A stretch of DNA of 64,000 bases from Neckera pumila. Its lineage: Eukaryota; Streptophyta; Bryopsida; Hypnales; Neckeraceae. Shown in pieces: positions 1-64,000 of the stretch. The notes beneath the pieces are model-generated. The model was not told the DNA's origin and did not search any database. It saw only the letters and a program-made list of their open reading frames with translations. A program made the translations under genes and the position numbers. Positions within the stretch are counted from its first letter, which is position 1, and every line of letters starts with the position of its first letter. The stretch lies in the NCBI GenBank assembly GCA_963969595.1, contig OZ018409.1, positions 28,161,282 to 28,225,281 on the forward strand, written 5' to 3'.

Positions 1-218
1 GTTTGAATGTACTTACAGTAACTGTGATTAACAGGAGTCATTGTGCGATTAAATGTTAAAATTGGTATTTTAAATCGAATTGATTGAATGGACTGAACCA
101 AGACTGGAATAACAAATAGACTGGTTTATGCTGGATAGTTCAATTGGATGTCTGACTTCATTTTTTGTGCATGTGTATTTGGAAGAGAATCTGATCAAAT
201 TAAGGGCAATTAGATTGT

Positions 219-257
219 GCTGAGTGAAATGCTGAGTGAAATGCTGAGTGAAATGTT
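219..257. repeat. 12-bp minisatellite, three units
   Basis: The unit CTGAGTGAAATG occurs three times head to tail. Nothing suggests a function. Confidence 0.85.
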
Positions 258-3132
258 TATATGAGTGAACGGTAGTATACTCAAGCGCCAAGTTAGGATA
301 AATTTACTGTGAATCTCCATCAGTTAATTGAGTCCAGGATTTTTAGGTATTTCTCTGTGATCTATATAGACAAATCGAGTATTGTATTTAGACCTGTCTA
401 TAATGGAATGTTGAAAGTCAGATTGGAACAATGGGTCGTGTCTGGAATTTGAGAACGAATTAACCAATTGGAGATATACTTAAATTTGATCTTAAGTCAA
501 ACTGTACTACTTGGTCAGTTGTGGGCAAATTGAGGATACCGCAAGCACTTGGATGATCCTGGTGGTCAAAATAACCAACGATTAATTGTGTCAATGCTTT
601 CACGAGAATTCAACCAGATTGATTGTACTGGTTCTTACTAATTTCTTGTGATACAATGAATTGAGGATTGATTGGGTAAAGTTTAGGGAATATAAATTCG
701 CAGATTCATACCAATTAGTTGTGAAATTTGGAATCCTGATTAGACATAAGGTAGTATGCTCTTAAAGCGACCAATTAAGCCTACCTAACTCATCATTGAC
801 AGTAGAACATACTTCAAACAACATGTCAGTCCTTCCTAGATAGGGGTCGCAATTAGAACACGGTTGATTTTAGGTGTAGTTACCTTACTGATTCAAGTTA
901 GTTACAAATAGGGTACAGTTTTAAGCACTAATTAGCCATTAGACAAATTGTACCGCATCATGTCACTGTATTTTAGGAATATGTAGTATAGTATCTGTGT
1001 GTGTTGGAATAACAGCTATTTGTGAGAGATAACACATACTAATAGAACCAGACAAATTGACTGTCGCCAACGCTAGAAAGCTGACGACCAAAGAGCTAGA
1101 TGGATGAATGAAGAATTGATAGGAAGAACCATAATAGACCATGTCTCCGCAATAGGTAGTGACAAATTGCCGTAGTTAGAAATTTGTTTGGGCATCCTAA
1201 GTGGCAATTAGGCTAGTAATTGGTAGCTAGAAACAAATTGCCAATTGATTAAAAAAACATCATAGTAATTAAGGAATTGGGTATAAGCCAAGGAATAGGA
1301 ATGAAATAATTTTCAATTAGCCTATTTTACAAAGAAAATGAGGGTAATTTTTAAAAACACTAGTTATTGTTAGAACAAATATAGTCAAATCATTTTTATG
1401 AATCAAAACTGATTAAATCTCTAATTTTTAATTTTCATATTTAATAGGATTCAGGAGCTGATATCATATTAAAAGAAAATATACATATATATACAAGAAT
1501 TTTAACATGACTTTTTGCCTATTCACTACTTTACAACTCACTTTTCCTGTTTCCATTATGAAATCTAAAAGAATCTTCAATTTTGAATTCCTTTTAAAAG
1601 TAGCCCCTCCTTCTAATATTTAAGATGATTTGAAAAATAATAAAAAATAATAAAATATCCCATATCAAGTTATAAATTATTATAATTGGTTATTAAAACA
1701 TCATAAACCAACAAAGTGATTTGAAATCCCTTTCTACTAAATATTTCTATTCCTTTTTTAATCTTGAATAAAAAAATGGACATTGTGATAGAGTCCTGAA
1801 TCGTGCTACAGGAATCAAATTAACAACTATAATCAATTAATGGCAATTTTTTTGAGATGATTCCATATTGTATTTTACTTGAAGCAAACAATTTGTATTA
1901 AAATTAAGTTTTTATAGCAAGATTTGTAACTTAATCTATTTTAAAGAAATGAATTTATCTGAACTTTATTGTGTGACGACGTTTATGGGGTACCCCAAGC
2001 ATGCTTGTACCCAATTACTATATATATCTATATATATTATTATATTACATGATAGGTCATCAGGCATGATCAAATTGAAGGTCATAGCCTATCGATTTGC
2101 CCAAAATCATGTTCTCTACTAGATAGGATTGTGACAACATTCATTGTCAATAGCATTATGGGATGCACTAATCTAAATTTGGAAATAAGAGTGAAATTTT
2201 GAATAATTTAAATACAAAATTCCCTAAAAGAAATCAAATTCCACTAAAAACTACAAAATAAAGTGACTTAGACACATAAATGATAGACAAATTGACCTTT
2301 TCTTCATTATAACCCCCCTTGTGGTCTTAGATTTTTGATAGGACAAAACCTAGATTACAAGTCTACATAAAACAACTTTGTTTTCAACACATTAAATGAA
2401 AAATTCAATATTTTGGGATCTTTGACAAGTTAACTTCAAATTCCTACCAAAAACTTCAATTTTTAGATTTAAGAAAAAAACTTATAAAGTGGATAATAAA
2501 CTAAACTTCTTGTGCTTCATTTCATTATTTAGTTAACATCAATTACAAAAGAAACCATCTTCAATCCTAAAATCAAGTGAAAGGAACAAGTAATTTGATA
2601 GAAATGAAAAAATCTTAAGGGATTAGGATTATAAGATATATGGAGTTTCAAAACCAACCCCTAGAGATTCCTAGCTATGTGAGTCATTGGAACATTGGAG
2701 GCAATGGTCAATTTTGGATATATGTTTCAACTGCACTTCTAAAACTCTTCGTTTGTTTAAAAGGTGTTTAGAAAATACATGCTACAAGAATCTAGAATCT
2801 TTTTTTAATCCTTAACCTCTAAAGATCTAAGAAGACAAAATGTGTCTTCTTCAAATTTTCAATGGCAAATTCTCGGTAGAGTGAAACAAATCTCAATATT
2901 TTGTATAGTAGGATCTCGTAGAGTAACAACTTGACATATTTGTTGCATTTTTGGATTTTCAAAGTTTCAATGTAAAAAATATTGGAAAATTTATTTAGAA
3001 AGTGTAGCCTTGTATAAGGGGTGGGTGGGCATAAATTTTGCATAGGGTCTGAGTGAAAAGGAATGGTGGAATTTTTTGAAGATTTCCTAAAAATGTATTA
3101 ACAATATCAACCGTGGAATTTCAAAAATCAAT

Positions 3133-3160
3133 GAATATATATATATATATATATATATTT
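3133..3160. repeat. (AT)n microsatellite
   Basis: An uninterrupted run of about 14 AT dinucleotides lies in AT-rich spacer. A shorter interrupted TATATATC tract lies near 2020-2050. Confidence 0.9.
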
Positions 3161-3804
3161 TAAATTTTTTATATCCAATTTGGTCAATTTTGGCTTTTTT
3201 ACTCATTTCTATTTGAAAATGTGTACAAATTTGAGATTTAAAAAAATTAAATTAAATTCAAAAATACTATATTTGCCTTAGACTCCAATCAACCCTTTGG
3301 AAGGCATTAAAAAGCTTTGTTTATCTTTTTATAATTTTTCTTTCTAAGAAGCTTTGTTTTTGGTTTATAAATTGATCACCCGTATTTCTTATAATCTAAA
3401 AATCCAAAGGTCAATATTTTCCCCCAATTAATTTTATGCATACTAAATAAAGTTGTCTTTACTTTTGTACGGTTATAATTAAAAATCTCAAGCACATCCA
3501 TGTGCAAAAAAGATCAAAGTGGGATGATTCAATGAAAACCTATATTGTCAAGAAGTTGTTAGGCATTAAAGGTTTAAACATCATAGCTATTGCCTTGAGC
3601 CAATTTTTTCAATTTATTTCAAAAATTGTGACATTCAAGGGTTATTTACCAATAAGATCAAATGGAAATTAAGAAATTCCTTCTAAGGTGGATTATGAAT
3701 TTCTAACATTGAATGCGTCATAATTTTGTCTCTATTATATGTATTTGTTAATATTTGGTCATATAAATTTTTGTTACACTATAACATATTAGTATACATT
3801 TTTA

Positions 3805-3946
3805 TACTACAAGAAAATAGTGTCCAAATTGACATGTCCTAATTGACTAAAAATATCCAAATTGACAAAATTATGTCAAAAAAATGTCTGAATTGATAGA
3901 AAATTGACAAAAAACCCATCTAAATTGACATTGCTTTCTTATAGTG
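3805..3946. mobile_element. CACTA-like miniature transposon (142 bp)
   Basis: The left end reads TACTACAAGAAAATAGTG and the right end, reverse-complemented, reads CACTATAAGAAAGC, close to plant CACTA (En/Spm) termini such as CACTACAAGAAAA. The 3-bp flanks are TTA at 3802-3804 and TTA at 3947-3949, the target-duplication length of that superfamily. The interior has repeated CAAATTGACA-type subterminal motifs and no coding capacity. The motifs resemble those of the larger CACTA element at 15299-17003, so the two may share a transposase source. Confidence 0.75.
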
Positions 3947-4728
3947 TTAATGCATTAATAATTGATTAGGGATGAATTAAAAGTTCAAAATAATTCAAAA
4001 TTTTGGTATCACATTGTTGTTGCTATATCTTATTAAATCACATCTATAATCTAAACAAATGTACTATATAGACACCATCGCAAATAAACATCTTAGATGA
4101 AAAAGATGAAAAAAATAGTTTTGAGTGTTAAATACAAATAAAAATTATTTGCTTCAATTATATAATAGGAAAAATATCTTCAAATCTATTAAAATTGAAT
4201 CTAACAACATTTCAAATTGCAACCTATAGATCATCTATAATAATAAATGAAGTTTGAAGTCTTTGATTTGTTAAGAATCTTTAAATTTCATTTAAATTGA
4301 TATTATCTACACTTTTCTTTCTCTCTATTTGGAAGCATACATATGTCAATTTCTTACAATACCAGTGCGGGTGAATTTTATTGTTTCAAATGATAATACA
4401 ACAAGCAATAAAATATTAAAACCATTGTATTTCAAAAAAAAAGCATTGACAATTTTTTGAGTGATTTTAATAGCTAGTCAACAATTGAGTCTAAATAGGG
4501 GGATAATTTTTATAAAGTTTTGGTACACATAATGATCTCTCTCGTTTCCAATCACATCGGTATAAAGGATTCCAACCATATTCCCCACACCCTCTATAGT
4601 AGCTAGGATACAGTTGCAACATTTTTATTTGTTCATTTAGAATTTGTCCACTCATTTTTGAAGTATAGTACATTGATTGGGTAAAACTGAACAAAATGTA
4701 GACTCAGTGTTTTGGAGTCACTGTATGT

Positions 4729-4868
4729 GTACAAAAAAACTAAATATACACAAAATAGTGAAATTAGGTTGCTCCAAACTATAGTTGACCATATCTGAAA
4801 GTGTTAGATATGAAAAATTAGTGTGGGGGCAACCTAATTTCACTATTTTGTGTAGAGTTTTTGTAGAA
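4729..4868. repeat. Hairpin-forming inverted repeat
   Basis: A perfect 24-bp arm at 4749-4772 (begins CACAAAATAGTGAAATTAGG) is reverse-complemented at 4829-4852. The arms extend outwards imperfectly through GTACAAAAAA and TTTTTGTAG. The loop contains a smaller CATATCT/AGATATG inverted pair. It looks like a small foldback MITE, but I could not define a clean target duplication. Confidence 0.7.
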
Positions 4869-5066
4869 AAGAATTTTTGACATCTAAATCAACAAATGCA
4901 TTTGAAAATACTGAAAAATATTCTTTAAAATTGGATGGATGAAAAACAATTCCTTGGAAGCATGAAACATATATATTTGAATTCATTCATCTCTATCAAA
5001 GAGGAGTAAAGCTCCACCCCAATCCAATGCAAGACATGACATGGCAAGCAAATCAGTATGTCTTAA

Positions 5067-5950
5067 CTCCTAAAGGCCCAAGACCTTTTTTTTTTGTCAA
5101 AAAACACTCAAAACTGCCATTTTTATAGCAAAGAGTAAAAAAATTGAAAAATGTTTTTCTTGCACATCTAACCGTAGGATCTTACACCTAATTAGTATGA
5201 GAATGTGTGGAAAAAATTTCAAAATTTTTGACCATAAGATATCTCTCTTTAAAGTGAAGAAAACAAGTTTTTTAGCACATTGTGGAACTAGATTTATGAC
5301 TTTGAACACTTTTAACTTAAATTTTTTACACTACAGAGTTTTGAGCTTTAAATCTTTTTAGTAGAGAATTGATTTGAGAGTTTAGGGAGAAAAAAAATTC
5401 AAAAAAACTTAATTTTCATACTTCAAAAATTGTTAAGTAGAAGTAGATATGAGACAGAAGGAAATCCTAAAATATTAATATCTTTTAGATGGAATTAAAG
5501 TGCACTAATCCCAATGGTGAGATTGCTCTGGCAAGCAAACTAAACCATGTACAACTTTTTCTTTTGAAAATTGCAAAAATTGCATTCCAAAATGAATCTT
5601 ACAAGTAAGTTTTTCAAAGAAGATGCTCTAATTGCCCAAAAAACAAGATTGTCCATAAATTTCTCATAAAAACCAATTGAAATGAATCAAAGCTTTCCAG
5701 ATATGACAAAAATATAATCTATAAGAAAAAAAATAAAAATAAAAAATAAAAAATCTTTGCAAATTTTTTTTGATGCCCCCTCTCCCCTGTTTTGAGCTTA
5801 TTTGGGCATAACTTTTGTTTCCAGGCACTGATTGAACAAAAATTATTCTCCCACGAAGCTTAGCAGTTTTCTATCTTCAAAAAATTTCAAAAAATCATGA
5901 CAGAAATTTAGCCCATAGGTACTTGCCCGAAAACAATGGGCCTTTAGGGG
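5067..5950 (-). mobile_element. TTAA-flanked piggyBac-like element, copy A (884 bp)
   Basis: Flanked by TTAA at 5063-5066 and 5951-5954. The termini are CTCCTAAAGGCCCAAG on the left and GGGCCTTTAGGGG on the right, inverted with one or two mismatches. The interior is AT-rich and non-coding, and matches copies B (26289-27182) and C (43374-44299) in inverted orientation, for example the shared GTGTGGAAAAAATTTCAAAA block and the GGTACCTACGGGCTGAAATTT-like block near one end. It is non-autonomous. The piggyBac assignment rests on TTAA duplication plus CCC-type termini and is an inference. Confidence 0.75.
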
Positions 5951-7140
5951 TTAAATTCTTGAAGGTTAGAGTTTGCACATGTGGGATTATAATCATTGAA
6001 ATAATTAGATGTTGGAAGAGAAGAGTGAATATACTTAAACAACAGGGAGTGTGGTATTTTTTTGGTTCCTTGATGCACCTTGAAGGTTATATACCCTACA
6101 TAAAGGTCAAATTTGGCATAAATTAAAGTCATTTTTGTAAAAAAGTGTCACATGTCATCTTGTGAATGGAGTGCGGTGATATGGACCCTTGAGAGTCTAA
6201 TGTGGAAATTCCATTTCAGCACTTGAGTGCCAAGTCAAACCTTCACTTACATTATCCTCTTTTGTGTGAACCCCTTTTTCTTTGCATGAATTATACAATA
6301 CTTTAAACTCATCTTAAACCATAAATGTCCAAGGACTTATTTGAGCTTGTTGGAGTGGTCTCTCCATCCAACTTTTATACATGGTTTTGAAGAGAATTGT
6401 GTCATTAGAGGTTATCAATCCTCAAAGTAGTGATGAGTGCTCCATAATTGAGAAGATTTGTACAAGTATTGAGTTGCAAGACACTAATAAGGAAGAACAT
6501 GGGGACTAAATTCTTCTCTTCAACAAAACAAGAAGCCACAACAAGTTTGTCCCTCATTCGAGATTTTAGAACGAAAAAATAGTCTACTTTGCCCCAGATT
6601 CATTTGGTGGTGTTATTCATCATAAAAGAAAAGAGTAAACAGACAATACAAGAATATGAAAAAACGAAGTATACATCTTTGCTTTCAAGACCTTGGGAGT
6701 ACATGGACTCTTTGATGAAACAAAAGCTCAATGGTTGCATCCTGTTCAATCATGCTCAAATGAAGGACACCATACTGCTACCTGCTAAAGGACACTATTA
6801 TGAGATATATTCATGCCTGGCAGCCACCTCTACAGATATGAAGCTCCATTGAGGTTATGTCATACAGAAATCGACAGCTTCAGTCGGTCCTAGCTGGTAG
6901 GCTTGTGAAAAGTATATGGCTGGAACGTTGGAACCTTGAAGCTTCTCTTACGCACAACAGTATCAGCAAGGCTATTCTTATCTGGCCTCCAAACTTGAAA
7001 ATAGAGCAAGCATCAGATTTGTACCATATTATATGAGAATCCAAAATACTAAATCCACAAATTTTGGAATGCAGGAAGATGTGAAGAGGTCTTCATATTC
7101 AGGAATAACATAATACAATTGAAAGAATGCCAGCATACCT

Positions 7141-8595
7141 TCAAACCTGTTCTGGGAAAAATTGATTGTACAGATCCCGAAGGACACGACATATTTCTTG
7201 AAATGTTGGCCGAGCACGAGGTGACGAAGCCCAACAGCGTTTAATGAGGTGAAGCAACAACAAACAATCACGTTCTAAAGACCGAAAGTTGAAATCACGA
7301 TCTGGTCTCCACTGTGTTTCATCTTCATCAGGCTTCATAACACTGTCAACCTTGAATCCTCTAGGAAAGTTTTCGGATTGAACTCCAGTGACCACCTGGT
7401 ACGCCACAACTCCGAAGCTATAGACATCGATTTTGTAGAGGCATTCGGGCGGTTCTGATCCTTTAGATTTACGACACCTCCAAACTTCGGGTGCAGTGTA
7501 ATGTTTGGTGCCAATTCCGTAAGATAAGGGTTCCACTGTTGCACCAGATGAATCCACGCGTTGCCTGCAACCAAAATCAGCAACCTTCACGAGGTAGAAT
7601 TGAGCAACGGAAGGGGGCATCGCCATTTCACTCATGAGAAGATTCCCAGGTTTCAGATCTCCATGCACAAATCCCTCATGATGTAAATGTTTCACCGCCT
7701 CTGCAAATTGCAACAACACAACCAGCGTCTCTTGAAACGAAAATGGTGCGTTCCTGCCAGCCATACCTCTTTCGCATAGAAACCTTCGAAGATCGACCTC
7801 CAACCATTCTATGAACAAGTTGCAGTTGGATGACCCATCCGACCAACCAAAAAAATGAACGATGTTGGGATGCGAGACTTTCAAAGCAACGTCAAACTCA
7901 CACTTGAAGTTCTTGTTTTGATAAGGAATGTCACAGATAAACAGTTTCCTGGCGAAGGTGCCATGGCACCATAATATTTTGCAAATTTCTCCTTCGTTTC
8001 CCTTTGCTTCGGTATGATCATCCACCATCCTTACATCTGTCTCCTCCAAGTACCAGAATTTCACAAATTCCGCAGCAACCATATGATGTTTCAGTTGTTC
8101 CACAAGAGCGCAATTTGAACAACAGAGTCCAGGGAATATATTCACTTCCATCGTTTCTCCGAAACCACGGAGACGGTTACCCGGGAAGAATCCCAGACTA
8201 CATTGGTGTTTAGGGCAAGTGCCCTTGATGCCCTCAAACCATGTCAAGTAAGCTTGCTTTGGCATGACATTGCTGTGAATGCTGTGAACGGAAAAACCAA
8301 AGTCCGAGGAGTTGCACGTGATTACGGTCCTAAGCCACTACTCCTCAGATATGCACCTAAAAAAGTACTTGAATGGACAGGCAGACCGACAGTGAGACTT
8401 TATCGTTCTCCAAGATGGCTTTTCAGGGGCACCAAAGAATCGAGGAAGCAACCTTACGAACTGCGATGCATCGATGGAATCGAGTTCGGTAGAATCCACA
8501 ACTAAAATCGGGTCATTCTCTTCACCTCTCGACGGCCAAGTACATCCTGTCACGCGCGCAACCTTAAGATAGAATTTGGCCATTAGATTCCACAA
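7141..8595 (-). CDS. Protein kinase domain protein, two exons (kinase 1)
   Basis: CDS join on the minus strand: exon 1 8595-8357, exon 2 8281-7141, giving 459 residues. The 75-base intron (8356-8282) has GT and AG ends with a pyrimidine-rich acceptor tract; its length is a multiple of three and it holds an in-frame TAG, so unspliced reading would look like a nonsense mutation. The kinase C-lobe is clear: HGDLKPGNLL (about residue 286, HGD rather than HRD), DFG (about 315), APE (about 343), and an SFGVVAYQ helix. The N-lobe is divergent: no canonical glycine-rich loop, and the best candidate for the ATP-binding lysine lies in ARKLFI (about 192). The N-terminal 150 residues are Cys-rich and unrecognised. 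A second Met at codon 5 could be the start. It may be a weak kinase or a pseudokinase. It is divergent from kinase 2 at 19547. Confidence 0.8.
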
Positions 8596-9113
8596 GCTGA
8601 CGTCTTGAACCCTAGAAAAGCAACCTAAACCAAACTCGCGGTATTTCTAGGACAGGCAGAGTATTCAGAACACTCGCAAATGAGCATTAGGGTCTGCGAT
8701 CCATACTCTTAACGTGCTCTCTTGTCTGCAAATACAGTGTTACCAATAGAACGACAAGCAACCCTCACTCTACACAAACACGAGAGATCTAACCAACAAT
8801 CACATGAGTCACGCACTTCAGTTCCGTTGCACATAGGCAATATGTGGAATCCACGCACATGGGGAGACGCAGAGTGATGGTAAGCTAACAATCACTTACT
8901 GGTGAGATGCGCAGGGTACAGATGCACAGACGCATCCCGAAACTGGCAATATCGAAGATTATGGCGAGGACTGTGCCTATCGACTATAGTGACTATGCCC
9001 TAGCTTTCTTGTTTTTCTTGTTTCTAGGGCATCCAGAACACTGCAAGAAAAATCAACCTTCGGAATAGAAAAAATGTGTCAATCCACCGTCAATTCTCAC
9101 TGCCCCTCATAAT
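8596..9113. other. Upstream region of kinase 1
   Basis: About 520 bases between the kinase 1 start and the retrotransposon. No credible exon is visible. It should hold the kinase 1 promoter. The last five bases, ATAAT (9109-9113), are the left copy of the retrotransposon target duplication. Confidence 0.5.
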
Positions 9114-9332
9114 TGTTGAGGATATAAAACGAAAGTTGTAAAACATAAGAACAACAAAAATACACTCAAAAGAATACCTTACTTCATTAGTGTTTGAAGT
9201 ATATACAAGGAGAATAGGAGAGAGACAATGAATAGTTGTCTTCTCCTATTCGTCCAAGAAGATTTCCTCTAATCCTAGTGACAAGTGTCACTCACCATAT
9301 TATGGTGAGTGTTCACACTACGTTTCTTAACA
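9114..9332 (-). repeat. 3' LTR of the copia element
   Basis: 219 bases, TG...CA ended. Compared by eye with the other LTR it differs by one substitution (GTGAGTG versus GTGAGCG near the plus-strand right end) and lacks a 4-base CAAA. It contains a short inverted repeat, CTCACCATAATATGGTGAG, near its minus-strand 5' end. Confidence 0.95.
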
Positions 9333-9345
9333 CTCCTCCTCGCTC
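9333..9345 (-). other. Polypurine tract of the copia element
   Basis: The minus strand reads GAGCGAGGAGGAG directly before the 3' LTR, the expected place and composition for the primer of plus-strand DNA synthesis. Confidence 0.8.
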
Positions 9346-9409
9346 AACATAATAGTAGTAAAATAAAAATTTAATATGATGTATTTGATGAAGTCTATAT
9401 AATCAGTTA

Positions 9410-9640
9410 GAAGTCGGTTATTGTCGCCAAGTTGTGGACTTGGTCGGCTGGTTTCGTACGTCAATGGTCAACCAATCGGTCCAAGGTTCGATACTCGTCG
9501 GCCTCATCGACTGATTCGGGGAACCCACGGCTTGGCATTGCTAGTGAGGCAGGAATAAATAGTCGACCCGCTACCCTACCCCTGAGCTGTGATGTGACAA
9601 GATGCAGGGCACCCCATTATGGTTAACAAGCTCCAGCATT
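9410..9640. other. GC-rich patch in the copia 3' region, possibly tRNA-derived
   Basis: About 230 bases of clearly higher GC lie between the RNase H end and the polypurine tract. They include GGTTCGATAC at 9485-9494, which fits a pol III B box, and an A-box-like GCCAAGTTGTGG about 60 bases upstream. No cloverleaf can be drawn confidently. It could be a SINE fragment or captured host sequence. Confidence 0.3.
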
Positions 9641-9921
9641 GATTCCAAAAATCGTGGTTCTCACCACGACCCCACTTTTTTCAATATAATATCCGTATGT
9701 TTACAGTTGTTGCCTCATTAGAACCTTATCTGGGAAAACCTTGATTATGATCAAGGAGAAAACCACAGATGAAGGAAAAAAAGTATAGTACCTTTATCAA
9801 TCCATTCTTATAGCAAAATCCAATGGGAAAGAACTATAAAAAGGATATCAAAAGGTTTACACACTTATTGAATGTCTTATTCCAAAATACTAAGTCGCCT
9901 CATGCCAATGCCATGAATGAG

Positions 9922-10431
9922 TCAACGATGAATAGATAATGGAAGAGCCTTGGTAAAGAGATCAACAAGATTATCAGTTGATGAAACTTTCTTGATTTCA
10001 AGTGCTTTGTTAGTAATCAAGTTGTGTGTAAGACTAAAATACTTTGGATCAATATGTTTTGTTCGGTCACCCTTAACAAAACCTACTTGCATTTGTGCAA
10101 CACAAGCACTATTGTCTTTATATAAGACAATTGGAGAATTATCATGTGATAATCCACAATTTGTTTGAATAAAATTATCAATTGACCATAGCCAAATGCA
10201 TTCCCGAGATGCTTCATACAAAGCAATAATTTCTGCATGATTAGATGATGTTGCAGTAATTGTTTGCTTCATTGAATTCCAAGAAATTGCAGCTCCATGT
10301 CGTAAGAAAACATAACCTGTTTGAGATTTGGATGTTGCTGGATCAGATCTATATCCAGCATCAGCATATCCAACTAATTTTGGATCTGTAGATCGACTAT
10401 AATGTAGTCCCAAATCTTTAGTTTCTTTCAA
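9922..10431 (-). pseudogene. copia RNase H domain and Pol C-terminus
   Basis: An open segment of 169 codons in the same frame as the rest of pol. It has the copia RNase H hallmarks YADAGY (usually YADADWAG), SWNSMKQ, SSNHAEIIAL, DNSACV and HIDPKYF (usually HIDIRYHF), followed by the typical NLVDLFTKALP end of copia Pol. An in-frame TAA at about 10464 separates it from the reverse transcriptase, so no full-length Pol can be made. Confidence 0.9.
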
Positions 10432-10464
10432 GTAACAAAAAAGATATTTGACGCCATTCCAATG

Positions 10465-11283
10465 TTAGAGTATCAGTCTAGAACTATGTCTTGCAAGGAA
10501 ACTAACTGCAAATGCAATGTCAGGTCTTGTAGACGTAGCCAAATATAAGAGTGCTCCGACCGCTGCAATGTATGGATATTGTTCACTCAATGGTTCCTCC
10601 TCCTCCTCACAAGGGCGATAAGGATCATCATCTTTAGCACTACGATCAACCATATGTATAGATAGAGGAAAAGCATCAATTATGTTGAATCGTTTGAGAA
10701 TTCGGTTGATATAAGTGGTTTGAGAAAGAAAGATGTTGTTATCTTTCATGTGTAAAATCTGTAAACCAATGCAAAAAATAGTTTTGCCAAGTAATTTCAT
10801 CTCAAACTCACAAATAAACAATTGAGTAGCTGTAGCACATGCAGATTTGGTGTCCACAAGGTTCAAATCATCAACATAGACGGCGATAATAACAAATCCA
10901 TGTTTGTCTCTTTTGATAAAGAGACATGGAAGCAATGCATCATTTATAAAATGATGCTCAAGAAGAAATTGTCGCAGTCGCTGATACTACATAAGTCTAG
11001 ATTGTTTGAGACCATACAATGCACGTTGTAATTTAACGCCACGATATTTGTCTGAAGTAGATGAATGTGAGCTAGTGGTCTCAAGATCAGGAGGCACTTT
11101 CATATAAATATTAACATATAAAGAGCCATATAGATAGGCTATCACTACATCCATAAGATGCATATCAAGAATAGCATAAATTGCCATTCCAAGAAGATAC
11201 CGGAATGTAATCGAATCTATAACTGGAGAATATGTGATATCATAATCAATACCAAATTTTTGAGTAAAACTTTGAGCAACCAA
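10465..11283 (-). pseudogene. copia reverse transcriptase, interrupted
   Basis: Two open segments in one frame, 10987-11283 and 10465-10935, separated by an in-frame stop. The first holds LMDVVIAYLYG (family form QMDVKTAFLNG) and a KVPPDLE segment. The second holds the catalytic YVDD at 10867-10878 followed by the thumb region and a TRPDIAFAV block. The catalytic Asp pair is present, but stop codons and changes in the first conserved block make the domain inactive as encoded. Confidence 0.9.
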
Positions 11284-11445
11284 ACGGACTTTGTATCGAA
11301 TAATGTGTCTTTTGTCATTACGTTTGTGAATGAATACCAGCTTGTACCAAGAGGGCGAGCAGTGAGATTGTCTACAATAGGACCAAACACTTGTTTTTTT
11401 ATTTAAAGAAGTATATTCCTCCTCAATAGTAGCTTTCCACTTTGG

Positions 11446-11793
11446 TCAATTAGAGCGATGCATCGCTTCGTCAATTGTACGAGGTTCAAGATCATCTTTC
11501 TCGCAAGAAAAATTTTCTGCAATCATACAAATGAAGGAATCATTGATGTCCATATTTGCCCTATTCCATACATCTCCCGTACCGCAGTACATCACAGAAA
11601 ATTTTGTGTTCAACTTAGGTTTTTCTTGCTGTTGAACAAAAATATTGCCTTGAGATGTTGATGGACAGTCGTTTGCAAATGATTTTGTAAAATTAGCCGT
11701 ATTTGCTATAAGTGAAGAAGGATCAACAGTATGTGGAAAAAGTTTGCGTTTACGTGGCTGTTTATCCGGTTCGTGAGTTTGTTTGCCTGTCAA
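11446..11793 (-). pseudogene. copia Pol linker between integrase and reverse transcriptase
   Basis: An open segment of 115 codons in the pol frame, rich in Lys, Pro, Ser and Thr, at the position of the poorly conserved integrase C-terminal region in copia elements. A one-base frameshift near 11905 separates it from the integrase core: the reading resumes in another frame with a TPDGFYDATR-like segment. The region has no catalytic motif. Confidence 0.7.
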
Positions 11794-11898
11794 TTGAGGA
11801 GTTGAAGTTGTTGTAATATTTGGTACAATTATTCGGCAGGAAGATTATGAGCTTTATTCAACGGATTTCGAGTAATCCGTGTCGCATCATAAAACCCA

Positions 11899-13056
11899 TC
11901 AGGCGTTTGATTGGCAATCAGTTGATGGAGTAATGTAACGAATTATGCTTGGAGAGTCAAAGCCGATATAAATCCCTTCTTGTCGATGATTGTCAATAGT
12001 GTGGCGTTGAGGTTCCGGAATGGGAACCCATAAACAACAGCCAAATACTTGTAAATGGGATATATTGGGGACGCATCCCGAGAGCAATTCTTGTGAAGAA
12101 GCAATCTCCACAAAAGAAGGATGAAGGCGAATTAGATTTGCAGCATGTAAAATTGCATGTTCCCACATATATGAAGGCAATTTTGCATGAAGAAGCAATG
12201 GCCTCGTGATGAGTTGAATCTGTTTAATAAATGACTCCGCTAAGCCATTTTGAGCATGTTCATATGGAACAGAATATGTCAACTCAATTCCTGTGGCAGT
12301 GCAATAGTCTTCAAAAGATTTTGACCGAAATTCTTGAGCATTATCCATTCGTAATGTTTTGATTGGATAATCAGGAAAATGAGCTTTAAAACAGATAAAC
12401 ATAAAAAATAAATTAGCAAAAGCTAAATTTCGAGAAGATAATAAAGATACATGTGATTGTTTGTCCAATGCATCAATCAAAACCAAAAAATATTGGAATG
12501 GTCCAAACATAGGAGATATTGGACCACAAATATCACCTTGAAGTCTGGATAACATTGGTGGCAATTCATGAGAAAGGTTCCATGAAAATGGTCTGGCAAT
12601 TCACTTGCTTTGTATACATGCATGACAGATTGTCATAGAACTGACATCTGCTGGTTGCAAATTATGACCAACAACGCATGGAAGAATTTTGCGAAATAAA
12701 GTAAAATCTGGATGGTCCAATCTTCCATGCCAAAGAGAAGTTTTATTATCTTTAGAAGATATAGCAAAACTAGAAATAATATGTGGCCGGATTGGAATCC
12801 GGTATAAGCCATTTGCCGCAGCAAAGGCTGTTTCCACAATTTTATTCTTCTGTACAAAATCTAGAGCCTCTCGCCTACCTATAATTCTAGTCGAGAGGTG
12901 GAAACCGTTGGTGCGCACATCTCGATAGCTAATTAGGCTCCGAGGCGTAGAGGGGGAATATATGGCATGCGTGCATGTAATGGTGGTGCCCTCAGGCAAA
13001 GTCACTTTTGCTGGTCCCTCCTGGAAACGAAACACATTCAGTCCAGTCATGGTCAT
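11899..13056 (-). pseudogene. copia integrase, interrupted
   Basis: Two segments in one frame: 12601-13056 with the pre-integrase signature SLWHGRLDHP, and 11899-12564 with the integrase core. The core shows GDICGPI (first Asp), a conserved LRMDNAQEF with the second Asp, and HAQNGLAES, where the final catalytic Glu lies. The two segments are separated by an in-frame TGA at 12601-12603, possibly from a CGA codon. The zinc-binding part is incomplete. Confidence 0.9.
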
Positions 13057-13076
13057 TAAATTTCTGGTTTGCCAAT

Positions 13077-14192
13077 TTAATAAATTATTAACATCAAAAA
13101 TTGTTTATCTCGTAGAATTGAATGAGTAGTTGCAGAGTCAAGGAGCGCATCACAAGACTCACCAGTGGAGGTATCCTCAGCAACATAAATTTCTCTATCG
13201 TCATTGCCATATGGATTCATAGACGCATCCATGGTGTGGGCTTCCCGACCTTGGGCTCGAAGTTTTTTGTTTTCTTGAAACATTTTGACAAATTAGTCTA
13301 ATGTTCGGCATATATTTGCCAAATGTCCTACTCTGCCACATTTGTGACAACAACGCGTCTCTGATGGACGCTTACCACGATTATTATTAGAGAAAGTGGT
13401 ATTTTTCTTCTAGCCATGTTGATTGTCACGACTGTAATTACCGGTTTGTCTATGACGTGGTTTAAAGCGATGTTTTTGTGGTTTAGGTTTCATAGTAGAA
13501 ACCTTGACAACATGGGACTCTGGAACCATTGTTCCAAGAGGACGGGCCTCTGCATTTCGCAAGATGATCTCATTTTACTTTTCAGCAAGGAATAATAGAG
13601 ACATAAGATCTGAATGATTCTCAAATTTCATGTTTCTATACTGTTGGGCTAGTAAAGCAGAAACAGGTGGAAATGTTGAGAGGGTTTTCTCAATCATTTT
13701 AGATTTGGTTATAGTCTGACCACGTAACTGTAGTTGTGACACAATGCGGTACAACTCATTGTTGAAAGCAACAAATGTTGGAAAGTCCAACACTCGTAAG
13801 TGAGTCCAGTCATGTAATGCTCTAGGAAGAAAAATAGTCTTTTGGTGATCAAAACGGGATTTGAGCTTTTTTCAAAGCTCATTAGGTTTGTCTATTTCTA
13901 AATACTGATGTTGTAGTAAAGGAATAAGGTGGCGGCGAAGTAACAATAAAGTTTTCCAAGAAATAGCAGGAGAAATGGTATCACTTATAGTAGAATCTCC
14001 GTCAAATATAATACAGTCTGATAATTGCTCCGCATAAATGTGGGCTTTTGCAGTCTTGGCCCATAGAAGATAATTACTCCCATCAGCAGTCAACGGTGGA
14101 AATAGAAGTGGTTGAAGTCGTGGTGCCTCGGTAGCAATAGCGGAGACTGGAACAGTAGTAGATGTAGCAACGGAAGAAGTGGAAGTAGTCAT
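13077..14192 (-). pseudogene. copia gag and protease, interrupted
   Basis: The gag ATG is at 14192. The N-terminal region has a DGSNYLLWAKTAK motif typical of plant copia gag. Further open pieces lie at 13575-13793 and 13077-13283, all in one frame but separated by stops. A CCHC zinc knuckle, CHKCGRVGHLANIC, is encoded at 13308-13349. The protease active site appears as DSATTHSIL in the 13077-13283 piece (family form DSGATxH). Pol lies in a different frame, so a shift occurs between 13077 and 13056; it may be a fixed mutation or a programmed one. Confidence 0.85.
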
Positions 14193-14239
14193 GATGTAAA
14201 AGGAAAAGAAAGATAAATAAAAATATTTCTCAAAGAAAA

Positions 14240-14530
14240 TGAAAAACTGGAAGAAATTAGGGTTTTGGAGAAATTAGGATTTTGGAAAAAATTAGGAATT
14301 AAAGATAAAGATAAAATCTAAGATAAAAATAAAGATAAAATCAAAATAAAGATTAAAATTAAAATCAAAATTAAAGATTAAAGATAAAATAAAAGTAAAA
14401 TAAAAGTAAAAGTAAAAATATAGATAAAGATAAAGATAAAAATGAAGATAAAGATAAAGATAAAGATAAAAAAAGTTAAAGATAAAAAAAATACAATAAT
14501 ACAGAAATAGATGGAAATAAAGATAAAGAT
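14240..14530. repeat. Degenerate GATAAA/TAAAAT simple repeat
   Basis: A purine-rich low-complexity tract built of GATAAA, TAAAAT and AAAGTA units lies just upstream of gag within the retroelement leader. A (GTTT)n tract follows at about 14576-14612. Confidence 0.9.
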
Positions 14531-14805
14531 ATTATCAAATGAAATATTTATATCAATACCTTAAATTTGGCTATTTGTTTGTTTGTTTGTTTTGTTTGTT
14601 TGTTTTGTTTGTTACGTTGAGATCTCCCGGACCGTGCATCCCCCGGTCGCGTGCTTGGTACCATCGGAAAGGGCTCGGTGAGGATGGGTGCACGGGCTTG
14701 GTTTCGTGGCATTTGGAGCGGTGGTGCAAAAGTTATTGAATTTCAAAGTATTTATTGATTAAAAAAGTAGAAAATTACTTTTACTTTGATTTTGGTGGCG
14801 TTCTT

Positions 14806-14880
14806 GGTACTGGGAGTGGAACCGGGAGTAGAACTAGGAGTAGAATCGGAAGTAGAACCAGGAGTGGAACCGAGAATAGA
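14806..14880. repeat. 12-bp GGAGTAGAACCG-type repeat
   Basis: Six or so degenerate units such as GGGAGTGGAACC and AGGAGTAGAATC are arranged head to tail inside the copia leader. Confidence 0.75.
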
Positions 14881-15710
14881 TGAAAATTGGGCCAACGGCA
14901 CAGGGTCACACTAGTATAATTGAAAATGAAAGGTCAATTAAAAAATGAAATAAAATAAAATAAAATTTTAGAGCTTTGAAAAAAGGGTTTGGAAGGTTGA
15001 AGAAGAAGAACTTTGAAGCCGAAAGGATGTAAGGAAGAAAGAGAAGAAGAACTTGGAGATGAAGGGGGGAGTTTCAAAAGAAGTGGAAAAGAAAAGAAAA
15101 TAGATTGAAGAGTTGCACAAGAAGTAAGTTAAGGCGGGTGTAGAGCGGTGGCAAAACAAAACAAAAACAACAAAAACAAAGAACAAAAACAAGTAGTGAA
15201 ATATAGAACGGCATAGGGAGGTTCAGGTCGGGAAGGCAGGTAAACCAACAGGTGGAGTGCTGGGGGCGTGAAGAAGGAGTATAGCTCAGGGAGGTTCGCA
15301 CTAGTAGAAAAAAACAGTGCCCAAATTAACAAAAATGAACATAGAAGTGTTAATTTTTTTTGTTAATATGGACAACTTAATTTGGGTACTTTTGAACACA
15401 AAAGTGTTGATTTGGTAACAAACAAGTGTTGACTTGGTAACAAAAAAGTGTTCATTGTAACAAAAAAGTGTTCATTTGGTAACAAAAAAGTGTTAATTTT
15501 TTTGTTAATTTGGACATTTTTTTTCACAAATCTACAAAGTATTTTTAAAAAAAAATTCCTAACCAATGGGAAATTGCAACATGGCAACGCCAACTAGGCA
15601 ACTGCCCACATGGCAGTGCTACCTAAGCTACCCACATGGCAGCGCCGCCACCTAGACAGGTGCCATGTGGCATTGCCACGTGGGCAACTCCTTGGTGGAG
15701 CAACCAAGGG

Positions 15711-15754
15711 GGTTTGAACCTTGGACCTCGTGGGTGAGGTCCAAGGTTCAAACC
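15711..15754. repeat. Perfect 19-bp stem-loop inside the CACTA element
   Basis: GGTTTGAACCTTGGACCTC at 15711-15729 pairs exactly with 15736-15754 around a six-base loop. The arm contains GGTTTGAACC, itself palindromic, and the tRNA B-box-like GGTTCAAACC. It sits in a GC-rich patch with repeated CCACATGGCA motifs. Confidence 0.85.
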
Positions 15755-15840
15755 AATACACCACCAACAAACATTGATGTAAACAATGAAAGTAGGAATT
15801 TATTTATTAAGTTTCTTGGGTATTTTTCCATGCTCTTTTA

Positions 15841-16735
15841 AAGTCAGCAGACTTTGGTGCTCATTTTCACCTAGTATTTGAACTTTTTTCAAAAAACTTT
15901 GAACTGGAAAAAGTTGGCAAATGAAGTCAACTTTACCTCCAACAATCTGTTTGCAATTCCAAGAATCTGATCAAAAGTTATAATAAAAAAACTGAGAGGG
16001 TGTTCAACCATTTTTTTTTAAATGTCCAAATGCACCCCTCTCTGATTTTTGTCCATAACTTTTGATTGGAGGCTTGAAATCATAAACGGATTGTTGGACG
16101 TGAAAGTTGAATTGATTTAGCAACTTACTTTAGTTCTAAGTTTTTTGAAAAAAAGTCATCTTCTATGTTAAAATCGCCTCCAAAGTGTGCTGACTTTTGA
16201 AAATACCGAGTAGTGAATAGTTAATTTTCAAAAAGAAATACATAGTATAATTAGGAGTTCAAAAGCTTCTAAAGTTGCAAAAAGATTTAAGAAAAAAAAT
16301 ATTCTTAAAATTGCATGTATAGTTGAAGCATAGAAGTTGTTTTATTGATTTTTTTCATTTTTTCGAATGTTTTTAAAAGTCAGCAGACTTTGAAGGCGAT
16401 TTTGACATAGAAGATGACCTTTTTTCAAAAAACTTAGAACTAAAATGAGTTGCTAAATCAATTCAAATTTCACCTCCAACAATTAGTTTATGATTTCAAG
16501 CCTCCAATCAAAAGTTATAGACAAAAATCAGAGAGGGGTGCATTTGGACATTTAAAAAAGAAATGGTTGAACACCCTCTCAGGTTTTTTGTTGTAACTTT
16601 TGATCAGAGTCTTGGAATTGCAAACAGATTGTTGGAGGTGAAAGTTGACTTCATTTGCCAACTTTTTCCAGTTCAAAGTTTTTTGAAAAAAGTTCAAATA
16701 CTAGGTGAAAATCACCACCAAAGTCTGCTGACTTT
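15841..16735. repeat. 360-bp inverted repeat (foldback core)
   Basis: The arm at 15841-16198 is nearly identical, in inverted orientation, to 16375-16735; the spacer is about 176 bases. Each arm is itself a more diverged inverted repeat of two half-units containing AAGTCAGCAGACTTT, CACCTCCAACAAT and CAAAAGTTAT motifs, so the core is a four-part arrangement of one sequence. A transcript through it would form a long double-stranded hairpin. Confidence 0.9.
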
Positions 16736-17384
16736 AGAATGTGAATTTAAAAAAACCCACAATTGCACTATTAAAAGTTTAAAAGATTCCAAAAGGTTCC
16801 AAAAGATTCCCAAATGATTCCATAAAATTTAACAAACTTTTGTTGATTTGATACTTGTACTACCCAAGTCAACAAAAAAAATGTCACTTTTCTGTTAATT
16901 TGGGCAAAATCAACAAAAAACTTTGGAAATGGACAATACATTATCCAAATTAACAAAAATTTGTTGATGGTTTGTTAATTTGGGCACGGATTTTCTACTA
17001 GTGTCGGGTGGGAGCAGGTCAGGAAGACAGGTGAGCTGGTGTGGTGCAGAGACAGAGGGGGAGGGATCCAAAAAATTACAGGGAACAGGGAAGAGAGAGC
17101 AAAGGGGTAGGAAGCACAAAATGAAAAACTGCAGGGAGTGCACACAGTGGGAGATGGAGGGCGGTTGGGAGGCACAGGGGTTGCAAAGCTCCATGGGGTC
17201 CGCAAGGAGAAGTCGAACGCCAGAAGTTGAGAGCTCCAGGGACTCCAAGGAGAAAAGTAGATGGGGGTGGGGGGGTGGGGTGGGGGGCATGTAAAACCTC
17301 CTCACAAAATCTAAAAACTAGATCGAAAGTATGGAATGAAAGTCTACAAAAAAAATTTGAAAGTACACGAGCGTGCTGATAACA

Positions 17385-17607
17385 TGTTGAGGATATAAAA
17401 CGAAACAAAGTTGTAAAACATAAGAACAACAAAAATACACTCAAAAGAATACCTTACTTCATTAGTGTTTGAAGTATATACAAGGAGAATAGGAGAGAGA
17501 CAATGAATAGTTGTCTTCTCCTATTCGTCCAAGAAGATTTCCTCTAATCCTAGTGACAAGTGTCACTCACCATATTATGGTGAGCGTTCACACTACGTTT
17601 CTTAACA
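17385..17607 (-). repeat. 5' LTR of the copia element
   Basis: 223 bases, the right-hand copy of the LTR at 9114-9332 with a 4-base CAAA insertion and one substitution. It should carry the element's promoter on the minus strand, directed away from kinase 2. A clear TATA box was not picked out by eye. Confidence 0.95.
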
Positions 17608-17612
17608 ATAAT

Positions 17613-19546
17613 AACGTACACAAGTGGCATGCCCTCTTAAGTTAAAATCATTTGAATATTGGCCTGTTGATAAGGTTTCCTTGCACAGGTGGAGGTGCCG
17701 ACCCTACAGTAACAGGAGGTAACCTGGACTCCTGCCGTGTTTTTTTCCCGTGCAGCAGATCACGCCGTTGAAATAGTACTTCAGACCCTAGCGTGTCATT
17801 TTGGACTCGTGAAGTAACGAGGCTTCTCATCTCTCTGTGAAACCTTGGCGATCTCGATCACCTGGCCTCTTCAAAGGTGGTGGCATTTGAAGTTGATTGT
17901 CGTGGATATTGAGACGATTTTTGGGAGTTTCTGAATTTCGAAATCCTGGCGGGTTTGCGTTACCAGATTTGTACTTTTCTCAGGACTCGTTTACGTTGGT
18001 GATTTTTGAAGCATGGTATCAAGGTATCCTGTGTGCTTAGATAGTGTTCTGCTTCTGTTTTTTTTGGAAACAGGCAAATTAACCTAGCAGATCTCATTTT
18101 TCATGCCAAGTTGAGTGGAGAGACGTGCTATTTCAGAACGCTACAGTTTGCTGATTGAGATGTTTACTTCATCACGCTCAAGCTTAGCCACCATACCCGC
18201 TTGCATCGAGGAGTTTAGGGCTTAGGGTGATGAAGCAAACTTGAGTCAAGTAACTTCGGTCTGTCCTTCTATGCACTCGCGTATGCTGAATTGTTGATAG
18301 GGTTGCGATCTCAGATTTTCTTAGACTACATCTGTCGGAGGATAGATTTCAACGTGTAGAAATTTGTTTGAAGGCTGAGTCTTTCGACATCCATAGAGGT
18401 CTTGGGAAAGTATGTCCAAACTTTACGGAGTAATGTTTTGTTATTTTTGTCCTGCAGAAGTATGATTACCTTTAGGGGCGACCAGGTCAGGGCCCGAATG
18501 ACTCTGGTATTTTGGACCGGGAGCTAAGAGCAATTCGTGTTTGGAAGGTGTCAAATGGTCATCTCTCCTTCAAGCAAGAATGTCGTCGGAAGGTGTACAA
18601 GTGGTCCTCTCTCCTTCAACAAGCAACGAAACAAGGTAACGCATACCAAATGCAAAGTTATTCTTGATTATTCAACCCTTCATCATCCATCAAAAGTCTT
18701 TGCGTTTTTTCTCATTTTTGAACGTCATTTTTTCCTATTTGATGTCAAGTTTTATGAAAATTAATTTTTGAAATCAAAGTGAAGCCAAAAATGTAACTTT
18801 CTCCCCAATGGAGTAAATCATTGAATTTTTCTTTTGATTTGAAGGAGGTCATCAAAAATTGTTCAATTGAAAAAGAAAATTGAATATTTAGATGGCAAAG
18901 GTTTGTTGACTTCTTCTACAATTTAAATTCAAAACACTCATGCGTCACTTGATATTGGTCAATTTTACTTGATTAATGTAGTTTTAAACTTGATTTGTTG
19001 TGGTCATGAAACTAGAGATAAGTATGGATGTCTATATCTTTTCAAATTTGATTTTTGACCCCAAATGCTCCTAGAGGTCATAGTGGATGGTTAGGGGTTA
19101 TTGTTAATCAATTATTTTCAAGTTAATGTTGACATGATAGTTGGGAGTGAACAGAATAGATAATGTCAAGGATACTAACATCTCACTAAGTCATCACTAT
19201 TTTTTTTACGACAATATTAAATCATTACGGGAACTGCATGAATCTGATGTATATGAACTTAACATTAATTAATCTAAGGGTTTAATCAATCTAGTGGGGG
19301 TGTTCCTTGTGTGATGCAGGGCTCGGATGTTTAAAACTTGCTCTTTGCCCTTACAGATCCCTTAGTCCCGCACCCAATATTGATTTTGGAGGGATGCATT
19401 TTGGGGGGGGAGTCCTCCAAGGCAGCTCTGTATGTGTCACGACATGTTTTGATTTTGAGGTAGATTTTGAATGTGGTGATAAATTTTGACCATGGTGCTC
19501 CGTTTGTGATTCGTGCAGTAGTGAAAGGAGTGTGACCGGTGGGATT
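17613..19546 (+). other. Upstream region and probable 5' UTR intron of kinase 2
   Basis: The stretch has no coding ORF. A plausible donor, ACAAG|GTAACG at 18635/18636, and acceptor, CGTGCAG at 19518, would define a leader intron of about 880 bases ending 28 bases before the kinase 2 ATG. A second candidate acceptor, GATGCAG, lies near 19320. The intron is an inference. The promoter must lie in the part left of 18635 or further upstream, beyond the retroelement. Confidence 0.45.
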
Positions 19547-21085
19547 ATGGGCCTGGAGACCTATAAAGGGTGGCCCGTCAACATTTGTCCTCCGAAGTGG
19601 AAGGACAACCAGTTATGGATCAACAGTGAGGATTTTGAAGCCGCCCAGTACACCGCCGATGCCGTGTTCCACTTCATTGGGCGTCCCCCCGTCTACTTCC
19701 CTGACATCAAGTTCGACTACCTTCCTCTGCTCCTTAGCACTGGGGAGCGTCTCACGACGAGGGAGGAGTGCTCAGCGTATGTGGCCAAGATTGCCAAGGG
19801 CCTTGCACTACTTGACCGGCGAAAGGAATTCAAGTTCCGGGTCCAAAATCTCATCCTCGAAATGGTCAAGAGACCCGAAGTTGTCCGGTTTCTCAGTACC
19901 GTGCGTGCAAGTCGTCGTCAAGCGTGGCAAGGAGGGTCTTTGAATCCGGAGAGACGGAGGTTAGATTCAAAGATTTTACCAAGTGTGCGCCGTTTAGGAA
20001 AAGGCTTGTCAGGGTTTCTATACGAGACAACATGGGAGGGAAAGAAGTATGTCAGGAAAGATTTTCCCCTTGGATCAGTGCATCACAATGTTTTTGAAAA
20101 AGAAGCAAATGCTTTACTTGATCTTGACCATCCAAATATAGTAAGGTGCCCTCATTATGCAGTAGGAAAGGGTAGCTGTTCTCTTCTCCTGGAGTATGTG
20201 GATGACGATCTTCAGAATATTATACAAAAGAAGATAGAGGCGCAAGGAAAAGGGAACCGAACTGGTTCTAGTACCACTCTTCACTCAAGACTCTTGGACA
20301 TAGATGAGACCAGAAGCTTAATGTCAAGTATGGCCAAGCAAAGGGAGATCACCGGAGCTGATGTAGGTCTTATGAAAATGCCCGAGAATGAACCTACTGC
20401 TCCTTTTGAAGTGCCTGAGGCGGTGGACATCATATCTGAGATTGCGACCGGCATAAAGTACTTGCATGATAATGGGATCGTCCATGGAGATTTGAAACCA
20501 CAGAATGTATTAATTGGCAATGGTGGGATCGTAAAGCTGGTTGATTTCGGTCTCGTTGAAACCAAGAAGAGGGTCAAATTGGTTTCGAAACGCACGCGGC
20601 ACTTTGAGATCCTCATGTGGAAAGCACCAGAACGATTTGAGAAATTACTCGGTCCTGTAACTGAGGATTCAGATGACCCCTTCACAGATTCGGATACAGA
20701 TGAAGATGAAGAAATTCAAAGCTCTGTCATTTTTACAATGAGCAGATTGGCCATGGCTGATGTCTACAGCTTTGGTTTAGTATGTTCACAAATCTTAGGT
20801 GGGAAGCTAATGTATTCAAATTTGAGCTTGACCCAGTTACGAGAGCAAAGGATGCATGGTTTTAGACCGCGACTGCCTTCTTCTTGTCCCGACTTTCTCC
20901 AATTCCTAATATCTTCAAGCATGGAATGTGATCCCTGGCGCAGACCTATCTTTGCTGACATCTGCACAGTTTTGAAAGCTTTTCAGTCAAATCGACTACC
21001 ACGTCTAATGGAAGGTACAATATTAGGACTGTTTTTTGGCTTTAAATTTTCAGAGCGTCGTCCTGTGATTAAAAAATTGGGGTGA
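19547..21085 (+). CDS. Protein kinase domain protein, single coding exon (kinase 2)
   Basis: An intact 512-residue ORF starting at ATG 19547; the frame is open a few codons further but only from GTG. Residues 1-140 are an unrecognised N-terminal region. The kinase domain follows: glycine loop GKGLSG (151-156), ATP-binding Lys171 in YVRKDF, catalytic HGDLKPQNVL (313, HGD for HRD), DFG (333-335), APE (360-362) and the VYSFGLV helix. There is an insertion of about 55 residues before the E helix (230-288) and a very acidic insertion after the APE motif (372-389). The N-lobe is canonical, so an active kinase is likely. A GGTACAATATT site after codon 489 could be a donor, so the last 22 residues are uncertain. 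It is divergent from kinase 1. Confidence 0.85.
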   Translation: MGLETYKGWPVNICPPKWKDNQLWINSEDFEAAQYTADAVFHFIGRPPVYFPDIKFDYLPLLLSTGERLTTREECSAYVAKIAKGLALLDRRKEFKFRVQNLILEMVKRPEVVRFLSTVRASRRQAWQGGSLNPERRRLDSKILPSVRRLGKGLSGFLYETTWEGKKYVRKDFPLGSVHHNVFEKEANALLDLDHPNIVRCPHYAVGKGSCSLLLEYVDDDLQNIIQKKIEAQGKGNRTGSSTTLHSRLLDIDETRSLMSSMAKQREITGADVGLMKMPENEPTAPFEVPEAVDIISEIATGIKYLHDNGIVHGDLKPQNVLIGNGGIVKLVDFGLVETKKRVKLVSKRTRHFEILMWKAPERFEKLLGPVTEDSDDPFTDSDTDEDEEIQSSVIFTMSRLAMADVYSFGLVCSQILGGKLMYSNLSLTQLREQRMHGFRPRLPSSCPDFLQFLISSSMECDPWRRPIFADICTVLKAFQSNRLPRLMEGTILGLFFGFKFSERRPVIKKLG

Positions 21086-21727
21086 TACATCTGAGTCGAG
21101 ATTTATTGAATATCTCCATAACAAGTAAGGTCTATCCTTCCATCCGTAGTAAGCAATTTTTTGTTACTTATCCATCCTCAAGTGGAATGTATGTATATGG
21201 TTATTTGAAAGGGCACTACCCCAGTCACAGGGCGTTGGCTACGGGGTCCAGATTAATCCCCTGACTGCAAATGAACCTTTATTGCTATAGTTGGTTTCTC
21301 ATTCAGTGTAAGTTAAATGATTTGGGCAGTTGGAACTAGCACAAGCTACGAAATAGTCCACTGGTCGTAGTTTAATGTGTCTCCAAGTGCAGCTCCTCAC
21401 CTTCGACTGGTGATGAATGCCTAGTCTCTGCTATTGTCTGCATTTTGATATTAGCCTAAACTAGTGACTAGTATATAGTGTATAGTATGCATCTTTGGTT
21501 TTGAGAAGAGTCGGTTACGTTTTCGCTTTCCATAAGAAGAAATTCTAGCTTTCGAAGTTAAGGATTCGACTTATTCTGGAAATTTTTCATGCACTCTAAG
21601 TTAAATGAAAACGTGGTTTGAACTTCCATGTGTCCAGTTAAAGGAAAGGAGGCACGATCGATGAGCATGGATGTATATCTCGACATGCTTCTCAGACCTG
21701 TCCATAGTAAACACTCGCAGCACGGGC
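21086..21727. other. Spacer downstream of kinase 2
   Basis: No coding region or repeat stands out. The first few hundred bases are probably the 3' UTR of kinase 2. Confidence 0.5.
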
Positions 21728-21895
21728 TCGAACATCTTCAACACGGATTCGAGCAACCGCAACTCGGAGTCGAACACCTTCAACACCAAATCGAACGCCT
21801 TGAAGGCGAAAACGAACACCTTAAACGCGATTCCGAACGCCTTAAACGCAAATTCGAACGCCTTAAACACGAATTTGAACGCCCCTACCCCGGAC
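21728..21895 (+). repeat. 21-bp minisatellite, eight units, reading as leucine heptads
   Basis: Eight 21-base units start at 21728 and every 21 bases after; a typical unit is TCGAACGCCTTAAACGCAAAT. Because 21 is a multiple of three, all frames stay open. The plus frame starting at 21628 gives a 92-residue ORF in which each unit encodes a heptad of the form E-R-L-K-R-x-F/I with a Leu at the third place, as in a leucine zipper. The other strand gives an amphipathic Phe/Ala-rich repeat. No promoter or splice evidence supports expression. Confidence 0.85.
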
Positions 21896-23652
21896 TCGAA
21901 GAGTAATTGGCAGCCCCCTTTTCGCTTTGCGTTGAGGTTGAGGGAGAAATGGAAGAAGGCCGAGAGGAAGAGGAGTCGGGAGTCGGTGAGTATTGTGCGT
22001 CACTCTCTTGCTCTTGGTGGCATTGCAATAGATTGAGTCTTGTTGATCGATTCTGTTGGTGGTGATAGTTTCAATCGTGATGTTTCTATATCTGGTGTAG
22101 GCTATTTCTGTGTTTAGTGTTTTCTGTTGGCATTCTCTCTTAAATACAAACCTCAAGAGCTTACAAAAGTTTAGGCATTGGTAGTGTATGATTGCAAGAT
22201 TCTAGCAATCGCCGAATTTTATGTTTTTGAAATTGGCCCCAGTGAGAGAATTCGAATTCCTACGCAGATACCAAGAAGTTCGACTAGGCAAAATTGGAAT
22301 TTCAGAATCTCTCAATAGCGCAAATTAACATCACAATCTCGTTTTGCTTTGTGGGCTTGCAATAGATTAAGTCTGGTTGATTCCATTGTCGGTGAATCGG
22401 TGATTGTTTCAATCCTTGTTTTTCTATGTCTGGTCTAGGCTACTCCTGTGGTTAGTTTTCTGTTAGCATTCGCTCATAGATGCAAACGTGAAGAGCGTAC
22501 AAACGTTTGGACGTTGTTAGTGTTTGATTGCATGGCACTTGCATTCTCCAAACTTTTCTAGGTCCTTGAAGTTCGCGCCAGTGAGAGAATGCTTACACAG
22601 ATATTCTCCACAAAGCTCGCGTACATACTTGGAATCATCTGGATGCAAATTAATATCCCGAACGAGAAACCTCTAGTAATCCATGGGTTACTGGAGGTTT
22701 TACAGTATTTTGTTACCTTCAGTATGTACCTTATTTGAGAACCACCTTCTAAGAGGGAATTTGTAACCCAGATCCCATGCAAAAACGTTGGAAGGTTGTT
22801 TCAACTAACCGGGAGCCCTGGAGGTTGAACCAACATTTTCAACTGATGTTTCTTCAACATATTTCAACCAGCCAGTGGTTGGACTACTATGGTGTTTGTC
22901 TGTGAGATTTCGACAATCATGCGACCATCACGACCATCACGACCATCATGTAAATTCATATGCACATGACCATACTTTTTGAACTCCTCAACTAATATTA
23001 TCCAGCAAGGGTGAATCCATTAAGGTAGCAGAACCTTAAAGCAACATATGCCTCGAACAAACTTCTATTATTTGTCCCATTTTTGTCTCATAGCAAATCA
23101 AATTTGCATGTGAAACTACCAAGTCTCCTACTTAAAACTTGAGTATATTAGTAAAGTGGCTATTCATGGGTGCCTCTATTCATGCATCACTCTTTGTTGC
23201 TTCAAGGTTCCAAATGTGTTGTTTCCTACCAAGTCTATCAAGTCTATGATCCATTGTAGGGGCCTTTAGCTTGTTGCTTTTGAAAATTTATATCCTATTC
23301 TCCGAGTAGCAAAAAATTTAGATTCTACTTGCAACATTGTTCACTACACTTTGCTAATCTGTTTTGTTAATCAGTTTGATAAAAAATTCACTATGTGGCC
23401 ACACAAAAGGTCGAATTATGGTGCTGCAACCTCATACTATCATTTTGAAGATGTAGTTGCAGTAATTAGTCCTGAGGGATGTTTTTTCTACAATATTTGA
23501 TTTTACATACGATTGTTGCTTAATTGCATTGATGTGCGAATTGCAGCAGCGCCCCCCGAAACTCTGTGAACAATCCATGAAACGGATCCGCACCGGAGTT
23601 CCCACTCCACCAACACCAGGATCACCCACGCAATCCACCACCGACAATCGTT
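21896..23652. other. Spacer with weak internal duplication
   Basis: No gene recognised. Around 22020-22200 and 22360-22540 two related stretches share the order GCAATAGATT, TGGTGATAGTTTCAAT and CTGGTGTAGGCTA-like blocks, indicating an old duplication with a period of about 345 bases. A short tandem CACGACCAT triplet array is at about 22915-22950. Confidence 0.45.
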
Positions 23653-23913
23653 ATGCACCGGAATAGCAAGTGGAACGCGAAGATCCGCGTGAGCAAAGAG
23701 GTGCGGATCTGGACGTTCTCCTCGGAGAAGGAGGCGGCGCTGGCGTTAGATCTGGGCTACAACCACTGCACGGAGAAGCTGAAGACGTTCAATTTCCCGC
23801 AGTTTGTGGACCAGCTGTTGCGGGCACTCTTCAATGCGGGAAGGAAGCAAGAGGCCAAGAAGCTGGTGAAGAGATTGGCGGACGCTCATGCCGCGGCGTT
23901 CGGAGCCTCTTGA
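23653..23913 (+). CDS. Small AP2/ERF-like domain ORF, probably incomplete
   Basis: An 86-residue ORF. Residues 5-48 resemble the second half of an AP2/ERF DNA-binding domain: SKWNAKIRVSK, then RIWTFSSEKEAALALD (family: xLGTFxTxEEAAxAYD) and KLKTFNFP (family: AxLNFP). The first strand with the YRGVR signature is missing. Upstream, another frame reads from an ATG at 23578 with a Pro/Thr-rich segment and stops at TAG six bases after passing this ATG, so a frameshift may have split an older gene. A candidate acceptor, TTGCAG, is at about 23547. A complete AP2 protein is not encoded here; the family call is moderate. Confidence 0.4.
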   Translation: MHRNSKWNAKIRVSKEVRIWTFSSEKEAALALDLGYNHCTEKLKTFNFPQFVDQLLRALFNAGRKQEAKKLVKRLADAHAAAFGAS

Positions 23914-24120
23914 GGAGGGACTTGTGCGGGGCATTTTTCGGGGCTTGAATGGCCTACAGGACCCTTGGAATTTTCGACTGGCCGCAAAAGAAAAAGAAGC
24001 GAAAAAACATGCAAAACCCCGTAAAATTCAACGTGAATGATGCCACTGTTTTGCAATTCTCCCCGGCAGTGGTGTCACAGAAAAAACCCTTAACAGAGTC
24101 TGTTTTTTCGTTTTTTCCCT

Positions 24121-24240
24121 CTCAAGCTGCAGTTTTGGAGGTCTTTTCTCTTGAATCCTCAACTCTGGAAGGGCGCCGCCCTGAAGCTGCAGTTTTGACG
24201 GTCTTTTCCATTGGATCCTGAACCGTGGAAGGACGCGACC
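24121..24240. repeat. 60-bp tandem duplication
   Basis: 24121-24180 and 24181-24240 are two head-to-tail copies of one 60-base unit, both with AAGCTGCAGTTTTG and GTCTTTTC blocks. They differ at roughly a dozen positions. Confidence 0.85.
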
Positions 24241-25854
24241 CGATGTCCAATGGAGTCGGCCAAAAATTATCTGATTTTGGATGAATAGGGCGTTCTCTGA
24301 TTCTGCAGGTTTCTTCAAAGTCATTCATCGGACACTGGTAGTCCTCTGCGTCATTATTGAACATTGCGTGCTTTCGAAATGCACGGGGCTTGGTGCGAGG
24401 TTTAATTGTGAACTGAGTGAGTGGTTTTCGCTTGTAGAATGGGCCGTTTTTTCTTTCTAGTGTCGGTAAACAATCATTGACTGAGGAGTGGCTAAGACAC
24501 AAGCCAATTCAAGCGCAATGCAGATTTTGAATCAGGAATAGAACTCAATCGTTCAAGAATGGATTGAACTTCGACTTGTGGAACGTGATGTCGTAATTGA
24601 GGTGAACAAACTCTTCCAATCTCAAAAAGAATTTGGAGTTCTCTCTCTCCTATCCCCTTCCAAATTGATGGCCAGTTCTTGAAGTTCGGTTCATAGAAAT
24701 TGTCTAATTCAAGTGACTGCATGAAATACTAAATTCAAGGACAGAGCCATGATTCAACTTGAGCCATGATTGACGATTCCTCAAGGCAACAGTGAATCTT
24801 GCTTTGACTTTTTTTCAAACATAGTCCCAAAACCTAAGATAGTTCAGATCTATTATGGGGTCCAAAGTGAAAGGATGGGAGATCTTGCACCCCTAGAAGT
24901 GTGAGTTTTTCTTGACCTAGAAAGTGTCTAGGTCTTCCCATCAAACCATTTTCGTTTTGGCTTTGGAACCTTTTGGAACTATAGAAACTGTGGAAAAGAA
25001 CTTTTGTATTTATTTATGTCCATAGGTTAGCATATATGAGAACCTAGGTTATGGATGACGGTTCCTTGAAGAAGCAAAGATTGGTGTCACATGTAACCAA
25101 CATCACATGACTTTGTCTATCCCCCCATTGTTGAAACCTGTTTTGAATCATAAGTGGCAAATATTCATAATGCTTGGAATGCTTTTGTGCACCTTGAAAA
25201 GTATACTTTGTATACCATGTGACTGAAGATTAGATCTTTAATCCTCACTAATTGATTCTTTTCCTAGATCCTTTGGGAATATTAGAATCTTGTTTCAATT
25301 CTTGTTTCCATTGAGACCTTGAGATTGTGGAATTGAAACCACTTGTATAGGTGTTGCAATTTTTTAAATATTTGAGACCAGTGGCATAGGTAGTATAACT
25401 ATATCTGCCATTCATTTGGGGCCTGGATTGGAATTGTTGATTACGGGGTGTGGATGAATTAAGTGGTCTCCGTGGTCGTTTTCTAAAACTGACTCTTTCC
25501 CTTTTGAACAACTGTGTATTGCTTGTGTTTCATTTGTATTTCATTACAACATGAAACCAGCATCAGGTGTAGAGCTATCGAATTGGCTCTTCCTTTTAGC
25601 ATATTGTTAGTTGGAGATTTCCATGTCAGGTTTAAATCTTTGTGTGAAATTTATTTGAGGATCAGGAGCCTTATTTGTGCAGTTTGGGTTGGATAGAATG
25701 GTCAAATTTGTTGTGTTGGTATGCTTCAGACATTCAAGTGCCCAAAGCTGTCTAAAAGTAGGACAAGAATAGATTTGAGGTTTTAGAAGGGTGCTAGATA
25801 GTGACATTTTTTTGAAGTTTTAAGCCTTCCAAATGTTACCTACCTTATCTTTAA

Positions 25855-26090
25855 CCCTTAAACGTCAAGGCAGATGTTTTGTGGCTAATGAGTGACAAGG
25901 AATCTCTTGTGTAGGACAAAAGTGCAACTATTCATCTTTGGAATTTTGTTGTAAAAAGAGGAGGTCTTCTACAGTACTTTGACTTCCAGTCCCAACTTCC
26001 AATGAGTACTTTTGCTATTTCTTAAGCCTTATGATTTACATGGTAATGAAAAGGGATGATTTTTAGGATCACCTCTTCGTCCTTTAAGGA
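25855..26090. mobile_element. TTAA-flanked short element, copy F (236 bp)
   Basis: TTAA at 25851-25854 and 26091-26094. Ends are CCCTTAAACGTCAAGG and, reverse-complemented, TCCTTAAAGGACGAAG. The interior (AATCTCTTGTGTAGGACA, GTGCAACTATTCATCTTTGG) also occurs in element G at 51949-52146, so these two form a short subfamily. Element B begins only about 200 bases to the right. Confidence 0.65.
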
Positions 26091-26288
26091 TTAAAGGGCC
26101 CACAATTTGTAACTCTAATGATTTTTTAATAACTCAAAATGGGGTAAAAAGTAGATTAGAAAGTTGCATCTTGTACATTATTTTGAAAGCAATTCAATCA
26201 GTGACTATTTGATTGACTTTGAAAAATTCCCTTGGACTTGCAATGAAGAATCTTGTCACTTTGCCTTTGCTCATCTTGAACCATTTAA

Positions 26289-27182
26289 CCCCTAAAGGAC
26301 TGTTGTCCATTCGGGGGACAAATGCATTTTTGGGTAGGTACCTACGGGCTGAAATTTTGTTGTGATTTTTTGAAACTTTTTGTAAACGTGAAGAATTGAG
26401 AGAGGTATATGGCAGAAAATAAAAAATTGAAATTGGACCTTTGAGCAAGAAGTTATGCCATTTCTTAGAGTGTGTGGGGACGGAGGGCAGCAAAAAAAAT
26501 TTGCAAAATTTTGAATTTAAATTTTTTATTTTTTTTTCTCATAAATTATATTTTTGTCTATTTGGAAAGCTTTGATTCATTTCATTTGAATTTGTTATGA
26601 AGAAGTTATGGACATTCTTGTTTTTCGGGCAGTTAGAGCATCTTTTTGAAAAAAATAACTTGTAGGATTCATTTCGGAATGCAATTTTTGTAATTTTTCA
26701 GTTTTTTTTTCTTGTAATGGTTTAGTTTACTTGCTGGAAAAATCTCACAATTGGGATCAGTGCATTTTAATTCCATCTAAAATATATGAATATTTTAGAT
26801 TTCCTTCTATCTTGTACCTATTTCTACTTAACAGTTTTTTTGAATTTTTTTTTCCTAGACTCTCAACTCAATTCTCCACTATAAAGATTTAAAGCTCAAA
26901 ATGCTGTAGTGCAAAATTTTTAAGTTAAAAGTGTTTAAAGTCAAAAAATCTGGTCCCGCAGTGTGCTGAAAAACTTGCTTTTTCCACTTTAAGCATAGAT
27001 ATCTTGCAATTTGTGAGATCAAAAATTCTGAAATTTTTTCCACACTCTCTCATAATATTTAGGTGTAAGATCCTACGGTTAGATGTGAAAAAAAAAAAAT
27101 TTTAATTTTTTTTTACTTTTTGCTATAGAAATGGCAATTTTGAGTGTTTTTTGGCAGGAAAAAGGCCTCGGTCCTTTAGGGG
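26289..27182 (+). mobile_element. TTAA-flanked piggyBac-like element, copy B (894 bp)
   Basis: TTAA at 26285-26288 and 27183-27186. Ends are CCCCTAAAGGACTG and GTCCTTTAGGGG, inverted. Just inside the left end is the CCTACGGGCTGAAATTTTG block shared with copy C. Near the right end are AGGTGTAAGATCCTACGG and the GTGTTTTTTGGCA block shared with A and C. The interior is AT-rich and non-coding. This is the cleanest full-length member. Confidence 0.8.
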
Positions 27183-29160
27183 TTAATTTCTGCCACATAA
27201 TGAGATAAGAGAATATATTTGAGCTTGTAAAAGGTGAGGGAGATCAAAGCTATCAAACTCCTTTAGGTAATAAGGTAATTGCTTCTAATTGTGACTGTAG
27301 ATTCCAAGAATGCCTCCTATAGATTCCTATTCAGAAAGTCAATTTGGATACATCTATTTTTTAGTAGTTTGAAAATGGAAAGTGAGAGAATCTAGAATCC
27401 CCTTTGACTATCCACTGAAAAGATAGGAACATCCTTGGTCAATTAATTAGCCCCCCCCCCCCCCTCCCCCAAAAAATTAGTAGCCACTGATCATTTTTGA
27501 AAAACAAAAACAAAACACCCTTCCCTGCCGTTGATCTTGATACGGACAGCATATATTTATATATGATATGTATACATATATAGTATGTATATGGATAGAT
27601 TATATACATATTGATATACAGTATGTAAACAGATATACAATATATAAACGGATATACAATATGTAAACTGATATATGGTATGTATATGGGTACAGAAAAT
27701 CGATACAGAAACCATTTAATCCATATTGTTGGTCAAACAAATTCATTTTGAAAAATACGAGATTGTAGGGGGATATTGGGATTTTCTGATTATTTTCAGA
27801 TCAATTTATTTTTTAGGCCCCCCCTCACACAAAAAATAAAATGAATTAGAGGGGTTCATAAAAAATTGTTTGATCTGAAACTTTTGGGTGGAGTGTATCA
27901 CTATCCACCCAAAAGACAGCCACTATCCAACAAGATCAAGATCCAACAAAATATTTACAATTGAAGAATAAGAATAATACTTAAATCCTTGTTTTGATAA
28001 TTTTAGATGTTATCTTAACCCTTGAGAGAACCATCATCTACAAAGAGGATTAGAAATGTTTTTCAAGAGCTTAGTGTAAGCTGCACAAAATGGAAGAAGT
28101 ACATCCAAGTATTCTTTTGTGACTAGATTTGCTCACATGGTATTTCATATTTTCGTACGTTTTAAATCAATCCATGAGAGATGGCAAGAAAAGAATAATT
28201 TGCAAAAATGAAGATCTTTGTGTGTAGAATTTATTTTGCCAAAGAAACTCCAAATCTAAATCGCCCCTCCTATGGCTCTCTTACAAGTTAAGGACCTTCT
28301 AAAGATTCTTCAAGAATACTATAAAATTCTTGAGTTGAACATTGCAAGATCTTCCTTCATTGAAAATCATGCAAAGAGTTTGTCAATAAAACCTTCTAAC
28401 TAATTGATTCTTCTAATCAGACCATTCTACAACATCCATAGCAACAACATTAGGACAAAGTAGGTTGAAAAATTTGGTGGAAAATGTCTGCATTCTTTTC
28501 AATTTTGAGAAACTCCAAGCAATTTAAATGGTTGGCATAAATGAAAAGTTTATACACCTAAGTTCTTACAGTTGGCTCCAAAGAGAAAGAATGAGTGATT
28601 CTCAAAGTTTTGTCATAAATCAATTGTGCAATTATTGTGCAAACTATTATTACAAAGAGTTTGTTACAAATTAACCTACATTTATGAACCTTAAATCTTC
28701 AAAAGTAAAGAAATTGCAATGATTTTGCAACCTGGATTATAACTATAACCAACACTTTTCTAATCCCACTGCCTCAAAGATTGAATGACCAAAAAATTTG
28801 ATCAAACTATTAGTGAAGTTGGAGAAATATACAAGCCAATGTTCAGTTTACAAGATTTAAAGTTGATGTGAATGCAATTGGTTTGTGAATTTTCATAGCC
28901 TGTGTGAAGAAACTAAAAAATTTCAAAGTGGAGATCATAGGAACACCTACTATTGACAACTCTTCATCTTCCATTGATTATTTATAAAAATGAGTGTTTC
29001 ACTTAAAGGAAAGGATTTGTAGAAACTAGTCCAGCTTTGAAAACCACTACTGTACTGTAGTTTACCTGTCTCCGAAGGGGCGGTGTATATGCCTACCTTA
29101 TATAGTATCTGCTTGGGACACAGTATTTTCAAACCCACATTACTTGCAACATTTGGAACC

Positions 29161-30877
29161 CCAGCCAAATGGCCAGTGTGAACAGAGACTTCCAGTTCGG
29201 TGGACACTCATCACAGTCTCCATCCCTGGCACCAACAATCGCAGAACCCAAGCTTTCAACCAAACCCTCTGTGGAATCCCACCAAGTCCCCCTGCCAAGC
29301 TCGCACCTTGCAATATCCCCCTCTTCTGCTTCCCGAGCTCTCCTCCATCGTCTCATACCCCAAAATCAGTCGTCTTTGCAGTCATGTAAAACTCTCGTCG
29401 GTGATCACGTCGGTTGGACGAGGGCATGGATCGAGGCGCTCGCATCTCGATGCACTTGTAGCCCGAGTTGCATTGGCAAGCCCTTGAAATTTCAGGTATG
29501 GAGGGCCAGCATTCTCTCACCTTACTTTGGGATGCACGTCAGGGGGAACCATGTGATCGCACGAGCGAGCAGTCAGCTTGAAATGCACTGCGTTGCTTTA
29601 CTTGGCTTTGCTTGGGTTAAGCTTGTTTGTGTATTAGTTGGTTGATTGACTTCCTCGTGAGTGTTTGTTCGCATGCTGAAGCTCCTGGACTGGGTGTTCG
29701 TGTTGCGGAGCAATGCCGCTGTTTTTAGGGCTCGTTTGGGATGCATTTCGGGGTCTTTTTAGTTTTGTTAGAAATTTTTTAGTTCTTAAGTAGGGTATGT
29801 GAATAATCGACGAGGTTAGACTTATTCTTTTGATAAACGCGTTGTATTTGAAGTGTGGGTTTGAATGGATGAAAGAGTTTTGTAGAATGGAACTTGTTTC
29901 TAGGATGTGTTTCTAGGTTGGGAGAAGGTCACCTCGCACATACTGTACTTTTTCTAAGCTTGTCAGTTTATGGAAGTGTTGACTTTACACTCAATCCATC
30001 TCTAATGATACTGCCTTGGGTGCGGCTTCTAATGACACGGCCTCTTAGAAAATACAGGGGCCGTGCAATTGCTGAATGTCATTAGAGAGGGTTGAGTGTA
30101 CACTTGAGTTCATCGCACAGTAAGTTCATATTTTCTGCTTGTGTTACAGAGTGTCATTAGAGAGAGTCGAGTGTTCAGAGGAGTTCATTAGATACTCCGT
30201 TCATTTTTCTGCTTGTGTTTCCATTTAAAAAGAGTTTAGGATGGCTGATTATGCCTGGCAAATTTGTTTAGAACCGAAAATTGCCCAGCGTCCGATATCT
30301 AGAAGTAGAGTGTGTTGTTGTACTCGAATGAGTATTGTTAGATGTATGCATTGCAGATTCAGTAGTGAGTTTTTTTCTGAGTGATTTTATAAATTCTGTG
30401 TGGTGGAATGACCCACCTGATAGAAGAAGGGAAAGGAAGTAGACCAAGCCCTTGGTTTGCCCCTCCCTCAGGAGTGTGAGACAAACACATGTTTGTCAAT
30501 ACACGCAGTCGATTGTCTGCTAACCCATTGCTCTCCCTAACCAGTTCGGCCTAGTTCTGAGGAGAAGTTCATCACATATTGGGTTCCTTGTGTTGTCCTT
30601 TAGAATGACTGATTACTTCTAGCAATTTAGTTAGACCCGGAAGTTGCCCAGCGTTCGATATCTAGATGTAGAGCGTGTTGTCGTACTCGAACGAGTTTTG
30701 TTCCATGTATGCATTGCAGATGCTGTTTGCAACGCCGTAGTGGATTTTTTCTCAGTGATATTATAAATTTTGTGGATCCACTTGTATGCGCCTACCCCTC
30801 CTCGCTCTTCTGCTAACCCACAGACTGCTGCTCTCCTTGATGGGTACCCAGTGTGGCCCAGTTTTGCCTCCCCAGTC
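29161..30877 (+). promoter_or_regulatory. NAP1 upstream region and probable leader exon
   Basis: GC content rises from about 29160. An open stretch to about 29495 ends in AAATTTCAG|GTATGG, a plausible donor, and the segment before the NAP1 ATG has acceptors TGCATTGCAG at about 30719, so a spliced 5' UTR is likely. A segment of about 170 bases is duplicated (30238-30403 and 30602-30775), including the TGCATTGCAG acceptor. Direct repeats with CATTAGAGAG(G/A)GT(T/C)GAGTGT also occur near 30080 and 30150. The 158-codon ORF at 29169-29645 is not a known protein. Confidence 0.45.
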
Positions 30878-33800
30878 ATGGAGTTGGACTTGCAGTCTAG
30901 CCAGCAGTTCCTGGCCAAACTGCGTCTGAAGCGCAACACTGACGCCTCCCCCATCCGCTCCGGCCCCGCGGAGGAGGCGTGGAGTGCCGAGGACACGGGT
31001 GGCGGTCGCAGCACGGACTCCCCTGTCTGGCGCCGTGTCTCCATGGCCACGCAGCGGGCGCAGCAGCCCAACGGGAAGAACATCGTGCAGAAGACTCGAC
31101 AGATCGAGTGGGTGATCCATTTACAGAAAGTGGCGCACGGACTCATGACCAAGCTCCACAAGTTGCACCAGATCCTTGGACCGCCCGAGCTCGGGTCGCA
31201 GCATTACCCGGAGGTCTTCTGGAAGACGGGGATCTTTCCGGATATGCCTAAGCTCTGTCTTCATGTGGCGCGCAAGTTTCCTGAGCATCCGGCCAAAATG
31301 CAGCTCGACAAGGTGGGTGCCACATCGTGTTACTGCCTTCCTTCCTCCTTTCCTACAATCTGGGTTTGTTATGCTAGCTGTGTTGTTTGGGTTCTTCTTT
31401 GCATTTTAGGTTATGATATTTAGGTCTTCGAGCTGAATCCACTTTGAGAGAGTGGGAAGGGAAAGACTCCATTGACAGTACTGTACATTAGAGGCTCCAT
31501 TAACCATACAGTACATTATAGGCTCCATTGACCATAGAGGTGAGCTTGGAATTGTGCTGATTGTGAAATTACTGGCTCTATTAAACTTGTTTTTTTACAA
31601 TTGTTTTGTAGGGTTAACCCTTTAAGGACTGGTCGACCACTTTGTGGTCGATTTTTTGACTTTTTGTCTCCTACTATTCATAGAACATCTGATTTCAAAA
31701 AACTTAAGAGAAGAATGCAATTAGAGGGTGTCTTCATACACTCCTAACATAGCCAATTCCAAGAGAATGCATGCAAAATTGAGTGAGTTGTGCTTGTTTA
31801 AACTTGAAATGGCCTAACCTTTCATATTGGAGTTTTCAAAGAAAAATACATATTTTATGTAAAAGACAACTATATATATGTGTGAAGGAATTAGCCAAAA
31901 GGTTTTTGGTCAATTTTCAAACCATATACTCAAATTTATGTCCAATTGTAGCAAACCTTAATTAGAACTAGTGCCAAAGGGTGTTTATGACACATCAATC
32001 TTCAAAGAATAATTACAAGGATGTGAAGCATTGGATCACTTTCATTTTTTGTTTGCTTCAAGGATCTAACCCATAGAACCAATTTATACAATCTGATCTA
32101 GAATTACATCTTTGAAGAGGGCATGAAACAACACTTTTTCATAAATGTCTGCAAAAACTACGCCCGCCCCCAAATCGACCACAGTCCTTAAAGGGTTAAC
32201 ACAAAAGAGATGTGCGAAATTTTAGATGGTGCAGGTTTCTAGAGTATTGGGGAGAAAGGTCAAAGTTCACCTGTATGGTGAATGGAGACCTTTACCTTAC
32301 TCCCTCCATCTCGCAATAAGTGTTCAAATTGGACCTGATGTTGTTTCGAGTTGTTTTGAGTCGTCATACGGAGGCTTTTCTCTATTCAACTTTATTTAGG
32401 TTGCAATGAATGCATTGGATGTTCTTTCTGATTTTGGTGATATAAAATTTGGACACTTTAAATTTATGCTTTTCACAATATGATCAATGAATTTAGTATC
32501 TAATGTTTTCAACAACACTGAGGACACTTATTGTGGGACGGAGGGAGCAGAAAAGAAGACCCTAGTGTATTCATAATGAGACCCTTTTTGCATGCATTTT
32601 TTTATTAGTCCCTAAGTGGGATAGCCTTCATTGGTTAGCTGTCGTTCTGGCCTAATGACAGACTCTACTTGCTCTGCTCGGAAGAGTGTGTGCTTTATGA
32701 GGGTTCTTTAGATTATTAACTAGTCCCTGCCTACTTTTATTTGCGTTGATTTTTGTTGTCGTTTCTTCAGGTTGACAAAGCTGGAGTTGACTTACTACAT
32801 GAGCATGCTGGACGATATGTAGCGACGCTGGAGCCTTGGATCATGGTATGTGTCCTGCTGAAGGGTTCTGAATCGTATAATGCCACGTAAAACAGCTGTT
32901 TCGCTTTTGAGAACAAGCTCTTTTAGTACTCCCAATGTTGTCGGTAGATTCGCACTCCACTTTTGGATTCCATGGTCGACTTGATTGAGTTTACCTGAAT
33001 TTCAGCCGAGTTTATGGATTTCTACAGGTTCTTGAAGATCTCATGACGTTTCGAGAACAATCACTTCGTGTAATACTGGACTTGAGTAGTACAGTCGTCA
33101 CCTTGCTGGTGAGCCCATTACTCTTGGTCAATGTAGGAGGATTCCTACATCAATATTGAGCTTCTAATGCGATGTTTAGTGTATTGCCGAGCCAGCATAG
33201 AGGCTATCAGTTGTCGAATGCATTGATCATTTTGTAATCTCGTAGCTTCCCTGTTTTAGTGCTCAAGAAATTAGAGGCAATTTCTTGAGGAGGAGGCTTC
33301 AGAGTTCCTCTTTCAATGTGCCCCAATGCGATATTCCTTCAAGTATGTACGTGCGAGTGGGATGTAATGCTGTTTTTACTGTTCTTTGGTATTTTCTGCA
33401 GCCAAATCAAAATCCTCTCCTTCTGCGAGTATTCATGGAACTCTTTTGCTGTTTTGTTCGGGTCAATCTTCTAGCTGATAAGGTACTTCTATTTGCTTCC
33501 CCTGTGGCTATTTATGTTTGGTCATACCAGAGTTGCCTGCGTTTCAGGTTACAAATGTTGTGTGAAAACTTGCGTGACCAATATTGTGATCGTATACAGG
33601 TACCGAGGAAGATGCTTCTTCAGATGTACAATCTTGTGCATACAATGATGAAAAGCGGAAGAGACTATGGTGCTTACCATCGGTAAGACGGCAATCTACT
33701 TGCTTGTGATAATTTATTAAGTTCTTATCATTTGAAACCACGGACCTTGTATTTACAATGCTACAAAATGTGTCATACGCCGATCAACCCTAATCCTTAG

Positions 33801-36800
33801 CTCTTAGTTTGAGGTCCATGGTTTCAAATGTAGGCATGATACTGGTTGGTACGCTTAACTGTATCGCTTCTAAGAGTTTGGGAAATTGTTGATCAGGATG
33901 GTGCAGTTTGTAGAAGCTTACGACCCTCCTCTCAAGGGGCTACATGATGATCTAAACTTTGTGAGCCCCCGCATAGGTGAGGTATGTACGTGATTCTATG
34001 AACTGAAACTTGAAGTAAGAACCAGATTTGCTCTACGACCTTACTGTTGTTCTGGACATTAGACATTGTTGCAAGCTCGTATAATTGCAGGACAGGACCG
34101 GCGTGTTGCAGTTGGAAAAGTGATACTGACACGGTAGTCTGGTTAATTACAGATATTGGACGCTGTGGGTCCGACAGTGCTTCTCGGTTCAGACTTCCAA
34201 AAGCTGCGCAGTGAAGGTTACCTTAGTCCATTTCATCCTCGCTATCCCGAAAAGCTTACCAACTCGGCACACCCGGCTGTAAGTATTTTGATATGGAGGA
34301 TAATGGTCACCTGGAAAATCACCTTTCTCAAAGCACTTCACAAGGACATGTTCTTGGTCATTATGTTTGTTTGCAAGCCTGGACGCTAGTTAGCTGTAGT
34401 GAACATATAGCTCTAAACTTTGGTCCTATAATTGATTTGTAGGTACAGTAGTGGACTGATATTTGCAATTTTGTGGATTTTTCAGAGAGCACAAGAGCTG
34501 GTCAATATTGAAGCATATCGAGAATGGGCACTTATTGGATACTTAGTTTGCCCCACGGAACTTCTACGACCTGGAGCAGTGGACATTGCCTCAGTAAGTC
34601 TCTTGTCATCAGTAGCTTGCCTTCTATGTTATTCACTGAATCTTTATTACTAGCAATGAATGTAGAATGTTTTGTCACTATGCCTTTTAGTTTATCTAAC
34701 TTTATGGCATTTTATTTGTGATTCAGGTGTTGCTCAAAGAATCCCTTCTTTTACCCCTTTTCCGAGACGAGGTATCTAGCTCTTCCTTATGCAAGTATTC
34801 CTTATCTCTTCCTTATCTAGGTACTGGCTGAGTGGTACCTTGCATTTATTCTTGTCTGTGCATCCAATAAGTTGTTTACAAATAGTGGACTACTTTATTT
34901 TGAAATCCGTTAGTTTCCAAGTATAAGGCTTTTAGAGGTCCTTCAAGATTGTCTTGCAAGTGGATGATTAACAGGCACTTGTCTTGGACGAGTGCAGTAT
35001 ATTTTGCTACACGAGGAGTATCAGCAGTATGTACTGCCACGAATAGCTGAGTCGAAAAAACTTGCCAAGGCAGGGCGTGCCAAGGGTCGAGATGCTGATG
35101 TTGAATACAATCTGGCCAAACAGGTCGAGAAGCAAATCTGGTGGGTATGCAGAATACAATTAAGCTATTGACTTTTAACTCATGAATCAGGGAGCTGTTT
35201 CAATCTTGTTAGATGAGACATTCATGTGATGGCTGCTTTAAATTTCAAGTAATTTAACTTAGTATCACCCGGGTTGTTGTCACAGCGATGCCCAAGACAC
35301 TGCAATTAACAATGCTGATTCAGCACACAAGGAGCACCGACTTCTATTGAAGCAGGAAATTGGCCGGATGCTTTTGTTTTTCTCAGATCAACCTACCCTC
35401 CTGGCACCTAATTTGCAGGTGAGTTGGTTTCTCCAGCACATGACCCTCCTTGATTGCTTACTTTGCTGCTATAAATAAGAAGTGCTGGAGTATGACCCCA
35501 TAAGACGTGACCCCATGTTTGTCTCTAAGAACTGTGGAAGATTCCATAGCTCTTTAGTTTCTGAGGTTCTCTTCTGATCGGTATGGTTAGCCCATTCTGT
35601 ACTGCAGTTGTTACTTTGCCAGTGTCTGATACTATTTCTAATCTCTACTTTGCTTTGGTGATAATTTTTGAGTGCAGATGGTGTTTGCTGCTCTTGTAAT
35701 GATTCGTGCAGAAATTCTATGGTTCTTTAGCCACGTTGGGGTGACAGTGGGAAAAACTAAGGGCGCTCGAGTAATGCCCATTGAGATGGTGCTCATTTTA
35801 CCAACTCTTGCATTGTGTTCTTTCTATGTAGGCAATTTTTTTCCAGGCTTGAATTGGGTTGGTCTTTTCAGGCAATGCCCTGTCACATTCAATCTTTTAT
35901 TTGATTGTATTCCAATCCACAAGTGCTCGTGATCTGAGAGTGCAGGACATGGAAGATCCTACAATTGGATTTTTATTGGATGGCATGGATCGTCTCATTA
36001 ATCTTATTCGGAAGTACACTCCAGGTATTGAAGCGTTTCGAGAAGCTTACAGCATTCATTAGAAAGCATTCAGTTTCTACCTGGCAAACGCTGTTGATCT
36101 TTTTTAACATCTTCTTTGAGGTATGTTGCGAAGGAATTTCATACATGTTGGGATGTTTGGGCGAATTTGTTGACTTTGACTTTTTTGTGCAATTGTCAGC
36201 TTGCAGAGCATTTGCGATGGGCTACTTGTCAGCTGCAGTTCAGAGGATGCAGACTCTCTTGGTTGGGCCAGGAATGGTAGCTCTTGATATAGACCCAGAG
36301 CTGCGAGAGCTGTTCAACTCTGCGCTAGAAAGTCTGGATCAACTACCTAAGATCCAGAACGACAAAGTTGTTCCTAGCTCGCTTGATCTTTCAGTGAGTT
36401 TCCAATCCTCGTTGATATTGATGCATTCCAGCTAGGACAATTTGCTTTGAGTGATGCCTAAACACTGAAAGGCAAATCACTTAAGAACTGCAGTCATGTG
36501 AGTCGTGGTATGGCTTAAGTATCTATTGTTGTAGCCCATTACGAATGTTTTGAAACTTGGGGATGGATAGATATGTCAACATTATGTAGGGCAGCTTCTT
36601 CTCATACTCACATGTCTGTAGGGCCTTCTGTGGAGCTATCTGTGGAGGCATTCTTTTATTTTTCGACCTGCAAATCCTCTTGCTCATTTCTATTACAATC
36701 TAGAGTTTCGGCTTGATGTGGAACCGAGCTTCGGGGATTTTCCTGGGTTCTAAATTGCGTGGGTCTTTTGTACTTTGTAGGCATTTCGCAGGGATTGGCT

Positions 36801-39800
36801 GCGTCTGATCATGCTGGTATCTTCCTCAAGGTCTCCAATAAACATTCGGCACTTGGACAAGGCTACTGTGTCTACAGGCAATGATAGCATTGTGTCTGAA
36901 GGCAACCTTGCGTACATGTGGTCAAGGTACACCTCTTCCCTGAATTCCCGAAGTTGGATAATAACTTCATTTCCCATGCCTGGTTGTCGTTTAGGATCAA
37001 ACTTCTTTCTTTGATCCGTGAGGCTGATGAACATCCATGGTAGTGAACTCATCAGTTTTTGTTGGGATGTTTCAGGAGTGTGGACGAAATGGATGAACAG
37101 ATTTTGCAACATACCTCCCTCAAAGTCTTGTATTTCTATCGGCCTGATGTCACAGCGGTGAGGAAGGCCTTGTCAAGTAATTGAGCCCTTCTCGCTTTTT
37201 CCATATCTTAACTGAGAATATAGCTAATCATGAAGTTGTATGTAATTACTGCAGGTTTTTCGACATACAATGTTTGGACCTGAAGGTCGACCTCAGCACT
37301 GCTGTGCTTGGCTTAGTCTGGCGTGCACATTCCCTGACAATGCTCACCCGAATGTTCCGGACGAGGTAAGCCCTTGTCTTGCTAAAGCCTTTCTTTTATC
37401 ACAGATATTTCTTTAGATGAGTATATGCTAATGATATATGTGTGGTTGTTTGTGACAGCTACCAAAGTTTGCTCGGGATGCAGTCGCTTACGCCGAGTCT
37501 ATCCTTGATTCAGTCATGGGTGGATTGGAGGGTCTCATCAATATCTTAGATTCAGAAGGAGGCTATGGTTCTCTTGACAATAAGGTGAGTCCCTTCATTT
37601 GTTAAGACTGGAACTTTCATCAGTGTGGGGGCTGTTTTTCCTTTCTGTATGTAGTTTTGTTCCCTAGTCTCCTTTTGTCTATTCTTATCAAACTTTCAAG
37701 GTTGTATTTATCAGGAGTGTGAGTTACATCTAGAACGAGACCTGAAGTTTTGTGTTATTATGGAACTCTAAATCTTTTGGTTTGAGTTCTGTGCAGCTTC
37801 TTTTAGAGCAAGCCGCGTTGCGCTTGAATCAATTATCCAGAGCAGGCATTTATGGCGTCAAAAGTGCCAATGGGATGCTGGATTTTCCTTTGCCTGGTTT
37901 TGAGAGTGAACCAGTTCACAGGGGCTCGATTAAAATGTGAGTGCATATGATGGGAAGAAAATTGCAAACGCCATTATACTATCTCATGTATTGTTTAGTA
38001 ATGCTCACCTGAATAATCGTGCTTCTTGAATAACTTGGTTGGTATTTGTCCAGGTTGGAGGCAGCTGTCCAGAGACTCACCAGCTTGTGTTCAGTTCTTA
38101 ATGAGATGGAGCCGTTGCGAGTACTGAACCACATGTTCGTACCACGAGAGGTATATGCATTCTTTTTACCGGATTTTTAGATTGATTATTGTTTGAAGTC
38201 TAGTATCTTTTCATGATGTATCAGAGACATATCTTTGAAATATCAGGCATTTACCTACGGTGTTGTGGCAGTACCTAAGAGATCGAGTAATGAGAAATTT
38301 CCGCACGCGGCTAACGAGTATCATCATGGTGGACGGTGAGCTTCAAAGGCCGTCTGTAGTGGAGGCACGACTGCAACGCCATATGAGCATCGTGCATCTC
38401 GTGGAACAACATGTGCAACTGGATCTGACACGAGGAATTCGGGAAGTTTTATTGACCGAGTCCTTTGCACGACACATGCAAGATCTGCACCCTGATGACC
38501 GTGAAGTCGGAGCTGGTGGGGAGGCAGTCTGTACAATTACAGATTGGTATGTTGAAAATCTGTTACGTGATGCAAAAGCCTCGGGGGTAATCTTTTCTCC
38601 TTTGGATAAGTGTTTCAAGAGCACGAGGCCCATTGGCCGTGTGGCTGCAGAGTCAGTGGCAGATTTGGCAGAACTCAAGGCTTTTGTGCGCATTTTTGGT
38701 CCCTACGGTGTTGATAAGCTCTGTGACAGTTTGCTAGGACAACTCACAGCTCTTGTGGATACCCTGGATACTTTTTTGCGCTCCAACAAGGAGGTTCTGG
38801 AATCGTTAGCCGGGAACTTGCACAGCAAGAGTCACCGTGAAAGCATGTTGAGCCAGTTGGTGGAGTTGGAAACGCTCATGTCGAACACGATGCGGGTCGG
38901 GCATATGCTGAGCATGCGGTCTCTGCTAGCGGAAGCTACTGCTCAAGTGCTGAGGACCAACACCCCGCTCCTCTTTTCCCTCTTGACAGACTTCTGCAAA
39001 CATGCTCCGGCCAGTATTCCCGAGAAGCCCAACCTGCTGAGATTGAAAAACGTGGCCAGTCGTGTGGGTGCCGTGGAGCTGGAGGAGGGGGATGCGGTTA
39101 TGATTCATGGCATTTTGAGCTTCATGGAAGGGGCTGGTGATACGACTTGGGGACTTCTCCCGTTTCTTTTTGTTGCGTGCATGACCTCCACCATTTGGAC
39201 CTCCACCACCTTCAGCATCCTTACTGGCGGTTTCACTTCAAATGTTCATTGCTTGTCCAGGTGCCTTCTTTCACACCCAGAAACATTATAGCTCCCAGAA
39301 TTTCTGCCTGTCAAATTTATGTATTAGCCCCTTCATGCCTAAGCTAGAAGCAAAATGTCAACTTTGGAAGCCAATGGTTGACATTTTCAGAACATATTTC
39401 TGTTTTTAAGATTGTAGGGTATGAGATTTCCAACTTTTTTGGCACATTTTTTATAGGATCTTTCAATTTAACCTCTGTAGACTATGGAAGCAGAGACACT
39501 TTGACCATTTGGGCACTGAGGTGTTAGAGCGGGTCTATTTGTTTGCTTGGGGAATGTGTGTAGTTTCTTTTAGTTCCCTTGCATAGTCCTTCATACGTAT
39601 GTCGTTGATTGTTGGACCTTGACAACAGGTGCATAAATGCTGTGATGATCGCCAACGAGTGGGTGCGAGCCGAGCGAAGAGAGCAGAGCCGTCTATCATT
39701 AGATTCCGGGAGCAGGAGTATGCCAGAAGATAGGGATGCGCAAGCTGCAGAGAGTCGAGCGGATGTGGACATCAATATCAAGGCCGCCATGAAGACTTTT

Positions 39801-41115
39801 CTGCAGTGCGCTGTTGCCATAGTGCTGGAATCCTGGGATGACTCGCACAGGTAGGCTCTACCACTTCATATATGATTTCAAGCTCCAGGTGCAGCTACAA
39901 TTTTTCCACACTTGAAATGCTTCAATCAGTGTTAGGTATATTGATTCCAACTCTAGCAGAAGTACATCCTGACCTCTTAAATGGCACCCTTGGCAGTTGG
40001 CACCCAAAATGGACGTAATTATCAATGGAGTTATTTTATGTTTTGACAATCAATGATGTTTAATTTAGAAGTGCATTAATGGAACACTGGGGTCACGGGT
40101 GTCAAGAAGGTAGTCTAGAACCTTTCTGAAACTCCTTATTTTCACGTTCATATACAATATCGTTTGATACGGTGGTCCAGAGTGCATTTTGAAGCCCCAT
40201 CCATATCTTCCCCCATTAGAGACGGTTGAGGGGGTTCAGTGCAATTGATCCCCAGATGATTGACATGAACTTCCTTATGGTGGTTCTAAGGCACTTTCCT
40301 TAGAGAGCGTTTTAAGGGTACAATTAGTGAAAGTGCAAGTAGAGACGGTTGAGTGCAATTCATGTTCCTAATGCTCGACATGAACCTCCTTATGGTGGTT
40401 CTACCGCAGGCACCTACTGGTAGCAATGTTGATCTTCTTAGACCAGCTGTGTTGAGTTTCATCGGAGAACCTTTTGAATGTACAATTAGTGAAAGTGCAA
40501 TTAGAGAGGGTTGAGGGTACAATTACTGTACTGCAATTAAAGAGAGCTATTGATGTTTTGAATGCTCGACATGAGCCTGTCTTTTGGTGGTTGTATTGCA
40601 GGAGCCCCCTGGTGGCCAAGCTCATCTTCCTGGACCAGCTGTGCGAGCTGACCGCCTACCTCCCCCGCAGCACCCTGGAGAGCTACGTCCCGCACACCAT
40701 CATGCGCTCCATCTACCAAATGTACTACGAAAGCTCCGTGCCCAGCCTCGTCCACGTCCACCCTTCCACTCGCCACTACTCCGGCTCCACCCTCGGCAAC
40801 GGTGGCACCCTCGGCAAGGACTCCTCCGGAGACTCCTCCAGTGAGCCTTCCCACCACCCCCACCAAACCTCCCGGGGATCCATCTTCTCCGGACCCATCA
40901 AATTCGCGGGACAGCACAAGCGGCCGGAGGTGGAGCCCTCGGGAGAATTGGGACCCGATGGCAAGCCGAGACGGAAAGCCAACCGATTCTCAGGGCCACT
41001 GGATTACAGCAGGAAAGTCTCCTTTGCGGAAGGACGTGGGCCGCCTGAGCCCGCGGCCGCAACGACTAAGAGCCCGCTGGGCAGGTTCAGGTCCGGACCG
41101 CTCTCATATGTGTAG
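30878..41115 (+). CDS. NAP1: NAP1/NCKAP1-type subunit of the SCAR/WAVE complex, 23 exons
   Basis: Exons: 30878-31312, 32771-32845, 33028-33108, 33402-33482, 33600-33682, 33897-33981, 34153-34278, 34486-34593, 34727-34771, 34998-35140, 35286-35418, 35678-35788, 35946-36024, 36200-36393, 36781-36926, 37076-37157, 37255-37365, 37459-37584, 37797-37936, 38054-38150, 38272-39260, 39629-39850, 40602-41115. Joined length 4,206 bases, 1,401 residues, with frame kept at every GT-AG junction; plant NAP1 proteins are about 1,400 residues. Recognisable blocks include LDLSSTVVTLLPNQN, VPRKMLLQMYNLVH, FVSPRIGE, LLKQEIGRMLLFF, DPTIGFLLDGMDRL, NIRHLDKATVSTG, MGGLEGLINILDSEGG and LRPSVVEARLQRHMGIVHL-like sequence. 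NAP1 (GNARLED) with SRA1/PIR121 holds SCAR and relays RAC/ROP signals to ARP2/3 actin nucleation, needed for tip growth and cell shape. The C-terminal 120 residues are Ser/Gly/Pro-rich. 30878 is the only suitable ATG; the frame is open upstream to 30770. Introns 1 and 21 contain transposons. Confidence 0.95.
31618..32195. mobile_element. TTAA-flanked element, copy D (578 bp), in NAP1 intron 1
   Basis: TTAA at 31614-31617 and 32196-32199. Ends are CCCTTTAAGGACTG and, inverted, CAGTCCTTAAAGGG, a perfect 14-bp terminal repeat. GGTCGACCACTTTGTGGTCGA just inside the left end folds into a small stem, and CGACCACAG lies inside the right end. The interior differs from copies A-C, so it is a separate subfamily with the same target site and end type. 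Confidence 0.8.
32300..32547. mobile_element. Stowaway-like MITE in NAP1 intron 1 (248 bp)
   Basis: The left end CTCCCTCCATCTCGCAATAAGTGT and the right end ACACTTATTGTGGGACGGAGGGAG are inverted copies and fit the Stowaway consensus CTCCCTCCGTCCC. The left flank is TA (32298-32299) and the right flank is CA, probably a mutated TA. Stowaway elements are moved by Tc1/mariner transposases. No ORF. Confidence 0.85.
33729..33830. repeat. Inverted repeat in NAP1 intron 5
   Basis: CATTTGAAACCACGGACCT at 33729-33747 pairs with AGGTCCATGGTTTCAAATG at 33812-33830 with one mismatch around a 64-base loop. It could be a small MITE; no duplication was identified. Confidence 0.6.
39328..39523. mobile_element. 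Possible decayed TTAA-type element H in NAP1 intron 21
   Basis: Flanked by TTAG on both sides (39324-39327 and 39524-39527). The ends CCCCTTCATGCC and, inverted, CACCTCAGTGCCC are weakly related to the other TTAA elements. An internal ATGTCAACTTTGGAAGCCAATGGTTGACAT hairpin is present. The assignment is tentative. Confidence 0.35.
40218..40606 (+). repeat. Triplicated acceptor region of the last NAP1 exon
   Basis: Three related copies (about 40218-40293, 40340-40465 and 40504-40650) share GAGACGGTTGAG, GCTCGACATGA and TGGTGGTT blocks. The third holds the real acceptor of exon 23. The second keeps an acceptor (CCGCAG at about 40410) and about 45 bases of exon copy that translate as RHLLVAMLIFLDQLC then TGA, against RSPLVAKLIFLDQLC in the real exon. 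The first has lost the acceptor. Confidence 0.8.
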
Positions 41116-41403
41116 GGTTTAGAGTTTTTTAGGGTTTGGGGTTTTAGGGTTTTTTAGGATTTAGCCCCTTAAGCTTGTGCATGGAAGGTTCTGAATGTGG
41201 TGGGGCTGGTCCATTGGACGGGGGCCTCCGGAGTCCGCGGCCTCAACGACCAAGAGCCCGCTGGGCAGGTTTTGGTCGGACCGCTCTCATATGACTTGGG
41301 TTTAGGATTTTTTTAGGGTTTAGGGTTTAGGGTTTGACCCTGCCTTGCCTTTAAGCTTGTGCATGGTCAGTTTTGAATGTGGCGAGATTGGCCCATTGGA
41401 CTT
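41040..41403 (+). repeat. Tandem duplication of the NAP1 3' end
   Basis: A unit of about 183 bases covering the last 75 coding bases, the stop and the start of the 3' UTR is repeated directly downstream (from about 41223). Shared blocks are AAGAGCCCGCTGGGCAGGTT, GGACCGCTCTCATATG and AAGCTTGTGCATGG. Each copy contains TTTAGGG-type telomere-like motifs (41113-41163 and 41300-41335). The second copy is outside the reading frame. Confidence 0.85.
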
Positions 41404-41439
41404 GCGTGCATTCTGTATATCAGTAGGTGCAGTTGGATC

Positions 41440-41850
41440 TCTTAAATTAATTACAATGCGGAGCATAGTTGATGACGTAGGGGGGATCAACGTTAGGTAT
41501 TTGGTGGTTCTGGGATTATGGATTTACTTGTAACCATAGTTGCTATTGCAGAGTGATCCGTCTCAACTTTTCAATGGATTGCAATACAGACCATAGTTGA
41601 TGACATATGGGTTATCAACGTAAGTTATTAGGTGTATCTGGAATTTTGATGCGACTGGATTTGCTTGTAACCATAGTTGCTACTGCAGATTGATCAGAGT
41701 CTCTCCTTTTCAATGGATTGTAATACCGGCTGTAGTTGATGACATATGGGGTTATCAACATAAGTTATTAAGTGGATCTGGAGTTATGTTGTGGCTGGAT
41801 TTTACTTGTAACCATGTTTGCTATTGTGGAGTGAACAAGGTCTCAGCTGC
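41440..41850. repeat. Three tandem units of about 130 bp
   Basis: GTTGATGAC starts at 41468, 41596 and 41735, each followed by ATCAACGTAAG-like, TTACTTGTAACCATAGTTGCTA-like and CAATGGATTG-like blocks. The units are diverged and non-coding. Confidence 0.75.
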
Positions 41851-41981
41851 TTTGTTTTCTGTATGTGACAAGAGAAGCTTTCGGGATCTACATGTAGTCC
41901 AAACAATTGTGATCGTATTCTATTTTCTTTAGAGCTCAAGTATGTAATTCGAAAAATTCTCATCGCATTCTATGTTCTTAA

Positions 41982-42536
41982 CCCGTGAAGGACCGAGGTA
42001 CATTTGGGCAGAAATTGTCAAAAACTGCCACTTTTTAGGGAGTGAGAAGAAAATGAAAAAAAAAAGTTTCTTGAAAACTCAACTGTACAAATTTGTAGTG
42101 CATTACTATGGGAATGTGTGGAAAAAATTTCAAAAGTTTTGACCACATAGATCAGAAGATTGTAATGTTTGAAGTTAGAATTTAGTTCCAACCTTGCCTG
42201 ACAAGGTCAATAGACTTGAACTCCTTTTAGAGTGAGGTTTTTGTACTACACATGGTTATTTTTTTTACACTTGTATCCTATATCATGTTCATTATATATT
42301 TGCCAAATTTCAAAAGTAAAAGAGGAATTTTTGAATATGTTGCCTAAGTTCCAAAATTTAAAGATAGTATAACTTTTGATCCAAGCATCTAATCAAGGAA
42401 AAAAATACATTCTTTTGAAAGGATACACATTCAAACTTGGTATTAAAATTTCATAAAAACACAACCAAGATTGACTTCATGCACAATTACTAGAGATTTA
42501 TTGTGTACATTGAATGTTCACTTGGTCTTTTAGGGG
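41982..42536. mobile_element. TTAA-flanked element, copy E (555 bp)
   Basis: TTAA at 41978-41981 and 42537-42540. Ends are CCCGTGAAGGACCGAG and, inverted, CCCCTAAAAGACCAAG. The left part contains TGGGAATGTGTGGAAAAAATTTC, shared with the long copies A, B and C, so E looks like a shortened or rearranged member of that subfamily. Confidence 0.7.
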
Positions 42537-43373
42537 TTAAAACTCAAGTATATACTTCAAGGAAGAAAATGAGTTCATTTTTTAAAGGAGAGGCTTATTT
42601 AATTACAACTTGAACCCCAATTGTTGTCCTATAGAAAGTGCACATAAACTATTCTTTTATGTTATTAAATAAATTCTATAACATTATTCAATAGTAGCAA
42701 GGTGATATGTAGGGTTGCACGCAAGAAAATTATTCTATTCACAAATATGGAGAAAATCATGGAGAAATTTAGATGAATAAGAGTCTTTACACTAAGGTCA
42801 ATCTTTACCAAAGTGGTGATTACTACCACAATTATGAAGAGAGACTACTCCCCTCATAGTATTCTTTGTGGGATTTAGCAAGAGTTGCAACCTATGACAA
42901 AAAAAGGGTTTGATTTTTGGCACACATTTTTTTGGGAGAGTATCCTTGGGCCTAGATTTGGATCCTATCTCCATCATTGTAATGGTGGCTTATCACAAAT
43001 GGCCATGATGGTGAAGTTGTTAGCATGCTATGAGCTTGGTGACATACCCGACAACCTATATGAGAGCATCTTGGTTCCCTTCATATGTTATCATTGAAAG
43101 CAAGTGCATCCAATAGCCATTCACTTGTTAGGAGATCTAAAGTTGAAATTAGGCACTAGAGGTTGTTGCACATAGCTAGGTTGAAAAAACTTGATGTCAA
43201 GGAGTGATGAAGAATGTCTATGTTTCTTGATTGTGTGGACTTCTTTTCACATGAGCATTTTGTGATTCCTCATTCCTTCTTTACCTTTGTAGTTGAAAAT
43301 TGAAAACCTTACCAAAGACTAAATACTTTACCTCCTTTTACAAAGGCAAATCATTTTATGCCAAACGCATTAT

Positions 43374-44299
43374 CCCCTAAAGGCCCAAGTGTCTGTTCAA
43401 CGGACAAGTGGGATTTTGGGCAGGTACCTACGGGCTGAAATTTTGTCCTGATTTTTTGAAACTTTTTTAGAAGATAGAAAAACTGATAAGCTTTGTGGGA
43501 GTATAATTTTTTTTTCAATCGGTGCCTAGAGAAAAAAGTTATGCCCAAATAAGCTCAAAACAGGGGAGAGCGGGCAGCCAAAAAATTCTGCAAAAAATAA
43601 TTTTTTTTTTTTTTGAGTTTTTTTTCCCATAGATTATATTTTTGTCTATCTGGAAAGCTTTGATTCATTTCATTTGGATTTGTTATGAGAAAGTTATGGA
43701 CATTCTTGTTTTTCGGGCAGTTAGAGCATCTTTTTGAAAAAAAAACTTGTAGGACTCATTTTTTAATGCAATTTCTCAATTTTTTTGAATTTTTTTTTTT
43801 GGCATGGTTTAGTTTGCTTGCTAGAATAATCACACCATTGGGATTAGTGCATTTTAATTCCATCTAAAATATATGAATATTTTAGATTTTCCTTCTATCT
43901 TGTACCTAATTCTACTTAACAATTTTTTTAATAATGAAAATTAAGTTTTTTTGAATATTTTCTTTTTCCCCTAGATCTTCAACTCAATTTTCTATTATAA
44001 AGACTTAAAGCTCAAAACTCTGTAGTGCAAAAATTTTAAGCTAAAAATGTTCAAAGTCAAAAAACCCAATCCCACAATGTGCTGAAAATCTTGTTCTTTT
44101 CACTTTAAATGTAGATATCTTGCAATCTATGTGGTCAAAAATTCTGAAATTTTTTCCACACATTCTTATACTAGTTAGGTGTAAGATCCTACGATTAGAT
44201 GTGCAAAAAAAACATTTTTAATTTTTTCTTCACTCTTTGCTAAAAAATGGCAATTTTCAGTGTTTTTTGACAAAAAAAAAGGCCTTGGGCCTTTAGGGG
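43374..44299 (+). mobile_element. TTAA-type piggyBac-like element, copy C (926 bp)
   Basis: Flanks are TTAT (43370-43373, probably mutated) and TTAA (44300-44303). Ends are CCCCTAAAGGCCCAAG and CTTGGGCCTTTAGGGG, perfect 16-bp inverted repeats. The interior matches copy B in the same orientation over its whole length by eye, for example GGTACCTACGGGCTGAAATT and GGAAAGCTTTGATTCATTTC. No ORF. Confidence 0.8.
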
Positions 44300-45266
44300 T
44301 TAACCAATCAAGTTCTCGATGTTGTACTGTATTTAAGCACTTTACATGGTCATGATTACTTGACGTCAGAAGTCAAGATAGATGCCCTAAAGTCAATTTG
44401 CTTTTTTCTTAAATAAATAAATATTGCATTTTTGAAATTTCATTTCCATCAATCAATGATTTCTAACTCCAGAAACCTAATTCCAAAAATTCAAATTTAT
44501 TACATCAATTTTTGTAAATAAAAAACATTTTAACCCTCGAATGCGGCAGAAGGTTCATAGTATCCCATGTTTACCAGAGAATCGAGGAAAGCAGCTATGC
44601 ATCTTATCATAGCATACAGAACATTCCAGTTCTACGGACCCTTGCGTTCCCAACATGTGACCAGTTACACCTGATAAATTTCTTCTGATTCCTTGCCTGC
44701 TGAAATTAAACTGTACTTCCCAGGTATCCCAGGAAGGGATATCCTTCTTTCCATGATGCCGAACAGGGAAAGCAAAATTCTAGGTTTTACATTGTCATCA
44801 AAGTGTTGGCTGATGGTCGCAGTGATGGACACGTCGTTTCACAAATCATCGATCAGTATACGTTTCGTCTACCTAATACCAACTTTGCGGAGATTGGTTT
44901 GGGCCCTCGAAGGCATCTCCTGCGCTGTTAGTGCTCTAGAGGCTGCCTTTCTTTATAAGGTAACAGCCATACGTATTCATTCGTACATGATAAAAATTTA
45001 GATCATAGGTACATTAAGTAATGGAAACACACCAAGAAATACACGACCTATTTCTCAATCTGAAGAGATGATCACAAGTGCACAGCAAAGAGTGTCTCAG
45101 CTTGGAAGAGGTCGTATTTAGTACGCTGGAAAAGCAAAAAGGTTACAAAATTATTTGAGCACTCTAAAGAATTAGATGTGTTCAGATGAACGACACCTCC
45201 CGTGAGTTCTAAATGACTCTGTCAAAGGCCAGGCAGCTTCTGAAACAGTCTCATTCCGTGTGTGTT

Positions 45267-47150
45267 TTAACTTGAGGTCGATTTCTTCAAGTAAGAAATG
45301 AGATCTGCTCGTTCTTGAGGCTTCTTCAAACCAGGGAACACCATCTTCGTACCAGGAATAAACTGCAGTCATCGCCAAACGAACAGAAGTGCACTAGTGA
45401 GATTAAAACATAAACCAAGTATGCGCCAAGTAAAAAATACATCGAAATTTCCATTCCACGAAAGTTAGCCTGAAAATACTCAACTAAGCTCCTGGGCAGA
45501 GCGTAACATCTAGATGCAGACCCTAGTTATCAATCGGACAGAGGGATGCCCCTATTGGGTAACTTGTGTGATTACATAAGTTCCCATCGCAAGGGTAAGG
45601 CAAGTACTCTCACCTTCTTAGGGTTCAATAAGTACTCGTAAAGATGCTCCTCGCTCCAGTCAACAGCCTTCTCCTTGTTGGCTTTGGAATAAGCGTAACC
45701 GGCCGTCGTTCCTGATGTCCTTCCGAACAAACCGTTCAAGTTTGGCCCTGCAAGTCAATTGAGGAGCAAGCGATCATCCACTTGACGGCTGGTCTCTATA
45801 ATTTTGGAAAATGCCAAGATGTATGTAAGCGGACGTGATAAGTTAAGACTATTGAACTGATAATTCAAGACCGATAACCTTAGCTTCCGAACTGCTTCAG
45901 GATATTTGTACCCAATTTGTAAAGTGGCCCCAAGGAATCACTTCGTTCTATAAAACTTATGTTGTTCGAGAAACCATCATTTATTGAACCATAGTCTGAT
46001 CCGGAACTAGTAAAGTTTCCAAGAATCATATCGATAAGTTAAAATCGCTTTACAGCAGAACTAGCTTCATGATTTCTAGCGAACAATCTGTACGCCAATC
46101 ACCCTCATCAAGACTCTCTCATAACAAGAAACTCTCCCAAGGTCACTTGCTTCCGTTCTCCATAGATGTCCATTGATTCACTACTGACGATCGAGTAAAA
46201 CCTAAGCGGCGGGAAAAGAATCACAACATCAAGTGCAAGAGTCCTACTAGATTCAGAACTTCAACAATAGAGATCCTGAACCTCAAATGTATCGCCTCGG
46301 TCAACAAGCCCTAGATTCACCGTAGTAACCTAAAGCAAGATTGATTCACTGCAAGTGCGTTTCACAATCTAGAAATCAAATCCTTGGCCGTTCTCATCAA
46401 GAGGAACCAAACTATAGCCCAGCCAGGTCGACAAGAAGTTACAAACTCTATAAGAGAAACAAAACCCCTCTAACACCAACACACGACCAGTGCTTCCGAT
46501 TGCACACTAAATCTATTCCAAATACGAAACCGAAATGAACTTCTAGGCACAAACGGTACCTGCAACCTCCCAATCTAGAGGTTCCAACAAGATGCCCACA
46601 TAACAAAGAAACTCGGTCTCTTACAAAAGCCCACTACAAAATCTAGGTTTCTTCACTCAGCGATCTCTTCCAACATGACAGTCAAGAGTGGCCAGTAGCA
46701 CATACTCCAGAGGAATCTATTCAACACACAAGATACTAATGTTGCGCACAGGGATACATTTTCTTTCGTACAAATTCCATTTTCACCTATCTTCTTCAAT
46801 ATTTCCTCCAACATTCTTATGGATCCACATAAACCTAAACATCCTTTCTCGTCATAGATGGTCTTCGAATGGTACGAACTCCCAAACAAGACAACCAAAA
46901 CAAGAAGCGGCGACCAAGCAGACGACAAGAGCCTCTCTACAACAAACACCATCGAACAACCCACAAACTTCGGAAAGCATTCCAGAAGAAAAAAAAAGGT
47001 GGGTGGGTGTTGCGGAGAAGGCGATCGTCTCTCACCTTGCTTGTGTCCCGCGGCTTTTTCCACGGCGTGACATTGCGCACACTTGGTCTTGAAGATCTTT
47101 TCACCCGCTTTCTCGTTGCCCTTGGGCGCCTCGCCGAAGTTCGTAGCCAT
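45267..47150 (-). CDS. CYTC: Cytochrome c, three exons
   Basis: Minus-strand exons: 47150-47036, 45747-45614 and 45362-45267 (stop TAA), joined to 114 residues. It carries the haem-binding CAQCH (Cys24, Cys27, His28) and the axial Met90 in PGTKMVFPG. The N-terminus [16 protein letters not shown] has the plant-type extension relative to animal cytochrome c, and GYAYSKANK and LLNPKKFIPGTKM are standard. Phe replaces the usual Tyr of KKYIPGT. Introns lie after HKQ(G) and after NPKK. It is the soluble electron carrier between complexes III and IV in the mitochondrial intermembrane space. An upstream in-frame ATG at 47189 would add 13 residues, but the usual start is 47150. Confidence 0.95.
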
Positions 47151-48608
47151 CGCCGCAGCGCCGGAGGAAACACCAAACCCTAACCACAAAGGCGCCGAAG
47201 AAGAAGAACTTGACGTAAGTTTTATGCGGAGCTTGGAGAATTGTGGGCAAGAGGACTGTGCGAGGTCGAGCGGGCAAGGAGGAAAGAAGAATAATTGGAT
47301 GGGAGCCCAGGTGCCAGCTGGGACTCATGCGAGGGGTCGTGATTGGTTGACGCTGCCAGGTGACGTGGCGAACCGGAGATTCTACAACCGTCCATATGTA
47401 AGACACGTGGGGGGTCTTGTGTCACCCAGACGCCCCCAGGTCGTGGCCAATCGAAGATGGTGAAACCCATTCGAGGGTGGATTGGGTGGCCAATCGAAGA
47501 AAAGAGGTTCTTCGTCGCTTCATTGTCATTGTCACTAACTTACTGGTACACTAATGATGGTATTTAGTGTTACCCACACTACTTGCTTTCAAAACAATTA
47601 GTGTAGGTGACACTATTTACCATCAATAGTGTAGTCTGCCTTCTTTGTGCCGTTGCCACAGCTAAAACAAAAGTCAAAAGTAATTTTCTATTTTTTATTT
47701 GTACAAAAAACTTCAAAATTCAATAACTTTCACACCGTGGGTCTAAACGCCTCGAAATCAAGCCCTTGCATCCCTCCTTGCCGAGGGCTTTTCAACAATA
47801 TCAAACACGTGGCCATGGGATGCACGGTCTAGAAGATCTCAAAGTAATAAACAAACAACTTGTCTTAAAGTATGGATTGTCACGTTGTATTTCAAGTTTG
47901 GTGGTTTCCGTAAGTTTTTTAGTTACAGAACAATTGCAAAATTACAATTCTTTCAAAAATGCTAAACGAGGACAAAATTTCATTAGATTAATAATGAAAT
48001 TTAGCTTCACCTAAAGTAATTGATTTTAAAATGTTGTACACTTCTACTCTTATAAATATATATAGTTATCATGTTTCTAGAGATCTTCCTCTTTGAATAG
48101 TGTTGTTATCGATGCCCTTGATAAAAATACTCATCCATCATAGTAAATAAATAGAATTTTTAATAAATTACTATTAAATGTCAATATTATTGTAGTTTGA
48201 TGCAAAAAGAAAACATCCAAAAACGTCTATGTAAGGTAAACCAGCCCATTGTGGTCAAACTTTGAAGTCTGCCCACATGCCATTGCAGAAATTTTTCAAA
48301 TTTTTTCCCACACAAAGATAAGTGTGAAAGACAGTGTGGACATTTGAAATTATATTTTTTGGACTAAGTATGAATTAGTTCTAAATTTTTGAAGTGATCA
48401 ACCAAAACCACCAAGAAGTTATTGCAAGGACAAAACAGAAGCACTAACCAACATCTTCGTTAGGCACAACACCTTAGTTGTTAAATAAGGGATAAGCACA
48501 TCCCATTTAAGCAACGAGTTTGGAACCTGTGTCTTTGCACAAGACCGTAAACCCTTATCATCAAGGAATCAACTCATGAGTAATGCAAGCAAGTAACAAG
48601 AAGAAGCA
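47151..48608. other. Cytochrome c upstream region and spacer
   Basis: 47151-47470 is GC-rich and should contain the cytochrome c promoter. The rest is AT-rich without a recognisable gene, apart from the hairpin at 47547-47633. Confidence 0.5.
47547..47633. repeat. Imperfect palindrome, small foldback MITE
   Basis: TACACTAATGATGGTATTTAGTGT on the left and, inverted, TACACTATTGATGGTAAATAGTGT on the right form a long hairpin. The CACTA start is suggestive, but the three-base flanks (GTA and TAG) do not match, so the superfamily is open. Confidence 0.65.
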
Positions 48609-49867
48609 CTAGGTTTTTCGAATTAGTTGCTTGAAGTCCAACCCTAAAGCACTAAAACAAGCATTTGAACACAAAGCTTGAATCAGCATGGTAAAAACAA
48701 CACAATAATGGAACCACTTACAATTCATTACATGACGACTGCCATTCTCCTTTAGAGCATGGCGGAGCTCTTCTAACCGCACTTGTAATTGCAGCCGTTG
48801 AATCTCATCTTCTAAACCCAAGTATGCACTCTGGAATCCAAAATTTTGCCACCAACGGGGTTGGAAAACCTCATCACAACGAATGCACCTATTGTCTGTT
48901 TTCGCACATGCAGATGCACAAAATATGTGGTAGATGTGTTTGCAGGGTGCAATCACAATGTCGTAGTACGAGTAACCTCTGTTGCAAAAAACACAAGGGT
49001 GAAGAGACAAGGTAGGCATGTTCAAACCCGAATCACTTGGCATTAGCGGATGGAGCGTTGGGCTACAACGACAGACCACCTCCCTTCTCTATGAGCCCAT
49101 GTTGCTCTTCAACAACGGCTGCATGTCTCTTCATTTCGACAATCTCCCACCTCAAAACTTAAAGATCTGATTATGCTCGCATCTAGTCCTCTTCGATGTC
49201 TTGGTAGAAGTCCTCCCCCTTCATTGCCTTCTCATGACTGGACTCCGCAACAGATTTTGACACGTCCAGCTTCCTCTCAAGGACCTCCTTTTTTTCCGTA
49301 AGGTACCCATAGTGGAAACAAAGTCATCATCCTCAGCACCTCCAATGGCAATCCCAATAGCCTGACAGGTTTCAAGACATGCAAAGCCATTCAGATGCTG
49401 TGCAACAGCATTTCGGTGTAGGTACCCACCGAAAGCATCATCAAGTTTATGGATCAGAATAGAGATTAAGCAGTGGACAACAATAGTCATGCATTAGAAG
49501 CCTATGCAATCAACTCATAGTGCATTTGAACCTTAAGCTCCAACTCCAGAACTGCCTTCGTAGCTGTATCAAAGTCTACTTGCAATTGGGAGACCTTGTC
49601 CTTGTCTTCCTTTGTTGTAATTTGTTGATCATCTATGGTAAACTTGAATCCAAGAAGTATGTCACCAATCTTCTTGCACTCTGCTTCTACGTATCTAACT
49701 TTGCTTGTCGCAATTCCAAGAATTTCACCCTCAATTTCACTAATGGCTCGCATTGTATCCAAATCACCTGACGGCACACCGTAGGGACAGAGGTCCCTAA
49801 ACCTTAAATCCGATGAAGTGCTCTCTACCCTCAGAAGTGCTCTCTTTGCTTTTCCCATCCCGATCAC
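48609..49867 (-). pseudogene. Broken coiled-coil plus RING-like zinc finger gene
   Basis: Three open pieces run in order on the minus strand: 49867-49502 (121 codons from an ATG, Glu/Lys-rich, likely coiled coil, ending VLELELKVQMH), 49490-49221 (89 codons) and 49079-48609 (156 codons). The last piece has CVFC, CKHIYHIFC and NRCIRCDEVF, the spacing of a RING-type zinc finger, followed by a short coiled coil. The first and second pieces are in different frames. Between the second and third, coding-like text continues in other frames (MKGEDFYQDIEED and VEMKRHAAVVEEQ), split by stops. No introns with good sites repair this, so it reads as a decayed gene. The family is not identified. Confidence 0.55.
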
Positions 49868-50305
49868 CCTGACGTTGGTTAATCACTTCAAAGAAGACCT
49901 AAAAAATAAGTTTTTACAAAGAATTTTACACTAAAAAGTTAGAAGTACCTATTAAGGTCACTACTTATTCCATAACCACCATATAAGGCATTGATTGTGA
50001 TTTGAAAAACCACAACGGGATCATTAGGTGTCCATCATAGGCCATAATGGGATCTTTTACCTTATCCATTCCTAACAAATAAACTTCTATTGAAAATGTC
50101 TTTAAAAGTGCAATTAAACGTTCCCATACTTAATTGCAGTTGATTGACTCTTGATTTTTTTAGATTATGCTTTCATAAACATGATAGTTCTAGTGGCCTA
50201 GTAAGCTTTTCCTGTGAAAATTCCTACGGTAGTCATTACATGGTATCATCCAAAAACTCTAAATTTTTTTTGAAAATTCACGATTTTCAATTGTTGCTCT
50301 AACAG
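49868..50305. other. Spacer
   Basis: AT-rich, no feature seen. Confidence 0.5.
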
Positions 50306-50369
50306 CCTAACGAACCCAAACCCTAACGAACCCAAACCCTAACGAACCCAAACCCTAAAGAACCCAAAT
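50306..50369. repeat. 16-bp telomere-like repeat, four units
   Basis: CCTAACGAACCCAAAC repeats three times exactly and once with changes. It embeds AACCCTAA, the complement of plant telomeric TTTAGGG. It lies just downstream of the racemase stop, within its probable 3' UTR. Confidence 0.85.
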
Positions 50370-50423
50370 CCTAATCAACAAGTTCCTCCTTGTCCGAAAG
50401 ATGTTCGACGGAGGTGCGCTTCC

Positions 50424-51263
50424 TTAGGCCCTCGGAACCACGATCTTGTTCCCGATCGGCGCCTCGGCCGCAAACACGCCGCTGTCTCCCAGACGGTCCT
50501 CATCCGGCGGCCCCATGCTGTGGAGCCGACTGGGCTTCCACCCGAATTGGACCTTGTTCATCGCCGCATGCTCCATCTCCTTGTAGCAGGCGAAAGTCGC
50601 GTCGATGACGGGCATCCCCAACTCCTCTTGCAGCACTCGGTAGAAGCCGAATTCGATCGTGCACCCGAGAATCACCCCCTCGGCTCCGTCCTCCTCTTTC
50701 GCCTTCCGGACTGCGTCGCGGATCTTCGCTTCGGTCTTTTCCTTGTCCACCTGAAACTCGTCGACGTGCATGCCGATGGTGCGGAAGGAAACCAGCTTGT
50801 CCTGATAGCCGTAGTGACGAATTCGGTTCTCCATCTGGACCTTCCACTTCTCCACGCCGATGATGACCGAGAAGCGATTGCACAGAGTGGAAATGGCCTT
50901 GAGCGACGCGTCGCAGGGTGCGCTGACGATCGCGTCCCCGGAAACCTCCCTCGCCTCGTCGAGGGCGGTGTCGTAGAAGCAGCCGATGGCATAGCCGTCG
51001 TAACCATGGGTCGCTGCGTAACGTGCCATTTGGACGACTGGGTCCCAGATTTGGCTCTCGAAAATGCGCCATTCGAGATTGGTGAGCTTGATCGGGGAGG
51101 GGAGCTTGAGGGAGACGACGTGCACCTCGGCGTTGGGGAGCTTCACGCTGTTGATCATATCCGCAAACGCCTGGTCGAAGGTGGAAGCGTTGATCGGATT
51201 CAGCCACAACAGCTTGATCGGCGTGGTCGCTGGCTTCTCCTTCATGACGTGAGTTGCCGACAT
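50424..51263 (-). CDS. Asp/Glu/hydantoin racemase-family protein, intronless
   Basis: A 279-residue ORF from ATG 51263 (MSATHVMKEK); the frame is open to another ATG at 51434, which would add 57 basic Ser/Thr-rich residues that could be an organelle transit peptide. The core starts with IKLLWLNPINAS, a form of the LxxINPNT start of the family. The two Cys residues of a cofactor-independent two-base racemase are present: Cys95 in IGCFYDTALDEARE and Cys201 in GVILGCTIEFG. The sequence is closest to hydantoin racemases and similar amino-acid racemases, which interconvert enantiomers through a Cys pair. The substrate cannot be read from sequence. There is no intron, and the GC content is much higher than in the flanks. 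Confidence 0.85.
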   Translation of the reverse strand: MSATHVMKEKPATTPIKLLWLNPINASTFDQAFADMINSVKLPNAEVHVVSLKLPSPIKLTNLEWRIFESQIWDPVVQMARYAATHGYDGYAIGCFYDTALDEAREVSGDAIVSAPCDASLKAISTLCNRFSVIIGVEKWKVQMENRIRHYGYQDKLVSFRTIGMHVDEFQVDKEKTEAKIRDAVRKAKEEDGAEGVILGCTIEFGFYRVLQEELGMPVIDATFACYKEMEHAAMNKVQFGWKPSRLHSMGPPDEDRLGDSGVFAAEAPIGNKIVVPRA

Positions 51264-51519
51264 TGCAAAGCGAAGGTTCGATTCTTGAGGGATTTGGAAA
51301 AATCGAGTCTGTGGAATGTGGAGAGTACGAACGGAAGTGTTCCGATCGATGGTGGTGATGGACAAAGAGAAATCGATTTTCGGAGGGAAGCAAAGCCCCT
51401 TGTGTGTCAAGGAGTGAGATAGAGTTATCCGCAATAGGAGAGTTCAGTCCGGGTGGACGGACTTGCTTATCAGGTGCACAGGAACCCCGAACTCCGTGCC
51501 CCTGCATTCAGCTCCTCCT

Positions 51520-51651
51520 CAGCGATCCCAGAACTGGCTAAATTTCGCTCAATTGCTAAAAAATTTGACATGTCCTCAGTGTAAATTTTTTTCAAAATCT
51601 TCCAAAGAATGAACATTTGGCTAAAAACCCAATCTAGTTCTGGGATCACTG
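51520..51651. mobile_element. hAT-like MITE upstream of the racemase (132 bp)
   Basis: Inverted ends CAGCGATCCCAGAACT (51520-51535) and, inverted, CAGTGATCCCAGAACT (51636-51651) fit the hAT CA(G)NG start. The 8-bp flanks CTCCTCCT (51512-51519) and CTCCTCGT (51652-51659) match at seven of eight positions, the hAT duplication length. No ORF. It lies about 85 bases upstream of the longer possible racemase start. Confidence 0.8.
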
Positions 51652-51948
51652 CTCCTCGTATCTGCACATTGAAATTGCGGTGGCTGACGTGGAACGCATT
51701 GCCAAGGGCGACAAGCATTTTTTTTCACAAAAAGTGGTGTAACGTCCATATTTTGGATGATGAATAGAGGGCTTCAAGGGACTTTTTCGTCCAACTACGT
51801 TCTCATTCATCCAATGTAATACTTGAATCTAGAAAAGACAGCCTTCCTTAATGACCAAATTCATGAGATTTCGAAATGATGTTTCTGTTTGACGATATAA
51901 GCAAAAATGTGCAAAAATGTAGAAAAGGATTGAGACGTTTAGGATTAA

Positions 51949-52146
51949 CCCATAAATGATGTTGCAACCATTTTCTGGTTGATGAATGATAAAGAATCCT
52001 TGTGTGTAGGATAGAAATGCAACTATTCATCTTTAGAATTTTATGTGGAAAGGGGAGATCACAAACAATAGTTTTCAAAGTGGATGATATCATACAGTGC
52101 TAAAAGGGGTGATTTCCAAGGTCATACCTAGCTTGGCGTTCAAGGA
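51949..52146. mobile_element. TTAA-flanked short element, copy G (198 bp)
   Basis: TTAA at 51945-51948 and 52147-52150. Ends are CCCATAAATGATG and, inverted, TCCTTGAACGCC, an imperfect pair. The interior matches element F (AATCCTTGTGTGTAGGATA, TGCAACTATTCATCTTTAG). Confidence 0.6.
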
Positions 52147-52299
52147 TTAATAATTGTTGATCCTTGATCTCATCCAAATGAAACATGTGCAACTTCACAA
52201 GTTGATTGGTCAAAACAAAATGGTGGGCTCTGAGAGCTAACATGGCATTTTCAGCTTGGCAATACTTGTGACACTAAAAAATTGCGCAAGCTTGTCCCA

Positions 52300-52692
52300 A
52301 TGCGGCATCATAAGCAATGGAGTTTGTTGTTTTTGGCAGTTATCATTGCTTCCATCATCACCGCATCTATTGATCTTGTAAAGGAGGAGATGAATAGTGA
52401 TGAGGCAGCTGTGGCGCATTATAATTGGCTATTAGACCCTCAATATTGCACCCAACCCTTGGTCAGAAAAAAGAGGGTCTATATGACTAGTATAAGAAGA
52501 ACACAATCTTCAGCTCACAATATTTATGGTAATTCTATTTTGCAGAAAAGAAATCTAAAAAATTGTAGAAACCTTCAGCAATCTATTTTTGCACAAGAGA
52601 AAACTTATCCATTGAAGAAAACTGCCCTGCAAATGGTCAAAATTGTTTTTGTGGTAAAAAACAGTTCGTCTCCTTTACATCCAAATCTTTGA
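52300..52692 (+). other. ORF with one hydrophobic segment, unrecognised
   Basis: A 130-residue ORF from ATG 52300. Residues 7-27 (WSLLFLAVIIASIITASIDLV) would form a membrane segment or signal anchor; the rest is basic and polar. I do not recognise it. The reading frame is open without a Met for six codons upstream, so it may be a fragment of a larger protein or a transposon remnant. Confidence 0.2.
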
Positions 52693-52904
52693 CATATCCA
52701 TACACCCCAATGCCAACGACGTTCCATATATTATTAGGGGTTCCAAAAAAATGTTGGTTGACGCGAAAATGGTAATTTTGGACCCATGTCTTTATTGCCG
52801 ATATAGGCTGACCCGACGAGATTGTTCTCATCATTACAAGAATTCTAAACCTTGCAAAGGACTGCGAGTTTTTTATTTTCGGCACCCCCGTAGTGCAATT
52901 ATAG

Positions 52905-52972
52905 AAAAAATAAAAAAATATTTTTTTTGAAAAAAAAACATTAAAAAAATAAAAAAATATTAAAAAAAAAAG
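52905..52972. repeat. A-rich low-complexity tract
   Basis: Runs of A broken by single T and G residues, on the plus strand. It could be the A-rich tail of an old retroposon, but no body was identified. Confidence 0.6.
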
Positions 52973-54980
52973 AAATCTGATGTGGCACTGATGTGGAACC
53001 AGTAGTGCCATGTCAGCACCAAACTTTTTTAAAGTAAAAAGTAATTTTTTATTTCTATTCTTTCCCTAATTGCACCTTGGAAGTACAAAACACGCGGCCC
53101 CTTCGAGGATTGAAACTTTTCCTAATGATTTGCACTTATATGTGTGGTGGTCAACAAATAGGCTATTCCTAATTAGGTTAGTGTCGGTTTGGCACAATCA
53201 GGGGTAGGGTTGGTTTAGGATTTTAGGTTGTTTAATATGCTCAATAGTTTCTTTTGACTATTTTGGTGTTTTTACCTTATGAAATATTTTCATTCACTTA
53301 ATCCTTCACTCCTCAACCATCTAGTCAATGTAATATTATGGTGCTTAATTTAGACTTTATGAAGTGAACATTGATAGCACTCCATATTTTTAACAAATGA
53401 GAAAGTGTATTTAACATAAATGTTGATTTTTTCAAATTGTTTGGTAGAAAAATGAAATCATTAAGATTCACTAAAGTGTAAAGTACAAAGTAAACTCATC
53501 AAATAGAAAATGTATGCCTTGTTCTATAGAATTACATTGCTACTAACTACAATCAATGGTAGAAGTGCACTCCTTGTTTCTATAGAAAGTTATTCATTAG
53601 ATACTTCTACCCGCTTAATCCTTGGATGGTACAAGATGAATTTTGGGTCTAAACAATCAAGAAAATAGCCTAAAAATGTTCACACTTGTCTAGGTTATCA
53701 CATTTGCATGCATCTCCTATAAGCACAACAAATTTTGAAATCCACAATAAATAAGGAATTTTAGAAATCTTTATGCTTGTCAAACTCTTTGTTATGCATT
53801 TGCAAAAAATTATCAAAATATAATAAGACATGCCCATCATTCCAAGCATCCAAAGACCTAACAAAATGATTTGAAGCTTACAGCCCTGGAAGGACAAAGC
53901 CTACAATTATGCAATCTATTCTAATTTTTATTGCTTTGTTTCCTCTATTTTGTAACTAATTTTGAATAAGAATTATTTATTTTACTTTTCAAAGATGAAA
54001 TCACATGTCTTCTAAAAGTAGTGAAATTTTCAAGTTTATTCGTGATGATTGTGATTTTTTTGAAGAAAAAATGAAAAAAATCATATAATACAGAGCATTA
54101 GCTAAAAGGATCTAACATTTTCATTATAAGTGAGTATTACAACGAAGAATATTTCAATGTAGCTCAATTTTCTATATCATTCTACAAACAGAAATTAAGT
54201 AGACCATGGAAATATACCCAATGTTCAAATTCTAATAAAACATTCACTTTTTTGGAATTTTTGGAATTTTCAAACTGGAGTAAAAAAAACTACACTTGAT
54301 TCTCTTCATTTCATTAGTTTGAATCCAATTCAAAAAAGATCATTTTCATGGGTGAAATTCAGATCGAGGAAGGAGCCACAAGTTATAAACTACACTACAA
54401 GACATCCATGACACAATCCAAATTCATACAAAAATATGCACTCATGACGACATTTTTCAGCACATAACAAGTGGAAAGAACAATAGAAGCACACACAAAA
54501 ATTGGATGAAAAAAAATTAATTTGTGTCCTCTTGCAAGCTTCCATTGTCATCCAAAAGCCAAGATCTGGCTCCTTAAGGCGTTCCAGGGTTAAACAGAAC
54601 AAGAGACGATTGTGCTATCAAGCATTCCCACCGGGCACTAACGGCTCTTCATTTTATTGAAAAAGATCTTTGACAACATGCAATTGCATGTTCGTATGCC
54701 CAGGAAAAACCAAGTTGTGAAACAATAATGGGTTACTCCAGATCAAATGACGTAAAAGGGGATTGTAGGCGACAAAAGGGAAAGAATCAATGCCTTACCT
54801 TCATTACCGCCTAAACTGATGTATACGAATCCAGTACATGAATTGAGCTTGTGAACATCTAGGGGGACGGTCACGTTTCTGTTTTGTGTACTCTAGAGGG
54901 GGTTGGGTTCTACACCTTGAGTGACAGGGTTCAATATATAATCTAAAGAAGCACGCTCAATTGGATCGTCAAAAGCTTTT

Positions 54981-57900
54981 CTAGTACTTATACATGGAGT
55001 TACCAGCCGGGGGAGGAGGTGGTGCAACACGACCTGGTAAGCGGCGACTAGCGTTACCCGCATCACCATTCTCAGTGCTGCTGGAGTTCCGGGAAACTCG
55101 GCCATTCATGGGAGAATCAATTCTAGACGATCGAGACGGAGAATCAGATGACCGTGAAGATAAACTCCTACTTCCTGCAGTTTCAAATGCTACACGCCAA
55201 TCCTCCGCTTCTGGTATGCCAGGCGCTTGAGAATCCGCTGTAATCAAGAACAGACACCCTTGTCAGGTTTCACTCCTACATGCTTTAAGGTACTCTTAAA
55301 GTCAAGAACTTAACATCGCGAAATACGTTCGGGAACTTACAGGAGTCATCGACAGATACAACAGAAGCACGAGATTCATGCAAGCTTAGTGTCCTGGTCA
55401 ATTTCGCTAAGGCGGCTGATTGCTTTTGACATTTTTCCCGACGGGACTTAACCTCTTGGTCCTCCTGTAAGAGGTCTTGGATTCTTGCAGTCGACTGACC
55501 ACTGCACCCATGAAAAACACAAAAGCAACACATTGAGAGAGAAGCCTTGAATTAGTAAATACAAGGTACTAACATATGAATACACTGTTTAGTAGGTTCT
55601 AGATGTAGTAAGCTATTGAATGAAAGAGGATGCGAAACTACGCTTCCAACATTTTTTGTCCCAATGATGCACCTGATAGAGCTGTATAGCTGATTTAGCA
55701 TAGCATCCTTCGCCCTCTCCACTTGACAAAGCACAACTGCCTGATATACCAAACACGGGAAACAAATTGCTTATGTTGTGAATTCAATATAATTTGGGCA
55801 AAGGTCACAAGTCTGCAAACACATTTGGTGAAAATCATAAAGTGACAAAAAATCGAACGTACTTTGGGAACGTTAGCAGCGAGACTGTTCAACACTGCCT
55901 CAACATAATCTCGAACTTCCTGCGCCATGAGTCTTAGATCCTCTTCAGGATCTGACGGTCTTCGCAAAACCGCTGAAACGTCCTGATGACCAGAAAATCT
56001 GATCTGTCAGCATGGAACCATAGAAAATGGGCTGGAGGTGTTGAAGAATGGAAAACGAGGGCATTGCAAATTGTTACAGTTCGCTTACCGAGGACGCAGC
56101 TGCTGGCCCTGGGCGTGCAGAAACACTACTGCCAGAATCCTTGGAAGATCTAACTGATTCTCCTGGGCTCGCAGATTCAATGCAGGCTCTGATCTTGGAC
56201 ATCCATTCAAGTTTCTCCGCCATGTTTTCAGCTTTGAGATGAATTGAATGTTCAGCTGCCATTTTCCAGAAATGGTCAGATCACTTATTCTCAGATTACA
56301 ATAATAAACGCTCAGCTAGAGAGTCATACAGAGCTTGCAGGCCAAGGAAAAAGCATGACATAATAAATTCAAGAAGGGAGTTCCTGGGATCGCAACGTCA
56401 TCATCTAGCTTCGACGTAACCTCCGCCCTGCTTGTGGGATCCCCAGCATTGAATCAGAGATACAGCAGACCTATCTATTGCAATCAAATTCAGAAGAATC
56501 ACATCCTAAGCCATGAAGCAATTGGACTAAAATTAGATATTACCTTTAAGAACTGTTTTGTATGCCACTTTATGGCTTACTCTGAAGATCAGACTAGCAG
56601 TGGGATCTTCTTTTTCGGTTGCTCCATTCGATGACGACTTACTTTTGGACGACTTGCCATTAGCCTCCTCAGCCCCCACCACCTCAGGTCCGTCCTCGAG
56701 GATACACTCTTCTAAAGTAATTACTCCACGGAAACTTCTTTCTTCAGGCTTTTTGGTATACGCTAGCTGGATCAGATGCAAAAGAAATGTTTCCATCAAG
56801 ATTACCAGGGTTTGGGCTAATTAAGTCGACACTTTTCTATAATAACGAGCAAATGAACGTAAATGAACAAAAATTGGTTAATCTGCCTACTTCTCAGACG
56901 TCCTGAATTCGTGAATCAGTAAGGACAAGATGATGAGTAGCAGACACGTTACCAAATATGCAAAGTAACGGAGCCAAAGGAAATCGTTTACAAGGAAGTT
57001 TATTTTATTTGTAAGCAGGATGCAGAATCGTCAGGTTTAACAAGAGTGTACCTTGCACGTTTTCTCATTCAGAACAAACCAGCGCTTGACCCACTCATTC
57101 TTGTCACTTCTCTTCAACAGGTAACCTGTTTAGAATAAAATAGAATGAATTTAGAGGAGTCCTTCCATCATTTACTTCTTACGAAACGTGTAGAAGGTTA
57201 ACCATGAAACCAGAAAACTTCTGGGTTCAATAAAATGACAAACTGTCAAACAACCATACCAGCAGAATTATCACCAACGGTCTGCAACGCTGATGGAGTA
57301 TCCTTATCCTCTTTCTTAGCCTCGTCTGCTTGCCCTTTCATGCCCTTCAGATTCCCTCCCGACCCTACCGTTGTTGGAGCAGTAGCCTGTAGACCACCCG
57401 GTACAATCAGAACAGATTTAACTGTAACTGTCCAGAATTCCATAATAAGAAAATTTGCGACTGAGACTAGTTCCACTTCGTGATTGAAGAAAATTGCATA
57501 ATATAAGTCATATAAATAATTAGATAAATGCATGCCAAGGATGACTAACGACATTATTCTCACGAAGAACACTACAAGTAGCGTTCTAAAGTTGAAACTA
57601 AAAACTGGCATTCTGTTCAAGCACAAATGGACTGACTGAAACACTCACCTTACTCAACAGGGATTGCTCTGCTTCTTGGGCTTTCTTTGTCTGCACACCT
57701 TGTAAGTTATCAAGTTTCTGAAGTCTTTCCATCCTGTGTATACAAGAAAAATCCTAACTGATCAGTCAAAAACCCACACACTATCAGAAGATAACAACCA
57801 AATGACTCAAGAGGGTATGCAGTTCAAGCAGTCGAGGTATCTGTAGTGTCAACGAGGAAGCATTTGTCTACCTGCGTTGAACGAGTCTGATAAAATGTTG

Positions 57901-60900
57901 AGGTGGAATGAATACGCGCTCCATATCACATAGGGCAACGACCATTTTTTTTGCTTCAATTCTGTATTCCTCTAATGCTGAACTGGCAAGTGAGACAATC
58001 TGCAAAGCAGATCAAGAAGATTAAAACCCTCAATGAAGATGCATCCAGTACCATAGCAAATATAGCTTATTGAGCTAGAAATGTTGTCTGACTGACAAAA
58101 AAGAATACAAAAGCACAACTACAAAGAAGGATGGATGTTCGGGGATGAGAGGCACCATTGGACAGGGAAAATTTTCAAGAAGCAAGCAACTACCTCTCTC
58201 TTCAGAGGTGGATATCTTCCCAGCCCCGGCGTTCCATTTGCAGAAGCGGACACTATCTCGACAAGAACACGATGGACCTGTAAACTCAACAATAAGGCTC
58301 AACCAATGTTACTTACAAGCGAATAGAAAAGTTCAAAGAAGGGTAGAACACTATGATCATTATGCTCACTATGATATTAGCAACCAGAAACTGTTACTAC
58401 TGCAACGCACTGTCTTAAACTTGCGACCAAGTGATTCAAATTGTAGCAACTCATTAATACACGTTCAGCAGAACAATAAGCTGCAACAATTGCTGAACCA
58501 AGTACATAGTACCAAGTTTTCACACCTCATCCACACAAGACTTTGTTGGCTCTTTTGCCAACTCGATCGCCTTTTTGATAAGAGCTCTCAAACCCTTTTC
58601 AGGGGACAAGAGATATGGCTGATAACCATCTGCTTCGAGTACCAACTGCACAAACGAAAAGTGAAATAATACTTCAGTTTACAGATAGTAACTAAAACAG
58701 GTGCCCCATTGAGACATGAGAGCCAAAAATAAAGGGAGTTCTCAAGGGACGTACCCTTTTTACACTACTGATCTCAAACATCTGATCGAGGGGTAGAGCC
58801 TTCATTTTCTTTGGCAACACGCCCTCAAAGCTGGCGACGATTTTCCAGCCTTGTCCCTGCAAAAACATGACAGATTATATCACTTGTAAGCTTCAGATGT
58901 ACCAAGCTAAAATCAAGCACTCACAATAAAATCGAGCTGCCATATCTTTTGGCTAACTGTCACTCACTGACAAAGCGAAGAAAGATTACTAATTCATGAA
59001 CATTCAATAGATTCTGTTTCAAATATGTGTGTATAGTTTATCTCGGAACAAAGTATTTGATGAATTGCTTGACAACACCGAAAAAGACAGATATAGAGAC
59101 GAGATCTTACTTCTCCAGTGTTAATATGTTGTAGAAACCTATCTTCAAACTCGCGACATAACTCCAATGCAACTGCAACAGTCCCTTCGGAACTGGTTAC
59201 TCTTTGCTCTCCAAGCCTTGCTAATTCCTCCTCCACCAATTGTGCCTTACCCTCCAGTCTGCAGAAGCAAGACCATCAATAAGTTCAATTCAATCCCTTG
59301 ACTATGTAAAGTCTATTCTCCTCCCTTATAGTCTTCAAGCTTACAACAGAAGGATAGATCGGTTTACCCTGTCAGGAGGTTAGGTAGGCGCTGTTTCAAT
59401 CGGGACTGGATTTTACTGGCCAAGTTTTCCAGTAAGGCTATACGCCCTAATTTTGCTGATGGAGCACCTTTCAAGATGGACTTCAAAGATTCCATTTCAG
59501 CTTTCCAAGCGGTGTCCAAAGAATCTTCAGAGCCAGAGTGAGCAGCTGCTATTGACACCGACTGGCCAATTAATGCAATCCAAGGCACATCCTGAGTATT
59601 AGAAGGGCCTTGACCAGAAATCAGAGCATTAACAGCAGCTAAGCTTCGCGGGTCTGAAGCTGCTTGGTCAACTTTGCTGATAACACCAACAGTTCGTGTT
59701 CCTGCAGAAAAAATATATATGTAACTGGTGAGGGGGCACCAGATCCCACAGTAGCACGTACAACAAACCAAGTATTAAAGGTTGGATCTTGTCTACGTTA
59801 TACACTTCAAGACGACACACATTTGCACTGGAAATCCAAAGTACAACCCAGATTTCAACTCACCCTCTGAGTCCAGTTCTTGAGCAAGTTTCAGAGCTCG
59901 AGAGGCTGCGACATCCCGACAAGATGTTGCAGGTATCACAACAAGCAGTATGGTATCGTTGTTGCTAGCCAGATCGTAAGCCTACAAAAATTCAAACAGG
60001 ACCAATACGAAGTAATGAGAATAAATAATAAACAATGAAAAGGCCTGTTCAAGGACGAGCAAGGGTTAATAATATTAATAATAACAATTCAACGGTCAAG
60101 TCCAGAATTGCCTTCGGGCAGTTGCGGACTCTAAGACTAACGAAGTGAACCCCAAAGACGGCAACAAGCAGGCCACTCACGGGGGATTCATCGGATGAAG
60201 TCCTAGAGTCCAGCCCAGGAAGATCTATCAACTTCAGAGGAGGACCTGCAGACAACAAAGTGCAAACATATAGATGTTAAACCTCTCGACTACCCTTCAT
60301 ACTTGAACTAGCACAATTTGTACCCGTCTACACAACTTTATAACAAAAACTATGTTTACAGCAATAGAGTCAATGGTCCAACCAGACTCAAAAAAGAGAC
60401 TAATTACATATTGCAAGCGAAACTGAAGCAGAGACCCAATGCTATTTCTATTCGAAAACTGATTTCATGTTCAATTACGCCCCAGGTGTATTAAAACCGA
60501 GTGCCATGATTACTGAGCATTATGAGGCTAAATCAAATCTAGAACCACAGGAATTCGCACCTGAAAAGTATCTTGTGATGCTAAAAGAATGTAACTACAC
60601 GCAACTCACCCGAATTTGAGCGGAGGGTGAGACGAATTCCTTCATTTCTTCCCTTTGTAGAACTGACATTCTTCAAACGACCTTGAAGTGAGTGCCTAAC
60701 GTCACCTACATCATACGGCAGTCAGAATTTGAGGCAAACTATGTTTCACTGGATCTCAAAAGAACAGTTCATATTCAATACAATACAATACAATCGAAAA
60801 CCATGACTTTTCGATTATTGCAGAAATGCCTATCATCGTTTTCATCCATTGCTGAACTTACTGGCAGAGACGTTTTGTGTCCTTCCTTCCAAAACAACGG

Positions 60901-62482
60901 CCAACCCTCCAGGTCTACCAGATTTATCCCGCTCCATATCAATAATAATCGGAGAACGCGTAGCACCATTTTCTCCAGTTGGCTGAGGTGTACCGGAAAG
61001 TTTAGTAGGTGATTTCAATACTACTAGCCCACCATTTTCATGGAAAAAAAAACTCAACTACATCGTTCGTAATTTTTATGAAAATCATGAAGTCAGAAAA
61101 TAATTAACATCGGTTTAAATTATAAAATATTAAATTATTGACACTCATAGAACTGCAATCATCGGTTTGATCTGGAAAGTATGGGTAGTTTGTGGAATAG
61201 CCCCGAAGGGTCTGTTGTGCAATAAGTGTCCCCAAAGCATCAACAAGCTGCCATTTCGTTCTTACTTTTACAATTAGCCTTCTGGAAATTTAATCGACAC
61301 TACATCAGCACGAGGGTACTAGGCATACCAGGACAGGATGACCAATGAGGCTGTTCAGCACTGCGGACTTTCCTGCACTCTGGGACCATAAAACAAACAA
61401 GCAAGAGGAACAAGCGAAATGTTAAGAGTGTAGATGGAGGATGGAATCTAAAAGCAACACAACACACTTAAGGGCATTGTGCCAACTGTGAAAGCATTTA
61501 AGATCAATTCTGCTAGGTGACGCAAGAGGAGTAAGCCCGCTGCATCTAAAACTAACTAGATTTTCAGATATTTCCAAGGCGCGTGTTCAATGTCGTCTCG
61601 TTAATTCCTCTAAAAATCACAGACGAGCTGAATACCATCTTGAAACTAATCTTTCTCCTCTGTGGATTTCAGCAGAGAACATTGATGGGCCAAATAAACG
61701 GTGCTATGAATCATGCACCATAGTTTTGAGCTGCATCCGTGCTGGACACCCTGATTTTAACCAATCGTGATATACTGAGTTTCACATCCCAGGGAGCATC
61801 TGTCAAATGTCAATTTCTTTTCATAAATTGCGCTAGATAAAAGTGAAATCTAATCCAATCCTCTGTTCCCCCCATTTAACATGGATTGCAATTACGTAAC
61901 CTAACCGCGATGCATAATAATCACTCCCATCAGCCTAGAATCAGTTTGATAATACATAACTGATACGCCAACATTTACACTCCCTCCCATTCGTAAACGG
62001 TGAGCACCAGGACATAACAGTAGTCCCGCAACATTTCTAACATTTCCTAACCACATAACGATTTCCTCAGCTTCACCTGCTCAAGAAAGATCTTAAGAAG
62101 TAAAACTATCTCATTAGCCAATCCAAACGACAGTACCTCTCATTAAACCACAATGCAGAACCTAGCATCATTGCAATTTCAAGTCCAAACTCATCCTACA
62201 TTGTGCTTCCTCAGCAAAATCGCCGAACCTTGAGATCACAAGCCTTCATCACACCCGCAGACCTAAATCTAGTATCAAAAAGCACATTCTTCGATCTAAA
62301 CCAAACCGAGCACGTACCACACTCCCCAGAGCAATGGCACTCAGAAACGACGTCGAAGCCTTCGGCGCATCCCCGTCCTCGTCCGCCAACACCGCAGCCG
62401 CCTGCTGCATTGTGTCCGCCAGCAAGATCAAATTCTCCATAGCGCCCGCGAACCGCTCCGTGGCCGCCTTGTTGTCGGCCAT
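54981..62482 (-). CDS. DRP2: Dynamin-related protein 2 (dynamin with PH domain), 21 exons
   Basis: Minus-strand exons: 62482-62318, 61379-61329, 60982-60862, 60705-60610, 60245-60181, 59981-59864, 59701-59368, 59258-59111, 58856-58755, 58645-58526, 58277-58194, 57999-57872, 57733-57649, 57386-57260, 57125-57052, 56766-56544, 56255-56089, 55982-55863, 55740-55673, 55501-55341, 55237-54981. Joined length 2,814 bases, 937 residues (plant DRP2 about 910-930), in frame throughout. Motifs: P-loop GSVSAGKS (residues 53-60), [21 protein letters not shown] (guanine-binding position), PH domain from about 582 with GYLLKRS and [14 protein letters not shown] from about 737 with [19 protein letters not shown], then a basic Ser/Arg- and Pro-rich tail ending in [14 protein letters not shown]2 GTPases pinch vesicles in clathrin-mediated endocytosis and at the cell plate. 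The exon 5/6 joint (DESP|AYDL) lacks part of the usual HAQHND-type segment. Confidence 0.95.
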
Positions 62483-63108
62483 GGCGCCAACAACAAGCTC
62501 GATCTACAACGGCGGCCTCACAACAAACAAATACACACACGCACACACACAACCTCTCGCTCCCACTCCGCCTTTCCTACCGATCCCGGCCCTCCTCCTT
62601 TGATCGGATCAGAGCTCAAACGCCCCTAAAGAATGCGTCCCGCATACTAAGAAACAATCGCCTGGACTAAGCTAAGCTGATTGCAGCGACGATGAGCTCC
62701 GCAGCAGCACCCCGCCCCCCACAATGTGCCGGATCTAGGGCCCGGGACGAGTGGCGATGGGGGAGCAATGAAATGGCAAACTGCGTCAGAGGGGAAGGCA
62801 ATCAGACTTTGAAGACGATGGAAAGCCCGGCCCGCCCCGCCCAGGCCGCAGCAATCAGACTTTGGTAAGTTACGAACAGCGGGCTCCGTCGCGGGGGAAA
62901 TATGTTCGCGTGGTATTCATTTTCGTTCGTCCATCTATGAGTGCGGCACTTTTTCACCCGACTTCTTTAATGTCGCAACCTTCAGTTGGTGCCCAAACGC
63001 AAGTGATAATACGGAGGTTTGATAATACAGTAGAGTTAATCGTATAGTGTGTGCAATGCAGGACCAGGAGCTGGAGTTTGAGAAAAACATAGGATGAAAG
63101 TCTTTGGA

Positions 63109-63407
63109 GTAAGGTAGTCTGCTCTTAAACCGACCATTTAAGAGCTGATTGACTTTTGGGGAAGCTAAATTCCTTGAAATAATTTTCCAAAAATTTTTGT
63201 AGGAAGAAAATGGAATTGGCATCTAACCCAAGTTGTTTCATATTTTTTGGACCTTTGTGGATTTAGTTACAAATTTCTGAAGTTGAAACGTAGTGGTCAC
63301 TAAAACCGACCACTTTTGAAATTTACACTGCAAGTACATTGAAGAAAGCAAAATGTACCTCATGATTGCTATTAGAGCCCGCTCACTTTTAGAGTAGACT
63401 ACCTTAC
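63109..63407. repeat. Inverted repeat GTAAGGTAGTCTGCTCTTAAA
   Basis: 63109-63129 pairs with 63387-63407 with two or three mismatches. The left arm plus the following CCGACCATTTAAG also occurs at 747-779 near the other end of the window. An internal GTGGTCACTAAAACCGACCAC near 63293 echoes the same motif. It may be an uncharacterised transposon family. Confidence 0.6.
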
Positions 63408-63693
63408 CAAAACTCAACTTTGATGCAATTTGGGTGTTGTGCTTGTTTTTTACTATTCTTCGTTGAACTTTCCTTGAACAATTGTTTACAAATAGAGGAT
63501 GAACTTTACACTTAACTCTAGTGTGGTCAAGTTTTTCCGCTTGACTCATCTTTGATATTACATTATTGGAGCACAAACGCAAGTGATTACAAATTTTTAA
63601 GAGCTTCGTAGAATTAATTATGCATTTTTGGAGATGAACCGCAATGGTCACTATTTGTATATTGTTGGTGCAGTGACAAAGCAAAATGTACCA

Positions 63694-63905
63694 TTAGAGG
63701 GGATTTTGGGGCCCTGGAGGGCTGCAAGTTCCCCTGCGTTCCCAGACTATGGGAATGTAGTTGCAGTAACTAGTTGATGTGGCACAGCAACTGCCATATC
63801 ATTTTTGAAAAAAAAAAAAAAAAAATTGTATCATTATTCACAGAATTGGACCAGATTGGAGAACGGGCCTGAAACAACCCTCCAAGGCCCCAAAATCCCC
63901 TCTAA
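63694..63905. mobile_element. Foldback MITE with TTAGAGGGGATTTTGGGGCC ends (212 bp)
   Basis: TTAGAGGGGATTTTGGGGCC at 63694-63713 is exactly inverted at 63886-63905, and the match continues imperfectly through CTGGAGGGCTG. If TA is the duplicated target, the ends start GAGGGGATTTT, consistent with a Tc1/mariner-type MITE; a Tourist-type TTA target is less good, as the right side reads TAA. The centre has a poly-A run at about 63810-63826. Confidence 0.7.
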
Positions 63906-64000
63906 CTTAATGCTTGGTATTAGAGGACTGTGTAGAGCCTAAGCACTTTATGGCCCTCCTACCTTGCAATGGAATTTCTTGACATGACTTCTTCTATGTC

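Follow-up and report, generated by a model that had tools for sequence, protein, structure and literature searches.

The seven short elements found in the window (the whole stretch of moss DNA analyzed here, 64,000 bases) are very probably non-autonomous piggyBac transposons (MITEs), four of them (A, B, C, and E1) related at their ends to transposase-coding elements of the same genome. Overall, the evidence supports real piggyBac transposons and MITEs in a land plant, with very high copy number and recent movement. This kind of transposon is already known; the surprise is the host, the copy numbers, and the diversity. An earlier note on this DNA had inferred that an active source of piggyBac type existed in this lineage, and that inference is supported by coding relatives with matching ends.

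All seven elements were recovered at every coordinate pair the note had given, with TTAA at 13 of the 14 flanks, TTAT at the remaining one, and the CCC, CTC, or TCC ends it had described. Element A (26289..27182, plus strand, 894 bp) lies between target-site tetramers at 26285..26288 (left) and 27183..27186 (right), both read as TTAA from the window sequence. Two further MITEs, element B (43374..44299, plus strand, 926 bp; TTAT on the left and TTAA on the right) and element E1 (5067..5950, minus strand, 884 bp; TTAA twice), belong to the family of A, the three being end-to-end copies with 77 to 84% identity over approximately 890 bp. Element C (41982..42536, minus strand, 555 bp) has approximately 280 bp of one end in common with A, B, and E1 (62 to 65% identity), and approximately 300 bp of one end is homologous to the ends of coding elements. 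TTAA was present at both flanks of element D (31618..32195), a 578-bp MITE with ends CCCTTTAAGGACTG and no relative elsewhere in the 64-kb window, and likewise of the MITE S1 (25855..26090, 236 bp) and its relative S2 (51949..52146, 198 bp), which form a second family with 105 bp in common at 76% identity. Combined, the seven elements occupy 4,271 of the 64,000 bases. The terminal inverted repeats of piggyBac start with CCY, and the inverted ends of the window elements, CCCCTAAAGG, CCCTTTAAGG, and CCCTTAAACG, are of this type; the ends that depart from it are CTCC (E1, left) and TCC (S1 and S2, right). No significant transposase-coding match was found in the window when an insect piggyBac profile was run against all six frames (best E value 1.3), and the best tblastn hit had an E value of 0.01.

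Single TTAACCC-like ends with two to three mismatches were also seen at 54589 (-), 60065 (-), 44534 (+), and 6318 (+), possibly decayed members. An inverted repeat at 16018-16555, also flanked by TTAA, was examined as a possible further member and rejected: its arms run on past TTAA on both sides, so TTAA is not its duplication. This long inverted repeat, judged long-armed by eye, is probably a different, foldback-type element. Elsewhere, the window encodes a cytochrome c of plant type, closest among solved structures to chain 1ccr (rice), a Nck-associated protein 1, and an Asp/Glu racemase, as well as protein kinases at 7141-8337 and 19490-21085. Among named proteins, those closest to the latter kinase, the only window gene covered by the search for named relatives, were from the moss Ceratodon purpureus (at most 59% identity), with unnamed metagenomic proteins reaching 63%. 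These genes mark the host as a land plant and most likely as a moss of a genus other than Ceratodon. Translations read by eye suggested a Copia-type retrotransposon on the minus strand at 9922-13104, split into several open frames.

To set the elements against chance, we scanned the window blind for pairs of TTAA sites whose inverted bases matched at 12 or more of 14 positions, using 100 dinucleotide shuffles as background. Seven pairs were found, compared with a shuffle mean of 0.11 and maximum of 2. Three of the seven were listed elements (E1, A, and D), one joined the left end of A to the right end of D, and three were unrelated; B, C, S1, and S2 fail the scan because of the TTAT flank or imperfect ends. 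Genome-wide counts were made on the 339.5-Mb assembly (18 contigs, the window lying on one of 47 Mb). Allowing at most one mismatch, TTAACCCCTAAAGGNCC, the end type of A, B, and E1, occurred 37,388 times versus 5 for its reversed control. This corresponds to approximately 7 ends per 64 kb, and 7 were counted in the window, which is thus typical of the genome in this respect. D-type ends numbered 1,554 (control, 26) and S-type ends 2,835 (control, 117), with several pairs approximately 230 bp apart among the S-type matches listed. In a search that was not selected on TTAA, the 16-base end motif CCCCTAAAGGACCAAG had 2,929 exact copies genome-wide, and TTAA stood directly before 2,531 (86%) of them; in the 64-kb window TTAA begins at 343 positions, or approximately 0.5%. 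Pairing of ends in the retrieved loci gave 36 short elements, 15 of which measure 918 to 926 bp. TTAA occurred on both sides of 33 of the 36, a share that proves little since these elements were picked by TTAA-type ends. Among the retrieved loci, the closest relatives of B and D were copies in L047 (94.6% identity) and L051 (94.1%), respectively.

Long TTAA-bounded relatives carrying a piggyBac DDD transposase, which the note had proposed searching for, were found in this genome. A search of the assembly for the piggyBac transposase family PF13843 returned 872 candidates. The 116 that were scored all exceeded the cut-off, and 35 of them were stop-free within the match, as counted from the table with frameshifts disregarded. 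Copies were spread over contigs C1 to C11, and none were found in 14 control genomes of unspecified make-up. Regions of 9 kb were then taken around the first 20 of the 116 matches, and element limits were placed at the TTAA nearest (0 to approximately 20 bases) to the end of homology between copies; with limits set in this way, all 11 coding copies tabulated had TTAA flanks on both sides. Limits were rough for L013 and L020, and L012, L014, L018, L022, L023, L024, and L028 were left without confident limits. Three coding families were resolved, one of 5.6 kb (L009-L011, 98.6 to 99.1% identity), one of 5.4 kb (L015, L016, L019, and L025, 98.5 to 98.9%), and one of 7.2 to 7.3 kb, in which L021 and L027 are 99.4% identical and L017 is approximately 96% identical to both. 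Such near-identical copies (99.4% over 7.3 kb) point to recent movement. In L009 and L021 the start of the transposase frame was not clear, and copies differed in the residues preceding the common stretch, suggesting a spliced first exon.

The transposases themselves were compared across eight diverse copies, 34 to 73% identical to the first. The catalytic DDD triad (D161, D250, and D368) was invariant in all eight and aligned with that of P0121, an insect piggyBac protein listed in the database under the moth Macdunnoughia and 100% identical to the Trichoplusia ni (T. ni) query over residues 260-500; identity between L028 and P0121 was 23%. A C-terminal cysteine-rich C..C pattern aligned with the P0121 tail in seven of nine moss copies, the pieces used for L024 and L014 ending short of it. 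The predicted structure, of moderate confidence (mean pLDDT 69), gave as its best solved Foldseek matches the piggyBac strand-transfer complex 6x67 (E value 6e-21) and piggyBat 9c0f (1.1e-20), with TM-scores of approximately 0.53 to 0.62; the next match after piggyBac structures was Tn5 (4e-5).

A tree was built from 36 proteins, comprising 8 from moss, 8 from insects, and 20 of the 120 metagenomic matches listed, with no fungal, algal, or oomycete piggyBac knowingly included. In it, the moss copies were mixed with metagenomic proteins on several branches, and a long branch separated the insect proteins. The moss label required 6 changes, a number as low in 67 of 500 shuffles, although such counts mean little because the metagenomic proteins may themselves come from mosses. 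Given transposases that are 34 to 73% identical and lie on several branches, the superfamily has probably been long resident. When the T. ni transposase core was used as a protein query, the named species seen among the best 120 of 859 matches were all insects, with many rows unnamed. The moss alignment returned, as the best 120 of 146 matches, solely jgi, lgn, or ena entries and none from ncbi, uniref, or nr. Annotated proteomes often mask transposons, and a listing of 120 of 146 matches therefore does not imply absence from named plants. Viral contigs, scanned for the MITE-end pattern and searched with the T. ni transposase, yielded nothing.

The window elements were tied to these coding elements through their ends. 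Alignment indicates that the ends of A, B, E1, and C are homologous to those of the 5.6-kb and 7.2- to 7.3-kb elements, which encode a piggyBac transposase that has the DDD residues and a cysteine-rich tail. Both ends of A aligned with both ends of L009-L011 and of L017, L021, and L027: its left 204 bases were 65% identical to the left end of L009 and its right 183 bases 70% identical to the right end, while the two ends matched L021 in swapped orientation. A subterminal hairpin, TTGTCC..GGGACAA, occurred both at A's left end and at the corresponding end of the coding elements. Both ends of B likewise aligned to coding-element ends, E1 matched strongly at one end and weakly at the other (E values 6e-5 to 5e-4), and C matched the right end of L009-L011 at 62% identity (E value approximately 1e-17), its opposite end being weak (3e-4). 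Since both ends of A align with two coding families, internal deletion best explains A, B, and E1, and these three and C would be either piggyBac elements shortened in this way or close relatives of such elements. For D, S1, and S2, the putative assignment to piggyBac comes from TTAA, end motif, and genome-wide counts.

Empty sites offered a view of insertion itself. The note had suggested looking in sister accessions for empty sites with a single TTAA, and at paralogous sites this expectation held in 31 of 54 alignments, not all of them independent sites, while the other 23 differed. Eleven coding elements were tried, seven of which gave the 54 junction-spanning alignments. The clean cases were L009 (TTAA in 7 of 10), L010 (9 of 24), and L025 (7 of 9), together 23 of 43; L015, L019, and L026 were weak cases because their flank starts with the end of another element. 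Alignments without TTAA showed diverged tetramers, both L017 cases reading CAAA. The L010 coding element is nested in an A-family MITE, and L010-free copies continue through the junction. Element B is one such paralogous empty site, with one TTAA (43928..43931) matching the L010 insertion site and no gap nearby; of the other A-family copies in the window, E1 reads G-AA at this site and A has a deletion. As judged by alignment of these copies, a repeat interrupted by the coding element carries TTAA on each side of the insertion, and uninterrupted copies of that repeat have one.

Abutting elements with one common TTAA were observed at L013 (both sides), L015 and L019 (left), L026 (right), and L025 (near 7090). 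Abutting copies may reflect insertion at the ends of existing copies. As proof of a target preference they were set aside, the count covering few loci, with 7 of 120 ends flagged in the retrieved loci, two of these being chance by eye and one junction being counted twice.

Several other origins were weighed against piggyBac. Kolobok or Sola3 elements would also target TTAA, in which case the piggyBac genes of this genome would be unrelated to the window elements, a reading we consider very unlikely. Sola3 combines a TTAA duplication with a Sola transposase. For Kolobok, TTAA duplications are likewise described in excerpts of two papers (PMC9587614, PMC6004289), the former giving its termini as 5'-RR, whereas the window ends are CC, CT, or TC. 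PF13843 is carried by coding elements that have these ends and this hairpin, and for A, B, C, and E1 this end homology to piggyBac coding elements rules out a Kolobok or Sola3 identity.

The usual MITEs of plants are of Tc1/mariner type (TA duplication, end ACCCC) or PIF/Harbinger type (3-bp duplication), and TTAA includes both TA and TTA/TAA. Tc1/mariner duplicates TA with no further target constraint, yet the base outside TA was constant in all 14 flanks (left, T; right, A), a constraint that TA targeting would not require. PIF/Harbinger generates the 3-bp direct duplication TWA; with TTAA on the left and TTAA on the right, a 3-bp direct duplication is impossible, as TTA and TAA are no direct repeats. 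Coding relatives of piggyBac type rule out both, and we regard an origin from either as extremely unlikely. The frequency of TTAA itself (the 343 sites of the window) lends something to the idea that the elements are chance inverted repeats; alternatively, they could be artefacts of assembly or of contamination with animal piggyBac DNA. Against these readings stand thousands of ends genome-wide versus 5 in the control, elements nested inside each other, transposase copies on contigs C1 to C11, and a long branch between the moss and insect transposases. The genome-wide end counts rule them out, and their probability is negligible.

With piggyBac as the preferred identity, a mechanism can be proposed. 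Transposase from coding copies would bind the common ends and hairpin and would excise the element at TTAA via the piggyBac hairpin pathway, after which the excised element would be joined to another TTAA; the MITEs would be mobilized in trans by the transposase of coding copies. On balance, we lean toward a broader view in which the moss harbors a native, long-resident piggyBac fauna with several transposase lineages, still or very recently active and among the main DNA-transposon forces in its genome. These would form a plant-side branch without named proteins, and new insertions may favor TTAA at copy ends.

The note had held that piggyBac is not a common class in land plants. In the portions of the literature consulted, its rarity stands, piggyBac being described as only occasional in plants, e.g., in red algae (PMC12732532), but absence would be too strong a claim given 1,230 'PiggyBac' annotations in a fern genome (PMC6890710). 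Within the excerpted text, PMC10794571 names PiggyBac among plant superfamilies and elsewhere considers it as a tool, PMC5505980 notes that piggyBac still awaited testing in the moss Physcomitrella, and in both this and a second Physcomitrella paper (PMC5253467) it figures only as a tool derived from insects or in a reference. A moss genome paper (PMC10619864) was discarded as a piggyBac report, the term match in its excerpt being the word 'piggybacking'. No report of native piggyBac in moss was found in open-access titles and abstract starts, subscription journals and supplementary tables lying outside this scope. A land plant that combines thousands of copies with stop-free frames and near-identical insertions would be a source of a plant-adapted piggyBac and would allow a test of how the superfamily entered and persisted in land plants. 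Repeat annotations of mosses and ferns, which may list MITEs of this sort as unknown, would deserve a second look, and the coding partner makes an end-motif observation an assayable mechanism.

Among known systems, Kolobok and the T2-MITE of Xenopus have the TTAA target site in common with the window elements but differ in their 5'-RR termini (AGG...) and their transposase, according to excerpts of PMC6004289 and PMC9587614. PiggyBac is listed among insect MITE superfamilies in iMITEdb, as given in part of its description (PMC5199201), and animal piggyBac MITEs are likewise short and non-coding, with piggyBac-type ends and TTAA flanks; here, in contrast, the host is a plant and 15 of 36 paired short elements fall at 918 to 926 bp. 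The closest likeness is to the piggyBac superfamily itself, including T. ni piggyBac (6x67) and piggyBat (9c0f), in TTAA duplication, short CCC-type inverted ends, the PF13843 DDD transposase, the cysteine-rich tail, and the fold. In the excerpt of PMC12732532, beetle piggyBac ends (CCCT/CCCTTT) resemble those of element D, whereas beetle elements measure 2.07 to 3.47 kb compared with 5.4 to 7.3 kb for the bounded full copies in moss. Unlike the animal hosts of the solved piggyBac and piggyBat, the host here is a land plant.
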